A program made the translations under genes and the position numbers. Positions 1 to 64,000 of a stretch of DNA of 64,000 nt are shown in pieces. Positions within the stretch are counted from its first letter, which is position 1. Every line of letters starts with the position of its first letter. The notes below the pieces were generated by a model. It was not told the origin of the DNA. It worked only from the letters and a program-made list of their open reading frames with translations, and did no database searches. Source of the stretch: Tyzzerella sp. An114 (lineage in GTDB: Bacteria; Bacillota; Clostridia; Lachnospirales; Anaerotignaceae); NCBI RefSeq assembly GCF_002161055.1, contig NZ_NFLT01000005.1, forward strand, positions 1 through 64,000, in the 5' to 3' direction.

Positions 1-112
1 GATGATGCGTTCAGGGGACACACCCGTTCCCATTCCGAACACGACGGTTAAGACCTGAACGGCTGATGATACTTGGTGGGAAGCCGCCTGGGAAAGTAAG
101 TGGTCGCCGGGA
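1..112 (+). rRNA. rrf: 5S ribosomal RNA (5' end cut by window)
   Basis: The conserved 5S core is readable (CCCGTTCCCATTCCGAACAC, then GGTTAAGACC, then ACTTGGTGGGAAGCCGCCTG and a terminal GGTCGCCGGG). Only a few 5' nucleotides seem to lie outside the window. It is followed 8 nt later by a tRNA array, so this is the distal end of an rRNA operon. The exact 3' end is estimated from the family. Confidence 0.95.
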
Positions 113-119
113 TTAATAA

Positions 120-194
120 CGGGGTGTGGCTCAGCTTGGCTAGAGCGCCTGATTTGGGATCAGGAGGTCGCAGGTTCGAATCCTGTCACCCCGA
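120..194 (+). tRNA. tRNA-Pro(TGG)
   Basis: Seven-base-pair acceptor stem CGGGGTG/CACCCCG with discriminator A; T arm GGTTCGAATCC; anticodon TGG in the loop of stem CTGAT/ATCAG. No CCA is encoded. A second, identical copy lies at 811-885. Confidence 0.97.
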
Positions 195-226
195 CTTCTT
201 AAAAGTTATACAAGCTTTTAACTTAT

Positions 227-301
<75 letters not shown>

Positions 302-312
302 CTTTACTTTAT

Positions 313-385
313 GGGTCATTAGCTCAGTTGGTAGAGCACTGGACTTTTAATCCAGGTGTCCCGGGTTCGAGCCCCGGATGACTCA
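313..385 (+). tRNA. tRNA-Lys(TTT)
   Basis: Acceptor stem GGGTCAT/ATGACTC with discriminator A; anticodon TTT within GGACTTTTAATCC; T arm GGGTTCGAGCCCC. Confidence 0.97.
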
Positions 386-400
386 CTTTTAACTTAATAT

Positions 401-484
401 GCAGTCGTGGCGGAATTGGCATACGCGCTAGACTAAGGATCTAGTCCGGGTTTCTGGGTAGGGGTTCAAGTCCCCTCGACTGCA
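401..484 (+). tRNA. tRNA-Leu(AAG)
   Basis: 84-nt class II tRNA with a long variable arm; acceptor stem GCAGTCG/CGACTGC. The anticodon stem CTAGA/TCTAG encloses the loop CTAAGGA, so the anticodon is AAG, not the usual TAG. A34 outside tRNA-Arg is uncommon in bacteria. An identical copy lies at 917-1000. Confidence 0.95.
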
Positions 485-500
485 TCAAGTTATATTATAT

Positions 501-572
501 GCGCGAATGGCTCAGTGGTAGAGCATCGCCTTGCCAAGGCGAGGGCCGCGGGTTCGAATCCCGTTTCGCGCT
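501..572 (+). tRNA. tRNA-Gly(GCC)
   Basis: Acceptor stem GCGCGAA/TTCGCGC with discriminator T; anticodon GCC inside stem CGCCT/AGGCG; T arm GGGTTCGAATCCC. Confidence 0.97.
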
Positions 573-611
573 TTTTACTTACCTTTAAAATCCTGTAAAT
601 TTACCATATAT

Positions 612-683
612 TGGGCTGTCGCCAAGCGGTAAGGCACAGGACTTTGACTCCTGCATTCGTTGGTTCGAATCCAATCAGCCCAG
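612..683 (+). tRNA. tRNA-Gln(TTG)
   Basis: Acceptor stem TGGGCTG/CAGCCCA with discriminator G; anticodon TTG in GGACTTTGACTCC. It is followed by a second Gln isoacceptor (CTG) 34 nt downstream. Confidence 0.96.
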
Positions 684-716
684 GTTTCTTTTAAAAAACG
701 AAGGTTAAGTTAATAA

Positions 717-788
717 TGGGGTATCGCCAAGTGGTAAGGCAACGGATTCTGATTCCGTCATCCGCAGGTTCGAATCCTGCTACCCTAG
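717..788 (+). tRNA. tRNA-Gln(CTG)
   Basis: Acceptor stem TGGGGTA/TACCCTA with discriminator G (one G-T pair); anticodon CTG in GGATTCTGATTCC. It differs from the copy at 1050-1121 by one base in the D loop and one in the T loop. Confidence 0.96.
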
Positions 789-810
789 TTTTTAATTATT
801 AAGTTGCTGC

Positions 811-885
811 CGGGGTGTGGCTCAGCTTGGCTAGAGCGCCTGATTTGGGATCAGGAGGTCGCAGGTTCGAATCCTGTCACCCCGA
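811..885 (+). tRNA. tRNA-Pro(TGG), second copy
   Basis: Identical to the copy at 120-194. It opens the second, shorter block of the array (Pro, Leu, Gln). Confidence 0.97.
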
Positions 886-916
886 TTTCAATTTTTTAAT
901 TCATTTAATTTAATAT

Positions 917-1000
917 GCAGTCGTGGCGGAATTGGCATACGCGCTAGACTAAGGATCTAGTCCGGGTTTCTGGGTAGGGGTTCAAGTCCCCTCGACTGCA
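917..1000 (+). tRNA. tRNA-Leu(AAG), second copy
   Basis: Identical to the copy at 401-484, with anticodon loop CTAAGGA and thus anticodon AAG. Confidence 0.95.
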
Positions 1001-1049
1001 CTTTACAAACTATATTTTTTATAAATGTAGTTTTTTTATTTATATGCGA

Positions 1050-1121
1050 TGGGGTATCGCCAAGCGGTAAGGCAACGGATTCTGATTCCGTCATCCGCAG
1101 GTTCAAATCCTGCTACCCTAG
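1050..1121 (+). tRNA. tRNA-Gln(CTG), second copy
   Basis: Same acceptor and anticodon arms as 717-788, with GCGG in the D loop and TTCAAAT in the T arm in place of GTGG and TTCGAAT. It is the last gene of the array and is followed directly by a terminator. Confidence 0.96.
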
Positions 1122-1127
1122 TTTTGT

Positions 1128-1160
1128 AACCACAAGGTATATTTGCCTTGTGGTTTTTTT
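1128..1160 (+). terminator. Intrinsic terminator of the rRNA/tRNA operon
   Basis: Perfect 10-bp stem AACCACAAGG/CCTTGTGGTT followed by an unbroken run of T residues, 6 nt after the last tRNA. Confidence 0.93.
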
Positions 1161-1203
1161 ATTACATAAATTTATTATATGAAACTTGAGAGGAAGTGAT
1201 TTT

Positions 1204-1710
1204 TTGGTAATAACAGATTTAACTATGGATGAAATGTATTTTATTAATAAAAATATTGATTATGTTGATTTGAATTCTAAAAATATAAATAATTGTAAAG
1301 GGTGTTTTTGTTGTTGGGTAAAAACTCCGGGAAAATGTATAATTCGTGATGATGCTGTATCTATATACACTAAAATAGCAAAAACTGATTTTATTGTTTA
1401 TGTTTCAAGGGTGAAATTTGGCTGTTATGATACTCCTGTCAAAAATCTTATGGAAAGGTCTTTACCAGTTCAAAAGGCTTTTATAAGACTTTATAAAGGA
1501 GAAACTCATCACTTCCAGAGAGATGTTGTTCCTAAAAAAGCTTTTATAATAGCTTATGGTGCAAAATCTGATAGTGAAAAAAGAGTTTTTGAAAAACTTG
1601 TTGATAGAAATTCAAAAAATATGAGTTTTTATGATTATGAGATAATATTTACAGATAGAGAAAATGTTGAAAATGAAGTTAAAAAGGTGGTGGAAAAATG
1701 GAAAAAATGA
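1204..1710 (+). CDS. Flavodoxin-fold NAD(P)H-dependent oxidoreductase-like protein
   Basis: About 169 residues related to the NADPH-dependent FMN reductase/flavodoxin family. The region around NNCKGCFCCWVKTPGKC matches the CxGCxxCW...GxC segment of iron-sulfur flavoprotein-like reductases, although the N-terminal phosphate-binding loop is poorly conserved. I prefer the TTG at 1204 because a clear GAGAGGAAGTG ribosome-binding site lies 7-8 nt upstream; an in-frame TTG at 1186 would put that site inside the gene. It overlaps the next gene by 13 nt, so the two flavodoxin-like proteins are probably co-made and may work together. The substrate is unknown. Confidence 0.75.
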   Translation: MVITDLTMDEMYFINKNIDYVDLNSKNINNCKGCFCCWVKTPGKCIIRDDAVSIYTKIAKTDFIVYVSRVKFGCYDTPVKNLMERSLPVQKAFIRLYKGETHHFQRDVVPKKAFIIAYGAKSDSEKRVFEKLVDRNSKNMSFYDYEIIFTDRENVENEVKKVVEKWKK

Positions 1711-2306
1711 TTATTGTAAATGGAAGCCCTCGTGCTGCTGTTTCAAATTCAAAAAAATTAATAGAAATATTTAAAAATATTAACTCTAAAAAATTTAATA
1801 TTACTGAGTTTGTTTGTCGTAGGGATAATGATAAAATATGTGCTGAATTTGAAAATACAGATAATGTTTTGTTTGTTTTTCCTCTTTATACAGATGGTGT
1901 TCCTTCTATACTTCTTCAGCTTTTTAAAGATATTGAAAAAGCTGAAATTAAAAATAAACCTAAAATTAATGTTATTATAAATTGTGGTTTTATGGAGCCT
2001 TTTCAAAATGATACAGCTGTTGAAATTGTAAAAATATTTTCAGAACAGTGTGGTTTTGAATTTGGAAGTGTACTTTGTATAGGTAGTGGTGAGGCTATAA
2101 TGGATACACCTTTTAAATTATTTGTTAATATGAAAATAAAAAGTTTTTCAAAGGCTATTGTTAAAAATAGTAAAAAAACTTTTAAAGTGACAATGCCAAT
2201 AACAAAATCAATGTTTTTGAAGGCTTCTACTTCCTATTGGCTTAAAAAGGGAGAAAAATTTGGTGTCAGTAGAGAAAAAATGGATACTATGGATATAGAA
2301 AAATAA
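1698..2306 (+). CDS. Flavodoxin-like NAD(P)H-dependent FMN reductase family protein
   Basis: 202 residues. The N-terminus MEKMIIVNGSPR matches the FMN-phosphate binding loop (hNGSPR) of NADPH-dependent FMN reductases, and FVFPLYTDGVPSILLQ fits the second flavin-contact loop. The last 50 residues form a basic extension of unknown role. The start ATG follows AAGGTGGTGG and overlaps the previous gene. The pair probably acts as cytoplasmic flavin-dependent reductases; nothing nearby fixes the substrate. Confidence 0.78.
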   Translation: MEKMIIVNGSPRAAVSNSKKLIEIFKNINSKKFNITEFVCRRDNDKICAEFENTDNVLFVFPLYTDGVPSILLQLFKDIEKAEIKNKPKINVIINCGFMEPFQNDTAVEIVKIFSEQCGFEFGSVLCIGSGEAIMDTPFKLFVNMKIKSFSKAIVKNSKKTFKVTMPITKSMFLKASTSYWLKKGEKFGVSREKMDTMDIEK

Positions 2307-2406
2307 TTGTAAAAATTATAAAAATACCTTATTTAATCCTTTGTACTATTAAAAAAAAGTATTTTATGTTAAAATATTTTAAGTATACAGGAAGGAATGA
2401 GATTTT

Positions 2407-2838
2407 GTGGAAAAATGTATGTCTTCTCGAATTTGCCATATATTTAATTTTAATCTTAAAGATGTTTGGAATGTTATCACTGATATTAAATCTTGTGATT
2501 GGCGTAGTGATACTTTGCATATTCAGATTACAGAGGGTGGCAAAGGATTTATTGAATACTATAAAAATGGAAATGTAAATATTTTTAAAATACTTGAAAA
2601 AAATAAATACAGATATTATAAACTTAAAATTATAAATAAAAATTTTAAGGGAATATGGGAAGGTAGTTTTTATCCTCTTAAAAATAACCGCACTCAAATT
2701 GTGTTTTCCAAAAAAATATATGTTGAAAAACCTATAAAAAGATTTTTGGCAAAACATTTATGGAATATAAGAAATCTTCAAATTCAATATATAAAAGATG
2801 TTGAGAGAAGACTTATGGAGATGAAATGCCATGAATAA
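2407..2838 (+). CDS. SRPBCC (START/Bet v 1-like) family protein
   Basis: 143 residues with the layout of small ligand-binding SRPBCC proteins: a strand/helix start FNFNLKDVWNVITDI, a short central sheet and a C-terminal amphipathic helix (LAKHLWNIRNLQIQYIKDVE). The GTG start follows AGGAAGGAATGAG. It overlaps the chromate-transporter gene by 8 nt, so it belongs to that transcript. The family binds hydrophobic ligands or acts as a cyclase; no specific activity can be assigned here. Confidence 0.65.
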   Translation: MEKCMSSRICHIFNFNLKDVWNVITDIKSCDWRSDTLHIQITEGGKGFIEYYKNGNVNIFKILEKNKYRYYKLKIINKNFKGIWEGSFYPLKNNRTQIVFSKKIYVEKPIKRFLAKHLWNIRNLQIQYIKDVERRLMEMKCHE

Positions 2839-3385
2839 ACCTAAGGTATGTATTCAACTTTTGATTTCATTTGCTAAAGTTGGAACATTTGTTGTAGGTG
2901 GAGGCTATTCAATGGTTCCTGTAATGAGATATGAGATTGTTGAAAAAAGAAAATGGATAAATGATGATGAAATTCTTGACTGTATGGCTCTTGGACAATC
3001 TCTCCCCGGTGTAATAACTATAAATACATCTGTTTTTATAGGTTATCGTGTATGTGGAATTATGGGAGTTTTGGCGGCGTCTTTAGGTATTGTTTTTCCT
3101 GCATTTCTTATTATAACTTTATTTGCCGCAGCCTTTGAGAAACTTGAAAGCATGGTTGTTGTACAAAAGGCTATGGCTGGAGTTAGAGCTTCTGTATTTG
3201 CTCTTATATTGGCTTCTGTACTTAAAATGTTTAATTCTTCTGTAAAAAATATTTTTCAGATGATTATATTTTTAGGTGTTTTTGGATTTATGATGTTTTC
3301 TGATATATCTCCTGTTTTTGCTATTATAGTTTCAGGATTGTTAGGCTATATCTATTTTCTGAAAAGGGGTGAAAATAGTGATTGA
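2831..3385 (+). CDS. Chromate transporter (CHR), N-terminal-type half
   Basis: 184 residues, membrane protein of the short-chain CHR family. The family signature FxKVGxxxxGGGYxMxP is seen as FAKVGTFVVGGGYSMVP, and LGQSLPGVITINTS matches the second conserved loop. Short-chain CHR proteins work as hetero-pairs, and the second member follows with an 8-nt overlap. They are predicted anion antiporters in the cytoplasmic membrane (chromate export in characterised members). The physiological substrate in an anaerobe may differ. Confidence 0.88.
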   Translation: MNKPKVCIQLLISFAKVGTFVVGGGYSMVPVMRYEIVEKRKWINDDEILDCMALGQSLPGVITINTSVFIGYRVCGIMGVLAASLGIVFPAFLIITLFAAAFEKLESMVVVQKAMAGVRASVFALILASVLKMFNSSVKNIFQMIIFLGVFGFMMFSDISPVFAIIVSGLLGYIYFLKRGENSD

Positions 3386-3941
3386 GTCCCTTTTTATTAT
3401 GTTGATTTTTATGAAAATAGGTTTTTTCTGTTATGGTGGTGGCTATGCCATGATGTCTTTTTTGCAGGATTATGTTGTAAAATATAATTGGATGTCAATA
3501 AAAGATTTTACAGAAATAGTTGCTATATCACAGATTACTCCCGGTCCTATTGCTGTAAATTTAGCAACATTTGTTGGATTTAAAAATACAGGAGTTTTAG
3601 GTGCAATACTTGCAACATTTGGAATATATTTTCCGTGTGTTGTAATGAGTGTTATTGTTTCAAAGTTTTTTAGAAAATTTTCTGAAACTAAAGCTGTTAA
3701 AAATATAATGAATGGTATAAAGCCGGCTTCTGCTGGTCTTATAATGGCTTCAGCTTTTTCAATAGGTATTCAGGAAATATTTTCACAGACAGAATTTAAT
3801 GGTATATATAACTATATTAAATCCTTTAAGCCTTTATCTTTTATTATATTTTTAGTGTCTTTTATATTACTTTCAAAAACAAAAATAAATCCTATTTTTA
3901 TAGTAATTGCTTCGGCTTTTGTTGGGATTTTTATATTTTAA
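3378..3941 (+). CDS. Chromate transporter (CHR), C-terminal-type half
   Basis: About 187 residues, the partner of the preceding short-chain CHR protein. FMKIGFFCYGGGYAMM and ISQITPGPIAVNLATFVGF repeat the family signatures. I place the start at the GTG at 3378, 6 nt after AAGGGGTG. A GTG at 3369 is possible but overlaps the ribosome-binding site. The resulting 8-nt overlap with the previous gene equals the overlap at the start of that gene, which suggests translational coupling of the three genes. Confidence 0.87.
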   Translation: MIESLFIMLIFMKIGFFCYGGGYAMMSFLQDYVVKYNWMSIKDFTEIVAISQITPGPIAVNLATFVGFKNTGVLGAILATFGIYFPCVVMSVIVSKFFRKFSETKAVKNIMNGIKPASAGLIMASAFSIGIQEIFSQTEFNGIYNYIKSFKPLSFIIFLVSFILLSKTKINPIFIVIASAFVGIFIF

Positions 3942-3964
3942 TAAAACAAAAGGAATGATTTTAA

Positions 3965-4879
3965 ATGCTAGATATAGCTCTTCTCGGCACAGGTGGTATG
4001 ATGCCTATGCCGTCAAGATTTTTAACTGCAATGATGGCTCGTCTTAATGGAAGACTTCTTTTAATAGACTGTGGTGAGGGTACACAGGTCACCCTTAAAA
4101 GTCTTGGTTGGGGTTTTAAGGCTATTGATGTAATATGTTTTACTCACTATCATGCAGACCATATATCAGGTCTTCCCGGTATGCTCCTTACAATAGGAAA
4201 TTCAGGAAGAATAGAGCCTTTGACACTTGTAGGACCTTCTGGTCTTAAACATATCGTTGAAGGTATTATGCGTATTGCTCCGGAGATACCTTTTCCAATA
4301 GAATTTGTTGAAATTGATACTCCGAAGGAAGAACCATTAGTTATAAATGATTTTTATATAAATATAGCACAGGCTGACCACACAATAAAATGTTTCGCAT
4401 ATAGAATTGATGTGAGAAGAAAAGGTAAGTTTGATGTTAAAAAAGCATCTGCTTTAAAAGTTCCAAGAAATCTTTGGTCTTTGATACAGAGAGAAGGACA
4501 AATTGAATTTGAAGGAAAAATTATTACTTCTGATATGGTTATGGGTGAACCTAGAAAGGGAATATCTGTGTCATACTGTACAGATAGCCGACCACTTAAT
4601 TCAATTTCAAAATTTATAAGTAACTCTGACCTTTTTATATGCGAAGGTATGTATGGCGAAAATGAAAAGAAATCTAAAGCTATTGAAAATAAACATATGC
4701 TTTTTTCCGAGGCGGCAAAACTTGCCCTTGAGGGAAATGTTTCTGAGTTATGGCTTACTCATTTTAGTCCTTCAATTTCAGAGCCTGAGCTTTTTCTGGA
4801 TAATGCAAAAAGCATTTTTGAAAATACTCTTTTAGGTGAAGACAGAATGTGTAAAACTTTGTTTTTCCCTGAAAAATAA
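3965..4879 (+). CDS. rnz: Ribonuclease Z
   Basis: 304 residues, the usual length for short-form RNase Z. The metallo-beta-lactamase motif HxHxDH is at residues 61-66 (THYHADH), with downstream metal-binding residues in QADHTIKCFAYR, YCTDSRP and LTHFSP. The enzyme removes the 3' trailer of tRNA precursors. Since the tRNAs in this window do not encode CCA, an RNase Z is needed for their maturation. The gene follows the chromate pair after 23 nt with its own AAAGGAATG site. Confidence 0.95.
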   Translation: MLDIALLGTGGMMPMPSRFLTAMMARLNGRLLLIDCGEGTQVTLKSLGWGFKAIDVICFTHYHADHISGLPGMLLTIGNSGRIEPLTLVGPSGLKHIVEGIMRIAPEIPFPIEFVEIDTPKEEPLVINDFYINIAQADHTIKCFAYRIDVRRKGKFDVKKASALKVPRNLWSLIQREGQIEFEGKIITSDMVMGEPRKGISVSYCTDSRPLNSISKFISNSDLFICEGMYGENEKKSKAIENKHMLFSEAAKLALEGNVSELWLTHFSPSISEPELFLDNAKSIFENTLLGEDRMCKTLFFPEK

Positions 4880-4945
4880 CAGACTGAAAAATATATTTAA
4901 CGTATTATAAAATGAGTTGGATTTAAGGCTCAAAAAGGGGTAGCT

Positions 4946-5497
4946 ATGTTGAAAAAAACTGACGATTATGAATTAGTAAAAATGTCCATAGAGGGAAATA
5001 ATGACGCATTTGCCGAGCTTTTAACAAGATATAAAAATCTTGTTTATTCTGTTGTCTTAAGAATGGTTAATGACACAGAGGAGGCAAATGACCTTGCACA
5101 AGAAATATTTATAAAGGTTTTTAAAAATCTTGATAAATATCAGCCTGAGTTTAAATTTTCAACATGGCTCATAAGAATAAGCACAAATCATGTTATAGAT
5201 TATAGAAGAAAGAAAAAACATGAGACTGTAAGTATTGATGATATGGTATATGATTTACCTGAAAAAGATACTCCGGAAAGTAAATATATAGAGAAAGAGG
5301 AAAAAATGAGTATTGAAAATGCTCTAAACTCTTTACCTGATATGTATAAAATTCCTATTGTGCTTTTTCATAAACAGGGACTTTCCTATCAGGAAATAGC
5401 TGATATAACAAAAGAGCCTTTGTCGAAAGTTAAGAACAGAATTTTTAGAGGAAGAAAAATGCTTAAAGACATTTTGACAGGAAAAGAAGGAAGGTGA
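4946..5497 (+). CDS. RNA polymerase sigma factor, ECF (SigW/RpoE-like)
   Basis: 183 residues. Region 2 is clear (AFAELLTRYKNLVYSVVLRM, then DLAQEIFIKVFKNLDKY and FSTWLIRISTNHVIDYRRKK) and region 4 ends the protein (LSYQEIADITKEPLSKVKNR). There is no long N-terminal region, as in group IV sigma factors. The next gene, 7 nt later, encodes its likely membrane anti-sigma factor. The regulon and the inducing envelope signal cannot be read from the window; I did not find a convincing ECF-type autoregulated promoter in 4880-4945. Confidence 0.92.
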   Translation: MLKKTDDYELVKMSIEGNNDAFAELLTRYKNLVYSVVLRMVNDTEEANDLAQEIFIKVFKNLDKYQPEFKFSTWLIRISTNHVIDYRRKKKHETVSIDDMVYDLPEKDTPESKYIEKEEKMSIENALNSLPDMYKIPIVLFHKQGLSYQEIADITKEPLSKVKNRIFRGRKMLKDILTGKEGR

Positions 5498-5504
5498 CAA
5501 AAAA

Positions 5505-6071
5505 ATGAAATGCAGTGAAGCTGAACAACTTATGATGAAGTATATGGATAGTGAATTATCCGAAAAAGATGCTAAAGAGCTTAACAGTCACCTTTTGGTG
5601 TGTAGTGAATGTAAAGAAAGTTTTTATATTTATGATTCTCTTATGGGAGATTTAAAACTTTTGCCTGATTTTGAAGCACCAGCTGACTTTGAATACAATG
5701 TAATGGCTCAGATTAAGAAACTTTCTGATGAGGAATATGAAGTTAATTACTCTGTACGAAGTAAAATTGCAGGAGCTATATGGGGAACATTTTCAATTTT
5801 ATTTGGTACAGGAACTTTACTTGTACTTTATAGAGAACCTTTAATGACATCACTTATAAATAATCCTTATATTGGTGATAGTGTTGCAAAACTTATACCT
5901 GTTTCTGTTAAAATTGCAGAGCAGGGCGAAATTATAAAAGATGCTGCCGATACTTTTTTAGGTATTGCAGGAAGTACAATTGCAAATTCAGTAGGAATTA
6001 TTTTTGCTATACTCACAGTTATATGTGCTGCCCAGTTTATTATTCTCAGAAACAAAAAGCACACAAAATAA
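5505..6071 (+). CDS. Anti-sigma factor with zinc-finger (ZAS) domain
   Basis: 188 residues. The N-terminal domain has the ZAS pattern: Cys3, then His29-x3-Cys33-x2-Cys36 (SHLLVCSEC), which holds the ECF sigma factor inactive in the RsiW/RsrA family. Hydrophobic segments at about 83-104 and 160-182 are probable membrane spans, so a short loop lies outside the cell. Release of the sigma factor probably needs proteolysis of this protein. It is encoded directly behind its sigma factor. Confidence 0.88.
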   Translation: MKCSEAEQLMMKYMDSELSEKDAKELNSHLLVCSECKESFYIYDSLMGDLKLLPDFEAPADFEYNVMAQIKKLSDEEYEVNYSVRSKIAGAIWGTFSILFGTGTLLVLYREPLMTSLINNPYIGDSVAKLIPVSVKIAEQGEIIKDAADTFLGIAGSTIANSVGIIFAILTVICAAQFIILRNKKHTK

Positions 6072-6083
6072 GGCTGATGATAA

Positions 6084-6833
6084 ATGAATGATAATAACAG
6101 ATTTCAATTTTTTAACAGAATAATTATATATGCTGCACTTGTTGCAGGAATACTTTTTTTAAGACTTATTGCTGATTATCCTTCAGGCATTGTAAATTTC
6201 AGTGAAGGTATTGTTATTATAGCTGAAAGAATAGTTATAGCCCTTGGACTTGAAGAGATTGTTTTAACCCTTGGAAAATTTCCCGGAATGGCACTTATTT
6301 TCGTTTCGGGAATTTTTCAGGTTGTAATAGGTCTTATTTTGCTGTTTATATTTAAAAATAAGGCTGAACAAGGTACAATGATTATTATTAAAAAGCCTGT
6401 TAAAGTTATAGGTTTTGGAAATGTTATATATATATTGGCTTTGGCACTATTCTTTTTATTTACAATATCTGTTGTTGGAATACCTGTTGCACTTATTATA
6501 GGAACTATAATTTATATTATAAGTTTTATAGGAAGTGTTCCTTTAGCTATATTTTTTGGATATAATATATGTCAAGCTTTGAATGTTTCTGGATATACAT
6601 ATATATATTACATGATGGGTAGTTTTTTTATGGTTCTCTGTAAAAGTATATACGCTGTTGGTGGAGCTTTTACATTTTATATTTTTCCTGTTTTATCAAT
6701 AGGAATTGTAGCTATAATGATACTTAATAGGTTTATATTTAAAATGTCATATAAAATAGAGTTCCCAACAAAAAGAGACAATGAACGCTTTGACAGAAAG
6801 AAGATAAAGGATATAATAACTAAAGGATTATAA
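6084..6833 (+). CDS. Polytopic membrane protein of unknown function
   Basis: 249 residues with about six predicted membrane segments (starting near residues 12, 70, 115, 140, 175 and 200) and a basic cytoplasmic tail. I do not recognise the family. It begins 12 nt after the anti-sigma gene, so it is likely part of the sigma/anti-sigma transcript and may belong to the same envelope-stress unit. That is an inference from position only. Confidence 0.7.
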   Translation: MNDNNRFQFFNRIIIYAALVAGILFLRLIADYPSGIVNFSEGIVIIAERIVIALGLEEIVLTLGKFPGMALIFVSGIFQVVIGLILLFIFKNKAEQGTMIIIKKPVKVIGFGNVIYILALALFFLFTISVVGIPVALIIGTIIYIISFIGSVPLAIFFGYNICQALNVSGYTYIYYMMGSFFMVLCKSIYAVGGAFTFYIFPVLSIGIVAIMILNRFIFKMSYKIEFPTKRDNERFDRKKIKDIITKGL

Positions 6834-6865
6834 GTTTTATTTTTTAAAAAATTCAGGAGGGAAAA

Positions 6866-7897
6866 ATGATTAAGGATAAAGATGACGTTTTGATACTTGC
6901 CATTGAAAGCTCTTGTGATGAGACAGCAGCGGCAGTAGTAAAAAACGGTAGATATGTACTTTCCAATATAATTTCATCACAGATAGATTTACATAAACTT
7001 TATGGTGGTGTTGTGCCTGAAATAGCTTCAAGAAAACATGTTGAGAATATTGATGCTGTTATAAAAGAAGCTTTAAAAGAGTCTGACACTACTTTTGATG
7101 ATATTGATGCAATAGCTGTAACATATGGTCCGGGACTTGTAGGAGCTTTACTTGTTGGACTTGCAGAGGCAAAAGCTCTTGCCTATGCTCTTAAAAAGCC
7201 TCTTGTAGGAGTGCACCATATTGAGGGACATATTTCAGCAAACTATATTCAAAATATAGACTTTGAACCACCTTATGTGGCTCTTGTTGTTTCAGGTGGA
7301 CATTCTCATCTTGTTTATGTTGAGGACTATGGAAAATATGAGATTATGGGACATACTAGAGATGATGCAGCAGGAGAGGCTTACGATAAAGTTGCTAGGG
7401 TAATTGGAATGGGTTATCCAGGAGGCCCTAAAATTGATAAGGCGGCTAAATTGGGAAACCCTGATGCTATACAGTTCCCTAGAGTATTTCTTGAGGAAGA
7501 CAGCTATGATTTCAGTTTTAGTGGATTGAAATCTGCTGTTTTAAACTATGTTAATAAAGAAAAAATGATGGGACATGAAATTGTGCCAGAAGATGTTGCA
7601 GCTAGTTTCCAGAAATCCGTTGTTGAGGTTCTTGTGGCTAAAACAATAAAAGCTGCTAAAGAAAAGGGTACAGGAAAAGTTGCTCTTGCTGGAGGAGTTG
7701 CTTCAAACAGTGCTTTGAGAGAAGCTTTAACAAAGGCTTGTGAAGAAAACGGACTTTATCTCTCAATACCTGCACCTATACTCTGTACAGATAATGCAGC
7801 TATGATAGGTTCTGCCGGATATTATGAATATATAAAAGGTATAAGAGATAATCTTGACCTTAACGCTGTTCCTAGTCTTAAATTAGGAGAAAGATAA
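6866..7897 (+). CDS. tsaD: tRNA N6-adenosine threonylcarbamoyltransferase TsaD
   Basis: 343 residues, typical length. The kinase-like ASKHA fold begins with [15 protein letters not shown]; the metal-binding HxxxH is His118/His122 (VHHIEGH); [14 protein letters not shown] and CTDNAAMIG are family signatures. It transfers the threonylcarbamoyl group to A37 of ANN-decoding tRNAs, together with TsaB and TsaE, which are not in this window. A strong AGGAGGG site precedes the ATG. A terminator 6 nt downstream closes the transcript. Confidence 0.97.
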
Positions 7898-7902
7898 AAA
7901 AT

Positions 7903-7935
7903 AAAAAGTACCCTTATCATAAGGGTACTTTTTTA
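7903..7935. terminator. Bidirectional intrinsic terminator between tsaD and the SDR gene
   Basis: Stem AAGTACCCTT/AAGGGTACTT with loop ATCAT, flanked by A-rich and T-rich runs, so it can serve both convergent genes. Confidence 0.9.
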
Positions 7936-7945
7936 TTTTTAAAAT

Positions 7946-8674
7946 TTAAAACATTCCGCCGTCTATTGTTATTATTTGACCGTTTATAAACTCTGATTTT
8001 TCAGAGGCAAGAAAAACTGCTAATTCTGCAACTTCATCAGAATTTCCAAAACGCATAAGTGAAATTTCATCTGCCAGTTCTGCTCTTTCTTCATCATTCA
8101 ACCATGCATTCATTTTTGTATCTATTACACCGCAGCTTATAGCATTTACACGAATACCGCTTGGACCAAGCTCTTTAGCCATTGCCTTTGTAAATGAATT
8201 TACAGCACCTTTTGATGCAGAGTATACAGCCTCACAGGAAGCTCCTTTATCTCCCCACATTGAAGATATATTTATTATTACTCCTGATTTTTCTCTAACC
8301 ATATAGGGTATAGCAATATGTGTACAGTTAAATACTGAATTTATATTTACAGCCATAACTCTTTCCCAGTCTTCTGGTTTCATATCAGAGAAAAGTCCCA
8401 TATATGATATGCCTGCATTATTTACAAGTATGTCTATATCTCCAATAGTTTCAAACATATCTTCACATTGGGAGTAGTCTGATACATCAGCCATAAATGT
8501 TCTACATATACCGCCTTTTTCTGTTATTTCATCAGCCACATTTTCCATTTCGTAGCCGCTTTTTGATGCGTTTAATATTACTTCACAGCCTTCTCTTGCA
8601 AAGGCTAAAGCTATTGCCTTTCCTATACCTCTTGATGAACCTGTTACAAGCACTCTTTTTCCTTTAAGTTTCAA
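7946..8674 (-). CDS. SDR-family oxidoreductase (FabG/YmfI-like)
   Basis: 242 residues, classical short-chain dehydrogenase: cofactor loop TGSSRGIGKA, NNAG motif (ILVNNAG), catalytic Ser in NISSMWG and YxxxK as YSASK. The segment GVIDTKMNAWLNDEE followed by RFGNSDEVAELAVFLAS recalls the EF-P 5-aminopentanone reductase (YmfI) group more than fatty-acid FabG, but a general 3-oxoacyl reductase cannot be excluded. No fatty-acid genes are adjacent, which mildly favours the first reading. It is a single gene, convergent with tsaD. Confidence 0.85.
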   Translation of the reverse strand: MKLKGKRVLVTGSSRGIGKAIALAFAREGCEVILNASKSGYEMENVADEITEKGGICRTFMADVSDYSQCEDMFETIGDIDILVNNAGISYMGLFSDMKPEDWERVMAVNINSVFNCTHIAIPYMVREKSGVIINISSMWGDKGASCEAVYSASKGAVNSFTKAMAKELGPSGIRVNAISCGVIDTKMNAWLNDEERAELADEISLMRFGNSDEVAELAVFLASEKSEFINGQIITIDGGMF

Positions 8675-8818
8675 TGTTTATACCCCCTTTGATAAATAGA
8701 TTTTATAATATAAAATATATAATATCAATTATATGTAGACTTTTTTCTACTAAAAATAGTATAATTATTTGCGAAGATTTTTTAAATTTGTAATTTTATT
8801 TGAAAGGAAGTGTTTTAT

Positions 8819-9604
8819 TTGATTGACTTACTTAGTGAGTATGAGCTGAATTTTAAACAGCTTTTTAATATGGCAATGAAAATTTATAAAGATAATATTA
8901 AAACTTTTGCTTTTATACTCTTTATAATATTTTTTCCTATAAGCCTTGTTCTTGGAGTTATAAATCAATTTATGGTTGGCTCTCTTATGGATATAAATTT
9001 TGATGTCTTGGCAAGAAATATACAAAATATAGGTATTGAGGCTTTTCCTAAAGATTATGTATTATATAATATACTTTATATTGTTGTTAAATATTTTTTT
9101 GAGCCTTTAGGTTTAATGGCTGTTGCTTTTGTAGTTTTAAACTATGTTTATGGAAAAAATATAAATTATAAAGCTGCTGTATCAAAATCTTTTGAAAAGG
9201 GTGGAATGTTTCTTATAGGAGCATTTTTATATATTATTTTAATATTTTTAGGTTCTATTCTTATTTTTCCAGCTTTATATTTTGGTATAGCTTGTTATTT
9301 TTATCCATATTCTATAATTATAGATAACAGTAATCCTTTAAGTGCTATTTTTAATAGTATGAAAACAGTAAGAAGAAAATGGTTTAAAACTCTTTTTTAT
9401 CTTATAGTAATATATATAATTCAATATGGAATTTCAAATGCCTTTACCTATATAGTGTCAACTATATTTGGTGATAATATATTTTTTGCTAGTGTAGTTG
9501 GAAATACAGCTATTGCTTTTATAAACATTGTTTTTTATTGTACACTTTCATTGTTGTACATAAATAGAATGATATTAATTAAAAAATCTGAAATTTTAAA
9601 ATAA
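8819..9604 (+). CDS. Integral membrane protein, unknown function
   Basis: About 261 residues with five to six hydrophobic segments (near residues 25, 98, 142, 165, 195 and 230). The layout, including a long amphipathic N-terminus followed by paired helices and a conserved-looking LSAIFNSMKTVRRKW, resembles membrane domains found next to glycerophosphodiesterase-type proteins, but no catalytic domain is present. I prefer the TTG at 8819 because AAAGGAAGTG sits 7 nt upstream; a GTG at 8810 overlaps that site. Confidence 0.65.
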   Translation: MIDLLSEYELNFKQLFNMAMKIYKDNIKTFAFILFIIFFPISLVLGVINQFMVGSLMDINFDVLARNIQNIGIEAFPKDYVLYNILYIVVKYFFEPLGLMAVAFVVLNYVYGKNINYKAAVSKSFEKGGMFLIGAFLYIILIFLGSILIFPALYFGIACYFYPYSIIIDNSNPLSAIFNSMKTVRRKWFKTLFYLIVIYIIQYGISNAFTYIVSTIFGDNIFFASVVGNTAIAFINIVFYCTLSLLYINRMILIKKSEILK

Positions 9605-9637
9605 AAAAAGCTGGGTAAATCCCAGCTTTTTATTTTT
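9604..9637. terminator. Bidirectional intrinsic terminator
   Basis: Stem AAAGCTGGG/CCCAGCTTT with loop TAAAT, with A residues before and T residues after, between two convergent genes. Confidence 0.92.
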
Positions 9638-11613
9638 TATAGAACACTTTCTTTTAAAATACCTGTCTGATAAGCATATAAAAGATTTTCAAGGTCAGAT
9701 ATTGTTTTTTTAATGTCTTTTCCTATATCTGTGTCAACTACTCTTATTCTTTCATTTGAATATTGTAAAGCCACTGTTGATGAATGTATGTCTTTTTCTT
9801 GTTCAATGGCAATTTCCATTGATTCAAAAGGTTCATGGGATACAAGAAGTAAACCGTGAGAATTATATATAAGTGTGTATCCTGCTATTCCAGTAACTTT
9901 TTGATATGCCTTTGCAAAACCACCATCAATTACAAAAAGTTTTCCATTTGCTTTTATTGGGCTTTCTCCCTTTGAAACTTTTACAGGAACATGTCCATTT
10001 ATTATATGAGATTTTTCAGGGTCCAGACCAAATTCAGATAAAACCATTTTACATACTTCTTCTTTGTTTCTTAACTGATAATAAGGATTTGTTATTTCTT
10101 TGTGAGACTCTTTATCATCTATAAAATATCTTTCAAAGGTTGTCATTTTTTTCTTTCCAAAAAGAGGTGAGTCCTCACCACACCATAAATACCAAATAAG
10201 GTCTAAACAAAGTCTTTTTGATGGTGTATGTGGTTTGCTGAAATATCCTTCACGAACTGTTCTATCAACAGCGTCAAGGTATTCACGACCACAATATTTC
10301 TTTCCACGGAAATTTACAGATTTTAATGTTCCGTCTGGGTTCATTGGTATTCCACCATGGAAAAGAAGATTTGAGTTGCATATATTATACATACTTCCGT
10401 TGCTGTAAAGTGTTCTTATATGTTTTTGAAGTTTTGGACTGTTTACAAATGAAAGTTTTATTTTATCAATAACTTCTTGTTCTTCCACAGTAAGCTCAAA
10501 AGGTTTCTTTGGGTCTATTGTTGGGAAGTTTGTGTCGTTCATTTTATATTCTTTTCCCTCAATAATAATTGTGCCTTTTTCATAATTTATTTTATCTAAA
10601 AGAAGGCGGTTATCCATCATAAATTCAGGGTGTCTTTTTATTATGGCTGCTTCTTCTTTAAATTGTATTACAGATATTGCCTTATGCATTTTTGCTATAA
10701 GATTTGACTCTTTATCGCTTATATATGTATCAGCAGAAACTTTTGGAGTAAATGATGTACAAGGGTCATCAGCATATTTTTCCATAGCAAAAGTAGCAAG
10801 AGGAATAAGATTTATACCATAATCCTCCTCAACTGTTCCTAAATTTGCATATCTTGCCTGTATTCTTATTACATTACATATAAGAGCTTGACAACCAGCA
10901 GCAGCTCCCATCCAAGACATATCATGATTTCCCCATTGTATATCTACATTGTGATAGTTTTCAAGTATATCCATTATTTTTGCAGCGTCTGGTCCTCTGT
11001 CATATATATCGCCTATTACATGAAGACAATCTATCGCTAAACGCTGTATAAGTTCAGCTATTGCAACTATAAATCTGTCTGCTTGGTCAAGTCTTATTAT
11101 TGTGTCGATTATTTCGCTGTAATACATTTGTTTATTACTTCCCACACCATCTTCATGGAGAAGTTCTTCTATTATGTAGGCAAATTCTTTTGGAAGAGCT
11201 TTTCTTACTTTTGAGCGTGTATACTGTGAAGAAATAACTTTACATATTATTACAAGTCTGTAAAGTGTTATTTTATACCAGTCTTTCATGTCTGTTTCTG
11301 TTTTTGCAACTCTGTCAATTTTTTCTTCAGGATAGTATATAAGTGTTGCAAGAGCTTTTTTTTCGCTTTCTCTTATGCTTGTTCCGAAAATAGTGTTAAT
11401 ATGATTTTTTATAACTCCCGATGCGTTTTTTAAAACATGATTAAAAGACTCATATTCTCCATGGATATCAGAAACAAAGTGCTCTGTACCTTTAGGAAGA
11501 TTTAATATTGCCTGAAGATTTATTATTTCAGAGCTTGCCATGTTTATGTTAGAATATTTGTGTGATAAAAGTTCAAGATACTTTATATCATACCTTGAAA
11601 AATTTTTTTCCAT
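9637..11613 (-). CDS. fbp: Fructose-1,6-bisphosphatase, class III
   Basis: 658 residues, the usual size for the Firmicutes class III enzyme, which is unrelated to the class I form. Metallophosphatase-like motifs are visible: [11 protein letters not shown] near the start, [22 protein letters not shown] and INGHVPVK. It hydrolyses fructose 1,6-bisphosphate in gluconeogenesis. The ATG is preceded by GGGGGAA. It is transcribed alone, with its 3' end at the shared terminator. Confidence 0.96.
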
Positions 11614-11860
11614 ATCAAAATTCCCCCAATCAAAAACATATTTTTAAGTTCATTAAATTATGTGTTAATTATAATAGAATAATGTAAATTTTACTATAAT
11701 TTTTTGTTATAATTTACAAAAATAGCATTTAGAATATTATTTCACCTATATATTTAATAATAATATATATACCTCTATGTAAAAAATATAAACAAAAATT
11801 TTATGTATTTGTTATAAGGTTAAATTGAAATTTCTTTTTAAGGATTTAAAAATAAATTTA

Positions 11861-11869
11861 TGATATAAT
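11861..11869 (+). promoter_or_regulatory. Extended -10 promoter upstream of mutS2
   Basis: TGATATAAT gives TGn followed by a perfect TATAAT, 37 nt before the mutS2 start codon. No good -35 box lies at the right distance, as is common for extended -10 promoters. The rest of 11614-11905 is AT-rich and shows no gene. Confidence 0.5.
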
Positions 11870-11905
11870 CAACTATGTAATTAAAATATAAGGCGGTAAA
11901 TTTTT

Positions 11906-14281
11906 ATGAATGAAAAAGCGTTTAGAACACTTGAGTTTAATAAAATTATAAAAAAACTTACAGATATGGCTGTATCTCCTATGGGAAAGGAAAAAGCTGC
12001 ATCTTTAGAGCCTTCTGTGGTTGTTAGTGATATTGTAAATTGGCAGAAAGAGACAACAGAGGCTGTTTCTATGGCTATGAGAAAGGGAAGTCTCTCTTTA
12101 GGTGGTCTTAGAGAAATTCGTCCACAGCTTAAAAGAGCCGGAATGGGTGGAACATTATCAATAGAAGAACTTATGAACATAGGCGAATTTTTGTATGTTT
12201 GTAGAAAAGCCAAAAATTATTCAAAAAATGAAAATAAAGCTGAAAGCTATGAAATTCTTGATGGACTTTTTATGCTTATAGAGCTTTTACCAAAGGTTGA
12301 AAATGAGATAACAAGATGTATTGTTTCTGAAAATGAAATCGCAGATGATGCTAGTGTAGGTCTTAGAAATGTAAGAAAAGAAATTCGTGTGTCAAATGAT
12401 AAAATCCGTGACCAGCTTAATGGTATAATAAATTCTTCTGCTTACAGAAATATGCTTCAGGATTTTGTTATAACAATAAGAAATGACAGATATTGCGTCC
12501 CTGTTAAAGCTGAATATAGAAGTAGTTTTCCAGGAATGATACACGACCAATCAAACACAGGTTCAACAATATTTATAGAGCCTATGAGTGTTGTTCAGTT
12601 GAATAATAAAATAAAAGAGCTTCAAGCTAAAGAAAAAGAAGAAATTGACAAGGTTCTTGCGTATCTTTCAGAAATGGTCACTGAAAATTGTCCAATTCTT
12701 GAAGCTAACCTTGAAGTTTTAACACAACTTGACTTTATATTTGCAAAAGCAAATCTTTCAATATCAATGAGAGGAACACAGCCTGTATTTAACACAAAAG
12801 GTTATATAAATATTAAAAAGGCAAGACACCCTTTACTTGATGATAGTACAGTTGTACCTATTGATATATATTTAGGTAAAGAGTTTACAACACTTCTTAT
12901 AACAGGACCTAATACTGGTGGTAAAACTGTTGCTCTTAAAACATTGGGACTTTTTACACTTATGGGACAGTCTGGTCTTCATATACCAGCTTTTGATAAC
13001 TCTGAATTAGCTGTATTTGACAATGTTTTTGCTGATATAGGTGATGAACAGAGTATTGAACAGAGTTTATCAACATTCTCAGCACATATGAGCAATATTG
13101 TAAAGATACTTGAGGAAGTGACTTCAAATTCTCTCGTACTTTTTGACGAACTTGGAGCAGGTACAGACCCAACAGAGGGAGCGGCTCTTGCCTTGGCTAT
13201 TATACAGTATTTATTTAAACAGGGCATAAGAACTGCTGTTACAACTCATTATAGTGAGCTTAAAGTTTATGCACTGTCAACAGATGGTGTTGAAAATGCT
13301 TGCTGTGAATTTAGTGTTGAGACTCTTAGACCAACATATAAACTTCTTATAGGTATACCGGGAAAAAGTAATGCTTTTGCCATATCAAAAAGACTTGGAC
13401 TTCAAGATTATATTATAGATATGGCTAAAGAGTTTATTGATAAGGAAGATGTACGCCTTGAAGACGTTATAACAGACCTTGAAATAAGCAAGAGAAGTGT
13501 TGTTTATGAACAGGAGAGAGCTGAAGAATACAGAAGAGAAGCTGAAACTCTCAAAAAAGAAGTTGAAAAACAGAAACAAAAAATAAACGACCAGAGAGAA
13601 AAAATACTTGCTAAAGCTAGAGAAGAAGCAAAACTTGTATATATTCAGGCTAAAGAGGAAGCCGACAGAATTATAAAAGAGCTTAATAAACAGTCTAAGG
13701 CAAAATCTACTCAGAAAATGAATGAGGAGAGACTTAAACTTAAAAATAAAATTGGTGAAATGCAAGAAAAATCATCAAAATCTATTGGTAAGAAAGTTAA
13801 TCATAAACCTTTAAAATCTCTGTCTGCTGGTGATAAAGTTTATGTTATAAGCTTTGACCAATATGGAACAGCTCTTTCAGCTCCTGATAATAATGGAGAA
13901 GTTATGGTTCAGGCAGGTATAATGAAAATAAAAGTACCTCTCAAAGAACTTATGATGGATGATAGAGAAGAACCTAAAAAACAAGATAACAATGCAAGAA
14001 GAATTACAACAAGAGTAAAATCTGGAAAGAGTCAGTTTATATCACCTGAAATTGACTGTCGTGGACAGACTGTTGATGAAGGTCTTGGAAATATTGATAA
14101 ATATATTGATGATGCCTATTTAGCAGGATTAAAGAAAATTACTATAATACATGGAAAGGGAACAGGTGCTTTAAGAAGTGCTGTTTGGAAATATTTAAGA
14201 ACAAATCCTCATGTTGTAAGTTTCCGTCAGGGAGATTTTACAGAAGGAGAACTTGGAGTTACTGTTGTTGAGCTTAAATAA
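11906..14281 (+). CDS. mutS2: Endonuclease MutS2
   Basis: 791 residues. The MutS core and ATPase are present, with Walker A TGPNTGGKT (residues 333-341), LSTFSAHMSNI, DELGAGTDPTEG (Walker B) and THYSELK. A long charged coiled coil (about 510-625) follows, then the C-terminal Smr domain (about 715-791) with IDCRGQTVDE and IHGKGTGALR. MutS2 lacks the mismatch-binding domain of MutS; family members act on branched DNA or collided ribosomes. The response-regulator gene follows after 23 nt. Confidence 0.96.
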   Translation: MNEKAFRTLEFNKIIKKLTDMAVSPMGKEKAASLEPSVVVSDIVNWQKETTEAVSMAMRKGSLSLGGLREIRPQLKRAGMGGTLSIEELMNIGEFLYVCRKAKNYSKNENKAESYEILDGLFMLIELLPKVENEITRCIVSENEIADDASVGLRNVRKEIRVSNDKIRDQLNGIINSSAYRNMLQDFVITIRNDRYCVPVKAEYRSSFPGMIHDQSNTGSTIFIEPMSVVQLNNKIKELQAKEKEEIDKVLAYLSEMVTENCPILEANLEVLTQLDFIFAKANLSISMRGTQPVFNTKGYINIKKARHPLLDDSTVVPIDIYLGKEFTTLLITGPNTGGKTVALKTLGLFTLMGQSGLHIPAFDNSELAVFDNVFADIGDEQSIEQSLSTFSAHMSNIVKILEEVTSNSLVLFDELGAGTDPTEGAALALAIIQYLFKQGIRTAVTTHYSELKVYALSTDGVENACCEFSVETLRPTYKLLIGIPGKSNAFAISKRLGLQDYIIDMAKEFIDKEDVRLEDVITDLEISKRSVVYEQERAEEYRREAETLKKEVEKQKQKINDQREKILAKAREEAKLVYIQAKEEADRIIKELNKQSKAKSTQKMNEERLKLKNKIGEMQEKSSKSIGKKVNHKPLKSLSAGDKVYVISFDQYGTALSAPDNNGEVMVQAGIMKIKVPLKELMMDDREEPKKQDNNARRITTRVKSGKSQFISPEIDCRGQTVDEGLGNIDKYIDDAYLAGLKKITIIHGKGTGALRSAVWKYLRTNPHVVSFRQGDFTEGELGVTVVELK

Positions 14282-14304
14282 CTCTTTTTAAAAGGAGGAA
14301 TTTT

Positions 14305-14994
14305 ATGAACGATAAAGTTAAAGTAATGGTTGTTGATGATGATAAGCATATTGCAGAGCTTATTTCTTTATATCTTATGAAAGAGGGATATGATACAAGA
14401 GAGGTTTATAATGGTAAAGAGGCTCTTGAAGTTTTTTCACAGTATAATCCTAATATTGTCATACTTGATATAATGCTTCCGGGACTTGATGGTTATCAAG
14501 TTTGTAGTGAAATAAGAAAGAAAAGTAATGTCCCTGTAATAATGCTTACAGCTAAGGGGGAGACTTTTGACAAAGTTTTAGGTCTTGAGCTTGGTGCTGA
14601 TGATTATATGGTAAAGCCTTTTGACTCAAAAGAGCTTGTGGCTAGGGTTAAAGCTGTACTTAGAAGATATGAGCCTAAAGTTAATACAGAAAATGAAGGT
14701 GAACTTAAATTTGACAATCTTATTATAAATTCACTTAATTATACTGTTAATTTTAATGGAAATGATGTTGATTTCCCACCTAAAGAATTTGAGCTTTTAT
14801 ATTTTCTTGCCCAGCATAAAAATCAAGTTTTTACAAGAGAACAACTTCTTGATAAAATTTGGGGCTATGAATATATAGGAGATACAAGAACTGTTGATGT
14901 TCATATAAAAAGAATACGAGAAAAAATAAATGGTGATAATAAATGGGAAGTAAAAACCGTATGGGGAGTAGGTTATAAATTTGAGGTGAAATGA
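14305..14994 (+). CDS. Response regulator, OmpR/PhoB family
   Basis: 229 residues. Receiver domain with acidic pocket VVDDD (11-13), phospho-acceptor Asp55 (VILDIMLPG) and Lys in DYMVKPF; the C-terminal winged helix ends in TVWGVGYKFE, typical of OmpR-type regulators. The partner histidine kinase follows with overlap. A direct repeat upstream of htrA (16460-16476) has the spacing bound by this regulator class, so htrA is a likely target. Confidence 0.95.
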   Translation: MNDKVKVMVVDDDKHIAELISLYLMKEGYDTREVYNGKEALEVFSQYNPNIVILDIMLPGLDGYQVCSEIRKKSNVPVIMLTAKGETFDKVLGLELGADDYMVKPFDSKELVARVKAVLRRYEPKVNTENEGELKFDNLIINSLNYTVNFNGNDVDFPPKEFELLYFLAQHKNQVFTREQLLDKIWGYEYIGDTRTVDVHIKRIREKINGDNKWEVKTVWGVGYKFEVK

Positions 14995-14996
14995 CA

Positions 14997-16430
14997 ATGA
15001 TAAAAAAGTCAATACTTACAAAACAACTTTTCATATATATAGGAACCCTTTTTATAAGTTTTCTTACTTTAGCAGGAGTTTTGACTGTTGCCTACTCTAA
15101 TTATTATATAAATCTTAAAGAAAAACAGCTTATAGACCATGGAAAGAAAATTTCACAGAAAATTTATGAACAGTATGCAATAAATTTTTTTACAGGAAAA
15201 TTTGATGCCAATGATTTGGAATATCAACTTCAAGTTATGGAAGAATATCTTGACGCCAGTGTGTTTTTTATGAACAGAGATGGAGTTATAGAGAATGTTA
15301 CTCCCGGTATAAGTAGAGATTGGGTAGGTCAAACTTTTACTGATGATGCAATAGCAGGAGTCCTTGATGGAAAAGTTGTAACTGTAAAGGGAAAATTAAA
15401 TGGTATGTTTCCAGAGCCTGTTCTTACTGTGGGATATCCTATATTTATAGGTAAAAAGGTTATAGGTGGAGTTTTTATGTGTACATCTATACCAGAGATA
15501 CAAAAATCTATACAGGGAATGTATGGAGTAGGAGCTCTTTGTCTTGGTGGAGTTATGATTATAGGGGCTTTTCTTGTTTACATATCTACAAGAAGAATTA
15601 CAAAGCCTCTTTTAGAAATGAATGAAGCTGTAAAAGTTATAGCTGATGGAAATTTTGAAAATAGACTTGAAGTTAAAACAAATGACGAAGTTGGACAGTT
15701 GGCTGAAAGTTTTAATAATATGGCTGAAAGTCTTGATAAGCATGAAAAAATACGCCGTGACTTTATAGCTAATATATCCCACGATTTAAGGTCGCCTTTG
15801 ACTTCAATACAAGGCTTTATAGGTGCTATGCTTGATGGAACAATACCTGTTGAGAGACAACAACATTATCTTGAAATTGTAATGGAAGAAACTGAAAGAC
15901 TTACTAAACTTACAAATGATATTGTTGACCTTAGCAGAGCTCAAACAAGCAATCTTACACTTGAACTTACTGAGTTTAGTGTAAATGAGCTTATAAGAGA
16001 TAGCATTGATAAACTTGAACCTAGATTTAAGGAAAAAGATATATCTGTTGATATTATCTTCTTTGAGAAAAATACAATTGTAAAAGCTGATGAAGATAAA
16101 ATCAGAAGAGTTTTCCATAATCTTGTTGATAATGCTATAAAATTTACTGGAAATGGTGGAAATATACAGATTGAAACAGCATCAAAAAATAATGGTAAAA
16201 TAACTGTATCTGTAAAGGATAATGGAAAAGGCATAAGTGAAGAAGACCAAAAATATGTTTTTGATAGATTTTATAAAGCTGACGCCTCAAGAGGAGAGGA
16301 CAAAAAAGGCGGAGGATTAGGTCTTTCAATAGCAAAACAATTTATACTTGCCCATGGTGAAAATATAGGTGTTAAAAGTGAAGAAGGAAAAGGAACTGAA
16401 TTTATTTTTACACTAAAAAAGGCTATTTGA
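14997..16430 (+). CDS. Sensor histidine kinase, two-component system
   Basis: About 477 residues. Two membrane spans (near 10-35 and 170-190) flank an extracytoplasmic sensor domain of roughly 130 residues; then HAMP (ITKPLLEMNEAV), dimerisation domain with phospho-acceptor His in NISHDLRSPL (residue 262), and ATPase boxes VDNAIKFT, VKDNGKGI and GGGLGLSI. No cytoplasmic PAS domain is seen. The ATG at 14997 has GAGGTG 9 nt upstream; the ATG at 14991, which overlaps the regulator stop codon, is too close to that site. Confidence 0.94.
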   Translation: MIKKSILTKQLFIYIGTLFISFLTLAGVLTVAYSNYYINLKEKQLIDHGKKISQKIYEQYAINFFTGKFDANDLEYQLQVMEEYLDASVFFMNRDGVIENVTPGISRDWVGQTFTDDAIAGVLDGKVVTVKGKLNGMFPEPVLTVGYPIFIGKKVIGGVFMCTSIPEIQKSIQGMYGVGALCLGGVMIIGAFLVYISTRRITKPLLEMNEAVKVIADGNFENRLEVKTNDEVGQLAESFNNMAESLDKHEKIRRDFIANISHDLRSPLTSIQGFIGAMLDGTIPVERQQHYLEIVMEETERLTKLTNDIVDLSRAQTSNLTLELTEFSVNELIRDSIDKLEPRFKEKDISVDIIFFEKNTIVKADEDKIRRVFHNLVDNAIKFTGNGGNIQIETASKNNGKITVSVKDNGKGISEEDQKYVFDRFYKADASRGEDKKGGGLGLSIAKQFILAHGENIGVKSEEGKGTEFIFTLKKAI

Positions 16431-16459
16431 TTTGTATAATTTATATATTGTTTAATTTG

Positions 16460-16493
16460 TGTTCATATAATGTTCAAAAATATGCCCTATAAT
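16460..16493 (+). promoter_or_regulatory. htrA promoter with direct-repeat response-regulator box
   Basis: TGTTCA (16460-16465) and TGTTCA (16471-16476) are separated by 5 nt, a period of 11 bp, and sit where the -35 element would be. A perfect TATAAT follows at 16488-16493. The repeat closely resembles the WalR (TGTWAH-N5-TGTWAH) and PhoP-type boxes of OmpR-family regulators, and the adjacent operon encodes such a regulator. Confidence 0.55.
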
Positions 16494-16562
16494 TTAAATA
16501 TAGAAATTAATAAGACAAAAACCGAGAGAATAAATAATCTCGTTAAATAGGAGGTATATATT

Positions 16563-17993
16563 ATGGACGACGAAAGAAACTTATTAAATGAAAATAATAC
16601 AGATAATGAAATAAAAAACGAAAGTGAACCAAAAATGGAAGATACAAATGAAAATAAAGAAGAACCAAAGAAAATTTATATGAATGTTGAAAGTGATGAT
16701 GGAAAAAGAGAAACATTTTATCATGAGACAGTGAAAGAGGAAACTAAAAAACGTAGACTTAAAAATAACTCATTCAAAAAGATAATAGCTGCTTGTCTTG
16801 TTGTAAGTATTGCAGGAGGCGGAAGTATTGGAGCAGGATATTCAGTTATGCAGAATTTATTGCAGAATAAAACTGAAAGTTCTTCTTCATCAACAAATAA
16901 TAATGGAACAAAAACAAATGTTGCAACAGCTCAGACAATTTCAAAATCTTCAGACGATATTGTTTCAATAATAAAAAGTGTAAAACCTTCTGTTGTAAGC
17001 ATTAATACAATAGCACAAAAAACAACAACATACTATGGCAATATATCAATACCTTATGAAGCTCAAGGAGCCGGTTCTGGTGTAATATTCTATGAAGATG
17101 ATGGAAAAATCGCTATTGTTACAAACTATCATGTTATAGAAGGAGCAACAAATATTTCTGTTTCAATCGAAGGTGCTGAATCTGACGTTATAGCACAGGT
17201 TGCTGGAACAGATAGCAAATCAGACCTTGCAGTAATAACAGTAAGTAAAGCTGACCTTCAGAATGTAGGAATAAGTAGTGTCACTGTTGCTACATTTGGA
17301 GACTCTGACAGTCTTGAAGAAGGTGAAAGTGTTATTGCAATAGGAAATGCCTTAGGTGAAGGAATATCAACATCAGGTGGTATGATTAGTGCTAAAGAAA
17401 AAACTATACAGGTTGACGATGTAAGCCTTGAAGTTATTCAGACTGATGCAGCTATCAATCCTGGTAACAGTGGTGGTGCTCTTGTTGACCTTAATGGAAA
17501 TGTTATTGGAATAAATACTGCAAAAGCATTTGAGGAGGCTGTTGAAGGAATGGGATATGCTATACCAAGTAATACTGTTGTACCTATCATAAATACACTT
17601 CTTACAGAGGGAACAGCTCCAAGACCATATCTTGGAATTACAGGAAGTGATATAACAGATAGTCTTGCAAATCTTTATGGACTTCCAGTAGGAGTTCTTG
17701 TAAGAGATGTTGTTGATGGTGGAAGTGCTGACAATGGTGGAATACAGCCAGGAGATATAATAACAGACTTTGCAGGTAAAAAAATAATGTCAATGGATGA
17801 CCTTGTTGAAGTTCTCGCAGAACAGGAAGTGGGAAGTCAGGTTGATGTTAGAATAATAAGAAATGGCGATACTCCTATGAACCTTAAAGTTACAATACAA
17901 GATGCTAATCAGGAGAATGAAACAAATAAATCTACAACACCTACAAATGATAATTCAGGATTTAATTTTTTAATGCCAAGAATAAATAATTAA
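16563..17993 (+). CDS. htrA: HtrA/DegP-like serine protease (S1C) with PDZ domain
   Basis: 476 residues. An acidic, lysine-rich cytoplasmic N-terminus (about 1-70) precedes one membrane anchor (about 76-98), then a low-complexity Ser/Asn/Thr linker, the trypsin-like domain and one PDZ domain (about 365-450). The catalytic triad is His190 (TNYHVIEG), Asp221 (SKSDLAV) and Ser303 (NPGNSGGAL). It is a membrane-tethered protease for extracytoplasmic protein quality control. Its place behind a two-component system recalls the WalRK-HtrA layout of Firmicutes. Confidence 0.95.
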   Translation: MDDERNLLNENNTDNEIKNESEPKMEDTNENKEEPKKIYMNVESDDGKRETFYHETVKEETKKRRLKNNSFKKIIAACLVVSIAGGGSIGAGYSVMQNLLQNKTESSSSSTNNNGTKTNVATAQTISKSSDDIVSIIKSVKPSVVSINTIAQKTTTYYGNISIPYEAQGAGSGVIFYEDDGKIAIVTNYHVIEGATNISVSIEGAESDVIAQVAGTDSKSDLAVITVSKADLQNVGISSVTVATFGDSDSLEEGESVIAIGNALGEGISTSGGMISAKEKTIQVDDVSLEVIQTDAAINPGNSGGALVDLNGNVIGINTAKAFEEAVEGMGYAIPSNTVVPIINTLLTEGTAPRPYLGITGSDITDSLANLYGLPVGVLVRDVVDGGSADNGGIQPGDIITDFAGKKIMSMDDLVEVLAEQEVGSQVDVRIIRNGDTPMNLKVTIQDANQENETNKSTTPTNDNSGFNFLMPRINN

Positions 17994-18010
17994 AAATTTA
18001 TATTATCACA

Positions 18011-18050
18011 AAAAACACCTCTAATTCTTTGAATTAGAGATGTTTTTTTG
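18011..18050 (+). terminator. Intrinsic terminator of htrA
   Basis: Stem CTAATTC/GAATTAG extended by CACCT/AGATG with one mismatch, followed by seven T residues, 18 nt after the htrA stop codon. Confidence 0.88.
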
Positions 18051-18219
18051 TGTTTTTGTATATATTTATGATTTTTATTATTAATATATTGTTAATTTGC
18101 GTCATATATAATTATTTATTGTTTGGTTTTTTGCTAAAACAATTTTAACAAATATTACTTTCAAGTATTGTGAATAATTAACTATTGTAATATAAAAAAA
18201 TTTATGATAACATTTTATC

Positions 18220-18323
18220 AAGTTAATATTTGAGTTTCGGAATGTTACTGGTAGAGCAGGCGTAACCGTGGTTTATTTACATCGTCATAAAAAGGCTGTG
18301 TTTATAAGTCATGGTTTTTTTTT
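18220..18323 (+). ncRNA. Candidate structured leader or small RNA ending in a terminator
   Basis: In the 450-nt gap before the GH84 gene, GTTAC (18244-18248) can pair with GTAAC (18262-18266). A second helix of about 11 bp joins 18266-18276 to 18304-18314 and is followed at once by nine T residues (18315-18323), a strong intrinsic terminator. The two helices share base 18266 and may compete. A weak promoter (TTGTAA-17-TAACAT, 18185-18213) would start an RNA near 18220. I could not match it to a known riboswitch class. 18051-18180 shows nothing but AT-rich DNA. Confidence 0.45.
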
Positions 18324-18444
18324 ATTCTGTTTTAGTTGTAATATGTCTGACAATATTCTCAAATATAATATCTGTATAAATTAAGTTCGGATTATACAGA
18401 GTGAAAATTAAACGAACATAGGGGTAAAAGAAAGGAGAGGTTTT

Positions 18445-21400
18445 ATGAAGTTTAAAAGAACGTTAGCGTCTACATTAGCGGCTGCTATGGTTTGTTCGTC
18501 TGTTCCTACAAATGCTTTTGCATCAGATACAGCCAGCGGTGTTCTTGACGATAACTATGAACTTTATCCTAATGTGCAGGAAATCACTTATGATGACAGT
18601 GTTGTGACACTTCCTGAAATAGTTAATGCGGTTTTTGAAGAAGGAATTGATGAATATACTGTTGATAGAGCAGAGTATGCTCTTGGTGCTGCTGGAATAA
18701 GCATGAATACAGTTGATGCTGCAAATCTTGAAAGTAAAAATGTTGAAGAAGCAGTTACTTATGAGGAACCTGTAAAAGAAGAAACAAAAGAAGAAATTGT
18801 AACAGAGGAAGTTTCAGAGGAAACAACAGAAGAAGTTGAAAATACTGATGCAGTAATTGAAGCTCCTGCAAATGAAGATACAGTTACAGAAGCATCTTTA
18901 GAAAAAGATACTGAAGAAGCAGTTGTATCTGAAGATAAAACAGAAGTAACAGAAGAAGTTGACTCAGGATTTACAGTTGAGCCAGAAGGAGAAATAACAG
19001 AAGAAGTAGACCCAGGATTTACAGTAGACCCAGAAGGAGAAACAACAGAAGAAATTGACCCAGGATTTACAGTAGACCCAGAAGGAGAAGCGACAGAAGA
19101 AATTGACCCAGGATTTACAGTAGACCCAGAAGGAGAAGTGACAGAAGAAATTGACCCAGGTTTTGGAGTTAACCCAGATGATGTTGTAGACCCAGGATTT
19201 ACAATAGACCAAGAACTTGAATCTACTCCAGAAAAAATGATTTTAAACGAATTAAAAGCTGGAGAAGATGTACAGTTATTAGTTGGTATATATGGAAATG
19301 AAGATAACACAGTTGATGACTGGTTCAATGAAAATGTAAAAGATGCAGATTACACAGTTCTTGAAAAAACAGATTCATATATGCTTGTTATAAAAGGCAA
19401 CCAGATAGCAGTTCTTGGACGTGATACAGACGCTGCTTTCTATGGTCTTACAACACTTAAACAGATAATGACACAGATAAATTCATCTACAAGAGAAGTT
19501 CGAGCTCTTTCAATTAATGACTGGGCAGACATTGCATCTCGTGGATTTATCGAAGGTTACTATGGTGAGCCTTGGAGTGTTGAAGACAGAGCAGAGCTTA
19601 TGAGATTTGGTGGAGAAATAAAACTTAATTCATATTTCTATGCACCAAAAGATGACCCTAAACACAATTCTAGATGGCGTGAATTATATACACAAGATGA
19701 ACTTGAAAGATTAGTAAAACCTCTTGCAGAGGCTGGAAATGCTTCAAAATGTCAGTTTGTTTTTGCTCTTCATCCATTTATGTATAATCCTATAACAAAT
19801 TCAAATTATGATGAAACTATTAAAATATTAAAAGCAAAATTTGAACAGGTTATGGGTGCTGGTGTTCGTCAGATAGCTGTACTTGCAGACGATGCTGGAA
19901 ATCAGGGTTCAGATTTATATATTAAACTTATGACAGAACTTGTTGATTGGGTTTCATCAGAAGAAATGCAGTCAAAATATCCTGGACTTAAGACAACTAT
20001 TCCTTTCTGTCCTGTTGAGTATATGTACAATGGTGCTTCTTGGATGTCAAATCTTCCAGAGGAAGTTCCTGTTGTTATGACAGGTGGAAAGATTTGGGGT
20101 GAAGTTTCTGATAATTTTACAAATGTATTCTATAATAATGTAAAACGTGGACCATATATGTGGATTAACTGGCCATGTACAGACAACTCAAAACGTCACC
20201 TTATAATGGGTGGATTTAAAGATTTCCTTCACCCAGGAGTAAACCCAGAAAAAATTCAGGGTATAGTGCTTAACCCAATGCAGCAGTCAGAGCCTTCAAA
20301 GGTTGCTATATTCGGTAATGCTTGTTATTCATGGAATATTTGGGAGGATGGAGAAACAGCTGACCAGGCTTGGTATGACTCATTCAAATATGTAGACCAT
20401 GAAACATATAAAGAAACACCAGAGTCAAAGGCACTTCGTGAAATTTCAAAACACATGATTAACCAAAACATGGATAGTCGTGTAAGAGTTCTTCAGGAGT
20501 CTGTTGACCTTAAACCAAAACTTAATGAATTTAAAGAAAAACTTGCAAATGAAACTCTTACAAAAGAAGACATTGAGTCAATGCGTAAAGAGTTTACTAA
20601 ACTTCAGGAGGCAGCTGCTATCTATAAAGAAAGTGGAAATGAACGTCTTGCAGGTCAGATGGTATACTGGCTTGATACATGGCAGAATGTAACAGAAGCT
20701 GCTGATATATTCTTAAATGCACTTGAAGAATATTATATAAATGACAATGCAGGAGTAGTTCCAGAATATTATGTTGCTGGACAGGCACAGTTGGAAGAAG
20801 CTGAAACACATGGTTTTAGTTATATAGACCATACTGAATATGCTGAAGTTGGTGTACAGCATATAATGCCGTTCTTAAGAACAATACGTGATAAAATTGC
20901 TATTATAGCTGAACTTACTGTTGACCCATCAAAAGTTATTGCAACACCAATAACAAATATTGAGGCAACAACAAAAGGAACAATTTCAAATATAATTGAT
21001 GGTAATGAAAAATCAGAAGTATACTTTGAAAAAGAAATAAAAACTGGCGATTATATAGGTATTGTTTATAACCGTCCAATAGCTATTGACAGTGTTCTTT
21101 TTGCAACAGGTCGTTCAGGAAACATGGCTGACACATTTAGCACATGTAAACTTGAGTACACAGAAGATGGTGTTGAATGGAAAGATGTTCCTGATGTAAC
21201 TTTCTCAGGAAGTAAAACTGAAATGAAAGCTGAAAACCTTGGTCTTAAAGCTAAAGGTATCAGAATGACAGCCACAGCAAACAATGCAAAATGGCTTGGT
21301 GTAAGAGAAATATATATAAATAATTTACCAGTAGAAGCACCAGTTGATGAAGTAAAACCTCTCAGTGGAACTGTTTACAGAACAAGTGGATATACTGTTT

Positions 21401-24400
21401 ACAGTGGTGCAGAGAAAAACCTTACAGACGGTGATGACAGTACAATAGTTTGGTACAATCCTTCAACTTCAAAGAAAGATACTTGTCTTGTTGGTGATTA
21501 TTTAGGTCTTGACCTTGGTTCTGTTAAGAAAGTAGGAAAAGTACATATCGTTGTTGGTGACGGAAGTGGAGATAAATGGGAAACATATCGTCTTGAATAT
21601 TCTGTTAACGGCGAAGAATGGACTAAAGTTAAGGATATAACAGGAAAAGCAACTGGAAAAGATACAACAGATGTTGACCTTGAAGGTGTTGAGGCTAGAT
21701 ATGTTCGTATTGTTAACACTAAAGAACGTAATGTATGGGTTAAATTCTCAGAATTTGATGTATATGAATATGTAGAAGATAAAACAGAAGTTATTCATTC
21801 AGAAGCTTGGAAAATACATCAAGGTTCCCTTGATAATTTATTAGATGGAAAAGACAATACATTTGTATGGTTTGACCCAGACGGAACACCAAACAATCCA
21901 GAACATCCAGATGATAGTCTTGTAGGCGATTATATAGGACTTAATCTTGGAGAAGTTAAACAGATTGGAAACGTTCGTTTCGTAATTGGAAATGGTAATG
22001 GAGATAAATGGAAAAAATATCACCTTGAATATTCTGTTGATGGTGAAACTTATACACCTGTAAAGAGTTTTGAGGGAAGCCAGTCTGGTTCAGATGTTAT
22101 TGAAGTTAACCTTGGCGGAATTGAAGCACAGTATGTGCGTATGGTAAATGATGAGATAGTTGATGCTTGGATTAAATTCTCAGAAATAACAGTTAATGAG
22201 TTTAATCCTGAAACTGACACAGCAAAACATGCTATATCAAATAATGCTGATGTATTAAAAGGTGTTTGTGGAGTTGTTTCAGAAAATGAAGCTACAATAT
22301 CAAAAGCATCAGAAATAACACTTAATCCGGGAGACTATGTTGGTCTTGAACTTGAGCGTATAAGCGGAATTGGTTCAATAACTGTTGATAAGACAGGTGG
22401 AGAAACACTTACACTTAAAGCAGGTGCAAACCTTGAAGAAATGAAAGCTTATACAGAAGGCAAAGTAAATGCTCGTTATGTATATATCCAGAATGATACA
22501 GATGAAGTTGTAACATTCCACCTTAATGAACTTAAAGTTACAGTTGAGGAAGCAACAGGAATAGTATTTGATAGCATAAGCTCAAATCTTCCTCTTGCAC
22601 CACAGTGGAATCAGGATGACGCTATAAAAACTGGTACAACAGGAAACTGGTTTGACGGAAATGTAAATACAGGTGCAGTGTTTAGCCGTTATCAGGTAAA
22701 AGATGGTTGGATAATGTATGACTTAGGTCAGACACGTGAAATAAGAAAGATTGAAGCTCTTATTCCAGACACTAACCAGAACTATATTCGTGATGGTTTA
22801 ATTGAAGTTGCAGCTGACAAAGATGGAGAATGGACAACAGTTGTAACAATGACTGACAATAAAGAGGCTACTGAATGGGATTCAAGTACAGCTGGTTCAA
22901 TCGGTTGGGGTCAGGCAAGTAGTAATTATCCAAACTTTAGAAGTTTTTCAGGAGAACTTGAATCACCAGTAAATGCACGTTATCTCCGTGTAAAACTTAC
23001 ATCAAATTATTCACATAGATTTATTGGTCTCAATGAAATAATAATAAATGATGGTGAATATGTACCTGTTAATGGAAATCCTACTTTTGTAGTTGACCCA
23101 GCTGAGGTTTCTGCTGATTTTGTTCCAGAAAATATTATTGACGGAAGCATAACAACAGCATTTAAACCTAATATGACAGGTCGTGAAACAGGAAGCCTTG
23201 TTTACAATCTTTCAGATGTAACTCATATTGACCAGATTAATGTACTTCAGAGTAGCTCAGCAATAAGTAATGCAAAAGTATATGTGCGTGGTACACGTTC
23301 AAACCCTGCTAATATTGCTACTCTTTCAGAAGAAAATGACAACTGGGTACAAGTAGGAACTCTCACAGAGCCTCTTACAACTGTTTATACATATATGTTT
23401 GACAGTATCTATTCAATTAAACTTGAATGGGAAAATGTTACACCAGTATTCTATGAAATTGTTACAGTTGCAAATGGTGCTCTTGAAATAGACACAACAC
23501 AGCTTAGCAAACTTTACGCTTCAACTGGAGAAATTAAAGATGAAAGTTACTATGATGAAGAACTTCTTAAAGCATATAAAGATGCTAGAGCTCATGCAGA
23601 AGGAATTCTTAATGGTACTATTGAACCAAAAACACAGTCAGAGGTTTTAGAGGCTTATGACAAACTTAATGCTGCATATAAAGAACTTATAAACAGCATT
23701 ACTGAACTTGATATTGCTAAAGCAGAATTGCAGAAAGTAATTGATAGCTATGATGAGACACTTTATACAAAATCATCATGGACTGCATTTATTGAAAGTG
23801 AAGCTTATACAAAAGCAATTGAAGCTCTTAAAGGCGAAGATATAGAAGCTGTTAAACAGGCTGCTATTGATGTAGTTGAAGAAGCAAAAGTTACTCTTAA
23901 ACTTAGCGGAGATACAAAAGCTCTTGAAGCTATGGTTAAAGAGGCTGAAAAATTAAATAAAGATGATTATACATCAGATACATATGCTAAACTTGAAGAG
24001 ACATTAAAAGCAACAAAAGACGCTCTTGCAAAAGGCGACTTATCAGAAGAAGACGTTGCAAAATTACTTGAAAATCTTTCAAATGCAATTGAGGGACTTG
24101 AAAAAGCTCCTACTGAGGAAAGCAGTTCTTCATCAGGTGGTGGACACTACACTGTAAAACCAACAAGACCTGGTGAAACAATTAAAGATGATGATGTTCC
24201 TCTTGTTGAAAACCCAGATGACAAAGAAGATGCTCTCTTTGCAGATGTTACAGAAAATAGCTGGTTCTATGAAAGTCTTGAATTTGCTGTTGAAAATAAC
24301 CTTATATCAGGTATCAATGGAAAATTTGAGCCAAACTTAAATACAACAAGAGCAATGCTTGTTGCTGTATTACATAGACTGGATAACAATGCTGAAGCAA

Positions 24401-24777
24401 CAAAAGATTTAGAGTTTAAAGATGTAACAACATCAGATTGGTTCTACAATGATATAGCTTGGGCTGTTGAAAGTGGTATCGTATCAGGAATGAGCGAAGA
24501 TACATTTGCTCCAAATGATAACCTTACAAGAGAACAGCTTGCAGTTATGATTTATCAGTATGCTAAATATAAAGAAATGAATACAGAAGTTACAGAAGAC
24601 CATGTTGCAAAATATGATGATGTATCATCAGTTTCAGAATGGGCTAAAGAAGGAATGAACTTCTGTATTGAAAATGGTATTTTCTCAGGAAGAACAGATA
24701 AAGAACTTGCTCCTAAAGCGTTTGCTACAAGAGCAGAACTTGTTTCTGTAATTGACAGATTTGTAAATGAAAAATAA
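18445..24777 (+). CDS. SLH-anchored GH84 beta-N-acetylglucosaminidase (NagH/NagJ-like) with F5/8C domains
   Basis: 2110 residues. Signal peptide (cleavage likely after AFA, about residue 26); N-terminal GH20b-like domain in two pieces (about 36-95 and 275-340) separated by an acidic, repeat-rich insertion; GH84 barrel (about 360-660) with RGFIEGYYGEPW, YAPKDDP and the catalytic Asp pair Asp482-Asp483 (VLADDAG). Then a helical domain, four or five F5/8C (CBM32-like) modules (about 832-962, 977-1109, 1115-1253, 1373-1537, 1540-1670), three FIVAR-like helical repeats (about 1680-1890), a Ser/Gly linker and three SLH motifs (about 1930-2110). It resembles clostridial hyaluronidase/O-GlcNAcase toxins but is held on the cell wall by SLH rather than released. 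Likely role: trimming GlcNAc from host or mucin glycans. Confidence 0.94.
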   Translation: MKFKRTLASTLAAAMVCSSVPTNAFASDTASGVLDDNYELYPNVQEITYDDSVVTLPEIVNAVFEEGIDEYTVDRAEYALGAAGISMNTVDAANLESKNVEEAVTYEEPVKEETKEEIVTEEVSEETTEEVENTDAVIEAPANEDTVTEASLEKDTEEAVVSEDKTEVTEEVDSGFTVEPEGEITEEVDPGFTVDPEGETTEEIDPGFTVDPEGEATEEIDPGFTVDPEGEVTEEIDPGFGVNPDDVVDPGFTIDQELESTPEKMILNELKAGEDVQLLVGIYGNEDNTVDDWFNENVKDADYTVLEKTDSYMLVIKGNQIAVLGRDTDAAFYGLTTLKQIMTQINSSTREVRALSINDWADIASRGFIEGYYGEPWSVEDRAELMRFGGEIKLNSYFYAPKDDPKHNSRWRELYTQDELERLVKPLAEAGNASKCQFVFALHPFMYNPITNSNYDETIKILKAKFEQVMGAGVRQIAVLADDAGNQGSDLYIKLMTELVDWVSSEEMQSKYPGLKTTIPFCPVEYMYNGASWMSNLPEEVPVVMTGGKIWGEVSDNFTNVFYNNVKRGPYMWINWPCTDNSKRHLIMGGFKDFLHPGVNPEKIQGIVLNPMQQSEPSKVAIFGNACYSWNIWEDGETADQAWYDSFKYVDHETYKETPESKALREISKHMINQNMDSRVRVLQESVDLKPKLNEFKEKLANETLTKEDIESMRKEFTKLQEAAAIYKESGNERLAGQMVYWLDTWQNVTEAADIFLNALEEYYINDNAGVVPEYYVAGQAQLEEAETHGFSYIDHTEYAEVGVQHIMPFLRTIRDKIAIIAELTVDPSKVIATPITNIEATTKGTISNIIDGNEKSEVYFEKEIKTGDYIGIVYNRPIAIDSVLFATGRSGNMADTFSTCKLEYTEDGVEWKDVPDVTFSGSKTEMKAENLGLKAKGIRMTATANNAKWLGVREIYINNLPVEAPVDEVKPLSGTVYRTSGYTVYSGAEKNLTDGDDSTIVWYNPSTSKKDTCLVGDYLGLDLGSVKKVGKVHIVVGDGSGDKWETYRLEYSVNGEEWTKVKDITGKATGKDTTDVDLEGVEARYVRIVNTKERNVWVKFSEFDVYEYVEDKTEVIHSEAWKIHQGSLDNLLDGKDNTFVWFDPDGTPNNPEHPDDSLVGDYIGLNLGEVKQIGNVRFVIGNGNGDKWKKYHLEYSVDGETYTPVKSFEGSQSGSDVIEVNLGGIEAQYVRMVNDEIVDAWIKFSEITVNEFNPETDTAKHAISNNADVLKGVCGVVSENEATISKASEITLNPGDYVGLELERISGIGSITVDKTGGETLTLKAGANLEEMKAYTEGKVNARYVYIQNDTDEVVTFHLNELKVTVEEATGIVFDSISSNLPLAPQWNQDDAIKTGTTGNWFDGNVNTGAVFSRYQVKDGWIMYDLGQTREIRKIEALIPDTNQNYIRDGLIEVAADKDGEWTTVVTMTDNKEATEWDSSTAGSIGWGQASSNYPNFRSFSGELESPVNARYLRVKLTSNYSHRFIGLNEIIINDGEYVPVNGNPTFVVDPAEVSADFVPENIIDGSITTAFKPNMTGRETGSLVYNLSDVTHIDQINVLQSSSAISNAKVYVRGTRSNPANIATLSEENDNWVQVGTLTEPLTTVYTYMFDSIYSIKLEWENVTPVFYEIVTVANGALEIDTTQLSKLYASTGEIKDESYYDEELLKAYKDARAHAEGILNGTIEPKTQSEVLEAYDKLNAAYKELINSITELDIAKAELQKVIDSYDETLYTKSSWTAFIESEAYTKAIEALKGEDIEAVKQAAIDVVEEAKVTLKLSGDTKALEAMVKEAEKLNKDDYTSDTYAKLEETLKATKDALAKGDLSEEDVAKLLENLSNAIEGLEKAPTEESSSSSGGGHYTVKPTRPGETIKDDDVPLVENPDDKEDALFADVTENSWFYESLEFAVENNLISGINGKFEPNLNTTRAMLVAVLHRLDNNAEATKDLEFKDVTTSDWFYNDIAWAVESGIVSGMSEDTFAPNDNLTREQLAVMIYQYAKYKEMNTEVTEDHVAKYDDVSSVSEWAKEGMNFCIENGIFSGRTDKELAPKAFATRAELVSVIDRFVNEK
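18943..19211 (+). repeat. 48-nt tandem repeat inside the GH84 gene
   Basis: Five tandem 48-nt units (18943, 18991, 19039, 19087 and 19135) plus a partial unit encode the 16-residue motif E-x-TEE-[VI]-DPGFTVDPEG. The units are nearly identical at DNA level in the middle and degenerate at the ends. They form the last part of an acidic insertion within the GH84 N-terminal domain, and repeat number could vary between strains. Confidence 0.9.
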
Positions 24778-24877
24778 TTACTTGCTTTATAGTGTTATAA
24801 ATGTCTGAATTCTCCCCCCAATAAGAAGCAGATTATTAAAAAAATCCTATATATAAAGCAAATATTTATAAAGAGAA

Positions 24878-24905
24878 GCCGCAGGAATTATTTCCTGCGG
24901 TTTTT
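24878..24905 (+). terminator. Intrinsic terminator of the GH84 gene
   Basis: Stem CCGCAGGAA/TTCCTGCGG with a 4-nt loop and a following T run, about 100 nt after the stop codon. Confidence 0.93.
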
Positions 24906-24913
24906 CTGTTGTC

Positions 24914-24942
24914 TTGACATAAATAACATTAGATTTTAAAAT
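24914..24942 (+). promoter_or_regulatory. SigA-type promoter of the flavodoxin gene
   Basis: TTGACA at 24914-24919, a 17-nt spacer and TAAAAT at 24937-24942, directly after the upstream terminator and about 26 nt before the start codon. Confidence 0.65.
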
Positions 24943-24967
24943 TATAAAAAGAATAGGAGTGATAATA

Positions 24968-25483
24968 TTGAAAACAGTTATAATTTATGGCACAAAGTAT
25001 GGAACAACAAAAAAATGTGTTGATTCTCTTTGTGAAAAAATAGAGGGAGATTTTGACCTTGTTGAAATTTCAGAAGCTGATAAAAAAACAATAAAAAATG
25101 CAGATAGAGTTATTATTGTTACACCAATATATATAGGAGATTTTTATAAAGGTATTAAAAAATATTGTAAGAAAAATATTGAAGAACTTCTTAAAAAAGA
25201 TGTATATATAATGATGTGTTGTTCAACAAAAGATGAGTGGCTTTTAGGTGGATATGTAATAAAAAATACAAGTCCTCTTTTTATGAAACACGTAAAAACA
25301 TTTATGAGTGTGGGAGGAGCTTTAAACTATGATAATCTCACATTCACAGAGAAAAAACTTATAGATTTTGTACTTAAAAAAGGTCAAAATAATAACCGTC
25401 AAGAACTTAAGTATATGAACAATGTTGAAGAAGATAGAATACAGAAATTTGCTGATATTGTAAACGGTAAATGTGAAGCATAA
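24968..25483 (+). CDS. Flavodoxin domain protein (HemG/protoporphyrinogen oxidase-like)
   Basis: About 171 residues. The N-terminus KTVIIYGTKYGTTKKC matches the FMN-binding T/S-x-T/Y-GTT loop of flavodoxins and of the menaquinone-dependent protoporphyrinogen oxidase group, and RVIIVTPIYIGDFY is the second flavin loop. I choose the TTG at 24968, 8 nt after TAGGAG; the GTG at 24959 overlaps that site. It has its own promoter and terminator, so it is monocistronic. Electron partner unknown. Confidence 0.82.
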   Translation: MKTVIIYGTKYGTTKKCVDSLCEKIEGDFDLVEISEADKKTIKNADRVIIVTPIYIGDFYKGIKKYCKKNIEELLKKDVYIMMCCSTKDEWLLGGYVIKNTSPLFMKHVKTFMSVGGALNYDNLTFTEKKLIDFVLKKGQNNNRQELKYMNNVEEDRIQKFADIVNGKCEA

Positions 25484-25494
25484 ATAATATATTT

Positions 25495-25521
25495 TCCGAA
25501 GTTTCAAACTTCGGATTTTTT
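25495..25521 (+). terminator. Intrinsic terminator of the flavodoxin gene
   Basis: Stem CCGAAGT/ACTTCGG with loop TTCAA, followed by a T run, 12 nt after the stop codon. Confidence 0.92.
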
Positions 25522-25618
25522 ATTCTAAAATTTATATTATATACTATATTTTTTGGAGTTAATAAAGTATAATAAGATGTTAATGTAGTTGATTTTGTTT
25601 TGAAAACGGAGGATTTAT

Positions 25619-26560
25619 ATGCGATATATAAATGAAATAAGAGAAGGAGAAAATGTAGTTGAGCATTTTTTATGTAAAAGCAAACAGACTTTAAAATCTC
25701 GTGCTGGTAAAAGCTATCTTTCATTAAAATTACAGGATAAAACAGGAACTGTTGATGCTAAAGTTTGGGAACTTAATAATGATATAAAAGCTTTTGAAGA
25801 AAATGAATTTATAAAAATTGATGGTACTGCAATAGTATATCAAAATGAAATACAGCTTAATGTAAAGAAAATAAGAAGAAGTCTTGAAGGCGAATATGAC
25901 CCTATGGACTATATTCCAAGTACAGAAAAAAATATTGATGATATGACAAAAGAACTTATTGGTTATATCAATACAATAAAAAATACTTTTATTAAAAAAC
26001 TTCTTGAAGATATTTTTATAAATAATACTACAATAAGTAAAAAAATTAAATACCACTCAGCAGCAAAAAATATACACCATGGATATATGGGAGGACTTGT
26101 TGAGCATACTCTTTCTGTAACACAGATTTGTGATTTTATGGCACCAAGATATAAATATGTAGATAGAGACATACTTATTGCTGCCGCAATGCTCCACGAT
26201 ATAGGTAAAATATATGAGCTTTCAGATTTTCCAGAAAATGATTACACTGATGATGGACAGCTTTTAGGACATATTATAATAGGAACAGAGCTTATAACAG
26301 AGACAGCTAGAAATATAAATGGTTTTCCTAAAAAACTTGAGAGTATTTTAAAACATTGTATACTCTCTCATCATGGTGAATACGAATATGGTTCTCCACA
26401 GCTTCCAAAAACAATAGAAGCCTTTATTCTTCACTGTGCCGACAATATGGACGCAAAAGTAAAAGTTATTGAGGAGATGATTGATACTGACAGTACAGCG
26501 GGAAGTTGGGTTGGTTATCAGAAAATGCTCCAGAGAAATATTAGAAAGTCTGATTATTAA
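25619..26560 (+). CDS. YhaM-like 3'-5' exonuclease (OB fold plus HD domain)
   Basis: 313 residues. The N-terminal OB-fold (about 1-90; KSYLSLKLQDKTGTVDAKVW) is followed by an HD phosphohydrolase domain with His193-Asp194 (AMLHDIGKIYEL), further histidines in LSHHGEYEYGSP, and Asp in HCADNMDAK. This is the domain order of YhaM/CbfA exoribonucleases of Firmicutes, which degrade RNA or DNA from the 3' end. It heads a run of overlapping genes: the next ORF starts on its stop codon (TAATG). Confidence 0.92.
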   Translation: MRYINEIREGENVVEHFLCKSKQTLKSRAGKSYLSLKLQDKTGTVDAKVWELNNDIKAFEENEFIKIDGTAIVYQNEIQLNVKKIRRSLEGEYDPMDYIPSTEKNIDDMTKELIGYINTIKNTFIKKLLEDIFINNTTISKKIKYHSAAKNIHHGYMGGLVEHTLSVTQICDFMAPRYKYVDRDILIAAAMLHDIGKIYELSDFPENDYTDDGQLLGHIIIGTELITETARNINGFPKKLESILKHCILSHHGEYEYGSPQLPKTIEAFILHCADNMDAKVKVIEEMIDTDSTAGSWVGYQKMLQRNIRKSDY

Positions 26561-26871
26561 TGTCTGAAAAACTTAAAAATTCAAGAACAACTATTTCGGC
26601 ATCAGAGATTAACAGATTTACCTATTGTAATTATCAGTGGTATTATGAAAGGCTTTATGGAAGTAAACAACTTAGAGAGCTTAAAGGGGAAAGAAATAAA
26701 AAAATCGGAGTAGAAAATACCTATTCAAATTTTAAAAGGGGCACCGACTTTCACAATGAAGGTTACAGAAAAATGATGGCAAGAAGAAAATTAATAAGAG
26801 GGTGTATTATTGCGATAGTGATAATAATATTATGTACATTTATATATTTTAAGGTGAGACAAGGTGTTTAA
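26560..26871 (+). CDS. Membrane-anchored N-terminal half of a Cas4/RecB-like nuclease
   Basis: 103 residues. ISASEINRFTYCNYQWYYER matches the start of Cas4/Dna2-type PD-(D/E)XK nucleases, where a single N-terminal Cys (here Cys23) serves the iron-sulfur cluster. FKRGTDFHNE supplies the motif I His (His65). One membrane span (about 79-98) ends the protein. The catalytic Asp and E-x-K residues are absent but occur in the next ORF, which overlaps by 8 nt. I infer that the two products together make one nuclease. It is not part of a CRISPR locus. Confidence 0.7.
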   Translation: MSEKLKNSRTTISASEINRFTYCNYQWYYERLYGSKQLRELKGERNKKIGVENTYSNFKRGTDFHNEGYRKMMARRKLIRGCIIAIVIIILCTFIYFKVRQGV

Positions 26872-27448
26872 AGAATTAAATTTTAATATTGATATAGTTT
26901 TTGGTATATGTATTGCTGTAATAGTGATACTTTTGTATGTAAGAATTAAAAATGGCGGATATATAAAGAAAAAATCATCTTTAAGTATGCCGGGATATGT
27001 TCTTGTATACACAGACCAAAGTGCAGATAAAAAAGAAAAAAATGTTGAATACAGTAAAATATTATATTCTGAAAAATATGATATCCAGGGAAAGCCTGAT
27101 TATATATTTAAAAAGGCTATTGGAAGAAGTCTTGTTCCTCTTGAAGTTAAAAGTGGAACAATAGGAAGTGATGAGCGACCTCATAAAGGTGACTTGTTAC
27201 AGCTTGCATCGTATTTTATTATAATTGAAGATGTTTATGGTGTTAAACCAAGATACGGAAAACTTGTTTATAGAGATTATATGTTTAAAGTTAGAAATAC
27301 AAGACGTATAAGAAAAGAAGTTATTAAGACAGTAAATTCTATGCGTAATATGATGAAGACTGGAAAAGGTGAGGCGAATGCTTCCTTTGTAAATTGTCGT
27401 TATTGTCTTTGTAGAGGAACAGTTTGTAAATATTGTAAAAAGGAATGA
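26864..27448 (+). CDS. Membrane-anchored C-terminal half of a Cas4/RecB-like nuclease
   Basis: 194 residues. One N-terminal membrane span (about 9-28), then the PD-(D/E)XK core: Asp79 (QGKPDYIF), Glu94-Val-Lys96 (PLEVKSG), and the QLASY helix motif (DLLQLASYFIII). The C-terminus carries five cysteines (178, 181, 183, 188 and 191), the usual place of the Cas4/AddB iron-sulfur cluster; the fourth cluster ligand would come from Cys23 of the preceding protein. The GTG start follows AAGGTGA. Predicted topology puts both halves in the cytoplasm at the membrane. Confidence 0.75.
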   Translation: MFKELNFNIDIVFGICIAVIVILLYVRIKNGGYIKKKSSLSMPGYVLVYTDQSADKKEKNVEYSKILYSEKYDIQGKPDYIFKKAIGRSLVPLEVKSGTIGSDERPHKGDLLQLASYFIIIEDVYGVKPRYGKLVYRDYMFKVRNTRRIRKEVIKTVNSMRNMMKTGKGEANASFVNCRYCLCRGTVCKYCKKE

Positions 27449-27452
27449 TTTT

Positions 27453-28826
27453 ATGAAATTTGAACCTCCTGTAATTAAAAATGAAATATATGAAATGCAT
27501 ATAGATGATTTAGGCACAGAAGGTCAGGGAATAGGAAAGATTGATGGATTTACTGTGTTTGTTGAAAATGCTTTGCCATCAGAAATTATAAAAGTGCTTA
27601 TTGTTAAGGTTAAAAAAAGTTTTGCCTATGGAAAACTTATTGAAATAATAAAACCTTCAAAATATAGAGTTGAACCTTTTTGTCCTAAGGCTAAAAGATG
27701 TGGAGGCTGTCAGCTTCAACATATGAGTTATGAAGGACAGCTTGAATTTAAGAGAAAAAAGGTTTTAGATTGTATTGAAAGAATAGGCGGTTTTGAAAAT
27801 ATATATGTTAATAAAACCATAGGAATGGAAAATCCTATACGTTATAGGAATAAAGCTCAGTTTCCTGTTGGTATGGGCAAAAATGGTATAGAAGCAGGAT
27901 TTTATGCTAAAAGAAGTCATAATATAATTGAAACAGAAAAATGTTTTTTACAACATGAAATAAATGATAGTATTGTTGCTATTGTAAAAGAATTTATGAC
28001 TGAAAATAATATAAAACCTTATGATGAAAAAAGTCATACAGGTGTTGTAAGGCATATACTCACAAGAATAGGTTTTGAAACTGGCGAAATTATGGTTTGT
28101 ATTGTGGGAAATTCTAAAAAAATGCCTTGTGCTGATAAACTTGTTGAAAAACTGAAAGATTTTGAGGGTATGACAAGTATTGTTTTTAATGAAAACAGAG
28201 AAAAGACTAATGTTATATTAGGTAAAAAAGTTACTACATTGTATGGAAAAGATTATATTGTTGATTACATTGATAATATAAAATTTGAAATATCTCCTCT
28301 TTCATTCTTTCAGGTTAATCCAGTACAAACAAGAAAACTTTATGAAAAAGCTCTTGAAGTTGCTGACATTAAAGGAACTGAAAATGTACTTGATATATAC
28401 TGTGGTATAGGTACAATTTCACTTTTCTTTGCAAGAAAAGCTAAAAGTGTTTTGGGGGTTGAGATAGTTCCGGAGGCAATTCTTGACGCAAAAAGAAATG
28501 CCAAAATAAATGGATTTGAAAATACACGTTTTGAGGTTGGAAAAGCTGAAGAAATTATTCCTAAACTTTATAAAGAAGAAGGAATATATGCAGATGTTGT
28601 TGTAGTAGACCCTCCAAGAAAAGGCTGTGATGAAGCTGTTCTTGAAACTATATCAAATATAAAACCTAAAAAAGTTGTTTATGTATCCTGTGATCCAGCA
28701 ACTATGGCAAGAGATTTAAAATATCTGTGTGATAATGGTTATAGTATTAATGAGGTTTGGCCTGTTGACCAGTTCTGTCACACTACCCATGTGGAAACAG
28801 TTGTTTCGCTTTCGTATATTTTATAA
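27453..28826 (+). CDS. rlmD: 23S rRNA (uracil-5-)-methyltransferase RlmD/RumA family
   Basis: 457 residues. N-terminal TRAM domain (about 1-65), a 4Fe-4S cluster with Cys77, Cys83, Cys86 and Cys164 (C-x5-C-x2-C-x77-C), and a SAM-binding domain (VLDIYCGIGTISLF) with VVVDPPRKGC and catalytic Cys413 in VSCDPATMARDL. The enzyme forms m5U in RNA; whether the target is U1939 or U747 of 23S rRNA, as in different Firmicutes paralogues, cannot be told. It starts 4 nt after the split nuclease. Confidence 0.94.
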   Translation: MKFEPPVIKNEIYEMHIDDLGTEGQGIGKIDGFTVFVENALPSEIIKVLIVKVKKSFAYGKLIEIIKPSKYRVEPFCPKAKRCGGCQLQHMSYEGQLEFKRKKVLDCIERIGGFENIYVNKTIGMENPIRYRNKAQFPVGMGKNGIEAGFYAKRSHNIIETEKCFLQHEINDSIVAIVKEFMTENNIKPYDEKSHTGVVRHILTRIGFETGEIMVCIVGNSKKMPCADKLVEKLKDFEGMTSIVFNENREKTNVILGKKVTTLYGKDYIVDYIDNIKFEISPLSFFQVNPVQTRKLYEKALEVADIKGTENVLDIYCGIGTISLFFARKAKSVLGVEIVPEAILDAKRNAKINGFENTRFEVGKAEEIIPKLYKEEGIYADVVVVDPPRKGCDEAVLETISNIKPKKVVYVSCDPATMARDLKYLCDNGYSINEVWPVDQFCHTTHVETVVSLSYIL

Positions 28827-28852
28827 AATATTTTTAAATAAGGTGATTTATT

Positions 28853-29272
28853 ATGAGTTTTAATCCAGGGCTTTTTATAGGACAAAAATTAAAAAATTGT
28901 GAGATAATAAATATATTTAAGTGTGGAAATATGGGTGGGATGAGACGTTCTTTAACTACAAATACATTAGTGCTTATATCTGATTATACTAAAGATTTGT
29001 ATAAGGATAAATGGATTGGAGAAGTTTTGCATTATACAGGAATGGGCAAGAGTGGTGACCAAGATATAAATTGGTCTCAAAATAAAACTTTAGCACAATC
29101 TAAATATAATGGAGTTGACATTCATCTTTTTGAAGTTGTAAATAAAGGTGAATATATTTATCGTGGACGTTTTGAACTTGAAAGTGAGCCATATACAGAA
29201 ACACAAAAAGGTGATGATGATATAGACCGCAATGTTTTAATATTTCCAATAAAATCAGTAATTGATTTATAA
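28853..29272 (+). CDS. Stand-alone SRA-like (ScoMcrA-type) modified-DNA reader domain
   Basis: 139 residues. The sequence GMRRSLTTNTLVLISD..., WIGEVLHYTGMGKSGDQ and HLFEVVNKGEYIYRGRFEL closely recalls the N-terminal domain that precedes HNH nuclease domains in modification-dependent endonucleases (ScoMcrA SRA-like fold). Here the protein ends right after this domain: no HNH motif is present, and no nuclease follows. It may be a sensor or a remnant. A terminator follows at 29361. I base the family call on remembered similarity, not on a search. Confidence 0.68.
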   Translation: MSFNPGLFIGQKLKNCEIINIFKCGNMGGMRRSLTTNTLVLISDYTKDLYKDKWIGEVLHYTGMGKSGDQDINWSQNKTLAQSKYNGVDIHLFEVVNKGEYIYRGRFELESEPYTETQKGDDDIDRNVLIFPIKSVIDL

Positions 29273-29360
29273 TTTATAAAAGTTTATTTTTGGTATTTTT
29301 ATGGATTAAATATAAAACTTATTTAAAATATATATAGTTATTATTTGTTAAAAAATTAGT

Positions 29361-29393
29361 GGTATTAAATTCTTTTGAATTTAATACCTTTTT
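29361..29393. terminator. Intrinsic terminator
   Basis: Perfect 12-bp stem GGTATTAAATTC/GAATTTAATACC with loop TTTT and a T run. The remainder of 29273-29571 is AT-rich; TTGACA at 29475 may be a -35 box for the next gene, but no -10 box lies at standard spacing. Confidence 0.85.
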
Positions 29394-29571
29394 ATTTGGT
29401 TAAAAAACATATAAAATGTTTGAAAAAACAATATATTTTAGTGCATTGTAACATAAATTTAATATTACAAATTGTTGACATTTGGATTAAAATACCTTTT
29501 TTATGATAAAATTAAATATAAGCATAAACAACCATTTTTGCTATGGTATTTATATAAAGGAGGTATGAACT

Positions 29572-32500
29572 ATGAAATATAATGTTAAAAAAGCGATTTC
29601 GTTAATTATTGCAACGTCCATGTGTACATCTGTTACTGTTAATGCTATGGCGGCAAATAATGTACATAAAAATTCTATTTCAGCAGTTAATACACTGATA
29701 TCAGGTGTTGCACAGGTTGGAGATGTAACTTATAACACATTACAGGAGGCTGTAAATGCAGTTCCTGAAGGTGGAACAGTAAAACTTCTTGGTAATATAC
29801 AAATTAGTGAGAACCTTAATATAAATAAACCTATGACTATTGATTTGGGAGGCTTTGAGCTTTCTCTTTCAACAAGTATTGAGATTGCAAATGTAGCTTC
29901 TGGAGCGGTAACTATAAAAAACGGCTCTATAAAAAATGAAGGATATTCAAACTCAATAAATGTAAACAGTAGTAATAAATTTGAGATTAATGAAGTTAAA
30001 ATGAATTGTGTTGCAAATGCAATTTATTGTAATGGAGTTAATGAGATTATAGTAAACAACTGTAATATTGATGTTAAAAGTGGAACAGCTATAAGTATTT
30101 CAAATAATAATACAGGTAATTTATATGTAAAAGGTTCTACAATAACAAAAACAAGCTATGGAACTTCTCCAATAAATATGTATTATATTGATAAAGCTAC
30201 TTTTGAAGATTCAACTATAAAATATACATATAATAATGACGCTTCTGACATATTTTTATATGGAAGTATAAATGCAGATACCAATACTCCTAAATCAACT
30301 CTTGAACTCATAAACACAAATATAATACGTCAATCTGAAACAGCTTCAAGTGGTGGAATTGAGTTTAAAAATACAAGAACTATAATAAAAGGCGGAGATA
30401 TAGACACTACTAAATCCGCAATTAAAATGGGAACAAATTCAACACTTGTTGTTGATGATACAGATATAAAGGGAAATACTATGTTTTATACTTTCCCTGA
30501 AAACATGGATAATATAACTGTTACAAATAGTTATATCGAAACTAATGGATTTTATAATGGAGTTTTATCACCTGAACAGAGTCAGAAAGTTAATGATGAA
30601 TTAGGCGGTATTCCTTCAGCTGGAAATCCTGTAAATCAGAGATTAAGTCAAATTAATATGGATTTTAATGGAGAAACAACATTTGACTATGGTGAAAATG
30701 TTGTATTTAATGTAGCATTTACAAAGACAGACGCAAGTCAGCCAAATCCTAAAGGAAAAGTTCAGTTCTATATTGAAAGTGAATTGCCTGAAAATAAATT
30801 AGGTGAAGCAGCAATAAATAATAGTCAGGCTACTTTGACAGTAAATGACCAAAGATTGACAGCAGGAAACCACAATATAATTGCTGTGTATGACGGAAAT
30901 GGTGTTTTTGATAAAGCCACAGCTACAACAGAGATAACTATAAATTCATTAGCTGTAAAAGATGCTGTCATAACTCTTAGTGGTGCAGAAAATCTTATTT
31001 ATGACGGAAAAGAAAAAACACCAGCTGTAACTGTAACTTCTGATACTATGACAATTACTCCAGATAACTATGATGTTTCTTATATAAACAATAAAAATGC
31101 AGGAACAGCAACAGTTGTTGTAACATTTAAGGGGCAGTATTCAGGAGAGATTACAAAAGACTTTAATATAAATAAAGCTCCTTTGACTGTTATAGGTGCA
31201 ACTATATCACAGAAATATTATGATGGAACAAATAAAGGAACTGTTGATACAGTTACTTTTGATGGAGTTGTCAATAATGACCAATTAACTATAAATACAG
31301 ATTTTAATGCAGAAGCTGTTTTTGATAATGAAAATGTGGGAACAGGAAAAACTGTTGATGTTACTGTTAGTCTTAAAGATACAGCTTCAGCAGGAAACTA
31401 TTATATTACAAATAACAAAATACAGCTTACTAATCAGACAATAGAAAAAGGCACATATCCAAGTGCAAATGTGCTTAGCCCTGAAATACTTGTTCAGAAA
31501 AATAATGGTTCTCAGGTAAGTGGAGAAATAACAGTAAATTCATTCTTTGTAGATGTTCCGGAGGGTGCTGTAATATCAGGTGTTTCACCAGCAGGAGCTA
31601 CAATGGTTAATCCTGTAAAAATTGAAAATGGAAAGATTTTATATACTGTAAATTCTAATATTACAAATGATATTACAGAAGATTATACTGTTACAATATC
31701 ATCACCAAACTATAATGATATAACAGCAAAAATTTCATTTAAAACAACAGACAAAAGGATAGCCAATGTTACAATGAGTGGACAACCTGAAAGTGTAAGC
31801 TATGGAAATCAGTCATTTACACTTACAGCAGTTGCAAAGGGTAGTGACGGAAATAATCTTACAGGTGGAACATGGACATGGTCAAGCAGTGATACAAATA
31901 TATTGACAGTTGACCAGACAGGCAAAGTTACTGTATTAAAACCATCTGATAAACCTGTAACAATAAAAGTTGAATATTCAGACGGAGATTATACAGGTTT
32001 TGCAGAATATTCAGTTATTGTTAAAAAAGCAGTTCCTCCATTTTCATTTGAATATGGAAGCATGACAAAAGAACCGGGTTCTGCTGCATTTACAAATAAA
32101 CTTGTTTATCCTGATTATATTAATAGTGGTGCAATAACATATACAAGCAGTAATACAGCCGTTGCAGATGTAAATTCAACAACAGGTGAAATAACTGTTA
32201 AAGAAAAAGGAACAACAGTTATAACAGCAAATCTTCCAGCAACAGACAATTATGAGGCTGTAACAGCTAAATTTACTTTAACAGTTGGAAGTAGTTCATC
32301 AGGAAGTACATCAAAAAGATACAGTGTTTTCCTTGATGAGGGAAAAGGTGGAGATGTTGAGTTAAATCATACAGATGCAAGCCGTGGAAGTACAATAATA
32401 ATAGATGTAACTCCTGATAAGGGCTATGAACTTGATTATATTAGAGCAACAGACAGTGGTGGAAATGAAGTTAAAGTTGAAGTTTATAATGGTGATAGAT

Positions 32501-33174
32501 ATTCATTTATAATGCCAGATTCAAATGTACGTCTTAAAGTAAGATTTATGAAAGAAGAAATTGAAGATGAAGAAGATGACAAGAATGATGATGACAATGA
32601 AGAAGTAGAAGAAAATGAAATGAAGTTTACAGATGTATCAAAGGATAATTGGTTCTATGATGCAGTTAAGTTTGTATATGATGAAGGAATTATGAATGGT
32701 ACAAGTGAATATACATTCTCACCATATCAGACTGTAACTCGTGAAATGCTTGCAGTTATAGTTTATAATATGGAAGGTCAGCCAGATTATAGGGGAACTA
32801 TAAAATTTACTGATGTAAATGAAAATGCATGGTATTATGACGGAGTTTCTTGGGCTGCTGAAAATGGTATTGTTGCCGGATATGGCAATGGAATTTTTGG
32901 AACAGGAGATATGCTTACAAGAGAACAGCTTGTATCAATACTTTATAGATACACAGATATGAAGGGAATTGATACACCTACTAGCGGTACTGCTATAAAT
33001 GGATTTTATGATAAAAATGAAATTTCAGATTATGCAGTAAATTCAATGAAATGGGCAATAGGACAGGGAATTGTAAGTGGTGACGGAACAGGTCATCTTA
33101 ATCCTAAAAAAGGAGCAACAAGAGCTGAGATAGCTTCAATTCTTATGCGTTACTATGATAATGTTCTTGAGTAA
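29572..33174 (+). CDS. SLH-anchored surface protein with beta-helix, Ig-like and YDG/MBG domains
   Basis: 1200 residues. Signal peptide (cleavage likely after AMA, about 28). A right-handed beta-helix region (about 45-340) shows repeated I-x-N/V-x-N-x-x-I turns. Then an Ig-like domain (about 360-465), two YDG/MBG modules (about 466-655, with LIYDGKEKTPAV and KYYDGTNKGTV), Ig-like/BIG2-type modules (about 735-905), a short beta domain (about 915-1000), an acidic linker and three SLH motifs (about 1015-1198). No catalytic residues are recognisable. Likely an adhesin or S-layer-associated protein. It is flanked by terminators, so it is transcribed alone. Confidence 0.9.
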   Translation: MKYNVKKAISLIIATSMCTSVTVNAMAANNVHKNSISAVNTLISGVAQVGDVTYNTLQEAVNAVPEGGTVKLLGNIQISENLNINKPMTIDLGGFELSLSTSIEIANVASGAVTIKNGSIKNEGYSNSINVNSSNKFEINEVKMNCVANAIYCNGVNEIIVNNCNIDVKSGTAISISNNNTGNLYVKGSTITKTSYGTSPINMYYIDKATFEDSTIKYTYNNDASDIFLYGSINADTNTPKSTLELINTNIIRQSETASSGGIEFKNTRTIIKGGDIDTTKSAIKMGTNSTLVVDDTDIKGNTMFYTFPENMDNITVTNSYIETNGFYNGVLSPEQSQKVNDELGGIPSAGNPVNQRLSQINMDFNGETTFDYGENVVFNVAFTKTDASQPNPKGKVQFYIESELPENKLGEAAINNSQATLTVNDQRLTAGNHNIIAVYDGNGVFDKATATTEITINSLAVKDAVITLSGAENLIYDGKEKTPAVTVTSDTMTITPDNYDVSYINNKNAGTATVVVTFKGQYSGEITKDFNINKAPLTVIGATISQKYYDGTNKGTVDTVTFDGVVNNDQLTINTDFNAEAVFDNENVGTGKTVDVTVSLKDTASAGNYYITNNKIQLTNQTIEKGTYPSANVLSPEILVQKNNGSQVSGEITVNSFFVDVPEGAVISGVSPAGATMVNPVKIENGKILYTVNSNITNDITEDYTVTISSPNYNDITAKISFKTTDKRIANVTMSGQPESVSYGNQSFTLTAVAKGSDGNNLTGGTWTWSSSDTNILTVDQTGKVTVLKPSDKPVTIKVEYSDGDYTGFAEYSVIVKKAVPPFSFEYGSMTKEPGSAAFTNKLVYPDYINSGAITYTSSNTAVADVNSTTGEITVKEKGTTVITANLPATDNYEAVTAKFTLTVGSSSSGSTSKRYSVFLDEGKGGDVELNHTDASRGSTIIIDVTPDKGYELDYIRATDSGGNEVKVEVYNGDRYSFIMPDSNVRLKVRFMKEEIEDEEDDKNDDDNEEVEENEMKFTDVSKDNWFYDAVKFVYDEGIMNGTSEYTFSPYQTVTREMLAVIVYNMEGQPDYRGTIKFTDVNENAWYYDGVSWAAENGIVAGYGNGIFGTGDMLTREQLVSILYRYTDMKGIDTPTSGTAINGFYDKNEISDYAVNSMKWAIGQGIVSGDGTGHLNPKKGATRAEIASILMRYYDNVLE

Positions 33175-33182
33175 TATTTTTT

Positions 33183-33211
33183 AAAGGCGGTTTTTAAACC
33201 GCCTTTTTTTA
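33183..33211 (+). terminator. Intrinsic terminator of the surface-protein gene
   Basis: Stem AGGCGGTTT/AAACCGCCT followed by seven T residues, starting 9 nt after the stop codon. Confidence 0.95.
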
Positions 33212-33376
33212 TTTTATATAATCAATATATATAAAAATGAAAATGGTTTCTTATATAACATATTATAAAATAGGTTAAATCTGGTTTTATTTTAAAAAAT
33301 ACTAAAATTTATTGTATATTTTATATAAAAATATTATAATTAACATATCTATAAATAACGAATATATGCATTAAAA

Positions 33377-33428
33377 ACTGTGAAACAGTATGAAAACGTT
33401 GACATGTTTTATTAAAAAAATATATAAT
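33377..33428 (+). promoter_or_regulatory. Promoter and candidate operators of the LacI-type regulator gene
   Basis: TTGACA (33399-33404) and TATAAT (33423-33428) are spaced by 18 nt. Immediately upstream lies the inverted repeat ACTGT-GAA-ACAGT (33377-33389). An imperfect palindrome with arms AAAAC and GTTTT overlaps the -35 box, a common position for autoregulation by LacI-family proteins. Confidence 0.6.
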
Positions 33429-33458
33429 AAATATGCGATAAGGAAGGGGGACTTTTGA

Positions 33459-34436
33459 ATGTCTAATATACGCGACGTCGCAAAAATGGCCAATGTATCT
33501 GTAACAACTGTTTCTCGTGTTTTAAATAATACCGGTTATGTAAATATAAAAACGAGAAACAAAGTATTACAAGTAATAAAAGAACTTGATTATCATCCCA
33601 ATGAAATGGCAAGAGCTTTTTCCAGACAGAAAAGTTATCTTATAGGACTTATTATTCCTAATGCTGCACACCCATTTTTTTCAGAAATAATAAGAAATGT
33701 GGAATTATGTGCATATAAAAACGGATATAAAATACTTGTCTGCAATTCTTTAATGAATGTAGATAAAGAAGTGGAATATATAGATATGTTAAAACAGCAT
33801 CAAGTAGATGGAATTATAATGGCAAGCCAGACTATGGATGTTGAAAATTATAAAAATCTTAATCTCCCTATTGTAGCAATAGAAAGAAAAATTTCGGACA
33901 ATATACCCTATGTCTCCTCTGATAACTATACTGGAGGAGTTATGGCGACAGAACATTTAATTGAATCCGGCTGTAAAAAGCTTATACATATATCAGGAAA
34001 TCTTAAAATCGAGATGAAAGCTAATGATAGATGTCTTGGTTTTGAAGATGTTTGTAAGAAAAGAAATATACCATATAACATTTTTGAAGTTGAAGCTAGT
34101 CTTATTGAGAATTTTAATTATGATGATGTGGTACAAAAAATTCTTCTTGAAAATCCTGATGCTGATGGAGTTTTTGCCAGTGCTGACTTGATAGCGGCGG
34201 CTGTTATACGTGCTTGCAGTCAGCTTGGAAGAAAAATACCGAAAGATATGAAGGTTGTAGGATTTGACGATACAATAATTGCATCTATAATGCAACCTCC
34301 TATTACATCTGTTAGACAACCTATTGAATCAATATGTAGCTATGCTGTAAATTCAATACTAAATCAAATTGAAGGAAAGATAGTTCCAAATAAAACAGAA
34401 CTTCCGGTAACACTTATAAAAAGAAGAACAACATGA
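33459..34436 (+). CDS. LacI-family transcriptional regulator
   Basis: 325 residues. N-terminal HTH with the LacI hinge (IRDVAKMANVSVTTVSRVLN), then a periplasmic-binding-protein-like effector domain (GLIIPNAAHPFFSEI, VVGFDDT). It is encoded just before an ABC sugar importer and alpha-galactosidase, so it is the likely local repressor of that locus, responding to an alpha-galactoside or a product of it. Candidate operators lie before this gene and before the ABC ATPase gene (34480-34499). Confidence 0.94.
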   Translation: MSNIRDVAKMANVSVTTVSRVLNNTGYVNIKTRNKVLQVIKELDYHPNEMARAFSRQKSYLIGLIIPNAAHPFFSEIIRNVELCAYKNGYKILVCNSLMNVDKEVEYIDMLKQHQVDGIIMASQTMDVENYKNLNLPIVAIERKISDNIPYVSSDNYTGGVMATEHLIESGCKKLIHISGNLKIEMKANDRCLGFEDVCKKRNIPYNIFEVEASLIENFNYDDVVQKILLENPDADGVFASADLIAAAVIRACSQLGRKIPKDMKVVGFDDTIIASIMQPPITSVRQPIESICSYAVNSILNQIEGKIVPNKTELPVTLIKRRTT

Positions 34437-34479
34437 CGGACATAATTAATTAGGGCAAAGATTTAAGCACCAGGCAAAC

Positions 34480-34499
34480 TGTTTTGATAGTATAAAACA
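34480..34499 (+). promoter_or_regulatory. Inverted repeat, candidate operator of the sugar operon
   Basis: TGTTTT (34480-34485) and AAAACA (34494-34499) form a perfect 6-bp inverted repeat around 8 nt, 45 nt before the ABC ATPase start codon. TTGATA and TAATTT nearby may be weak promoter elements. The AAAAC/GTTTT half-site resembles the site at the LacI gene promoter, though in the opposite arm order. Confidence 0.4.
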
Positions 34500-34543
34500 A
34501 TACTGTAATTTTAATTTTTAAAAAAGGAAGGCAGGATGTTAAA

Positions 34544-35656
34544 ATGGCAAGTATTAAATTTGAAAATGTAAAAAAAATATATCCTAACGGTGTTGAAGTA
34601 GTTCACGGATTTAACCTTGATATTAAGGACAAAGAGTTCGTTGTATTTGTAGGTCCTTCAGGATGTGGAAAATCAACAACACTTCGTATGATAGCAGGTC
34701 TTGAGGATATTTCATCAGGTAATCTTTCAATAGGTGGTAGAGTTGTAAATAATCTTACACCTAAGGAAAGAGATATTGCCATGGTTTTCCAGAATTATGC
34801 CCTCTATCCTCATATGACAGTAAAAGAAAATATGGCATTTGGTCTTAAACTCAGAAAAGAGGATAAAAATGTTATTGAAGAAAAAGTTATGAATGTAGCA
34901 AAAATACTTGGTCTTACACAGTATCTTGACAGAAAACCAAGTGCTCTTTCAGGTGGACAGAGACAGAGGGTTGCTCTTGGTCGTGCTATGGTTAGAGAGC
35001 CACAAGTATTCCTCTTTGACGAACCTCTTTCAAACCTTGACGCAAAACTTAGAACTCAGATGCGTGTTGAGATAGCTTCACTTCATAAACGTATCGGAAC
35101 AACATTCGTTTATGTAACACATGACCAGACAGAAGCTATGACAATGGGTGATAGAATTGTTGTTATGAAAGACGGATATATTCAGCAGGTTGACACTCCT
35201 ATAAACTTATATAACAAACCATGTAATCTTTTCGTTGCTGGATTTATAGGAACACCTCAAATGAACTTCATTGATGCTAAGATTGTTAAACATAATGATG
35301 ACTACTATGTAGCTTTTGGAAACTATGAAATTAAAATTCCAAAGGGAAAAGTTAATGATAAATTTGAAAAATATATTGGAAAAGCTGTTGTGGCAGGCAT
35401 AAGACCAGAATGTCTCCATGAAGAAAGCATATTCTTTGATGAAGATAAAGGAAATGTACTTAATGCAGCTGTTGAATTTACAGAAGTTCTTGGTTCAGAA
35501 GTAATTCTTCATCTTGATTGTGGTAATAACTGCAAATTTATGGCTAAAATACCTAACCGTATGAAAGCATCTGTTGGAGAAAATATAGTTATTGCCATTG
35601 ATACAAATAAAATTCACCTCTTTGATAAAGAAACAGAAGTTGCTATATGTAATTAA
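34544..35656 (+). CDS. Sugar ABC transporter ATP-binding protein (MsmK/UgpC type)
   Basis: 370 residues. Walker A GPSGCGKSTT, Q-loop, signature LSGGQRQRVALGRAM, Walker B FLFDEPLSNLDAKLR and switch His (THDQTEAMT), then the C-terminal OB/TOBE-like regulatory domain of MalK-type ATPases. In many Firmicutes one such ATPase (MsmX/MsmK) serves several importers; here the gene sits in the operon. Partner genes are the binding protein and two permeases downstream. Confidence 0.95.
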   Translation: MASIKFENVKKIYPNGVEVVHGFNLDIKDKEFVVFVGPSGCGKSTTLRMIAGLEDISSGNLSIGGRVVNNLTPKERDIAMVFQNYALYPHMTVKENMAFGLKLRKEDKNVIEEKVMNVAKILGLTQYLDRKPSALSGGQRQRVALGRAMVREPQVFLFDEPLSNLDAKLRTQMRVEIASLHKRIGTTFVYVTHDQTEAMTMGDRIVVMKDGYIQQVDTPINLYNKPCNLFVAGFIGTPQMNFIDAKIVKHNDDYYVAFGNYEIKIPKGKVNDKFEKYIGKAVVAGIRPECLHEESIFFDEDKGNVLNAAVEFTEVLGSEVILHLDCGNNCKFMAKIPNRMKASVGENIVIAIDTNKIHLFDKETEVAICN

Positions 35657-35688
35657 TGTGCTTATTTTTGGGGAAAGGGTGAATTAAT

Positions 35689-36960
35689 ATGAAAAAATTT
35701 TTGAAAAAGGTTGTGCCTTTATTTCTCACAACTGCAATGTGTGCAGGACTTCTTGCAGGTTGTGGAGAAGAAAGTGACGGACGAGTTAAAATAGAAGTTA
35801 TGCAGTACAAAAGAGAGGCAACATCAACATTTGAACAACTTGAAAAAGAATTTGAAGCACAAAATCCTGATATTGATGTTGTTATAACTTCTCCAAATGA
35901 TGCTACTGTTATTATAAAAACAAGACTTATAAAAAATGATGCACCTGATATTATAGGAATTGGTGGTGACCGTGCTTTTGCCGATTTCGTTGAAGGTGGA
36001 GTTATAGATGACATAAGTGATTTTGAAGGTCTTTCAAAGGTTAAACCTGAATATCTTCAGATGACAAAAGACCTTGAGCTTATACCTAAAGAAGGTTATT
36101 ATGCAGTTCCTTTTGCTGCAAATGCTAATGGTGTTCTTTACAACAAAGATATGTTTGCTGAACATGGTTGGGAGATACCAAAAACATGGGACGAATTTAT
36201 AGCACTTCTTGAACAGATAAAATCAGAAGGTGTAACACCTATATGTTTTACACTTAAAGAAAGTTGGACTGACCTTGCAGCTTGGAACTCTATTGATGCA
36301 TCAATAAACAGTCCAGAATTATTCCAGAAAGTAAATGAAGGTGAGACAACATTCTCAGAGGCTTATGGTTTAACAGCAGATAAATATCAGCAGCTTCTTC
36401 AGTATGGACAGGACGACCCATTTGCTTATGGTTATAATGACGGTTGTGTAGGCTTCGGTGGTGGTGAATCTGCTATGTTCCTTCAGGGAAGCTGGGCTAT
36501 TCCACAGATACTTTCTTCAAACCCAGATATGAATATAGGCTGTTTCCCAATGCCTGCTACAAACAATGTTGATGATAATGTACTTACATCAGGTGTTGAC
36601 CTTTTATTCTCAGTTATGGAAGGTACAGAACACAGAGAAGAATGTTTAAGATTTATTGACTTTATGATACAGCATGACTCTGTTGCTGCATACACAAGCG
36701 AACAGCAAGCAGTTTCATGTATAGAAGGAGATTTTGAATATGCAAAATCAATAGAAGAACTTGCTCCATATTTTGAAGCTGGAAAAGTTCAGGACTTCCC
36801 AGACCACCATTATCCAGCAGAAATGCCAGCAGGTGACATGATACAGGGCTTCCTTCTTAATGGAGATAAAGAGACTTTCTTAAATAATTTTGACACAGAA
36901 TGGGTAAAAACTAACCGTGATATTATAAATAAACTTAAAAAACTTGAAGAACAATCATAA
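35689..36960 (+). CDS. Sugar ABC transporter substrate-binding lipoprotein
   Basis: 423 residues. Lipoprotein signal peptide with lipobox LAGC (Cys24). The mature protein has the type 1 sugar-binding fold (APDIIGIGGDRAFADFV, VPFAANANGVLYNKDMF, LQGSWAIPQI). It captures the sugar outside the cell and hands it to the permease pair encoded next. With a GH36 alpha-galactosidase in the operon, raffinose-type oligosaccharides or melibiose are plausible ligands, by inference. Confidence 0.94.
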   Translation: MKKFLKKVVPLFLTTAMCAGLLAGCGEESDGRVKIEVMQYKREATSTFEQLEKEFEAQNPDIDVVITSPNDATVIIKTRLIKNDAPDIIGIGGDRAFADFVEGGVIDDISDFEGLSKVKPEYLQMTKDLELIPKEGYYAVPFAANANGVLYNKDMFAEHGWEIPKTWDEFIALLEQIKSEGVTPICFTLKESWTDLAAWNSIDASINSPELFQKVNEGETTFSEAYGLTADKYQQLLQYGQDDPFAYGYNDGCVGFGGGESAMFLQGSWAIPQILSSNPDMNIGCFPMPATNNVDDNVLTSGVDLLFSVMEGTEHREECLRFIDFMIQHDSVAAYTSEQQAVSCIEGDFEYAKSIEELAPYFEAGKVQDFPDHHYPAEMPAGDMIQGFLLNGDKETFLNNFDTEWVKTNRDIINKLKKLEEQS

Positions 36961-36975
36961 GGGGGCTTGTATCAC

Positions 36976-37839
36976 ATGAAAGATAGAAATAAAATATATT
37001 TGATGATTGTTTTACCTATGGTTCTTTTGTTTTTCGCATTCCACACATTTCCTCTTTTAAGAGGTTTTGTATACAGTCTCACAAACTCAAAAGGCTTTGG
37101 TACATATGAATTTATAGGTCTTAGAAACTATGCAGATTTATTTGTTGATGAGCGTGTAAGAAATTCTTATCTGTTTACATTTAAGTTTGCTATTGTTTGT
37201 ACAATAGTTGTAAATATTATAAGTATGATACTTGCTCTTGGACTTAACAGTAAAATTAAATTTAAAAGCACATTTAGAGGACTTTATTTCCTTCCAAACA
37301 TACTTGGAGGACTTATTATAGGTTATATCTTTAACTTTATATTCACATTCATTCTTCCAAGTATCGGTCAGGCTTTAGGTAGTGAAGTTTTAAGCAAGAG
37401 TATACTGGGAAGTGTAAATCTTGCATGGATTGGTATCGTAATTTGTGTTGCTTGGCAGGCAATAGCTTTTAACACTATTATTTATATTTCAGGTCTTCAG
37501 ACAATACCAGCAGATGTATATGAAGCAGGATACATTGATGGAACAACAAAATGGCAGCAGTTCTGGAAAATAACTTTCCCTCTTATTGCACCATTCTTTA
37601 CAATAAACGTTGTTCTCTGTATGAAAAACTTCCTTATGGTATTTGACCAGATTATGTCCCTCACAAATGCAGGACCTAATCTCTCAACAGAGTCAATATC
37701 AATACTCATATATAAAGCAGGTATAAGCGGAAGCCAGTTTGGTTATCAGTCTGCTAACTCTGTAATTTATTTCATAGTTATAGTTGCAATTTCAGTATTC
37801 CAGATGAAAGTATTAAATAAGAGGGAGGTACAGTTATAA
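36976..37839 (+). CDS. Sugar ABC transporter permease (MalF/UgpA type)
   Basis: About 287 residues with six membrane segments. The ATPase-contact EAA loop is seen as YEAGYIDGTTKWQQFWKITFP. I use the ATG at 36976, 10 nt after a GGGGG site; an upstream TTG at 36967 touches that site. It is co-transcribed with its partner, which starts on this gene's stop codon. Confidence 0.93.
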   Translation: MKDRNKIYLMIVLPMVLLFFAFHTFPLLRGFVYSLTNSKGFGTYEFIGLRNYADLFVDERVRNSYLFTFKFAIVCTIVVNIISMILALGLNSKIKFKSTFRGLYFLPNILGGLIIGYIFNFIFTFILPSIGQALGSEVLSKSILGSVNLAWIGIVICVAWQAIAFNTIIYISGLQTIPADVYEAGYIDGTTKWQQFWKITFPLIAPFFTINVVLCMKNFLMVFDQIMSLTNAGPNLSTESISILIYKAGISGSQFGYQSANSVIYFIVIVAISVFQMKVLNKREVQL

Positions 37840-38699
37840 TGGTAAACGCTGCAAAACCTAAAAAAGTAAAAGAAAAAAGCAATATTCCTGTTACAATACT
37901 TCTTGCAATAGGTGCACTTACAATACTTTTTCCACTGTATCTTACAATAGTAATTGCCTTTAAGTCACCTGACCAAATGAGTAATAGTGCTATGAGTCTT
38001 CTGTCACTTCCTACATCATGGAGCCTTAGCAATTTTAAAGAAGCCATAATTACAACTAATTTCCCAGTTGTTCTTATGAACAGCCTTATTATTACAGGTT
38101 TTACTGTTGTATTTGTAATAATAACAAATTCACTTGTTGCCTATGCAATAGCAAGAAATATGCACAAACGTTTTTACAAACTTGCATATATGTATTTTAT
38201 AAGTGGTATGTTTGTTCCTTTTGCAATATTAATGTTACCTCTTGTAAAACAAACAAGTATACTTCATATGGACAATATACCGGGAATTATAATACTCTAT
38301 GTAGTATTTAATATGTCAATGAATACACTTTTATATGTTGGTTATCTTAAAAATATACCAATAGCTCTTGAAGAAGCAGCTTATGTTGACGGTGCAAGTA
38401 CATGGACTGTTTTCTGGAAAATAATATTCCCACTTTTAAAGCCAATGCATGCAACAGTTGCTATTATGACAGCTCTTGCAACATGGAATGATGTTATGAT
38501 GCCTCTTGTAATATTAAATGGTAATGATGCATATTCAATGACACTTCCTATGGCACAGCTTCTTTTCCAGACAAAATTCGGTACAAATTATAATGTTGCC
38601 TTTGCTTCATACCTTCTTGCACTTCTTCCTATACTTATATTCTACTTATTCGCTCAGAAGTGGATTATAAACGGTGTAACAAATGGTGCTGTAAAATAA
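37839..38699 (+). CDS. Sugar ABC transporter permease (MalG/UgpE type)
   Basis: 286 residues with six membrane segments and an EAA loop, EEAAYVDGASTWTVFWKIIFP-like (around residue 185). TAATG overlap with the previous permease indicates tight coupling. Completes the importer with the ATPase at 34544 and the binding protein at 35689. Confidence 0.94.
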   Translation: MVNAAKPKKVKEKSNIPVTILLAIGALTILFPLYLTIVIAFKSPDQMSNSAMSLLSLPTSWSLSNFKEAIITTNFPVVLMNSLIITGFTVVFVIITNSLVAYAIARNMHKRFYKLAYMYFISGMFVPFAILMLPLVKQTSILHMDNIPGIIILYVVFNMSMNTLLYVGYLKNIPIALEEAAYVDGASTWTVFWKIIFPLLKPMHATVAIMTALATWNDVMMPLVILNGNDAYSMTLPMAQLLFQTKFGTNYNVAFASYLLALLPILIFYLFAQKWIINGVTNGAVK

Positions 38700-38736
38700 A
38701 TTTTTATTTATTAGATTATGAAAGGATTGATTTTTT

Positions 38737-38964
38737 ATGGAAAAAACAATATGCCTTAAAACAATTTCAGATGTAAAAAATTTTGTTAATATAGTTACAA
38801 CTTGCAGTTATGATGTTGACCTTATAAGTGATAAATACGTTATTGATGCAAAATCAATAATGGGAATTTTTAGTCTTGATTTATCAAAACCACTTAAAAT
38901 GGTTCTCAACAGTGAAGATTGCGATGATATTTTAGAAAAATTAAAAGACTTTATTTGTGAATAA
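38737..38964 (+). CDS. HPr/Crh-like protein lacking the catalytic histidine
   Basis: 75 residues, shorter than HPr (about 85-88). Alignment by eye with Bacillus HPr preserves the Ser46 site as Ser40 in AKSIMGIFSL, the target of HPr kinase. The active-site region GIHARPA is replaced by SDVKNFV, so no His15 exists and phosphotransfer from enzyme I is not possible. This is the pattern of Crh-type regulators. Its place between an ABC importer and the alpha-galactosidase suggests a role in catabolite control of the locus. Confidence 0.75.
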   Translation: MEKTICLKTISDVKNFVNIVTTCSYDVDLISDKYVIDAKSIMGIFSLDLSKPLKMVLNSEDCDDILEKLKDFICE

Positions 38965-38991
38965 ACATAGTATTTAGAAGGGATTATTGAT

Positions 38992-41187
38992 ATGGGCATA
39001 ATATTTGATGAAAAAAACAGAATTTTTCACTTGACAAATGGAAGTATAAGCTATGTATTACAGATATCAAAAGATGGTTATATAAATCATCTTTACTTTG
39101 GAAAGGCAGTCAGAAGTTATAAGGGAAGCAATTCCCTTATAAACTATGACAGAGGATTTAGTCCTAATCCTGAAAACCATGCTTTAAACAGAGTTTTCTC
39201 TCTTGATACACAACCTATGGAGTATCCTTCCTATGGTTTAGGAGATTTCAGAAATCCAGCTTATGTTGTACAGCTTGAAGACGGCTCTACAATAAGTGAC
39301 CTTAGATATGTATCTCATAATATATTTGAAGGTAAAAAGAAATTAGAAGGACTTCCAGCAACATGGACTAATGAACCTTCTGATGCTACAAGTCTTGAGA
39401 TTATTACAATGGATACTGTTACAAATCTTCAAGTTGTTCTTTCCTATACAATATTTAATGATTATGATGCTGTATGTAGAAGTGCAAAATATAAAAACTG
39501 TGGAAAAAATAATATAAAGATATTGAATGCATCAAGTATGTGCCTCGATTTCAGAGAAAGCAATTTTGAATGTATATCCCTCTATGGTGCACATATAAAC
39601 GAAAGAAACGTACAGAGATTTAAACTTAACCATGGTTGTCAGAGTATAGAGAGCAAAAGAGGTATGAGCAGTCATCAGTATTCACCTTTTACAGCTCTTG
39701 TAAGAAAAGATACTAATGAAGACTTTGGTGAAGCTTACGGAATAAGTCTTGTATATAGTGGTAATTTTGCAATCAAAGTTGAAGTTGACCAGTTTGACCG
39801 TACAAGAGTTACAGCAGGCATAAATGATTTTGATTTTACATGGCTTCTTGAAGAAAATGAGGAGTTCCAAACTCCAGAATGTGTTATGGTGTATTCTGAT
39901 AAGGGCTTAGGGAATATGTCAAAAACATTCTATGGACTTTATCAAGACCATTTAAGCAGAAGTATTCACACAAAGAAAGAGCGTCCTATACTTATAAACA
40001 ACTGGGAAGCTACATACTTTGATTTTACAGAAGAAAAAATACTTCAGATTGCAGAAAAGGGAAAAGAACTTGGCATGGAGCTTTTTGTTCTTGATGACGG
40101 TTGGTTTGGAAAGCGTAACAATGATGATTGTTCTCTTGGAGACTGGTTTGTAAACAAAGATAAAATACCAAGTGGAATTGACGGACTTGCAAAGAAAATA
40201 AAATCAATGGGAATTGATTTTGGTATATGGATAGAGCCTGAAATGGTAAATGAAGATAGTGAGCTTTATCGTAAACACCCAGACTGGTGTATACACGTTA
40301 AAAATCGCCCTCATACTTATGGTAGAGAACAGCTTGTTCTTGACCTTTCAAGAAAAGAAGTTAGAGATTATGTTGTAGAGGTTATAACAGACGTTATAAA
40401 AGATGAAAATATATCTTATGTAAAATGGGACGCTAACAGACATCTTACAAATATAGGTTCATTTACACTTCCAGCTGATAGACAGAGAGAAACTGTTCAT
40501 AGATACGTTTTAGGTTTATATGATATTATGGATAGAATAACATCTGCAAGACCTGATATACTTTTTGAAGGTTGTAGTGGTGGAGGCGGAAGATTTGACG
40601 CCGGAATATATTACTATATGCCACAGACTTGGACAAGTGATAATACAGATGCTATATGTCGTTTGAAAATACAGCATGGAACAAGTCTTGTTTTCCCTCC
40701 TGTTTCTATGGCATCTCATGTTTCTGTTGTTCCTAATCATCAAGTTGGTAGAATAACACCTATGTCAACAAGAGGAAACTGTGCAATGTCTGGAAATCTT
40801 GGATATGAGCTTGATATTACAAAGCTTGATGAAAAAGACCAAGAAGAAGTAAAAAAACAAGTTGCTTTTTATAAAGAAATAAGAAATACAATACAGTTTG
40901 GTGATTTTTATAGAATATTAAGTCCTTTTGAGGGAAATGAAACAGCATGGAATTTTGTTTCAAAAGATAAAGATGAGGCAATATTAATGTATTTCAAAGT
41001 ATTGTCAGAGCCTAACTGTAATGTTACAACAGTAAAAATGAAAGGTCTTAATCCTGACTTTATATATGAAAATGAAGAACTTGGAAAGTTCTACGGTGAT
41101 GAGCTTATGTATAGTGGTATTGCTGTTCCAATACAGAAAGAGGACTTTGCAAGTAAAATGTGGGTGTTTAAAAAAGTTGCGGAATAA
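38992..41187 (+). CDS. Alpha-galactosidase, GH36
   Basis: 731 residues, typical for GH36 group I enzymes. An N-terminal beta-sandwich precedes the (beta/alpha)8 barrel. Nucleophile Asp480 lies in YVKWDANRH and the probable acid/base Asp550 in TWTSDNTDA; FVLDDGWFGKR and CSGGGGRFD are family motifs. No signal peptide, so it cleaves imported alpha-1,6-galactosides (raffinose, melibiose, stachyose) in the cytoplasm. Start ATG follows AGAAGGG. Confidence 0.95.
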   Translation: MGIIFDEKNRIFHLTNGSISYVLQISKDGYINHLYFGKAVRSYKGSNSLINYDRGFSPNPENHALNRVFSLDTQPMEYPSYGLGDFRNPAYVVQLEDGSTISDLRYVSHNIFEGKKKLEGLPATWTNEPSDATSLEIITMDTVTNLQVVLSYTIFNDYDAVCRSAKYKNCGKNNIKILNASSMCLDFRESNFECISLYGAHINERNVQRFKLNHGCQSIESKRGMSSHQYSPFTALVRKDTNEDFGEAYGISLVYSGNFAIKVEVDQFDRTRVTAGINDFDFTWLLEENEEFQTPECVMVYSDKGLGNMSKTFYGLYQDHLSRSIHTKKERPILINNWEATYFDFTEEKILQIAEKGKELGMELFVLDDGWFGKRNNDDCSLGDWFVNKDKIPSGIDGLAKKIKSMGIDFGIWIEPEMVNEDSELYRKHPDWCIHVKNRPHTYGREQLVLDLSRKEVRDYVVEVITDVIKDENISYVKWDANRHLTNIGSFTLPADRQRETVHRYVLGLYDIMDRITSARPDILFEGCSGGGGRFDAGIYYYMPQTWTSDNTDAICRLKIQHGTSLVFPPVSMASHVSVVPNHQVGRITPMSTRGNCAMSGNLGYELDITKLDEKDQEEVKKQVAFYKEIRNTIQFGDFYRILSPFEGNETAWNFVSKDKDEAILMYFKVLSEPNCNVTTVKMKGLNPDFIYENEELGKFYGDELMYSGIAVPIQKEDFASKMWVFKKVAE

Positions 41188-41327
41188 ATATAATATATTT
41201 TCGTCAGTATTTAATTTTAAAACTGTTTGTTTATATAAATATTTTGATAAAAATACATTTTTACCCAACTGATGCATTTAAAATACTGATGATTATTTTT
41301 TAAATATTCCTTAAACATAATTTTTTT

Positions 41328-41353
41328 AGGCGGAGTAAAATGCTCCGCCTTTT
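41328..41353 (+). terminator. Intrinsic terminator between GH36 and GH13 genes
   Basis: Stem AGGCGGAG/CTCCGCCT with a 7-nt loop and four T residues. It lies only 26 nt before the next start codon, so read-through probably supplies GH13 expression, or an unrecognised promoter lies nearby. Confidence 0.8.
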
Positions 41354-41379
41354 AAAGAAATAAAAATCGGAGTGATGGT

Positions 41380-43191
41380 ATGGAAGCCTTTGAAAATAAG
41401 CTTTATAATTATTATAAATCAATTTATGGTGAAAGCGGAGAAAGTAGACTTAGATATAGTCAGCTTCAAGAGATAATTGAAAAAGCTAAAAAAGAGAGAA
41501 AAGACGAACTTAAGATACAGGATAAAAAGGGAAGTAGTTGGTATTTATCTGAAAATATGGCTGGTATAATGCTCTATGTTGATAAATTCAGCGAAAATCT
41601 TAAAAAGTTTGAGAGCAAAATAGATTATCTTGCAGAGCTTGGAATTACATATGTTCATTTTATGCCTCTTTTAAAATCTAGAGAGGGCAACGATGATGGA
41701 GGATATGCTGTTTCAGACTATCTCAATGTAAAAGAAAGTCTTGGGGATATGAGACAGCTTGAAAGAGTAATAGGTCTTTTAAAGAAAAAAGGAATAAGAA
41801 CTTGTATTGACTTTGTTTTAAATCACACAGCAAAGGAACATGAATGGGCACAAAAATGTAAAATGGGTGATGATGATTATAAAGATATGTATTTCATGTA
41901 TGATAATGATGAAATACCTAAAATGTATGAAAAAACTCTCACTCAGATATTCCCACAGGTTGCTCCGGGAAACTTTACATATTATGATGATATAAATAAA
42001 TATGTAATGACAAGATTTTATGAATTTCAGTGGGATTTGAACTATAAAAATCCTCAGGTTTTTAATAAAATAACAGAGGTTTTATTAACTCTTGCCAATA
42101 AGGGTATAGACATTTTTAGACTTGATGCAATTCCATATATGTGGAAAGAACTTGGAACAGTTTGTATGAACCTTCCACAAGTGCATACACTTCTTAAAAT
42201 GATGGAACTTATTGTTGAAGAAGTTTGTCCTTCTGTAATATTCTTAGGTGAGGCTATTGTTGAGCCTAATGAGATTGTAAAATATTTTGGAACAAAAAAT
42301 GAAAGAGAATGTCATGTAATGTATAATGCTTCAATGATGGTTCTCTTATGGAACAGTCTTGCCACAAGAGATGTAAGACTTATGGAAAAATCTCTTTCAA
42401 TAGACTATGGCACACCTTCTGACGGAGTTTGGATAAATTATGCTAGATGTCATGATGACATAGGTTGGGGCTTTGAGGAAAGTGTTCTTCGTGAGCTTGG
42501 ACAAGACCCTTTCCTTCATAAGAGATTTATGATTGAGTATATGGAAGGTAATTTCCCTGAAAGTTTTGCAAGAGGTGAACTTTATGAGTTTAACCCTGTA
42601 ACTCTTGACGCAAGAAATAGCGGAACAATGGCTTCAATGTGTGGTCTTGAGCAGGGTATAAATAATAAAGATGATTATCAAAAAGAGCTTGCTATAAAAA
42701 GAATTCTTCTCTTAAATGCTATGATAATATCATATACAGGTATACCTCTTTTATATAGTGGTGATGAAATAGGTGCATTGAACTATTATGACTATAAAAA
42801 TAATCCTGAGGAGTCTGGTGACTCAAGATGGCTTCATAGAGGTCCTATGGATTGGGAAAAAGCTGAGAGAAGAAAAGATAAAACAACAATAGAAGGTATA
42901 ATATTCAACAAAATAAAAGAAATGCTCTATATCAGAAAGAACAATAAAGAGTTTTCATCTTTAATTCCTTCTAAACCTGTATTTACAGGAAATAAAGGTG
43001 TTTTTGCATTCCATAAAGAAGATAAAATGCTTGTACTTGCCAACTTTACAGAGCATGAACAGAGAATTGATGCAAATACTGTAAATTGGTTTGGACTTCC
43101 TAATGTTACAGAAGATATGATACAAGGTAAAAAGGTTAAACTTGAAGGTACTATTGTACTTGGACCTTATGAATATCTCTGGCTTAGATAA
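41380..43191 (+). CDS. GH13 amylosucrase/sucrose phosphorylase-like enzyme
   Basis: 603 residues, close to amylosucrase (GH13_4) length. The helical N-terminus (about 1-75), the motif LNHTAKEHEWA and the catalytic residues Asp249 (FRLDAIP), Glu291 (FLGEAIV) and Asp360 (RCHDDIGWG) fit that subfamily. No signal peptide. In an alpha-galactoside operon it would act on the sucrose left when galactose is removed from raffinose, either building alpha-glucan with release of fructose or hydrolysing it. The exact specificity is not determined. Confidence 0.88.
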   Translation: MEAFENKLYNYYKSIYGESGESRLRYSQLQEIIEKAKKERKDELKIQDKKGSSWYLSENMAGIMLYVDKFSENLKKFESKIDYLAELGITYVHFMPLLKSREGNDDGGYAVSDYLNVKESLGDMRQLERVIGLLKKKGIRTCIDFVLNHTAKEHEWAQKCKMGDDDYKDMYFMYDNDEIPKMYEKTLTQIFPQVAPGNFTYYDDINKYVMTRFYEFQWDLNYKNPQVFNKITEVLLTLANKGIDIFRLDAIPYMWKELGTVCMNLPQVHTLLKMMELIVEEVCPSVIFLGEAIVEPNEIVKYFGTKNERECHVMYNASMMVLLWNSLATRDVRLMEKSLSIDYGTPSDGVWINYARCHDDIGWGFEESVLRELGQDPFLHKRFMIEYMEGNFPESFARGELYEFNPVTLDARNSGTMASMCGLEQGINNKDDYQKELAIKRILLLNAMIISYTGIPLLYSGDEIGALNYYDYKNNPEESGDSRWLHRGPMDWEKAERRKDKTTIEGIIFNKIKEMLYIRKNNKEFSSLIPSKPVFTGNKGVFAFHKEDKMLVLANFTEHEQRIDANTVNWFGLPNVTEDMIQGKKVKLEGTIVLGPYEYLWLR

Positions 43192-43192
43192 T

Positions 43193-43229
43193 AAAAAAGG
43201 CTGTATATATTAAAAATATATACAGCCTT
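43193..43229 (-). terminator. Intrinsic terminator, mainly for the minus strand
   Basis: Perfect 15-bp stem AAGGCTGTATATATT/AATATATACAGCCTT around a 3-nt loop. Read on the minus strand it ends in six T residues; on the plus strand the following sequence is only weakly T-rich. It can thus stop transcripts from 44066-43440 and serve the GH13 gene less well. Confidence 0.8.
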
Positions 43230-43441
43230 ACTGTTTTATAAGACCTTATACCTAAAAAGGCAGAATTAACGGGTAGTTGTTTTGGACTAGTGTATCAGTA
43301 TTAAGGTTTTAGTATTAGAGGTTTTTGTCTTTGAAAACGATTATCGCTTAGAGATTTTATAAGCTTCAAAATATCCTCTTTTTGCTTTGTACAGAATTAC
43401 AGTTCACCTGTACTGGAACTGGTCTTAATAAAACAGTTTTT
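43230..43441 (+). ncRNA. Candidate structured RNA of about 210 nt
   Basis: The ends form a long closing helix: ACTGTTTTAT and AAGACC (43230-43245) pair with GGTCTT and ATAAAACAGT (43422-43438, one bulged base), followed by five T residues. Inside are AGAGG/CCTCT (43317-43321 with 43375-43379), TTTGAA/TTCAAA, hairpin GCTTA/TAAGC, and two crossing helices, GTACAG (43389)/CTGTAC (43408) and CAGTTC (43400)/GAACTG (43416). There is no ORF. A 6S-like or other noncoding RNA, or a MITE-like element, is possible. Strand is uncertain, but the T run favours plus. Confidence 0.5.
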
Positions 43442-44066
43442 ATGCAAAATACTCCTCAAGAATTTCTTCAAGAGAGTTATTCACATCAAATATTGGTTTG
43501 TAGTCAACTTCTGTGCATATAAGGGTTTTTTCTATTTTTTCTGATGTTTCATAAGAATTTTTTGACAATTTTTTCTTTAAATTTTTAACTTTGTTTCTGT
43601 CAAAGTTTATTGTTGTTATTGCCTTTATATCATAATGATATGTTGCTTCTTCTTTGTAATCAATTTTATAAACGTATCCACAACCGGAATTTTTTCTAAG
43701 TTCCTCATGGGCTTCTGTCTGTATCATAGCTGATAAAGTGCTCATAAGTTCATGTATTGCAACATTCATTTCAATAGCCTTATCAATACTTATATCAGTG
43801 TTCTTTTTTGCCTCTGCTATGGCAGTACAGAGTTTGTCTTTTTCACAGATGATAGTATATGTAAAATCTATAAGGTCATTTATTGATATATTTTTAAAAT
43901 TTTGGCTTTCCAAAATTTCTTCGTCTTCCATTTCTGGAAAAGCTGATTTTTTATAGTGTATATATTTTGTTTTTGTTATATATTCAGGGTAGGAAAGTAT
44001 ATGGTTTAATCTGTGGAGTATATCATTAAATTTGTTTTGGTATCTAAAGGCTTCTTTTAAATTCAT
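43440..44066 (-). CDS. Conserved hypothetical protein
   Basis: 208 residues, predicted soluble, with a long helical N-terminal half and a beta-rich C-terminal part (ITTINFDRNKVKNLKKKLS, then LICTEVDYKPIFDVN). I recall similar uncharacterised proteins in Clostridia, some in prophage-like settings, but no function is known to me. An XRE-type regulator is encoded just upstream on the same strand, and an inverted repeat lies between the two genes. Confidence 0.7.
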   Translation of the reverse strand: MNLKEAFRYQNKFNDILHRLNHILSYPEYITKTKYIHYKKSAFPEMEDEEILESQNFKNISINDLIDFTYTIICEKDKLCTAIAEAKKNTDISIDKAIEMNVAIHELMSTLSAMIQTEAHEELRKNSGCGYVYKIDYKEEATYHYDIKAITTINFDRNKVKNLKKKLSKNSYETSEKIEKTLICTEVDYKPIFDVNNSLEEILEEYFA

Positions 44067-44131
44067 ATATATCAGTCTCCTTTGATTTTATACACATAAG
44101 TAACTTTAATATGTTTGTATTATAATACTAA

Positions 44132-44156
44132 TTTAGTTTTAATACATTAAACTAAA
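44132..44156 (-). promoter_or_regulatory. Inverted repeat, candidate XRE operator
   Basis: TTTAGTTT (44132-44139) and AAACTAAA (44149-44156) are perfect 8-bp arms 9 nt apart. On the minus strand a TATAAT lies just downstream (near 44121), so the repeat would overlap the -35 region of a promoter for the 208-residue protein. Confidence 0.45.
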
Positions 44157-44418
44157 AGTTCAAATTTTTAAAAAAAATAACAGTATCCTCTGCTACAAGG
44201 ATACTGTCTATTGGTGTATCTAAAAGTCTACTAAGTGCAAAAAAATTGTCAATACTAGGTAGTGTTTTTCCCCACTGCCATTTATATATTGCTTGTGGCT
44301 CACTAAATCCGAAAAAGTCCTGAAGGTCTTTTACTGAGAAGCCCTTTTCTATTCTCAGACGCTTTATATTTTCGCCTGTTGCCTTAAGATTAATCTGTAC
44401 AAAACCGTATGTTTTCAT
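44152..44418 (-). CDS. XRE-family helix-turn-helix regulator
   Basis: 88 residues. The HTH spans about 14-65: ENIKRLRIEKGFSVKDLQDF, then SEPQAIYKWQWGKTLPSIDN, a Cro/CI-type DNA-binding domain with no effector domain. The ATG follows CGGAGG. It is probably a local regulator of the downstream gene on the same strand. Confidence 0.88.
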   Translation of the reverse strand: MKTYGFVQINLKATGENIKRLRIEKGFSVKDLQDFFGFSEPQAIYKWQWGKTLPSIDNFFALSRLLDTPIDSILVAEDTVIFFKNLNF

Positions 44419-44541
44419 TGATATACCTCCGTTTTACACTGAAATAATACAATATTTTGGCAAGTGTTTGGGACTGATAGTATTTCTATTTTAATATATT
44501 GTAAATAATAAATCAATAAACTTACGGTTTAAAAAATTAAT

Positions 44542-45618
44542 TTATACATTGAAAAGATTTTCAACCTGTTCATCAGTAAGTTCCATATGATAGAAAAGAT
44601 TGTAAAATTCTTTTATTGTATCATTACTTATACTTTCTGAAGTTTCAGGATAAAGTATTCCTTTTACCCATTCAATTCCTATTATACGGTTAGGTCCCAT
44701 TGGACGGTCTACCCATGCAAAAGGAGATTTTGGAATGTTATAAACTTTATTGTTTTTAACAGCTTGAAGATTTGCATATATAGGATTTGAACAAATATCT
44801 TCCACAGCCTGAGAACCTGTAAAAGATTTTTTAGGTTCGCCATTTACAAATATATATTCAGGGTCCCAACTTAAAAGCTGTTCTGATGAAATCTGTACTC
44901 TTGAACCACTTTCAATTTCAACTTTAGCTACATTATCAGCTTTGAGTATTTCAAAAACTTCTGCTGACACAGAACCTTCCGGAGCTGTCTCAAGAGAGTT
45001 TTCGCCATTTCCGTAATAAATAGTAGGCGGATTTTCAACAGATATTTCCAAAGCATTTTTAATTACATCTTCACAATATTTTGCTAAAGTTTCACATTTT
45101 TCTTCTTCTCCTAAAATATCACCTAATAAACGATAAGTTTCAGGCGTATCCTTCAATGCATTACTTAATATAATAACAGGTATACCTAATTGTTCTGATA
45201 ATTTATCAGCCTTTTCAATATCAGCTGTTTTTGTACTTCCCATTTGTATACATACTTCTGGTGCATCTTTTATTATAGCTTCGAGATTTACACTGTCACC
45301 CATACCATAAACAGTGAGGTTTTGATATTCAGGAAGTATATATTCTTTTTCATATTCATTAAACTCATAATTCCAACCTAAAAGTTTGTCAGGATTTACT
45401 GTGTATAAAGTTATTGAACCTACTGGGTCTGTACAGTAAGCCTTATTAATTTCACTTTTAATTTCAACACTGCGTCCTGCCATATCTGTTATAGTTACAG
45501 TTTCTGATTGTACACTTTCATTCTGTGTATTTTCTGAATTTGTTTTGCTTTCCTGTGCACAGCCAAAAACAGAAAATGCAAAAACAACTGCTGTGACTAA
45601 CACTGCAAATTTTTTCAT
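44542..45618 (-). CDS. ABC transporter substrate-binding lipoprotein (BtuF/FhuD fold)
   Basis: 358 residues. Lipobox FGCAQ (Cys20), then a type III binding-protein fold (VTITDMAGRSVEI, VNLEAIIKDAPEVCIQMG, WVDRPMGPNRIIGIEW). This class carries ferric siderophores, haem, cobalamin, or, as in MolBCA/WtpA-unrelated systems, molybdate or tungstate. The permease and ATPase genes are divergent from it across a 137-nt spacer. The adjoining selenium-molybdenum cluster makes Mo or W uptake possible, but the ligand is not shown by the sequence. Confidence 0.88.
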   Translation of the reverse strand: MKKFAVLVTAVVFAFSVFGCAQESKTNSENTQNESVQSETVTITDMAGRSVEIKSEINKAYCTDPVGSITLYTVNPDKLLGWNYEFNEYEKEYILPEYQNLTVYGMGDSVNLEAIIKDAPEVCIQMGSTKTADIEKADKLSEQLGIPVIILSNALKDTPETYRLLGDILGEEEKCETLAKYCEDVIKNALEISVENPPTIYYGNGENSLETAPEGSVSAEVFEILKADNVAKVEIESGSRVQISSEQLLSWDPEYIFVNGEPKKSFTGSQAVEDICSNPIYANLQAVKNNKVYNIPKSPFAWVDRPMGPNRIIGIEWVKGILYPETSESISNDTIKEFYNLFYHMELTDEQVENLFNV

Positions 45619-45689
45619 AATATTCCTCTCCTTATTGGTTTAATAAACTTGAATTTAATTTTAAAAAGCGTTATACTTTTTCAAGGATA

Positions 45690-45718
45690 AAGATAGCACA
45701 ATATTATTTTTGTGTCAA
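45690..45718 (-). promoter_or_regulatory. Promoter of the binding-protein gene with inverted repeat in the spacer
   Basis: On the minus strand TTGACA (45718-45713), a 17-nt spacer and TATCTT (45695-45690). The inverted repeat CACAA-N8-TTGTG (45697-45714) fills the spacer and could be a repressor site. No textbook Fur or ModE box is evident. Confidence 0.5.
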
Positions 45719-45755
45719 TAAATGGATTTGTAGAATTTAAAAAGGAGAATTTTTA

Positions 45756-46787
45756 TTGAATTTTAAACCTAAAAACTGTATTGCTTACAGTGAAACTAAT
45801 AAAAGATTTTCGATAGTATTTACTATTATGATTTTAATATCTGTTTTTGTTATTATTTCATCTTTTACAGTGGGTTATTATAAAATACCTGTAAAAGATA
45901 TAATACCTGTAATTTTTAAAGGTGATACTAATTCTAACAGTTATAATATTATTATGAATATAAGATTACCAAGAATTATTGCTGCTTTTTCAATAGGAAG
46001 TGCATTGGCTGTTTCAGGAAGTGCCTATCAGGGTATGTTTAAAAATCCACTTGTTTCTCCTGATATATTAGGAGTTTCTTCTGGAGCCGGACTTGGAGCA
46101 TCTTTAGCCATAACAATGGATTTACCTTACTTTTATGTTCAGATTACAGCTTTTATTTTTGGTATTGTATCTGTTTTATTATGCTATTTTACAGCCCATA
46201 GAGTTCAGTTTGGTCAAACGATAAGTCTTATACTTGCAGGTATGATGATACAGGCTTTAGCGAATGCCTTTACAACACTTTTAAAATATGTTGCAGACCC
46301 TAATAATACTCTAGCTGAAATAACATTTTGGCTTATGGGAAGTCTTACAAAGGTTGATAGAGAAAGTCTTTTATTTTCAATAGTACCTATGATAATAGGC
46401 TTTATTATACTTTTTTCAATGAGATATAGATTGAATGTTTTGACTTTGGGAGATGATGAAGCTAAAAGTATGGGAATTAACCCTAAAAAAACAAGAATTA
46501 TAGCTGTTGCAGGGGCAACACTTTTGAGTGCCTCAGCCGTGTGTCTTGGAGGACTTATAGGTTTTGTTGGTCTTATGGTTCCTCATGTTGCAAGACATTT
46601 TGTAGGACCTCAATATAAAAGACTTTTGCCTGTGACTTTTTTAATGGGAGGTTGTTTTCTTTTGATTATGGATAATATAGCCCGTTCGGCTCTTACTATG
46701 GAAATACCTTTGGGAGTTATAATAGCTTTTATAGGAGCACCTTTCTTTTTATATCTTATAGCAGTACAGGGGGCTGGAAAACAATGA
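45756..46787 (+). CDS. FecCD/BtuC-family ABC transporter permease
   Basis: 343 residues with about ten membrane segments. Family motifs include NIRLPRIIAAFSIGSALAVS, GSAYQGMFKNPLVSPDILG and GLIGFVGLMVPHVAR. The TTG start follows AAAAGGAG. It pairs with the ATPase downstream (4-nt ATGA overlap) and with the divergent binding protein at 44542. Confidence 0.93.
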   Translation: MNFKPKNCIAYSETNKRFSIVFTIMILISVFVIISSFTVGYYKIPVKDIIPVIFKGDTNSNSYNIIMNIRLPRIIAAFSIGSALAVSGSAYQGMFKNPLVSPDILGVSSGAGLGASLAITMDLPYFYVQITAFIFGIVSVLLCYFTAHRVQFGQTISLILAGMMIQALANAFTTLLKYVADPNNTLAEITFWLMGSLTKVDRESLLFSIVPMIIGFIILFSMRYRLNVLTLGDDEAKSMGINPKKTRIIAVAGATLLSASAVCLGGLIGFVGLMVPHVARHFVGPQYKRLLPVTFLMGGCFLLIMDNIARSALTMEIPLGVIIAFIGAPFFLYLIAVQGAGKQ

Positions 46788-47566
46788 TACTTGATGTTAA
46801 AAATCTTTCAAGCGGATATACAAAAAAACTTTCTATTAGAGATGTGTCTTTTAAATTTGAAAGTGGAAATGTTCTCTGTGTTTTAGGTCATAACGGCAGT
46901 GGTAAATCAACTCTTTTTAAAACACTTTTAGGATTTATACCTAAAGAGAGTGGAGGAGTTTATATAGATGGTGAAGATATATCTCTTTGGAATAGTAAAA
47001 AAACGGCGGAATATTTCTCATATATACCACAAAATCATAATCCTGTTTTTGGTTATAGTGTTGTTGATGTCGTTGTAATGGGTAGAGCTGGAAAATTGGG
47101 ATTTATGTCATCACCGGGAAAAAGAGATTTTGAAAAAGCTGAAAATGCTCTTAAAAGAGTTGGAATATCATATTTAAAAAATAGAAGATATACAGAACTT
47201 TCTGGAGGAGAGCGAAAACTTGTACTTATAGCAAGAGCCTTGTGTCAGGAAGCTAAATATATGATTATGGATGAGCCTACTTCTGATTTGGATTTTGTGA
47301 AATCTCAACTTATATATGACATAATAAGAAGTCTTGCTGATGAAGGCTATGGAATAATACTTTCAACCCATGCACCGGATTATCCTTTTTCTGATAATGA
47401 TAGTCTTCTTATATTAAAAAAAGGTAGAACTGTGGATTTTGGAAAGGCTAAAAATGTTTTTACAGCCAAAAATCTTGAAAAGGCTTATGATATGCCTATG
47501 GAGATACTTGAAACTAAAGACAGTAAAGGTAATAAAAAGCGTATGTGTGTTGTTGTAAGAGGTTAG
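46784..47566 (+). CDS. FepC/BtuD-type ABC transporter ATPase
   Basis: 260 residues. Walker A GHNGSGKST, signature LSGGERKLVLIARAL, Walker B YMIMDEPTSDLD and switch His (STHAPD). The product energises the permease encoded upstream. The next gene, yqeC, begins 3 nt after its stop codon, so transporter and selenium-molybdenum maturation genes appear to be one transcript. Confidence 0.94.
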   Translation: MILDVKNLSSGYTKKLSIRDVSFKFESGNVLCVLGHNGSGKSTLFKTLLGFIPKESGGVYIDGEDISLWNSKKTAEYFSYIPQNHNPVFGYSVVDVVVMGRAGKLGFMSSPGKRDFEKAENALKRVGISYLKNRRYTELSGGERKLVLIARALCQEAKYMIMDEPTSDLDFVKSQLIYDIIRSLADEGYGIILSTHAPDYPFSDNDSLLILKKGRTVDFGKAKNVFTAKNLEKAYDMPMEILETKDSKGNKKRMCVVVRG

Positions 47567-47569
47567 TAT

Positions 47570-48259
47570 ATGAAACTTTATGAGACTATAAATATTAAAA
47601 AGGGTGTTACTGCTTTTATAGGTGGTGGAGGTAAAACATCTATTATAGATAAAATATGTCATGAGTTGTATTTAGAAGGAAAAAGTGTAGTTTTTACAAC
47701 AACAACACATATTTTTCCACCTGATGAAAAGTTTTATGGAAAACCTATTATAAATCCTTCTGAAAAATATATTGAAGAAATATCAAAACAAAGAATTTGT
47801 GTAGTTGGGAAAAGTATTGATGATAAAGGCAAACTTACAGGAGTAAATGAAAATATATTAAAATATTTGGAAAAATATTTTGATTATGTTTTAGTTGAGG
47901 CTGACGGTAGCAAGAGAATGCCTTTAAAATTTTGGTCAGACCATGAACCTGTCATACCACAAAATTGTAATAATGTTGTGGCTGTTTTAGGTCTTTCTGC
48001 TGTTGGTAAAAAGGTTTGTGATTGCTGTTTTAGATATGAGTTAAAAAATATTGATGGTGATTTAGTCGTTACACCAGAATTTATATATGATTATATTTTA
48101 AAAGATATTTTGAAATATACTAAATCTACATTGATTTTAAATCAATCAGACAAAAATTATGATTGTTCTTTGAAAATAGCGGATAATGTTAAAGAAAAAG
48201 GATTTGAAAATATAGTTATATCGTCTTTGATTGAAAATAATTGGGAAAGGAGAATTTAA
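47570..48259 (+). CDS. yqeC: Selenium cofactor biosynthesis protein YqeC
   Basis: 229 residues. A P-loop near the start (AFIGGGGKTS), TTTTHIFPP, and VLVEADGSKRMPLK are hallmarks of the YqeC family, found only with selenium-dependent molybdenum hydroxylase (SDMH) systems. It is thought to help put the labile selenium into the molybdenum cofactor; the exact reaction is not settled. It lies between the ABC importer and yqeB. Confidence 0.92.
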   Translation: MKLYETINIKKGVTAFIGGGGKTSIIDKICHELYLEGKSVVFTTTTHIFPPDEKFYGKPIINPSEKYIEEISKQRICVVGKSIDDKGKLTGVNENILKYLEKYFDYVLVEADGSKRMPLKFWSDHEPVIPQNCNNVVAVLGLSAVGKKVCDCCFRYELKNIDGDLVVTPEFIYDYILKDILKYTKSTLILNQSDKNYDCSLKIADNVKEKGFENIVISSLIENNWERRI

Positions 48260-48260
48260 A

Positions 48261-49061
48261 ATGATTGTAGTTATAAGAGGGGCAGGGGATATTGCCACAG
48301 GAATTGCTTGGAGACTTTGGCAATCTCATTTTGATGTTATTATGACAGACCTTGAAAGACCAACAGCCATAAGAAGAACTGTTGCTTTTTCAACAGCAAT
48401 AGATGAGGGAGAAATGGTTGTTGAAGGTGTTAAGGCTGTAAAATGTAGTAATGTCAATGATATAATGGCAGCTTTAAAAGATAGAAATGTGGCTGTAATA
48501 GCTGACCCTGATTTGAATATATTAAATGATATAAAATGTCATGTTCTTGTTGATGCTGTTCTTGCAAAACGTAACTTAGGTACAAAAATTACTGATGCAC
48601 CTGTTGTTATAGGTGTTGGACCGGGATTTACAGCAGGAAAAGACTGTCATTTTGTTATAGAGACAAAGAGAGGTCACAATCTTGGTGTTGTTATTGATAA
48701 GGGAGAGCCAGCGAAAAACTCAGGTGTTCCAGGAAATATAGGTGGATATACAAAAGAAAGAATTATACGTTCTAACTGTAAAGGTGTATTTAAACCCTTA
48801 AGAAAAATAGGTGATATTGTCAAAAAAGATGATGTTGTTGCAGAGGTTTCAGGAAATCCATTGAAAGCTGAAATTGACGGAATGATTAGAGGTATGCTTT
48901 TTGAGGGTATCGAAGTTACAGAAGGCTTTAAATGTGGAGATATTGACCCAAGAGGAGAAAGTGCCCAGTTTACAACTATTTCAGATAAAGCTCGTGCAGT
49001 AGGTGGAGGAGTTCTTGAAGCAGTTATGAGAAAATACGGAGGATTATTAAATGAGCGCTAA
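48261..49061 (+). CDS. yqeB: Selenium-dependent molybdenum cofactor protein YqeB
   Basis: About 267 residues beginning IVVIRGAGDIATGIAWRLW, a Rossmann-like start typical of the EF2563/YqeB family, with VIGVGPGFTAGKDCHFVIET and a C-terminal biotinyl-like module (VFKPLRKIGDIVKKDDVVAE). I use the ATG at 48261 behind GGAAAGGAG; a TTG at 48231 lies inside yqeC. It belongs to the SDMH maturation set. Confidence 0.93.
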   Translation: MIVVIRGAGDIATGIAWRLWQSHFDVIMTDLERPTAIRRTVAFSTAIDEGEMVVEGVKAVKCSNVNDIMAALKDRNVAVIADPDLNILNDIKCHVLVDAVLAKRNLGTKITDAPVVIGVGPGFTAGKDCHFVIETKRGHNLGVVIDKGEPAKNSGVPGNIGGYTKERIIRSNCKGVFKPLRKIGDIVKKDDVVAEVSGNPLKAEIDGMIRGMLFEGIEVTEGFKCGDIDPRGESAQFTTISDKARAVGGGVLEAVMRKYGGLLNER

Positions 49062-50001
49062 GACAGTTTGGAATGAGGCTGTAAAAATACTTAAAAATGG
49101 AAATGAGACAGCCATTTTTAGAAATATTACAAAAAATAAAATTGAGATAACAGAAGTTTTAGAAGATAAAGGTTGTAAATTATATAAATCTGAAAATGAT
49201 GATTGTTGTTATCAACCGCTTTGTACAAAGCCATGTTTAGTTGTTTGTGGTGGAGGTCATGTGGCATATTATACTGCGAAAATAGGAAATATGATTGATT
49301 TTGATGTTACTGTAATTGATGACAGAAAGTATTTTGCTAATAAAGAAAGATTTCCTTTTGCCAATGTAATATGTGATACTTTTGAAAATGCCCTTAAAAA
49401 AGTTCCAAGGGGAACAAACACTTATTTTGTAATAGCTACAAGAGGTCATGCCCATGACTCAATATGTCTTGAAAGTGCATTAAAAGGTGAATTTGGATAT
49501 GTTGGAATGATAGGAAGCCGTTCAAAAATAGCCTATGTTATGGATAATATGAGAAAAGCGGGAGTTAGTGAAGAAAAAATAAAAATGGTTCATTCTCCTA
49601 TCGGTCTTTCAATAGGCGGAGTTACACCAGCAGAAATTGCTGTTTCAATAGGTGCAGAACTTGTCCAAGTTAGAAGTAGCAAAAATCAGGGGGTTTTTGT
49701 TGGTGATGATGTTATAGAAAGTATAATTTCAGGCAAGGCAAAAGCTGTTGCAACAATACTTTCACAGAAAGGAAGCAGTCCAAGGGGAGCAGGAGCTGTT
49801 ATGACTGTAAACTATGACGGCACAATAAGCGGAACTGTTGGCGGTGGAGATGCAGAAAGCAAGACAATAGAGGAAGGCAAAAATATTTTAAAGGGTGAAA
49901 GTAAAATAATAGATTATGACATGAGTCCAAAGACAGCCAGTGAATTGGGAATGGTCTGTGGTGGTCATGTTAAAATACTTGTAGAGTCATTGGAGGAATG
50001 A
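49051..50001 (+). CDS. XdhC/CoxI-family maturation factor with permuted domain order
   Basis: 316 residues. XdhC proteins deliver sulfurated molybdenum cofactor to xanthine-dehydrogenase-type hydroxylases. Normally the XdhC_CoxI domain comes first and the Rossmann domain last. Here the Rossmann part is first (LVVCGGGHVAYYTAKIG, VGMIGSRSK, PIGLSIGGVTPAEIAVSIGA, to about 200), and the XdhC_CoxI part follows (ATILSQKGSSPRGAGAVMTV, GTVGGGDAESKTIE, MVCGGHVKILVE). The usual GGGC Cys is Asp here. Overlaps yqeB by 11 nt. Confidence 0.9.
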   Translation: MSAKTVWNEAVKILKNGNETAIFRNITKNKIEITEVLEDKGCKLYKSENDDCCYQPLCTKPCLVVCGGGHVAYYTAKIGNMIDFDVTVIDDRKYFANKERFPFANVICDTFENALKKVPRGTNTYFVIATRGHAHDSICLESALKGEFGYVGMIGSRSKIAYVMDNMRKAGVSEEKIKMVHSPIGLSIGGVTPAEIAVSIGAELVQVRSSKNQGVFVGDDVIESIISGKAKAVATILSQKGSSPRGAGAVMTVNYDGTISGTVGGGDAESKTIEEGKNILKGESKIIDYDMSPKTASELGMVCGGHVKILVESLEE

Positions 50002-50003
50002 AT

Positions 50004-51044
50004 ATGAGTTCACAAATAAAAATGACAAAACTTGCAAAGTGTGCAGGTTGTGGTGCTAAAGTTGGAGCGGGGACACTTTCTCAACTTTTAGGTGGATTGC
50101 CTGTTCATAGAGATGAAAATTTAATTGTGGGTTATGACACAAACGATGACGCTTGTGTTTATAAAGTTTCTGATGATTTGGCTATTGTTCAAACTCTTGA
50201 TTTTTTTCCTCCTATTGTTGATGACCCTTATACTTTTGGTAAAATAGCGGCGGCTAATGCTTTAAGTGATATTTTTGCTATGGGAGCAGAAGCTAAACTT
50301 GCTATGAATATACTTTGTGTATCTACAAAAATGGAAAGAGAAGATGTTCATGAACTTTTAAGGGGTGGATATGAGAAAGTATATGAGGCTGGAGCTGTAA
50401 TTTCGGGAGGTCATACTATACAGGGAGAAGAACCTAAATATGGTCTTTCTGTTACAGGATTTGCCCATCCTGAAAAATTTTTAAAAAACAGCAGTGCAAA
50501 AGAGGGAGATGTTTTAATACTTACAAAACCTTTAGGTATAGGAATTATAACAACAGCTGCAAAGGCTGATATGGCAGAAAAAGAAGCCTATAAACAAGCT
50601 ATTGAAAATATGTGTACACTAAATAAAACTGCAAGAGATATTATGATGAATTTCAATGTAAATAGTTGTACAGATGTTACAGGTTTTGGACTTTTAGGTC
50701 ATTGTTGTGAAATGGCGGAAGGTAGCGGAAAAACAATAGAAATATTCTCAAACTCTGTTCCTAGACTTGAAGGAGTTCATGAACTGGCAGAAATGGGAAT
50801 ATTGCCTGAAGGTATGTACAGAAACAGAGAGTTTGCCGAAAATCGTGTTTATAATAAAGTGGGAATAGACCTTGCAACAGAGGACATTTTTTATGACCCT
50901 CAAACATCAGGAGGACTTCTCATATCTGTACCAGAAAGAGAAAGTAGTAAACTTTTATCTATGTTAAAAGACAATGTCCCTTGTGCTGAGATTGTTGGAC
51001 AAGTTTTAAAAAGACAGGAATATGATGTAATTCTTGGGAGGTAA
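50004..51044 (+). CDS. selD: Selenide, water dikinase (selenophosphate synthetase)
   Basis: About 346 residues. Catalytic site CAGCGAK: the Cys at residue 16 (codon TGT, 50049-50051) and the following Lys match Escherichia coli Cys17 and Lys20, so this is a cysteine, not selenocysteine, form. GYDTNDDACVY, TLDFFPPIVDDPY and SGGHTIQGEEPKYG bind ATP and metal. It makes selenophosphate, the selenium donor. ATG at 50004 is 7 nt after GGAGG; the ATG at 49998 is too close. No selA, selB or tRNA-Sec gene is in the window. Confidence 0.95.
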   Translation: MSSQIKMTKLAKCAGCGAKVGAGTLSQLLGGLPVHRDENLIVGYDTNDDACVYKVSDDLAIVQTLDFFPPIVDDPYTFGKIAAANALSDIFAMGAEAKLAMNILCVSTKMEREDVHELLRGGYEKVYEAGAVISGGHTIQGEEPKYGLSVTGFAHPEKFLKNSSAKEGDVLILTKPLGIGIITTAAKADMAEKEAYKQAIENMCTLNKTARDIMMNFNVNSCTDVTGFGLLGHCCEMAEGSGKTIEIFSNSVPRLEGVHELAEMGILPEGMYRNREFAENRVYNKVGIDLATEDIFYDPQTSGGLLISVPERESSKLLSMLKDNVPCAEIVGQVLKRQEYDVILGR

Positions 51045-51047
51045 ACC

Positions 51048-52178
51048 ATGAAAAGAATTTATATGGATAATGGTGCTACAAGTTTTCCTAAAGCTCCCAA
51101 TGTGGCAGAAGCTGTTTATAAATATATGACAGAAAACGGTTGTAATGTAAATCGCTCCAGCTATGAGAATGCAGGGGAGGCAGAGGATATTTTGCTTGAT
51201 ACAAGATATCTTTTGTGTCATCTTTTTGATTTTGACAAGCCTTCAAATGTTGTTTTTACATCAGGAATTACAGAAAGTCTTAATTGTGTAATAAAAGGTC
51301 TTTTAAAAAAAGGTGACCACTGTATAGTTTCAGGCTTTGAACATAATGCAGTTATGCGTCCATTAAATAGTATTGGAGTAGAGTGGTCAGTGGCTGAAAT
51401 TTCAAAAAATGGACATTTTGAAAATATTGAAAGTCTATTTAGGGAAAATACACGTCTTGTTGTTATGACACATAGCTCAAATGTTTTTGGAAATGTATTA
51501 CCCCTTGAGGAAGTAGGGGAAATATGTAAAAAGAAAAATATTCCTTTTGTAATTGATACAGCTCAAACAGCAGGTCATATAAATGTAAGTTTTAAAAATC
51601 TTAACTGTGATGTACTGTGTTTTGCAGGACATAAAGGTCTTTTAGCTCCTCAAGGTATAGGCGGAATGATTATGACTGATGAAATGGCAAAAAAAATTCC
51701 TCCAATTATTGAAGGGGGAACAGGAAGTGTATCTCATACAATAGAAACACCATTTTTTATGCCTGATAAATTTGAAGCTGGAACTATGAATATACCAGCA
51801 ATTTATGGTCTTAATGCTGCTTTAAAATATATTATTGATACTAAAGTTGAAAATATAGAAAAAACAGAAAATATTTTAAGAGAAAGATTTTTAAAGGGTA
51901 TTTCAAATATAAAGGGATTACATATTGTAGATTGTGAAAATACAAAACATACACCTGTTGTGTCTTTGGTTTTTGATAATATTGATATGGCGGAAGTTTC
52001 TTATATTTTGGAAAAAGACTTTTTAATAGAAACAAGGTGCGGATTACACTGTGCACCTATTGCCCATAAAACTATGGGAACATATCCACAGGGAACTGTT
52101 AGGTTTTCTTTTGGATATTTTACAACAAATGATGAAATAGATGCTGTTATTACAGCTCTAAATAAAATTATAATATAA
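51048..52178 (+). CDS. Cysteine desulfurase / selenocysteine lyase-like (class V PLP enzyme)
   Basis: 376 residues. PLP-binding Lys196 in FAGHKGLLAPQG; DTAQTAGHI and RCGLHCAP (mobile-loop Cys) are typical of the Csd/SufS group. It starts 3 nt after selD, so it probably supplies persulfide or perselenide to the cluster rather than to iron-sulfur assembly; that is inferred from the neighbours. Confidence 0.92.
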   Translation: MKRIYMDNGATSFPKAPNVAEAVYKYMTENGCNVNRSSYENAGEAEDILLDTRYLLCHLFDFDKPSNVVFTSGITESLNCVIKGLLKKGDHCIVSGFEHNAVMRPLNSIGVEWSVAEISKNGHFENIESLFRENTRLVVMTHSSNVFGNVLPLEEVGEICKKKNIPFVIDTAQTAGHINVSFKNLNCDVLCFAGHKGLLAPQGIGGMIMTDEMAKKIPPIIEGGTGSVSHTIETPFFMPDKFEAGTMNIPAIYGLNAALKYIIDTKVENIEKTENILRERFLKGISNIKGLHIVDCENTKHTPVVSLVFDNIDMAEVSYILEKDFLIETRCGLHCAPIAHKTMGTYPQGTVRFSFGYFTTNDEIDAVITALNKIII

Positions 52179-52193
52179 AATACGGGGGTTAAT

Positions 52194-53249
52194 ATGAAAG
52201 AATACGGAAAAATTATAATTACAGGGGCGGTTGTTGGAATTATTGCTGTAATTCTTACTGTTATGGGAAATCCGGGCAATATGGGATTTTGTATAGCTTG
52301 TTTCTTGAGAGATATGGCAGGCTCTGTTAAACTTCACACAGCTCCTATTGTACAGTACTTTAGACCTGAAATAGTTGGTCTTGTTGTGGGAGCATTTGGT
52401 GCATCTATTGCATTTAAAGAGTTTAAACCTAGTGGTGGCTCATCTCCTATCACAAGATTTATATTAGGATTTATTGTTATGGTTGGAGCACTTATGTTTT
52501 TAGGCTGTCCCCTCAGAATGATGCTTCGTATTGGTGGAGGTGACCTTAACGCTATTATAGGTCTTGTTGGTTTTGTTGTGGGAATACTTTTTGGAATATT
52601 TGTGCTCAACAAAGGTTTCTCATTAAAGAGAGCATATACTCTTGAAAAGCCTGAGGGTGTTGCATTTACTGGAATTATGGTGTTTATGTTTATATTGTTT
52701 ATTATGGTTCCATCACTTTTTGTGTTTAGTGAAAGTGGACCGGGTTCAATGAGAGCACCTGTTTTAATTGCACTTATTGCAGGACTTATTGTAGGTATAC
52801 TTGCTCAGAGAACACGTCTCTGTATGGTAGGTGGTATTCGTGACGCTGTTATGTTTCAGGATTTTTATTTAATAAGTGGATTTATAGCTATTGCTGTTTT
52901 TGCTTTTATAGGAAATGCAGTTGCAGGAAAACTTATGATAGGCTTTGCAGGTCAGCCTGTTGCCCATACAGATGGACTTTGGAACTTTTTAGGAATGGCT
53001 CTTGCTGGTTGGGCTAGTATACTTTTAGGTGGTTGTCCTCTGCGTCAGCTTATACTTGCTGGCTCAGGCAATAGTGATTCTGCTGTATCTGTATTAGGTA
53101 TGATTGTAGGTGCAGCTTTTTGTCATAACTTTGGTCTTGCATCATCAACAGATGGACCAAGTGCCAATGGTCAGATGGCTGTAATAATAGGATTTATTGT
53201 TGTTGTAATTATAAGTGTATTGAATATAAAGAGAAGGGGAAATGAATAA
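52194..53249 (+). CDS. yedE: YedE-family selenium-associated membrane transporter
   Basis: 351 residues with about nine to ten membrane segments. Two internal repeats with GNPGNMGFCIACFLRD, MFLGCPLRMMLRIGGG, RTRLCMVGGIRD and LLGGCPLRQLILAGSG define the YedE/YeeE family, and the first motif is that of the selenium-linked YedE. It is thought to import a sulfur or selenium species. TusA-like and DUF3343 genes follow, as in other selenium traits. Confidence 0.92.
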   Translation: MKEYGKIIITGAVVGIIAVILTVMGNPGNMGFCIACFLRDMAGSVKLHTAPIVQYFRPEIVGLVVGAFGASIAFKEFKPSGGSSPITRFILGFIVMVGALMFLGCPLRMMLRIGGGDLNAIIGLVGFVVGILFGIFVLNKGFSLKRAYTLEKPEGVAFTGIMVFMFILFIMVPSLFVFSESGPGSMRAPVLIALIAGLIVGILAQRTRLCMVGGIRDAVMFQDFYLISGFIAIAVFAFIGNAVAGKLMIGFAGQPVAHTDGLWNFLGMALAGWASILLGGCPLRQLILAGSGNSDSAVSVLGMIVGAAFCHNFGLASSTDGPSANGQMAVIIGFIVVVIISVLNIKRRGNE

Positions 53250-53458
53250 TGGATAATTTAATTGACGCAAGAGGTCTTGCTTGCCCTGAGCCTGTTATAA
53301 TGGTTCAGCAGGCTGTTAAAAAATCAAATGATTTTCAGATAATAGTTGATAATAATATTGCTGTACAAAATATAACACGTTTTTGCAATAATAAAGGCTT
53401 TTCAATAACAAAAAAAGATGAAAATGGAGAGTTTATACTCCATATAACAAAGAAATGA
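53249..53458 (+). CDS. yedF: TusA/YedF-like sulfur (selenium) carrier protein
   Basis: 69 residues. LIDARGLACPEPVIMVQQAV is close to the TusA signature, with the Cys in CPEP (Cys12) as carrier residue. It corresponds to the first domain of the two-domain YedF proteins; the second domain is missing. Its ATG overlaps the yedE stop codon (TAATG), so the two are translationally coupled. Confidence 0.9.
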   Translation: MDNLIDARGLACPEPVIMVQQAVKKSNDFQIIVDNNIAVQNITRFCNNKGFSITKKDENGEFILHITKK

Positions 53459-53471
53459 GGATTTTTATTTT

Positions 53472-53708
53472 ATGGAGTATATAGCTACTTTTTTTACTCA
53501 TTTTGGTGCAAATCAGTTTTGTAGAACTCTTAAAAAAATTAATATAAAGTATCGCATGATGCCTGTTCCGAGAAAACTTTCATCAAGTTGTGGAACTTGT
53601 GTGAGATTTTTCTCTGATGATATAGAGTTTTCTAAAAACAGTGATGATATTGAAGGATTATATAAAATTGAAAATGATGATTATATAGCTGTTTTTATAA
53701 ATGAATAG
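53472..53708 (+). CDS. DUF3343 protein, putative Se/S carrier
   Basis: 78 residues. Matches DUF3343 (MEYIATFFTHFGANQFCRTL, then PVPRKLSSSCGTCVRF). The paired cysteines in SCGTC are the likely carrier site. DUF3343 genes commonly follow yedE/yedF in organisms that use selenium. Last gene of the transcript, 3 nt before the start of a terminator. Confidence 0.88.
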   Translation: MEYIATFFTHFGANQFCRTLKKINIKYRMMPVPRKLSSSCGTCVRFFSDDIEFSKNSDDIEGLYKIENDDYIAVFINE

Positions 53709-53710
53709 CA

Positions 53711-53750
53711 AAGAAAAGAAGCGACTTTTTAAAAGTCGCTTCTTTTCTTT
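53711..53750. terminator. Bidirectional intrinsic terminator, very long stem
   Basis: AAGAAAAGAAGCGACTTTT and its complement AAAAGTCGCTTCTTTTCTT are almost back to back (19-nt arms, effective loop of a few A/T). It separates the selenium operon from the convergent BCCT gene. Confidence 0.93.
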
Positions 53751-53758
53751 TGCGCAGG

Positions 53759-55315
53759 TTATTTATCAAATTTTTGAGTCTTGTCATATTTTTTAACGTT
53801 TGATGCAATTACAAATACTGTAATTGTACCACCTATAAGTATGAATATATTTGGAAGTCCCCCTAAATTGGAAACCATTTTTATTCCGTCTATGCCGGCT
53901 ATTGTAAGCATTATATATGAGAGTACAGCAAATATAAGTCCCCACATAACTTTTAATAATACAGGAGCTTCCTGTTCTTCTGGAGATATACCTGTTGTTG
54001 ATAAAGCTGCTATTGAGTTTGTTGTAGAGTCCATAGCTGTTATCATTGAAAGTATAAGTCCGGCAAAGAATATAAATATAATAATTTTAGCAAAAGGAAG
54101 TGTGTTAAATATTGCATATATAACAGCTTCAGCACCTTGTGTGTTTAATATGTTTATAAGGTCAATTTGTCCTGAAAGCTGATAATGTATTGCTATATTT
54201 GAAAATACACCACACCATATTATATTGAATATAACAGGTATAAGGAAATTTATTTTTATAAGGTCCTTGATTTTATAGCCTACACCAAGTCTTGCAAGGA
54301 AACAGGCTGATATAGGTGCCCAACTTCCCCAACTTCCCGCATAAAATACAGTCCAGTTTTTTGCCCAAGGGTCGTTGGCATAAGCACCTGTGGTGAGGAG
54401 TTTTTGTGGAATGTGTGAAAGAGTTCCACCTGTTGCTTCAAGGGTGCCGTCTATCATAAATACGGAAGGACCTAATATAAACAGTACTATAAGAAGTATA
54501 AAATATATAACTACATTTATGTTTGAAAGAAGTTTAATTCCTTTATGTATTCCTGAAACTGATGATATTATAAAACAAGTTGTTGTAACAGCTATTATTA
54601 TAAACCATGCTTTTGATTGGCTCTGTATTCCTGTAAGTTCTTTTAATGCACCACCCATATTTAAAGTACCTGTGCATATTACACCTAAAATTCCAAGTCC
54701 CATAGCAAATAATAAAACTGTATCAAGAATTTGAGTAAATTTTCCTGAGTCTGTTATATTTATATTAAGTTTATCTGTAATAATACTAAGCTGTGAAGCA
54801 ACAGAAAAAGGCTTTTTCATATTAAAAAATGCAAAAGCAAAAGCTATTACAGGAAGTGTATACAATGAATAAGGATGTATTGACCAGTGAAGAACCATTG
54901 TCTCCATGGCAAATTTTGCAGCCTCTGCTGAGTTAGGCTCTATACCCACAGGAGGTGCTGACATATGATATATTGGTTCAACAATTCCCCAAAAAAGAGC
55001 GCCAGCAGCCATAGCTGTGCAGAGTGTTATTGTTGCCCAGTTTCCCTTTGACAATATTGGTTTTGCATCTTTTCCTCCAAGTATTACATCACCAAGAGGA
55101 GAAAAATAGGCAACACCTATGGCTATAAGACATATAAAACTTGTAAAGCTGTATGTCCAACCTAGATTTTTAAGTACCCAGCTGTTTGCAGCACTTGCCA
55201 TGTTGTAAAATCCTTCTTTGTCTATTATGCTGTAAATGAGAGAACCTATTAAAAGTATAAATGCTGGATAAAAAGCAACTTTTCTTATGCGGTTTTTTTG
55301 AGGTGTTTTTTTCAT
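53759..55315 (-). CDS. BCCT-family transporter (betaine/carnitine/choline type)
   Basis: 518 residues with twelve membrane segments. The family region near segment 8 is seen as FYAGSWGSWAPISACFLARL, with KNWTVFYAGSW before it; Trp residues there normally form the substrate box for trimethylammonium compounds. The canonical signature is GSWxxWxPxxxxFxARxxxGR; here GYKIK replaces the terminal GR. Expression begins at a promoter near 55450 and must pass a terminator hairpin in the leader (55356-55393). The same leader motif precedes the divergent ygc-like operon, which suggests a related substrate. Confidence 0.92.
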   Translation of the reverse strand: MKKTPQKNRIRKVAFYPAFILLIGSLIYSIIDKEGFYNMASAANSWVLKNLGWTYSFTSFICLIAIGVAYFSPLGDVILGGKDAKPILSKGNWATITLCTAMAAGALFWGIVEPIYHMSAPPVGIEPNSAEAAKFAMETMVLHWSIHPYSLYTLPVIAFAFAFFNMKKPFSVASQLSIITDKLNINITDSGKFTQILDTVLLFAMGLGILGVICTGTLNMGGALKELTGIQSQSKAWFIIIAVTTTCFIISSVSGIHKGIKLLSNINVVIYFILLIVLFILGPSVFMIDGTLEATGGTLSHIPQKLLTTGAYANDPWAKNWTVFYAGSWGSWAPISACFLARLGVGYKIKDLIKINFLIPVIFNIIWCGVFSNIAIHYQLSGQIDLINILNTQGAEAVIYAIFNTLPFAKIIIFIFFAGLILSMITAMDSTTNSIAALSTTGISPEEQEAPVLLKVMWGLIFAVLSYIMLTIAGIDGIKMVSNLGGLPNIFILIGGTITVFVIASNVKKYDKTQKFDK

Positions 55316-55355
55316 TGTATTTCATCCCTTTCTTACAAAAAATATAAAAACACGA

Positions 55356-55415
55356 CAAAAAGACGCACAAATCACCTTATGATTTGTGCGTCTTTCTTCT
55401 CTGCATCTAACGCTT
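55356..55415 (-). promoter_or_regulatory. Leader motif and terminator (attenuator) of the BCCT gene
   Basis: Minus strand: the shared motif AAGCGTTAGATGCA (55415-55402) continues into AGAAAGACG, which is the ascending arm of a perfect 14-bp hairpin (55393-55380 with 55374-55361, loop of 5), then five T residues (55360-55356). The start codon is 41 nt further on. The hairpin lies between promoter and gene and so must be overcome for expression. The plus-strand leader at 55642-55722 has the same arrangement. Confidence 0.75.
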
Positions 55416-55421
55416 ATAGTA

Positions 55422-55450
55422 TATATATCAAATAATTAGTATTGTGTCAA
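55422..55450 (-). promoter_or_regulatory. SigA-type promoter of the BCCT gene
   Basis: Minus strand TTGACA (55450-55445), 17-nt spacer, TATATA (55427-55422). Transcription would start about 55415, directly at the shared leader motif. Confidence 0.65.
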
Positions 55451-55594
55451 TAAAAAATTAAAAAAATATATCAAAAAAATTTAATTAGCCTTAAAAATTA
55501 CTATATAAATGTGAAAAACAAAATGTGATTTATTTAATATGTATACTATATTGTTAGGTTTTTGAAATTTATTTAAAAAAATAAATAAAAACTA

Positions 55595-55623
55595 TTGACA
55601 ATATAAAATGCCATTGTTATAAT
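55595..55623 (+). promoter_or_regulatory. Consensus SigA promoter of the ygc-like operon
   Basis: Perfect TTGACA (55595-55600), 17-nt spacer, perfect TATAAT (55618-55623). Such a strong promoter suggests control after initiation, in line with the terminator in the leader. 55451-55594 holds only AT-rich DNA. Confidence 0.85.
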
Positions 55624-55641
55624 TAGCTCAACTTAATATTT

Positions 55642-55722
55642 AAGCGTCAGATTCAAGGAGAAAGACGAGAGAATATACTTTTTTATAGAATAAGTATGTT
55701 TTGTCGTCTTTCTCCTTTTTTT
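55642..55722 (+). promoter_or_regulatory. Leader motif and terminator (attenuator) of the ygc-like operon
   Basis: AAGCGTCAGATTCA (55642-55655) runs into AAGGAGAAAGACGA, the ascending arm (55655-55668) of a perfect 14-bp hairpin with 55704-55717, which ends in seven T residues. An inner ATACTT/AAGTAT helix caps it. Compared with the divergent BCCT leader, the first 14 bases differ at only two positions and the AAAGACG arm is shared. A GlpP-family antiterminator is encoded at the end of this operon. The palindrome TGACGTCA at 55745-55752 may be a further site. Confidence 0.75.
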
Positions 55723-55806
55723 CGCTCTTATTAAGAGATTGGTGTGACGTCACTTTTATAAAAAACACTTTAATAAAAAAATTAAGAGTATATGGAGGTT
55801 TTATTT

Positions 55807-56589
55807 ATGCATCAGATTAACGATTTTCATATGGGTTTATTTTCATTAAAGGGTAAGAACGCAGTAGTTACTGGTGGAAACTCTGGACTTGGTCAGGCTT
55901 TCTCAACAGCTCTTGCAAAAGGTGGAGCTAATGTTCTTGTTGTAAGTATTGTTGATGACGGCGGAGAAACACAGAAACTTGTTGAAGACTGTGGAGTTCA
56001 GTATAGATTTATAAAAGCAGACATCACAGCAGACGGTGAATGTAAAAAGGTTATTGATGAGTGTGTAAATACTTGGGGAAGCATTGATATCCTTGTAAAC
56101 TGTGCCGGAATGAGTATTAATATTGAGGACGTTACAAAATTTACAAGAAAAGAATGGGACAAAATGGTTTCATTAAATCTTACAGCAGCTTTCGAGATGA
56201 CACATGAAGCTTGTAAATACATGATTAAACAGAACAGCGGAAAAGTTATAAATATCGGTTCATTATATACATTCTTAGGTGGACAATGGTCACCAGCTTA
56301 TGCAGCAACAAAACATGGTATTGCAGGTCTTGCAAAAGCTATGTGTGATGAGCTTGCACAGTGGAATATTCAGGTTAATACAATAGCTCCTGGATACTTT
56401 GCAACAAAACTTACAGAAAAAACAAGAAGCGACGAAAAACGTAATAAAGAAATTCTTGCACATATTCCTGCTAATAGATGGGGCGACCTTTACGACCTTA
56501 TGGGTGCTTGTGTATTCCTTGCAAGTGATGCTTCAAATTATGTAAATAGTCATGTCCTTACAGTAGATGGCGGATTTCTTATGAGATAA
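55807..56589 (+). CDS. SDR-family dehydrogenase (YgcW-like)
   Basis: About 260 residues, classical SDR: TGGNSGLGQAF cofactor loop, ILVNCAG, Ser in NIGSLYTFLG, YAATK as YxxxK, and IAPGYFATKLTEKT. Close to gluconate 5-dehydrogenase-type SDRs acting on sugar acids or polyols; E. coli YgcW belongs here. The ATG at 55807 follows GGAGG by 8 nt; the ATG at 55792 contains that site. First gene of the seven-gene operon. Confidence 0.9.
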   Translation: MHQINDFHMGLFSLKGKNAVVTGGNSGLGQAFSTALAKGGANVLVVSIVDDGGETQKLVEDCGVQYRFIKADITADGECKKVIDECVNTWGSIDILVNCAGMSINIEDVTKFTRKEWDKMVSLNLTAAFEMTHEACKYMIKQNSGKVINIGSLYTFLGGQWSPAYAATKHGIAGLAKAMCDELAQWNIQVNTIAPGYFATKLTEKTRSDEKRNKEILAHIPANRWGDLYDLMGACVFLASDASNYVNSHVLTVDGGFLMR

Positions 56590-56626
56590 CAGAATTTATA
56601 TTAATTTATTTGAAAGGGGAAAAGTT

Positions 56627-57886
56627 ATGTCACCTAAGAATAAAAATAACAAGTGGTTGACTTTTACTATTATATGTATGACTTGTGGTGTTATAACAGA
56701 ACTTCCATACTTAAGATGGGCGTTATATGAACCACTTAGAGAAGCATTAGGACAGAATAATACTCAATTTGGTATGTCAATGAGTCTTTTTGGTACACTT
56801 GCTGCTATACTTTATATTCCTGGTGGTTGGTTGGCTGATAGATTTTCTCACAGAAAACTTTTTACAGTTTCATCAATAGGCTGTGGTATTTTGGGACTTT
56901 GGCTTTCAACAATGCCTTCATTTGCAGCAACAATGGTTATCCATGCTCTCTGGGCTGTAACAAACATAGGTATGTTTTGGCCTACAATGACAAAAGCTGT
57001 ATCACTTCTTGAAGAAAAAGACGGACAGGGAAAAATATTTGGTTTCTTCGAGGGTGCAAGAGGTGTGTTTGTACTTGTAATGTGGCTTGGACTTATGCAG
57101 GTGTTTGAAAAAATGGGTGGCATAACAGCTGTTATAATTGCTCTTTCTATATTATCAATTGCCTGTGGTGTAATTTCATTCTTCTTTATGGAAGACAATG
57201 TTGGAGAAGGGACATCAAGTAATGAATCAGTAATAAAAGATATGCTTACAGCTATAAAAACTCCTTCTGCTTGGATTGTTGCCCTTGTAATATTTACAAT
57301 TTATGCTACATATTCATCATCATCATATATGCAGGCTTATGGTCAGAATATACTTGGAATGTCGGCAGTTGCAGCGGGATATGTTGGTATACTTAGAAAA
57401 GACGTTATTCGTCTTGTTGGAGCACCTTTAAGCGGCATTATTTCTGATAAAATGGGCGGAAGATGTACACTTCTTATAGGAATATTTGACATACTCTTTA
57501 TTGCATCACTTATAGTTCTTCTTGTTCTTCCTGTTGGTGCAGAATTTACTGTAATAACAGTAATTGTAATGGTTATAAGCTCATTTGCTATATACGGCAT
57601 GAGAGGAATGTATTATGCAATTATAGGTGAAATAGGAACACCTAAAAAGATTTATGGTGCAGTTGCGGGATTTGCAATGTTTATAGGTTTCCTTCCTGAC
57701 GCATTTAATGCTACACTTTGCGGATACTGGCTTGATGCATATCCTGGAGCACAAGGATATAGATTTATATTCATATATATGCTTGCAACAATGGTTGTTT
57801 GTCTTGTGCTTGTTGGAATACTCTTAAGATATATAAAGAAAAATAAAGCTAAGATTGAAGCTAACAACAGAGAAATGGCAGAGTAA
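56627..57886 (+). CDS. MFS transporter (YqcE/YihN-like)
   Basis: 419 residues with twelve membrane segments. The loop between segments 2 and 3 has GGWLADRFSHRKLF, the MFS motif A. The general layout recalls the E. coli paralogues YqcE and YihN, uncharacterised members near sugar-acid or sulfo-sugar genes. Likely importer for the operon substrate. Lies 37 nt after the SDR gene. Confidence 0.88.
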   Translation: MSPKNKNNKWLTFTIICMTCGVITELPYLRWALYEPLREALGQNNTQFGMSMSLFGTLAAILYIPGGWLADRFSHRKLFTVSSIGCGILGLWLSTMPSFAATMVIHALWAVTNIGMFWPTMTKAVSLLEEKDGQGKIFGFFEGARGVFVLVMWLGLMQVFEKMGGITAVIIALSILSIACGVISFFFMEDNVGEGTSSNESVIKDMLTAIKTPSAWIVALVIFTIYATYSSSSYMQAYGQNILGMSAVAAGYVGILRKDVIRLVGAPLSGIISDKMGGRCTLLIGIFDILFIASLIVLLVLPVGAEFTVITVIVMVISSFAIYGMRGMYYAIIGEIGTPKKIYGAVAGFAMFIGFLPDAFNATLCGYWLDAYPGAQGYRFIFIYMLATMVVCLVLVGILLRYIKKNKAKIEANNREMAE

Positions 57887-57901
57887 AGGAGAAAATATAG
57901 T

Positions 57902-59335
57902 ATGAAATATGTTATCGGTATAGACGGAGGTACTCAAAGTACCAAAGTCGGAATATATGACCTTGAAGGAAACCTTGTTTGTGAAGAAAAAGTTTTACTT
58001 CGTCCTCTCTATGTTCCAGATGCAGACACAGCAGAACACCCTGATGATGACCTTTGGGACTCTCTTATAATAGCCAGTAAAGGTCTTATGGATAAATTTA
58101 AAGGGGATAAAAAAGATATTATAGGAATAGGCTTGGGAAGTATAAGATGTTGCCGTACATATCTTAAAAAAGACGGAACTTTAGCATATCCTGTAATAAA
58201 CTGGATGGATAAAAGACTTGCAAAACCTTTCCAAAATGATATTCCAGATGTTGCATATATATCAACAACAACAGGCTATTTAACAGTTAGAATGACAGGT
58301 GAATTTAAAGATACAGCAGCAAATTATGAGGGTATATATGGACCATTTGATAAAAAAGAATGGAAATGGAGCGATAATCCAGAAGACTATAAAGAGTATA
58401 ACATAACAAGAGATATGCTTTTTGACCTTGTAATGCCGGGAGAAATACTTGGATATGTTACAAAAGAAGCTGCCGAAGCTACACATCTTCCGGAAGGCTG
58501 TCCTGTAATAGCAACAGCTAATGACAAAGCGGCAGAAGGTCTTGGAGCAGGAATACGTGATGATGGTTCTTGTCTTGTATCTCTTGGAACATATATAGGC
58601 GGTATGGTTAGAGGTAAAGAATACAATGACACAGCTGTTGATTATTGGTCAAATCTTTCAGCTATACCTCATGAATACCTTTATGAGACAAGTGTAGGAA
58701 TAAGACGTGGAATGTGGAGTGTTTCATGGTTTAAAGAACTTCTTGGAGAGGAACTTGAGAAAAAAGCTGAGTCTTTAGGAATTAGTGTTGAAGAAATACT
58801 TGAAAAAGAAGCAAAAGAAGTTGCTCCAGGAAGTGAAGGACTTATAACTTTGGGAGAATTTTTAGCACCAAACAATATGCCTTACAGAAAAGCAATGTTT
58901 ATAGGTTTTGATGGAAGACATAAGAGAGCACATATGTATCGTTCAATACTTGAAGCAATAGCAATGACTATGAAAATGAGTGTTGATGCTATGTGTAAGG
59001 AAATGGGAATGAACCCTACACAGGTTATAGTTTCTGGTGGTGGCTCAAACAGTCCGTTGTTTATGCAGATTTTTGCTGATGTATTTGGCATAAAGAGTGT
59101 AAGAAATGTAGTAAATAATGCGGCCGGTCTCGGTGCAGCCATAAATGCAGCAGTAGGTGTTGGGGCATATCCTGATTATGATACTGCTATGGATAAAATG
59201 GTAAGAATAAGAGATAGTTTTGAACCTAATCTTGAAAATACAAAGATTTATGACAAAGTTATAAACTATATCTATAAAGACATTAAAAATTATTCAGACC
59301 CTGTAAACAAAAAAATATATGAGATTTTTGGATAA
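57902..59335 (+). CDS. FGGY-family carbohydrate kinase (YgcE-like)
   Basis: 477 residues. ASKHA fold with GIDGGTQSTKVGIYD, catalytic-loop NWMDKR, and VIVSGGGSNSPLFMQIFADV (FGGY signature 2). It would phosphorylate a sugar, ketose or polyol in the cytoplasm. The neighbours match the E. coli ygc cluster, where YgcE is the kinase. The substrate is not known. Confidence 0.92.
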   Translation: MKYVIGIDGGTQSTKVGIYDLEGNLVCEEKVLLRPLYVPDADTAEHPDDDLWDSLIIASKGLMDKFKGDKKDIIGIGLGSIRCCRTYLKKDGTLAYPVINWMDKRLAKPFQNDIPDVAYISTTTGYLTVRMTGEFKDTAANYEGIYGPFDKKEWKWSDNPEDYKEYNITRDMLFDLVMPGEILGYVTKEAAEATHLPEGCPVIATANDKAAEGLGAGIRDDGSCLVSLGTYIGGMVRGKEYNDTAVDYWSNLSAIPHEYLYETSVGIRRGMWSVSWFKELLGEELEKKAESLGISVEEILEKEAKEVAPGSEGLITLGEFLAPNNMPYRKAMFIGFDGRHKRAHMYRSILEAIAMTMKMSVDAMCKEMGMNPTQVIVSGGGSNSPLFMQIFADVFGIKSVRNVVNNAAGLGAAINAAVGVGAYPDYDTAMDKMVRIRDSFEPNLENTKIYDKVINYIYKDIKNYSDPVNKKIYEIFG

Positions 59336-59386
59336 TTTTAATTTAAGATACTAAAAAATATTTATATAAAGCGGAGGTTTTTAGTT

Positions 59387-60832
59387 ATGAGTTTATCAAG
59401 AGAAGAAATAGTTGCTGAATTAGTTAAAATTTGTGGTCCAGACGCAGTTGTAACAGACAAAGAAGTTCTTGAAGAAAGTACATATGACAGATTTAGAAAA
59501 TATGAGGGATATCACAAAGTATTTGTAAATCCACTTCCAGCAGCAGTTGTATTTGTGGAAAATAAAAAACAAGTTTCAGAAATACTCAGATTTTGTAATG
59601 CTAATGGTGTAAATGTAGTTCCAAGAACAGGACATTCTGCAACAGAAGGTGGACTTGAACCTATTGTTGAAAACTCAATTATTCTTGACGGTTCAAAAAT
59701 GAAAAAAATCATAAATGTTGATACATACAATATGCAGGTAACTTGTGAATGTGGTGTTGTTCTTGAAGACCTTGAAAATCATGTTAGAGAATTAGGATAT
59801 ACAACAGGACATTCCCCACAGTCAAAACCAATCGCTCAGATGGGCGGACTTGTAGCTACAAGAAGTATTGGACAGTTCTCAACACTCTATGGTGGTATTG
59901 AAGATATGCTTGCTGGTGTTGAAGCAGTATTTCCAGACGGTACAATATGTAATATAAAAGCAGTTCCAAGACGTTCAGCAGGTCCAGACATTCGTCACGT
60001 TGTACTTGGAAATGAAGGTGCTTTATGTTTCATTACAGAAGTAACTGTTAAACTTTTCAAATACTTCCCACAATATCATGTATGTATGGGATATACTCTT
60101 GATGACATGATTACAGGTTTAAGAATTATGCATGATGTTATGACAGAAGGATATAGACCATCTGTTGCAAGACTTTATGACGCTGAAGACGGAAAAGAGC
60201 ATTTCTCACACTTTGCACCTGGAAAATGTGTAATACTTTTTGTTACAGAAGGCCCAGAAAAAATTTCAAAGGCTAACGCTGAAGGTATAAGAGAGATAGT
60301 TGCTAAATATAAAGAGTGTACAGAAGTTGACAGCAAACTTATTGAAACATGGTTTGCAAACCTTAACTGGGACGCTGCAAGAATTGAAGAGGAAAGAAAA
60401 GAAGTTCTTCAGACAAAGAATGTTTGCTGTACAACAGAAATTTCTGCAAACTGGAGTGCAGTAGAAGAAATCTATAAGATTTGTAAAGAAAAAGTTATAA
60501 ATGAAATTCCTGATATTACAGTATTTGGAGCACACGCTTCACACTGTTACTCAAACGGTATAAATCTCTACTTTGTATATTGGTACAATGTAGTTGACTG
60601 TGCACCAGAAGAAGAAATTTACAAATATCACTTACCAATTAAGAAAATCATATGTGAAGAAACTATCAAAGCAGGCGGTTCAATGTGCCACCACCATGGT
60701 GTTGGAAAACACAGAGTACATTGGATTGACAAAGAACACGGTTCAGCACTCTATATGGTTAAAAAGCTTAAAGCAGCATTCGACCCTAACGGCATAATGA
60801 ACATTGGTACAATATTACCATACAAAAAATAA
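59387..60832 (+). CDS. FAD-binding oxidase, AGPS/GlcD-like (YgcU-like)
   Basis: 481 residues. PCMH-type FAD domain (VVPRTGHSATEGGLEPIVEN, TGHSPQSKPIAQMGGLVATR) and C-terminal cap with three successive His residues (His435-His437, SMCHHHGVGKHR). That triplet is typical of alkyldihydroxyacetonephosphate synthase-like enzymes. Its partner ETF subunits are encoded directly after, the first ATG coming 1 base after the stop codon. Likely a flavin dehydrogenase for a phosphorylated or hydroxy-acid substrate, passing electrons to ETF. Confidence 0.9.
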   Translation: MSLSREEIVAELVKICGPDAVVTDKEVLEESTYDRFRKYEGYHKVFVNPLPAAVVFVENKKQVSEILRFCNANGVNVVPRTGHSATEGGLEPIVENSIILDGSKMKKIINVDTYNMQVTCECGVVLEDLENHVRELGYTTGHSPQSKPIAQMGGLVATRSIGQFSTLYGGIEDMLAGVEAVFPDGTICNIKAVPRRSAGPDIRHVVLGNEGALCFITEVTVKLFKYFPQYHVCMGYTLDDMITGLRIMHDVMTEGYRPSVARLYDAEDGKEHFSHFAPGKCVILFVTEGPEKISKANAEGIREIVAKYKECTEVDSKLIETWFANLNWDAARIEEERKEVLQTKNVCCTTEISANWSAVEEIYKICKEKVINEIPDITVFGAHASHCYSNGINLYFVYWYNVVDCAPEEEIYKYHLPIKKIICEETIKAGGSMCHHHGVGKHRVHWIDKEHGSALYMVKKLKAAFDPNGIMNIGTILPYKK

Positions 60833-61629
60833 TGAAAATATTAGTCTGTTTTAAAATAACAGCAGACCTAGACCAGCTCTCTCAAAAGGATTATATAGCT
60901 GACACCTCTATGAGAATAGATACGTCCTTCGTAAAAAACATGATTAATTGTTTTGACGAGAGTGGTCTGGAATTTGGATTGAGACTTTCCCAAGAGGCGG
61001 AAAGTCTCAATCTGTATAATGAAAAAAGTGCATTGACTGTTGGAGGAGATAAAACAGAAATTTATCTTAAAACATTAAATGCACTTAAATATGATAATGC
61101 CATTAGAATTGATTGTGATGCTGATATAACTTTTAATCCCAAGTTTACGGGAGAAGCCATAGCTGAATATGTAAATAAAAATAAACAGGATATAATTATA
61201 ATGGGCTGTCAAGCACCGGAGGGCAATAATTTTTCAACTCCTCAAATAGTCTCAAATATACTTAATATACCTATGGTTGCTAATGTCACTGATTTGCATT
61301 TGGTGGGTGAAAATAGTGTGAAGGCGACAGTTGAGTCTGGTGGAAATGTATATGAATATACAGTTAAAACACCAGCAATTTTTGTAATGGGAAATGCAGA
61401 GGTTAGTAAACTTCAAGTTCCTACTCTTAAAGATAGAATGTCTTTTGGTAAAAGAGATATAAAATATTTTGAACTAAATAATTGTGAATATGGCGAAAAT
61501 CAAAGTACACTTGTGTCTTTAGAACCTATAAAGAGAAAGAGAAGTGGAAAAATAGTATCATTACAGGGAAAAGAGGCCGTAAAAGAGCTTTACTGTGAAT
61601 ATTTAAAAGAGAGGCTTGATAATATATGA
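60832..61629 (+). CDS. Electron transfer flavoprotein, beta subunit (YgcR-like)
   Basis: 265 residues. KILVCFKITADLDQLS start, then IIMGCQAPEGNNFSTPQIVS and MVANVTDLHL fit the ETF beta fold. The usual AMP-binding core is recognisable but divergent, as in YgcR. It overlaps the oxidase stop codon (TAATG) and the next gene by 4 nt, as expected for an obligate complex. Confidence 0.88.
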   Translation: MKILVCFKITADLDQLSQKDYIADTSMRIDTSFVKNMINCFDESGLEFGLRLSQEAESLNLYNEKSALTVGGDKTEIYLKTLNALKYDNAIRIDCDADITFNPKFTGEAIAEYVNKNKQDIIIMGCQAPEGNNFSTPQIVSNILNIPMVANVTDLHLVGENSVKATVESGGNVYEYTVKTPAIFVMGNAEVSKLQVPTLKDRMSFGKRDIKYFELNNCEYGENQSTLVSLEPIKRKRSGKIVSLQGKEAVKELYCEYLKERLDNI

Positions 61630-62567
61630 AAATACTTATTGTTATGCAGGTATATGATGAATTTTCATTATTAGATAATATAAAAAAATATAATAGTATA
61701 TTAAACTTCTCTTTTATGGAAAATGTTAAGACTGAATGTGCTGTATTTTCTGAATATAATTTTTCAACAAATATATTAGAGAAATATATTCAGAATAAAG
61801 TTTATTTTAGGGCGATTGATTGTATAATACCTGAAATAATTAAAAATGACATTGAAAATATACAGAATAAAGAAAATTATGATGGTATTATAATATTGGA
61901 AAGCAGTATGTCAAATTATGTAGCTGTGTTATTGGGAGAAAAACTTAAATATAACTATGTGACAAACGTTGTTGACTTTTACAGAAATGAAAATGGTATG
62001 TATTTTAAGAGATTTTCATATAACAATAATGTTTACAGCACATTTGAAATAAAAAATAAGCCTTTTATTGTTTCTCTTAAAATGATTAAAAATTCAGCCA
62101 TAAAAAATAATATAGACATTCCTAATATTATAGAAATAGAAAATAAAAATATACCTGATTTTATTATTGATAAAAATATAATAAAGAGGGCAGATATAAA
62201 AGAAAACTCTGACATACTTATTGTGGCGGGAAAAGGTGTTAAAGATAAAAAATCTGTTGAGAAAATAAGACAGTTTGCAATAAGTAAAAAGTTTTTATTT
62301 GGAGTTACAAGACCAGTTGCCATGAACGGTTGGGGCAAATTAGGAGAGATAGTTGGAGTTTCAGGAGGAATATATTCACCTAAAATATGTATTACAATAG
62401 GTGTTTCAGGTTCAGCTGCCTTTTATGTAGGGATAGAAAACAGTGATTATATAATCTCTGTAAACTCTAATGATAAAGCTCCAATTATAGATATGTCAGA
62501 TGTTTCAATAATTGATGATTATGAGAATGTAATCGATGATTTATTTAATATTTTTAAAATTTGTTAA
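61626..62567 (+). CDS. Electron transfer flavoprotein, alpha subunit (YgcQ-like)
   Basis: 313 residues. The N-terminal half is quite divergent and AT-rich. The C-terminal FAD-binding domain is clear: ADILIVAGKGVKDKKSVEK-like segment, FGVTRPVAMNGW, and ITIGVSGSAAFYVGIENSDY with VNSNDKAPI. No extra ferredoxin domain is present, so classical bifurcation via a fused 4Fe-4S module is not indicated. Forms the heterodimer with the preceding beta subunit. Confidence 0.87.
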   Translation: MKILIVMQVYDEFSLLDNIKKYNSILNFSFMENVKTECAVFSEYNFSTNILEKYIQNKVYFRAIDCIIPEIIKNDIENIQNKENYDGIIILESSMSNYVAVLLGEKLKYNYVTNVVDFYRNENGMYFKRFSYNNNVYSTFEIKNKPFIVSLKMIKNSAIKNNIDIPNIIEIENKNIPDFIIDKNIIKRADIKENSDILIVAGKGVKDKKSVEKIRQFAISKKFLFGVTRPVAMNGWGKLGEIVGVSGGIYSPKICITIGVSGSAAFYVGIENSDYIISVNSNDKAPIIDMSDVSIIDDYENVIDDLFNIFKIC

Positions 62568-62664
62568 AAATTTTATACAGCATTATGTTTTTATAGTATA
62601 CTGTTATAATATAGAGTAATAAATGGTTAATATAGTATAATGTAAAAAAGGGAGGAGATGCTGT

Positions 62665-63234
62665 ATGAACAAACTTTCAGATGTCATTGAACTTCTTGAG
62701 GATAATCCTGTAATATTGGGGATTAAAGAAGATGGGGATATAGCTCTTTCTAAAAGTTGTGATTCAAATGTCGTTTTTGTTCTTTATGGTGATATTTCTG
62801 ATATAGGAAGAATTGTAAAAGAACTTAAAGACATGGGAAAAACAGTTTTTGTAAATGTTGATATGGTAGATGGTTTTTCAAGTAAAAGCTCTGTAATTAA
62901 GTTTATGAAAAATAATACAGAAACAGACGGTATAGTAAGTTCAAAAGCTGCAATGCTTAGAAATGCCAAAGAAGCAGGTTTTTTGACTGTCCATAGATTT
63001 TTTATACTTGACTCATCATCTTATAGAAGTATTGGAAAACAACTTGAACTTAGTCAAGCTGATTTTATAAATGTTGCTCCAGGCTGGACAAAGGTTGTTG
63101 AATGGACAAAAGAGGAGTATACAAAACCAATAATAGCATCTGGTCTTGTCTGTGATAAAAAAATCGTTATAGATAGTCTTAAAGCGGGAGCTATTGCTAT
63201 ATGTAGTACAAATCATGATGTCTGGGATTTGTAG
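62665..63234 (+). CDS. GlpP-family antiterminator (YgcP-like)
   Basis: 189 residues, the full length of GlpP. A TIM-barrel-like small protein: LSDVIELLEDNPVILGIK, VFVNVDMVDGFSSK, DGIVSSKAAMLRNAKEAG, INVAPGW and PIIASGLVCDKK. In Bacillus, GlpP binds glycerol 3-phosphate and the glpD leader RNA to prevent termination. Here the likely RNA targets are the two divergent leaders at 55356-55415 and 55642-55722. It may also have its own promoter (TATAAT near 62604). Confidence 0.92.
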   Translation: MNKLSDVIELLEDNPVILGIKEDGDIALSKSCDSNVVFVLYGDISDIGRIVKELKDMGKTVFVNVDMVDGFSSKSSVIKFMKNNTETDGIVSSKAAMLRNAKEAGFLTVHRFFILDSSSYRSIGKQLELSQADFINVAPGWTKVVEWTKEEYTKPIIASGLVCDKKIVIDSLKAGAIAICSTNHDVWDL

Positions 63235-63240
63235 AAATAA

Positions 63241-63275
63241 GAAAGCCGTTAATTTTAATTAACGGCTTTCTTTGT
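63241..63275. terminator. Bidirectional intrinsic terminator
   Basis: GAAAGCCGTTAATT and AATTAACGGCTTTC form a 14-bp stem around two T residues, followed by T-rich DNA, between the antiterminator gene and the convergent SLH gene. Confidence 0.92.
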
Positions 63276-63279
63276 GTTT

Positions 63280-64000
63280 TTATTTAATTATATTCATTTT
63301 GTCAATATTTGATAATATTGTAGCTATTTCAGCACGTGTTGCTGTTCCTTTTGGATTAAATGAACCGTCTGGACGACCATTTATAATTCCTAAAGTTTTC
63401 ATTGCATTTACTGCCTCTGTTGCCCATGAACTTATATCATTATTGTCTGTAAACTCTGTCTGTGCAGTTTCAGGAATTTCAACATTTTTATATTTAAGGT
63501 AGTTGTAAACCATAACTGCAAGTTGTTCTCTTGTTATATCTGAGTTTGGTGCAAATTCGTTTTCTGTTATACCATTTACAATGTTATTTTCTTTAGCCCA
63601 ACCAACATATGGAGCATAGTACATATCTGTTGGAACATCTGTGAAATCTGTTGCTGTTGATACAACATTAGCACTGTCAAATCTTCCTAATACAGTTACA
63701 AGCATTGCTCTTGTCATGTTGTTATCAGGTGCAAATTCATTTTCTGTCATACCTGAGAACCATTTATTTGTGTATGCTTTGTTTACTGCTTCATAGTACC
63801 AAGAGTCTTTGTTTATATCTGTAAATACTTCATCAGCAGAACCAGAATTTGTTCCTGTTTCTGGTGTATTTTCTTCTGGCTGTGTATCTTCAGGATTTGT
63901 CTCCTCAGGTTTTGGCTGAGATGGTTTTGATGAGCTTGAACCGCCTGAACTTCCAGAGCTTGAACTTCCTGAATTGCCATCAACTGTTGTATCAATTGAT
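63280..64000 (-). CDS. SLH-domain surface protein, C-terminal part (runs off the window)
   Basis: The reading frame stays open to the window edge, so only the last 239 residues are seen. From the edge: a Ser/Gly linker (GNSGSSSSGSSGGSSSSKPS), a Pro/Glu/Thr-rich linker, then three SLH motifs (FTDINKDSWYYEAV, FTDVPTDMYYAPYVGWAKE, FTDNNDISSWATEAVNAMK) with TRAMLVTVLGRF, TREQLAVMVYNYL and TRAEIATIL. Same anchor type as the proteins at 18445 and 29572. The function of the missing N-terminal part is unknown. Confidence 0.9.
   Translation of the reverse strand, partial: SIDTTVDGNSGSSSSGSSGGSSSSKPSQPKPEETNPEDTQPEENTPETGTNSGSADEVFTDINKDSWYYEAVNKAYTNKWFSGMTENEFAPDNNMTRAMLVTVLGRFDSANVVSTATDFTDVPTDMYYAPYVGWAKENNIVNGITENEFAPNSDITREQLAVMVYNYLKYKNVEIPETAQTEFTDNNDISSWATEAVNAMKTLGIINGRPDGSFNPKGTATRAEIATILSNIDKMNIIK

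Follow-up and report, generated by a model that had tools for sequence, protein, structure and literature searches.

Two adjacent genes of Tyzzerella sp. An114 carry the parts of a putative membrane-anchored Cas4/RecB-type nuclease

In the parts of the literature available to us, Cas4 proteins are described as cutting DNA (PMC4176176, PMC3466216) and as carrying four cysteines, one N-terminal and three C-terminal (PMC4176176). According to the accessible portions of the latter work, cysteine mutants of Pcal_0546 and SSO1391 lose the cluster and still cut DNA, so that cleavage need not depend on it, although SSO0001 was inactive without its cluster; the H80A mutant of SSO1391 is inactive, H80 being, as we infer from spacing, the motif I histidine. 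Solo-Cas4 genes are reported in most Thermoanaerobacterales and many Chloroflexi, with functions that remain uncharacterised, while Cas4 relatives are found in defence contexts (sections 5 and 8) and an unfused operon of UvrD and a Cas4-like protein occurs in Clostridiales (section 8; all from the available text of PMC5704561). Within that available main text, a term search did not return "split" and returned "membrane" once, in an unrelated sense. Among the titles and abstract openings listed by an open-access library, we found no description of a split or membrane Cas4; subscription papers and preprints lay outside the scope of this search, and absence remains unproven.

Here we describe two genes in a window of 64,000 nucleotides (the whole stretch of DNA analysed) that between them encode all parts of a single Cas4-type nuclease. 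The division falls between motifs I and II of the RecB fold, and each cut end bears a membrane span (Table 1). On sequence evidence, we consider it quite probable that ORF1 and ORF2 are two subunits of one heterodimeric, membrane-anchored Cas4/RecB-type nuclease, the complex, its cluster, its activity and its role all being inferred.

Architecture and residue conservation of the gene pair

Table 1. Features of the ORF1/ORF2 pair, in window coordinates.
Feature	Position	Strand	Remarks
ORF1	26560..26871	+	103 aa, ATG; N-terminal half of Cas4-like nuclease
Cys23 codon (ORF1)	26626..26628	+	presumed N-terminal Fe-S ligand; 96/96
His65 codon (ORF1)	26752..26754	+	RecB motif I, presumed metal ligand; 96/96
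ORF1 C-terminal membrane span	26800-26850	+	about residues 81-97; by eye
Shine-Dalgarno-like AAGGTGAG	26851..26858	+	within ORF1 3' end, 5 nt ahead of ORF2 GTG; by eye, no program score
ORF1/ORF2 overlap	26864-26871		8 nt
ORF2	26864..27448	+	194 aa, GTG; catalytic core and C-terminal Cys cluster
ORF2 N-terminal membrane span	26888-26941	+	about residues 9-26; by eye
Asp79 codon (ORF2)	27098..27100	+	motif II (GKPD); 96/96
Glu94-x-Lys96 (ORF2)	27143..27151	+	motif III; each residue 96/96
Gln113-xxx-Tyr117 (ORF2)	27200..27214	+	QhXXY motif; each residue 96/96; motif name from the available text of PMC4176176
Cys178, Cys181, Cys188 (ORF2)	27395..27427	+	three presumed C-terminal Fe-S ligands; each 96/96

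Re-reading of the window upheld the ORF coordinates, starts and overlap proposed in the initial annotation, and the translations place Cys23 and His65 on ORF1 and Asp79 and E94-x-K96 on ORF2, as it had stated. Its claim that every nuclease part occurs once, divided over two genes, also stands: the catalytic residues and four cysteines (those with 96/96 in Table 1) are invariant over 96 sequences per half, as is Gly61 of ORF1 (96/96); these counts omit the ORF1 of locus L135 and include both halves of locus L109 and of G259. RecB motifs I (His), II (Asp), III (ExK) and QhXXY are all present, the His on ORF1 and the others on ORF2, and the one-plus-three cysteine set of Cas4 is satisfied by C23 on one chain and C178, C181 and C188 on the other. 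The five-cysteine C-terminus ascribed to ORF2 held only in part, since all five are present (178, 181, 183, 188, 191) but only 178, 181 and 188 are invariant. Cys183 is kept in 86/96 and Cys191 in 10/96, so that the conserved cysteine set is four (1+3), not six, and Cys183 is, judged by this alignment, dispensable. By homology, the invariant residues are the Cas4 catalytic residues and the four putative cluster cysteines, the role of His65 being assigned by analogy with SSO0001 His62 (available text of PMC4176176).

Profile searches bear out the proposed Cas4/RecB-like identity, with ORF2 over the cas4 cut-off and ORF1 matching the start of PDDEXK_1. The window ORF2 scores 71 bits against NCBIfam TIGR00372 cas4 (cut-off 65), its residues 54-189 corresponding to model positions 45-179 of 180, and 34/34 alignment rows match TIGR00372 at E <= 0.001; scanned singly, L027 (60.4) and L109 (63.5) fall under the cut-off. 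PF01930 is weaker (26/36 family ORF2s at E <= 0.1, the window ORF2 not among them), and the window ORF2 has no Pfam match of its own. The window ORF1, without a curated match in the NCBIfam scan, aligns over residues 11-65 with PDDEXK_1 positions 1-42 (E 0.004, under the Pfam cut-off), and the start of this profile is matched by 37/37 ORF1 members at E <= 0.1; at the same threshold, PDDEXK_1 is matched by 28/36 family ORF2s. Weak hits in PDB sequence searches lead to the same Cas4 chain, 8d3l, from the profile A2 (best E 0.0015) and from L109 (E 0.005). An AlphaFold2 model of ORF2 alone, from a three-sequence alignment (window, L002, L003), was poor (mean pLDDT 51.6, pTM 0.44).

ORF2 alone might be the enzyme, with ORF1 an accessory membrane protein whose Cys and His are incidental, given that motifs II, III and QhXXY and three cysteines all lie on ORF2 and that two archaeal Cas4s cut after cluster loss (PMC4176176, available text). 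We hold this to be improbable, though not negligible, since Cys23, Gly61 and His65 of ORF1 are themselves invariant, ORF1 matches PDDEXK_1 positions 1-42 (2-47 in L109), that natural fusion unites the halves in Cas4 order, and the inactivating SSO1391 mutation falls on what its spacing suggests is the motif I His.

Membrane spans were surveyed in 84 pairs, with start codons chosen by the analyst. A C-terminal span is present on ORF1 in 82/84 pairs and an N-terminal span on ORF2 in 72/84. Net charge is more positive on the N-side of the ORF1 span in 77/82 (3 ties, 2 opposite) and on the C-side of the ORF2 span in 72/72, which agrees with the initial proposal that both spans put the halves in the cytoplasm; in members with spans, both soluble halves are thus predicted to face that side. 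As for members scored without an ORF2 span, the chosen start of L008 lies too late, L012, L013 and L014 (1.51-1.54) fall just short of the span threshold, and the ORF2s of order family f19 are spanless in 7/7, so that two anchors are not always needed. The ORF1 of L084, in the order, has no span. ORF2 starts before ORF1 ends in 69/84 pairs (with the analyst's start choices), and in L086 the genes are separated by 302 nt. In 17 close pairs, dN/dS was 0.02-0.33 for both ORFs (one ORF1 value not computable); judged by these ratios, both are under purifying selection, and the reading of a decaying gene was rejected.

Distribution and history of the split

ORF2 occurs in 36 of the 58 genomes of the family, with ORF1 immediately upstream in all 36, and four of these split loci sit in single-contig genomes. 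Among 50 loci of the order outside the family, the halves are adjacent genes in 48 and joined in a single chain in one (L109), and the remaining genome has them on different contigs (L101 and L166). The order scan had returned 52 matching genomes outside f1, L122 and L123 being ordinary one-chain Cas4s and excluded; in the family (f1), G011 matched over 26 residues only, at a contig end. These counts omit second matches in G279 and G294 (E 2e-5, 1e-4) and the second place of G048. The question raised by the initial annotation, whether homologues occur as one chain or two, is answered in favour of two, and neither of the observations that it held would refute it was made: no uninterrupted ORF takes the place of the pair in close relatives (36/36 family loci with ORF2 are split), and ORF1, present in 39/58 family genomes, occurs without ORF2 only in G052 (at a contig end) and as two weak matches (E 0.001, 0.008) whose loci have no ORF1 match at E 0.01.

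Outside the class, 7 strong matches are all split and 41 weaker places are all one-chain; at L135, also outside the class, ORF1 is broken in frame. Of 9 weak matches at class level, 8 were inspected (G565 left out) and none is split. At L129, a hydrophobic stretch precedes the Cas4 start. The split pair is also found on finished plasmids of Bacillus subtilis (two examined) and of planctomycetes; in Planctomyces sp. SH-PL62 (L173), ORF2 is broken and the gene table has no ORF1. A third B. subtilis record (H7) is among the matches listed. Solo-Cas4 is characterised by a location outside CRISPR loci and by mostly vertical inheritance; chromosomal copies of the pair lie mostly at one syntenic place across the order, and the plasmid copies would speak for some transfer.

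The fusion L109 joins the halves in Cas4 order and retains both spans, with a hydrophobic stretch of 44 residues (77-120) between the halves; its residues 6-273 align unbroken with positions 3-157 of 161 of the PADLOC Cas4 model PDLC01447. In a control set of 51 one-chain Cas4s (8 from the class, 5 + 36 from the phylum and 2 from the order), the N-terminal Cys motif is in frame with the core in 51/51, a span between them in 0/51, and 48/51 have a His between these two elements as cut in that analysis; in L178, where the search pattern caught an earlier Cys, the true motif was read separately. The Cas4 trait of one continuous soluble chain is not fulfilled here, where two chains mostly carry spans and the fused exception is also spanned. 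In the tree, split rows and fusion fall on one side of a branch (96/88) and 16 one-chain Cas4s on the other, with L109 nested within the split group; a single origin of the split is favoured.

Another reading would be an ordinary one-chain Cas4 interrupted by a frameshift, an assembly error or an error peculiar to this strain, and L109, by showing that fusion is viable, could be invoked for it. We give it practically no credence, and rejected it as already refuted by the comparisons: two genes recur in 36/36 family and 48/50 order loci, on finished plasmids and at seven further loci beyond the class, a span flanks each side of the break in most members and in none of the 51 one-chain Cas4s read, and the fusion is nested among split pairs. 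The two-gene split is, on these comparative grounds, an old and conserved arrangement, not a sequencing error.

Genomic context and possible role

No CRISPR array is apparent in the window, in line with the initial annotation, none of 7 tandem-repeat rows being array-like (without a dedicated CRISPR finder). The same genome carries, on another contig, an ordinary CRISPR-Cas locus, and this, together with the score of ORF2 over the NCBIfam cas4 cut-off, would be compatible with the pair being an adaptation factor for the host system, a CAS-Cas4 located away from the array. That locus, however, has its own Cas4 (L125:1489-2148), a single chain of 219 aa between cas7 and cas1 in the cas operon, which matches Pfam Cas_Cas4 in one stretch (8-198). 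It belongs to the same superfamily, and its N-terminal Cys and C-terminal Cys set align with those of the pair, Cys23 with the N-terminal Cys (composite-profile alignment, low scores). Neither criterion for a CAS-Cas4 is fulfilled: the pair sits between YhaM and RlmD rather than beside cas1/cas2, and it does not co-occur with Cas1, found in 11/36 holders and 7/22 non-holders of the family (G011 and G052, possibly holders truncated by contig ends, counted as non-holders). We consequently judge an adaptation role very improbable and rejected it; as far as these data go, the pair has no link to CRISPR.

The YhaM-like and RlmD neighbours noticed at the outset are genuine and common in the order. 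Within fetched flanks, YhaM lies upstream on the same strand in 36/36 family and 45/50 order loci, and RlmD nearby in 34/36 and 39/50, a constancy that could indicate a part in RNA metabolism with RlmD and YhaM (of 3'-5' exoribonuclease type). Against it, neither gene was matched at any of the seven split loci beyond the class (within fetched flanks; L141 begins at a contig end), so that the neighbours are not part of a unit, nor in four plasmid gene tables around intact pairs. The YhaM-RlmD junction also exists in 8 genomes with both halves cleanly missing together (of the 9 family genomes that lack the pair and have a match to YhaM, 8 have RlmD directly after it), and Cas4s cut DNA in the available text of PMC4176176 and PMC3466216. 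We rejected the idea that the pair works as one unit with these two genes, and regard the RNA role as improbable. At L150, a gene resembling YhaM (by eye) is found some 6 kb away.

Defence against phages or plasmids, as opposed to housekeeping, would fit the defence contexts of Cas4 relatives (PMC5704561, sections 5 and 8 of the available text), the DNA methyltransferase genes that adjoin the planctomycete plasmid copies (no systematic neighbour survey was made) and the helicase gene ahead of the pair in both B. subtilis plasmids inspected, read as DinG/Rad3-type from Helicase_C_2. By contrast, the chromosomal copies of the order lie mostly at the single YhaM/RlmD site, and no match was found among the phage records searched; scans of viral contigs gave 49 and 6 pattern matches, 0 confirmed. 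We consider a defence nuclease unlikely, without dismissing it. ComEC (competence) and SpoIVA (sporulation), in 53/58 and 52/58 family genomes, are near universal and give no hint on role.

Proposed enzyme and comparison with known systems

In the two-subunit nuclease that we propose, a shared mRNA would supply both halves, which would join at the membrane to form a single RecB-like domain. One Fe-S cluster, bound by one residue of ORF1 and three of ORF2, would staple this domain, and the two spans would form a hairpin-like anchor. The expected activity is metal-dependent cleavage of DNA, with ssDNA or DNA ends as the likeliest substrates, on the cytoplasmic side of the membrane and independently of CRISPR adaptation. 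As to its role, we can only guess, with less than even confidence, that it may trim or destroy DNA located at the membrane or passing through it, whether this comes from uptake, conjugation or phage entry or is debris of the cell's own DNA. We also suggest, tentatively, an old, obligately two-chain lineage of membrane Fe-S nucleases whose single split would predate its dispersal across Bacillota and onto planctomycete plasmids, and which would serve as a CRISPR-independent gatekeeper for membrane DNA with a staple made of two polypeptides. If the staple is built between two chains, the enzyme would be complete only when the halves meet in the membrane.

TIGR00372 names the window ORF2 "CRISPR-associated protein Cas4", and the plasmid records inspected label ORF1 a "hypothetical protein" and ORF2 either "Dna2/Cas4 domain-containing" or "PD-(D/E)XK nuclease family", whereas our comparison reads the two genes as one enzyme. 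As the split design is old and conserved, the "CRISPR" protein of annotation rules probably represents one half of a distinct enzyme that has not been studied. Solo-Cas4 would thereby be placed at a definite site in the cell, the membrane, and the pair offers a natural system for testing Fe-S cluster assembly between two chains, with the natural fusion, the one-span f19 members and the genome with separated halves as comparison points.

The pair resembles solo-Cas4 (DUF83, COG1468, TIGR00372) in that ORF2 exceeds the cas4 cut-off and the genes are remote from CRISPR loci. It differs in having two chains, mostly with a span on each half, and in forming a separate tree group. AddB is a large helicase-like subunit, its helicase-like domain being fused to the nuclease, whereas the Pfam scan gave no helicase match for ORF1 (103 aa) or ORF2 (194 aa), two short chains with membrane spans. 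What the pair shares with AddB and the iron-staple nucleases is a PD-(D/E)XK core that a cluster, here presumed, would close through one N-terminal and three C-terminal cysteines (PMC3466216, PMC4176176, available text). With the Cas4-like PDDEXK_1 (pfam12705) proteins it shares the profile matches given above. Finally, in contrast to the operon of UvrD and a Cas4-like protein, the inspected gene tables show no UvrD gene; a helicase gene comes before the pair in the two B. subtilis plasmids.

Distribution of the two-gene form

Two open reading frames of the window, ORF1 and ORF2, correspond to the N- and C-terminal halves of a Cas4-type nuclease and overlap by 8 nt (see table). ORF1 alone weakly matched the first 42 positions of PDDEXK_1 in Pfam (E 0.004), a database in which ORF2 had no match, and the NCBIfam cas4 model recognized ORF2 at 71 bits (cut-off 65), residues 54-189 aligning with model positions 45-179 of 180. 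Judging from these alignments, ORF1 supplies the start of the cas4 model that is absent from ORF2.

Coordinates of the gene pair, its flanking genes and other features of the window
Feature	Position	Strand	Length or remark
ORF1	26560-26871	+	103 aa
ORF2	26864-27448	+	194 aa
YhaM-like gene	25619-26560		HD + OB domains; upstream flank of ORF1/ORF2
RlmD-like RNA methyltransferase gene	27453-28826		downstream flank of ORF1/ORF2
GH84-type N-acetylglucosaminidase gene	18445-24777		2110 aa; F5/8 and S-layer domains
48-bp repeat	18942-19178		4.9 copies, inside the N-acetylglucosaminidase gene coordinates
Ten-tRNA-gene cluster	120-1121	+	repeated anticodons: Pro-tgg x2, Leu-aag x2, Gln-ctg x2

In the family of the window, ORF2 was found in 36 and ORF1 in 39 of 58 genomes. 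ORF1 lies directly upstream of ORF2, with a YhaM match ahead of it, at all 36 family loci, and of the three further ORF1 matches one, in G052, lies at the end of a contig and the other two are weak (E 0.001 and 0.008). The ORF2 profile was matched by 89 of 392 genomes of the order, and the best place was fetched for each of the 52 matching genomes outside the family: 50 are members of the group and two are ordinary one-chain Cas4s. These 50 comprise 48 adjacent gene pairs, one single chain and one case divided between contigs. One of the adjacent pairs (locus L086) has a gap of 302 nt between its genes (2115-2416); this locus is intact in other respects, and its genome consists of one contig. 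The single chain (L109, 275 aa) carries a 44-residue hydrophobic stretch (77-120) between its halves, with room for two spans; this is the one-chain form that the initial annotation suggested searching for. In the divided case (genome G259), ORF1 stands behind YhaM (L166:2471-2794) and ORF2 before RlmD (L101:2488-3072) on different contigs, a natural separation of the halves unless it is a binning or assembly artefact. At another locus of the order, L084 (2959-3195, minus strand), ORF1 has only 79 aa and no span, and may be truncated or frame-shifted.

A search of 391 genomes of the class yielded no new split member: its two strong matches both belong to the family of the window, and none of the eight loci fetched from nine weak matches is split. 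The phylum search (398 genomes) added seven strongly matching genomes from two families outside the class, all with the two-gene form and its spans (ORF1 is broken in frame at L135), and the 41 weaker places were all one-chain Cas4s. Among plasmids, the pair occurs in Bacillus subtilis, with an ORF1 of 81 aa and an ORF2 of 162 aa (two of three records examined), and in the planctomycetes Singulisphaera and Paludisphaera, where the ORFs overlap by 4 nt; the ORF1s of both groups share the Cys, Gly and His of the other ORF1s and have a hydrophobic C-terminal end.

Membrane spans and selection

With a span defined as a mean hydropathy of at least 1.6 over 19 residues, 82 of 84 ORF1s have a C-terminal span and 72 of 84 ORF2s an N-terminal one; the top value in ORF2 cores was 1.34. 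Net charge places the soluble halves in the cytoplasm for 77 of 82 ORF1s (three ties, two against) and for 72/72 ORF2s. One family of the order (f19; L099, L100, L108, L111, L112, L114 and L117) lacks the span in all seven ORF2s, even when whole open frames are considered, and keeps that of ORF1, so that anchoring through just one of the two halves is possible. In one-chain Cas4s from the same searches, taken as a control (8 from the class, 41 from the phylum and 2 from the order), the N-terminal Cys motif is in frame with the core in 51/51, with a span between them in 0/51. Split and membrane spans go together. With the starts that we chose, ORF2 begins before the end of ORF1 in 69 of 84 pairs, and dN/dS was 0.02-0.33 for both ORFs across a set of 17 close pairs, in which the value for one ORF1 could not be computed.

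Loss, origin and relation to CRISPR

Half of the 22 family genomes without the pair were inspected (11), and a YhaM match was present in nine. Since RlmD follows YhaM directly in eight of these nine loci and neither ORF1 nor ORF2 was matched at any of the nine, the two halves are jointly absent at one clean site. The tree built from the ORF2 core (61 rows, 138 columns) has a branch, with support 96/88, that separates 16 one-chain Cas4s from the 44 split rows together with the L109 fusion, which is nested within the split rows. This topology favours a single origin of the split form without proving it, because long branches lead to the genome's own Cas4 and to the row of B. subtilis and the tree was not submitted to an AU test. 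The pair has probably been transferred horizontally, at least to plasmids.

Another contig of the window's genome (C21; L125, about 1-3585) carries cas7, cas4, cas1 and cas2 in a row, a layout that we take to be type I-C, and its Cas4 is one chain of 219 aa. As this locus is separate from the pair, CRISPR and split Cas4s coexist in one bacterium. Cas1 is present in 11 of 36 pair holders and in 7 of 22 non-holders of the family; there is no association between Cas1 and the pair.

Genomic neighbours, proposed working and likeness to Cas4

YhaM accompanies 36/36 family and 45/50 order loci, and RlmD 34/36 and 39/50, respectively. Neither was matched, within the flanks fetched, at the seven loci outside the class, where each of three downstream neighbours tested proved to be a polysaccharide deacetylase. 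In B. subtilis plasmids, the pair is preceded by a gene with a Helicase_C_2 match, which we read as a DinG/Rad3-type helicase, and followed by an Hfq-like gene (L172:327-3648, on a 64-kb plasmid that has Flp-pilus-type assembly genes); DNA methyltransferase genes neighbour it on the planctomycete plasmids. Neighbours vary by lineage and only the pair is constant.

We infer that the two short proteins would be made by coupled translation, each inserting in the membrane via one span, and that together they would form a single RecB-like domain facing the cytoplasm, with both chains contributing ligands to the Fe-S cluster that closes it. The reaction catalysed would be metal-dependent DNA cleavage, as known for Cas4. 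As a possible cellular role, action on DNA at the membrane would agree with the anchor and with the plasmid contexts, although this rests on inference.

In 96 sequences of each half, Cys23, Gly61 and His65 of ORF1 and Gly76, Pro78, Asp79, Glu94, Lys96, Gln113, Tyr117, Cys178, Cys181 and Cys188 of ORF2 are each conserved in 96/96, Cys183 in 86 and Cys191 in 10. When the soluble halves were joined into one profile and compared with the genome's own CRISPR Cas4, the ORF1 Cys motif fell on the N-terminal Cys of that protein and ORF2 on the remainder, at low bit scores (6.0 and 7.7). Published accounts describe for Cas4 motifs II, III and QhXXY, a conserved His that acts as an additional metal ligand, and a cluster held by four cysteines, of which one is N-terminal and three are C-terminal (PMC4176176, PMC3466216); this residue set is the one conserved across ORF1 and ORF2 together.
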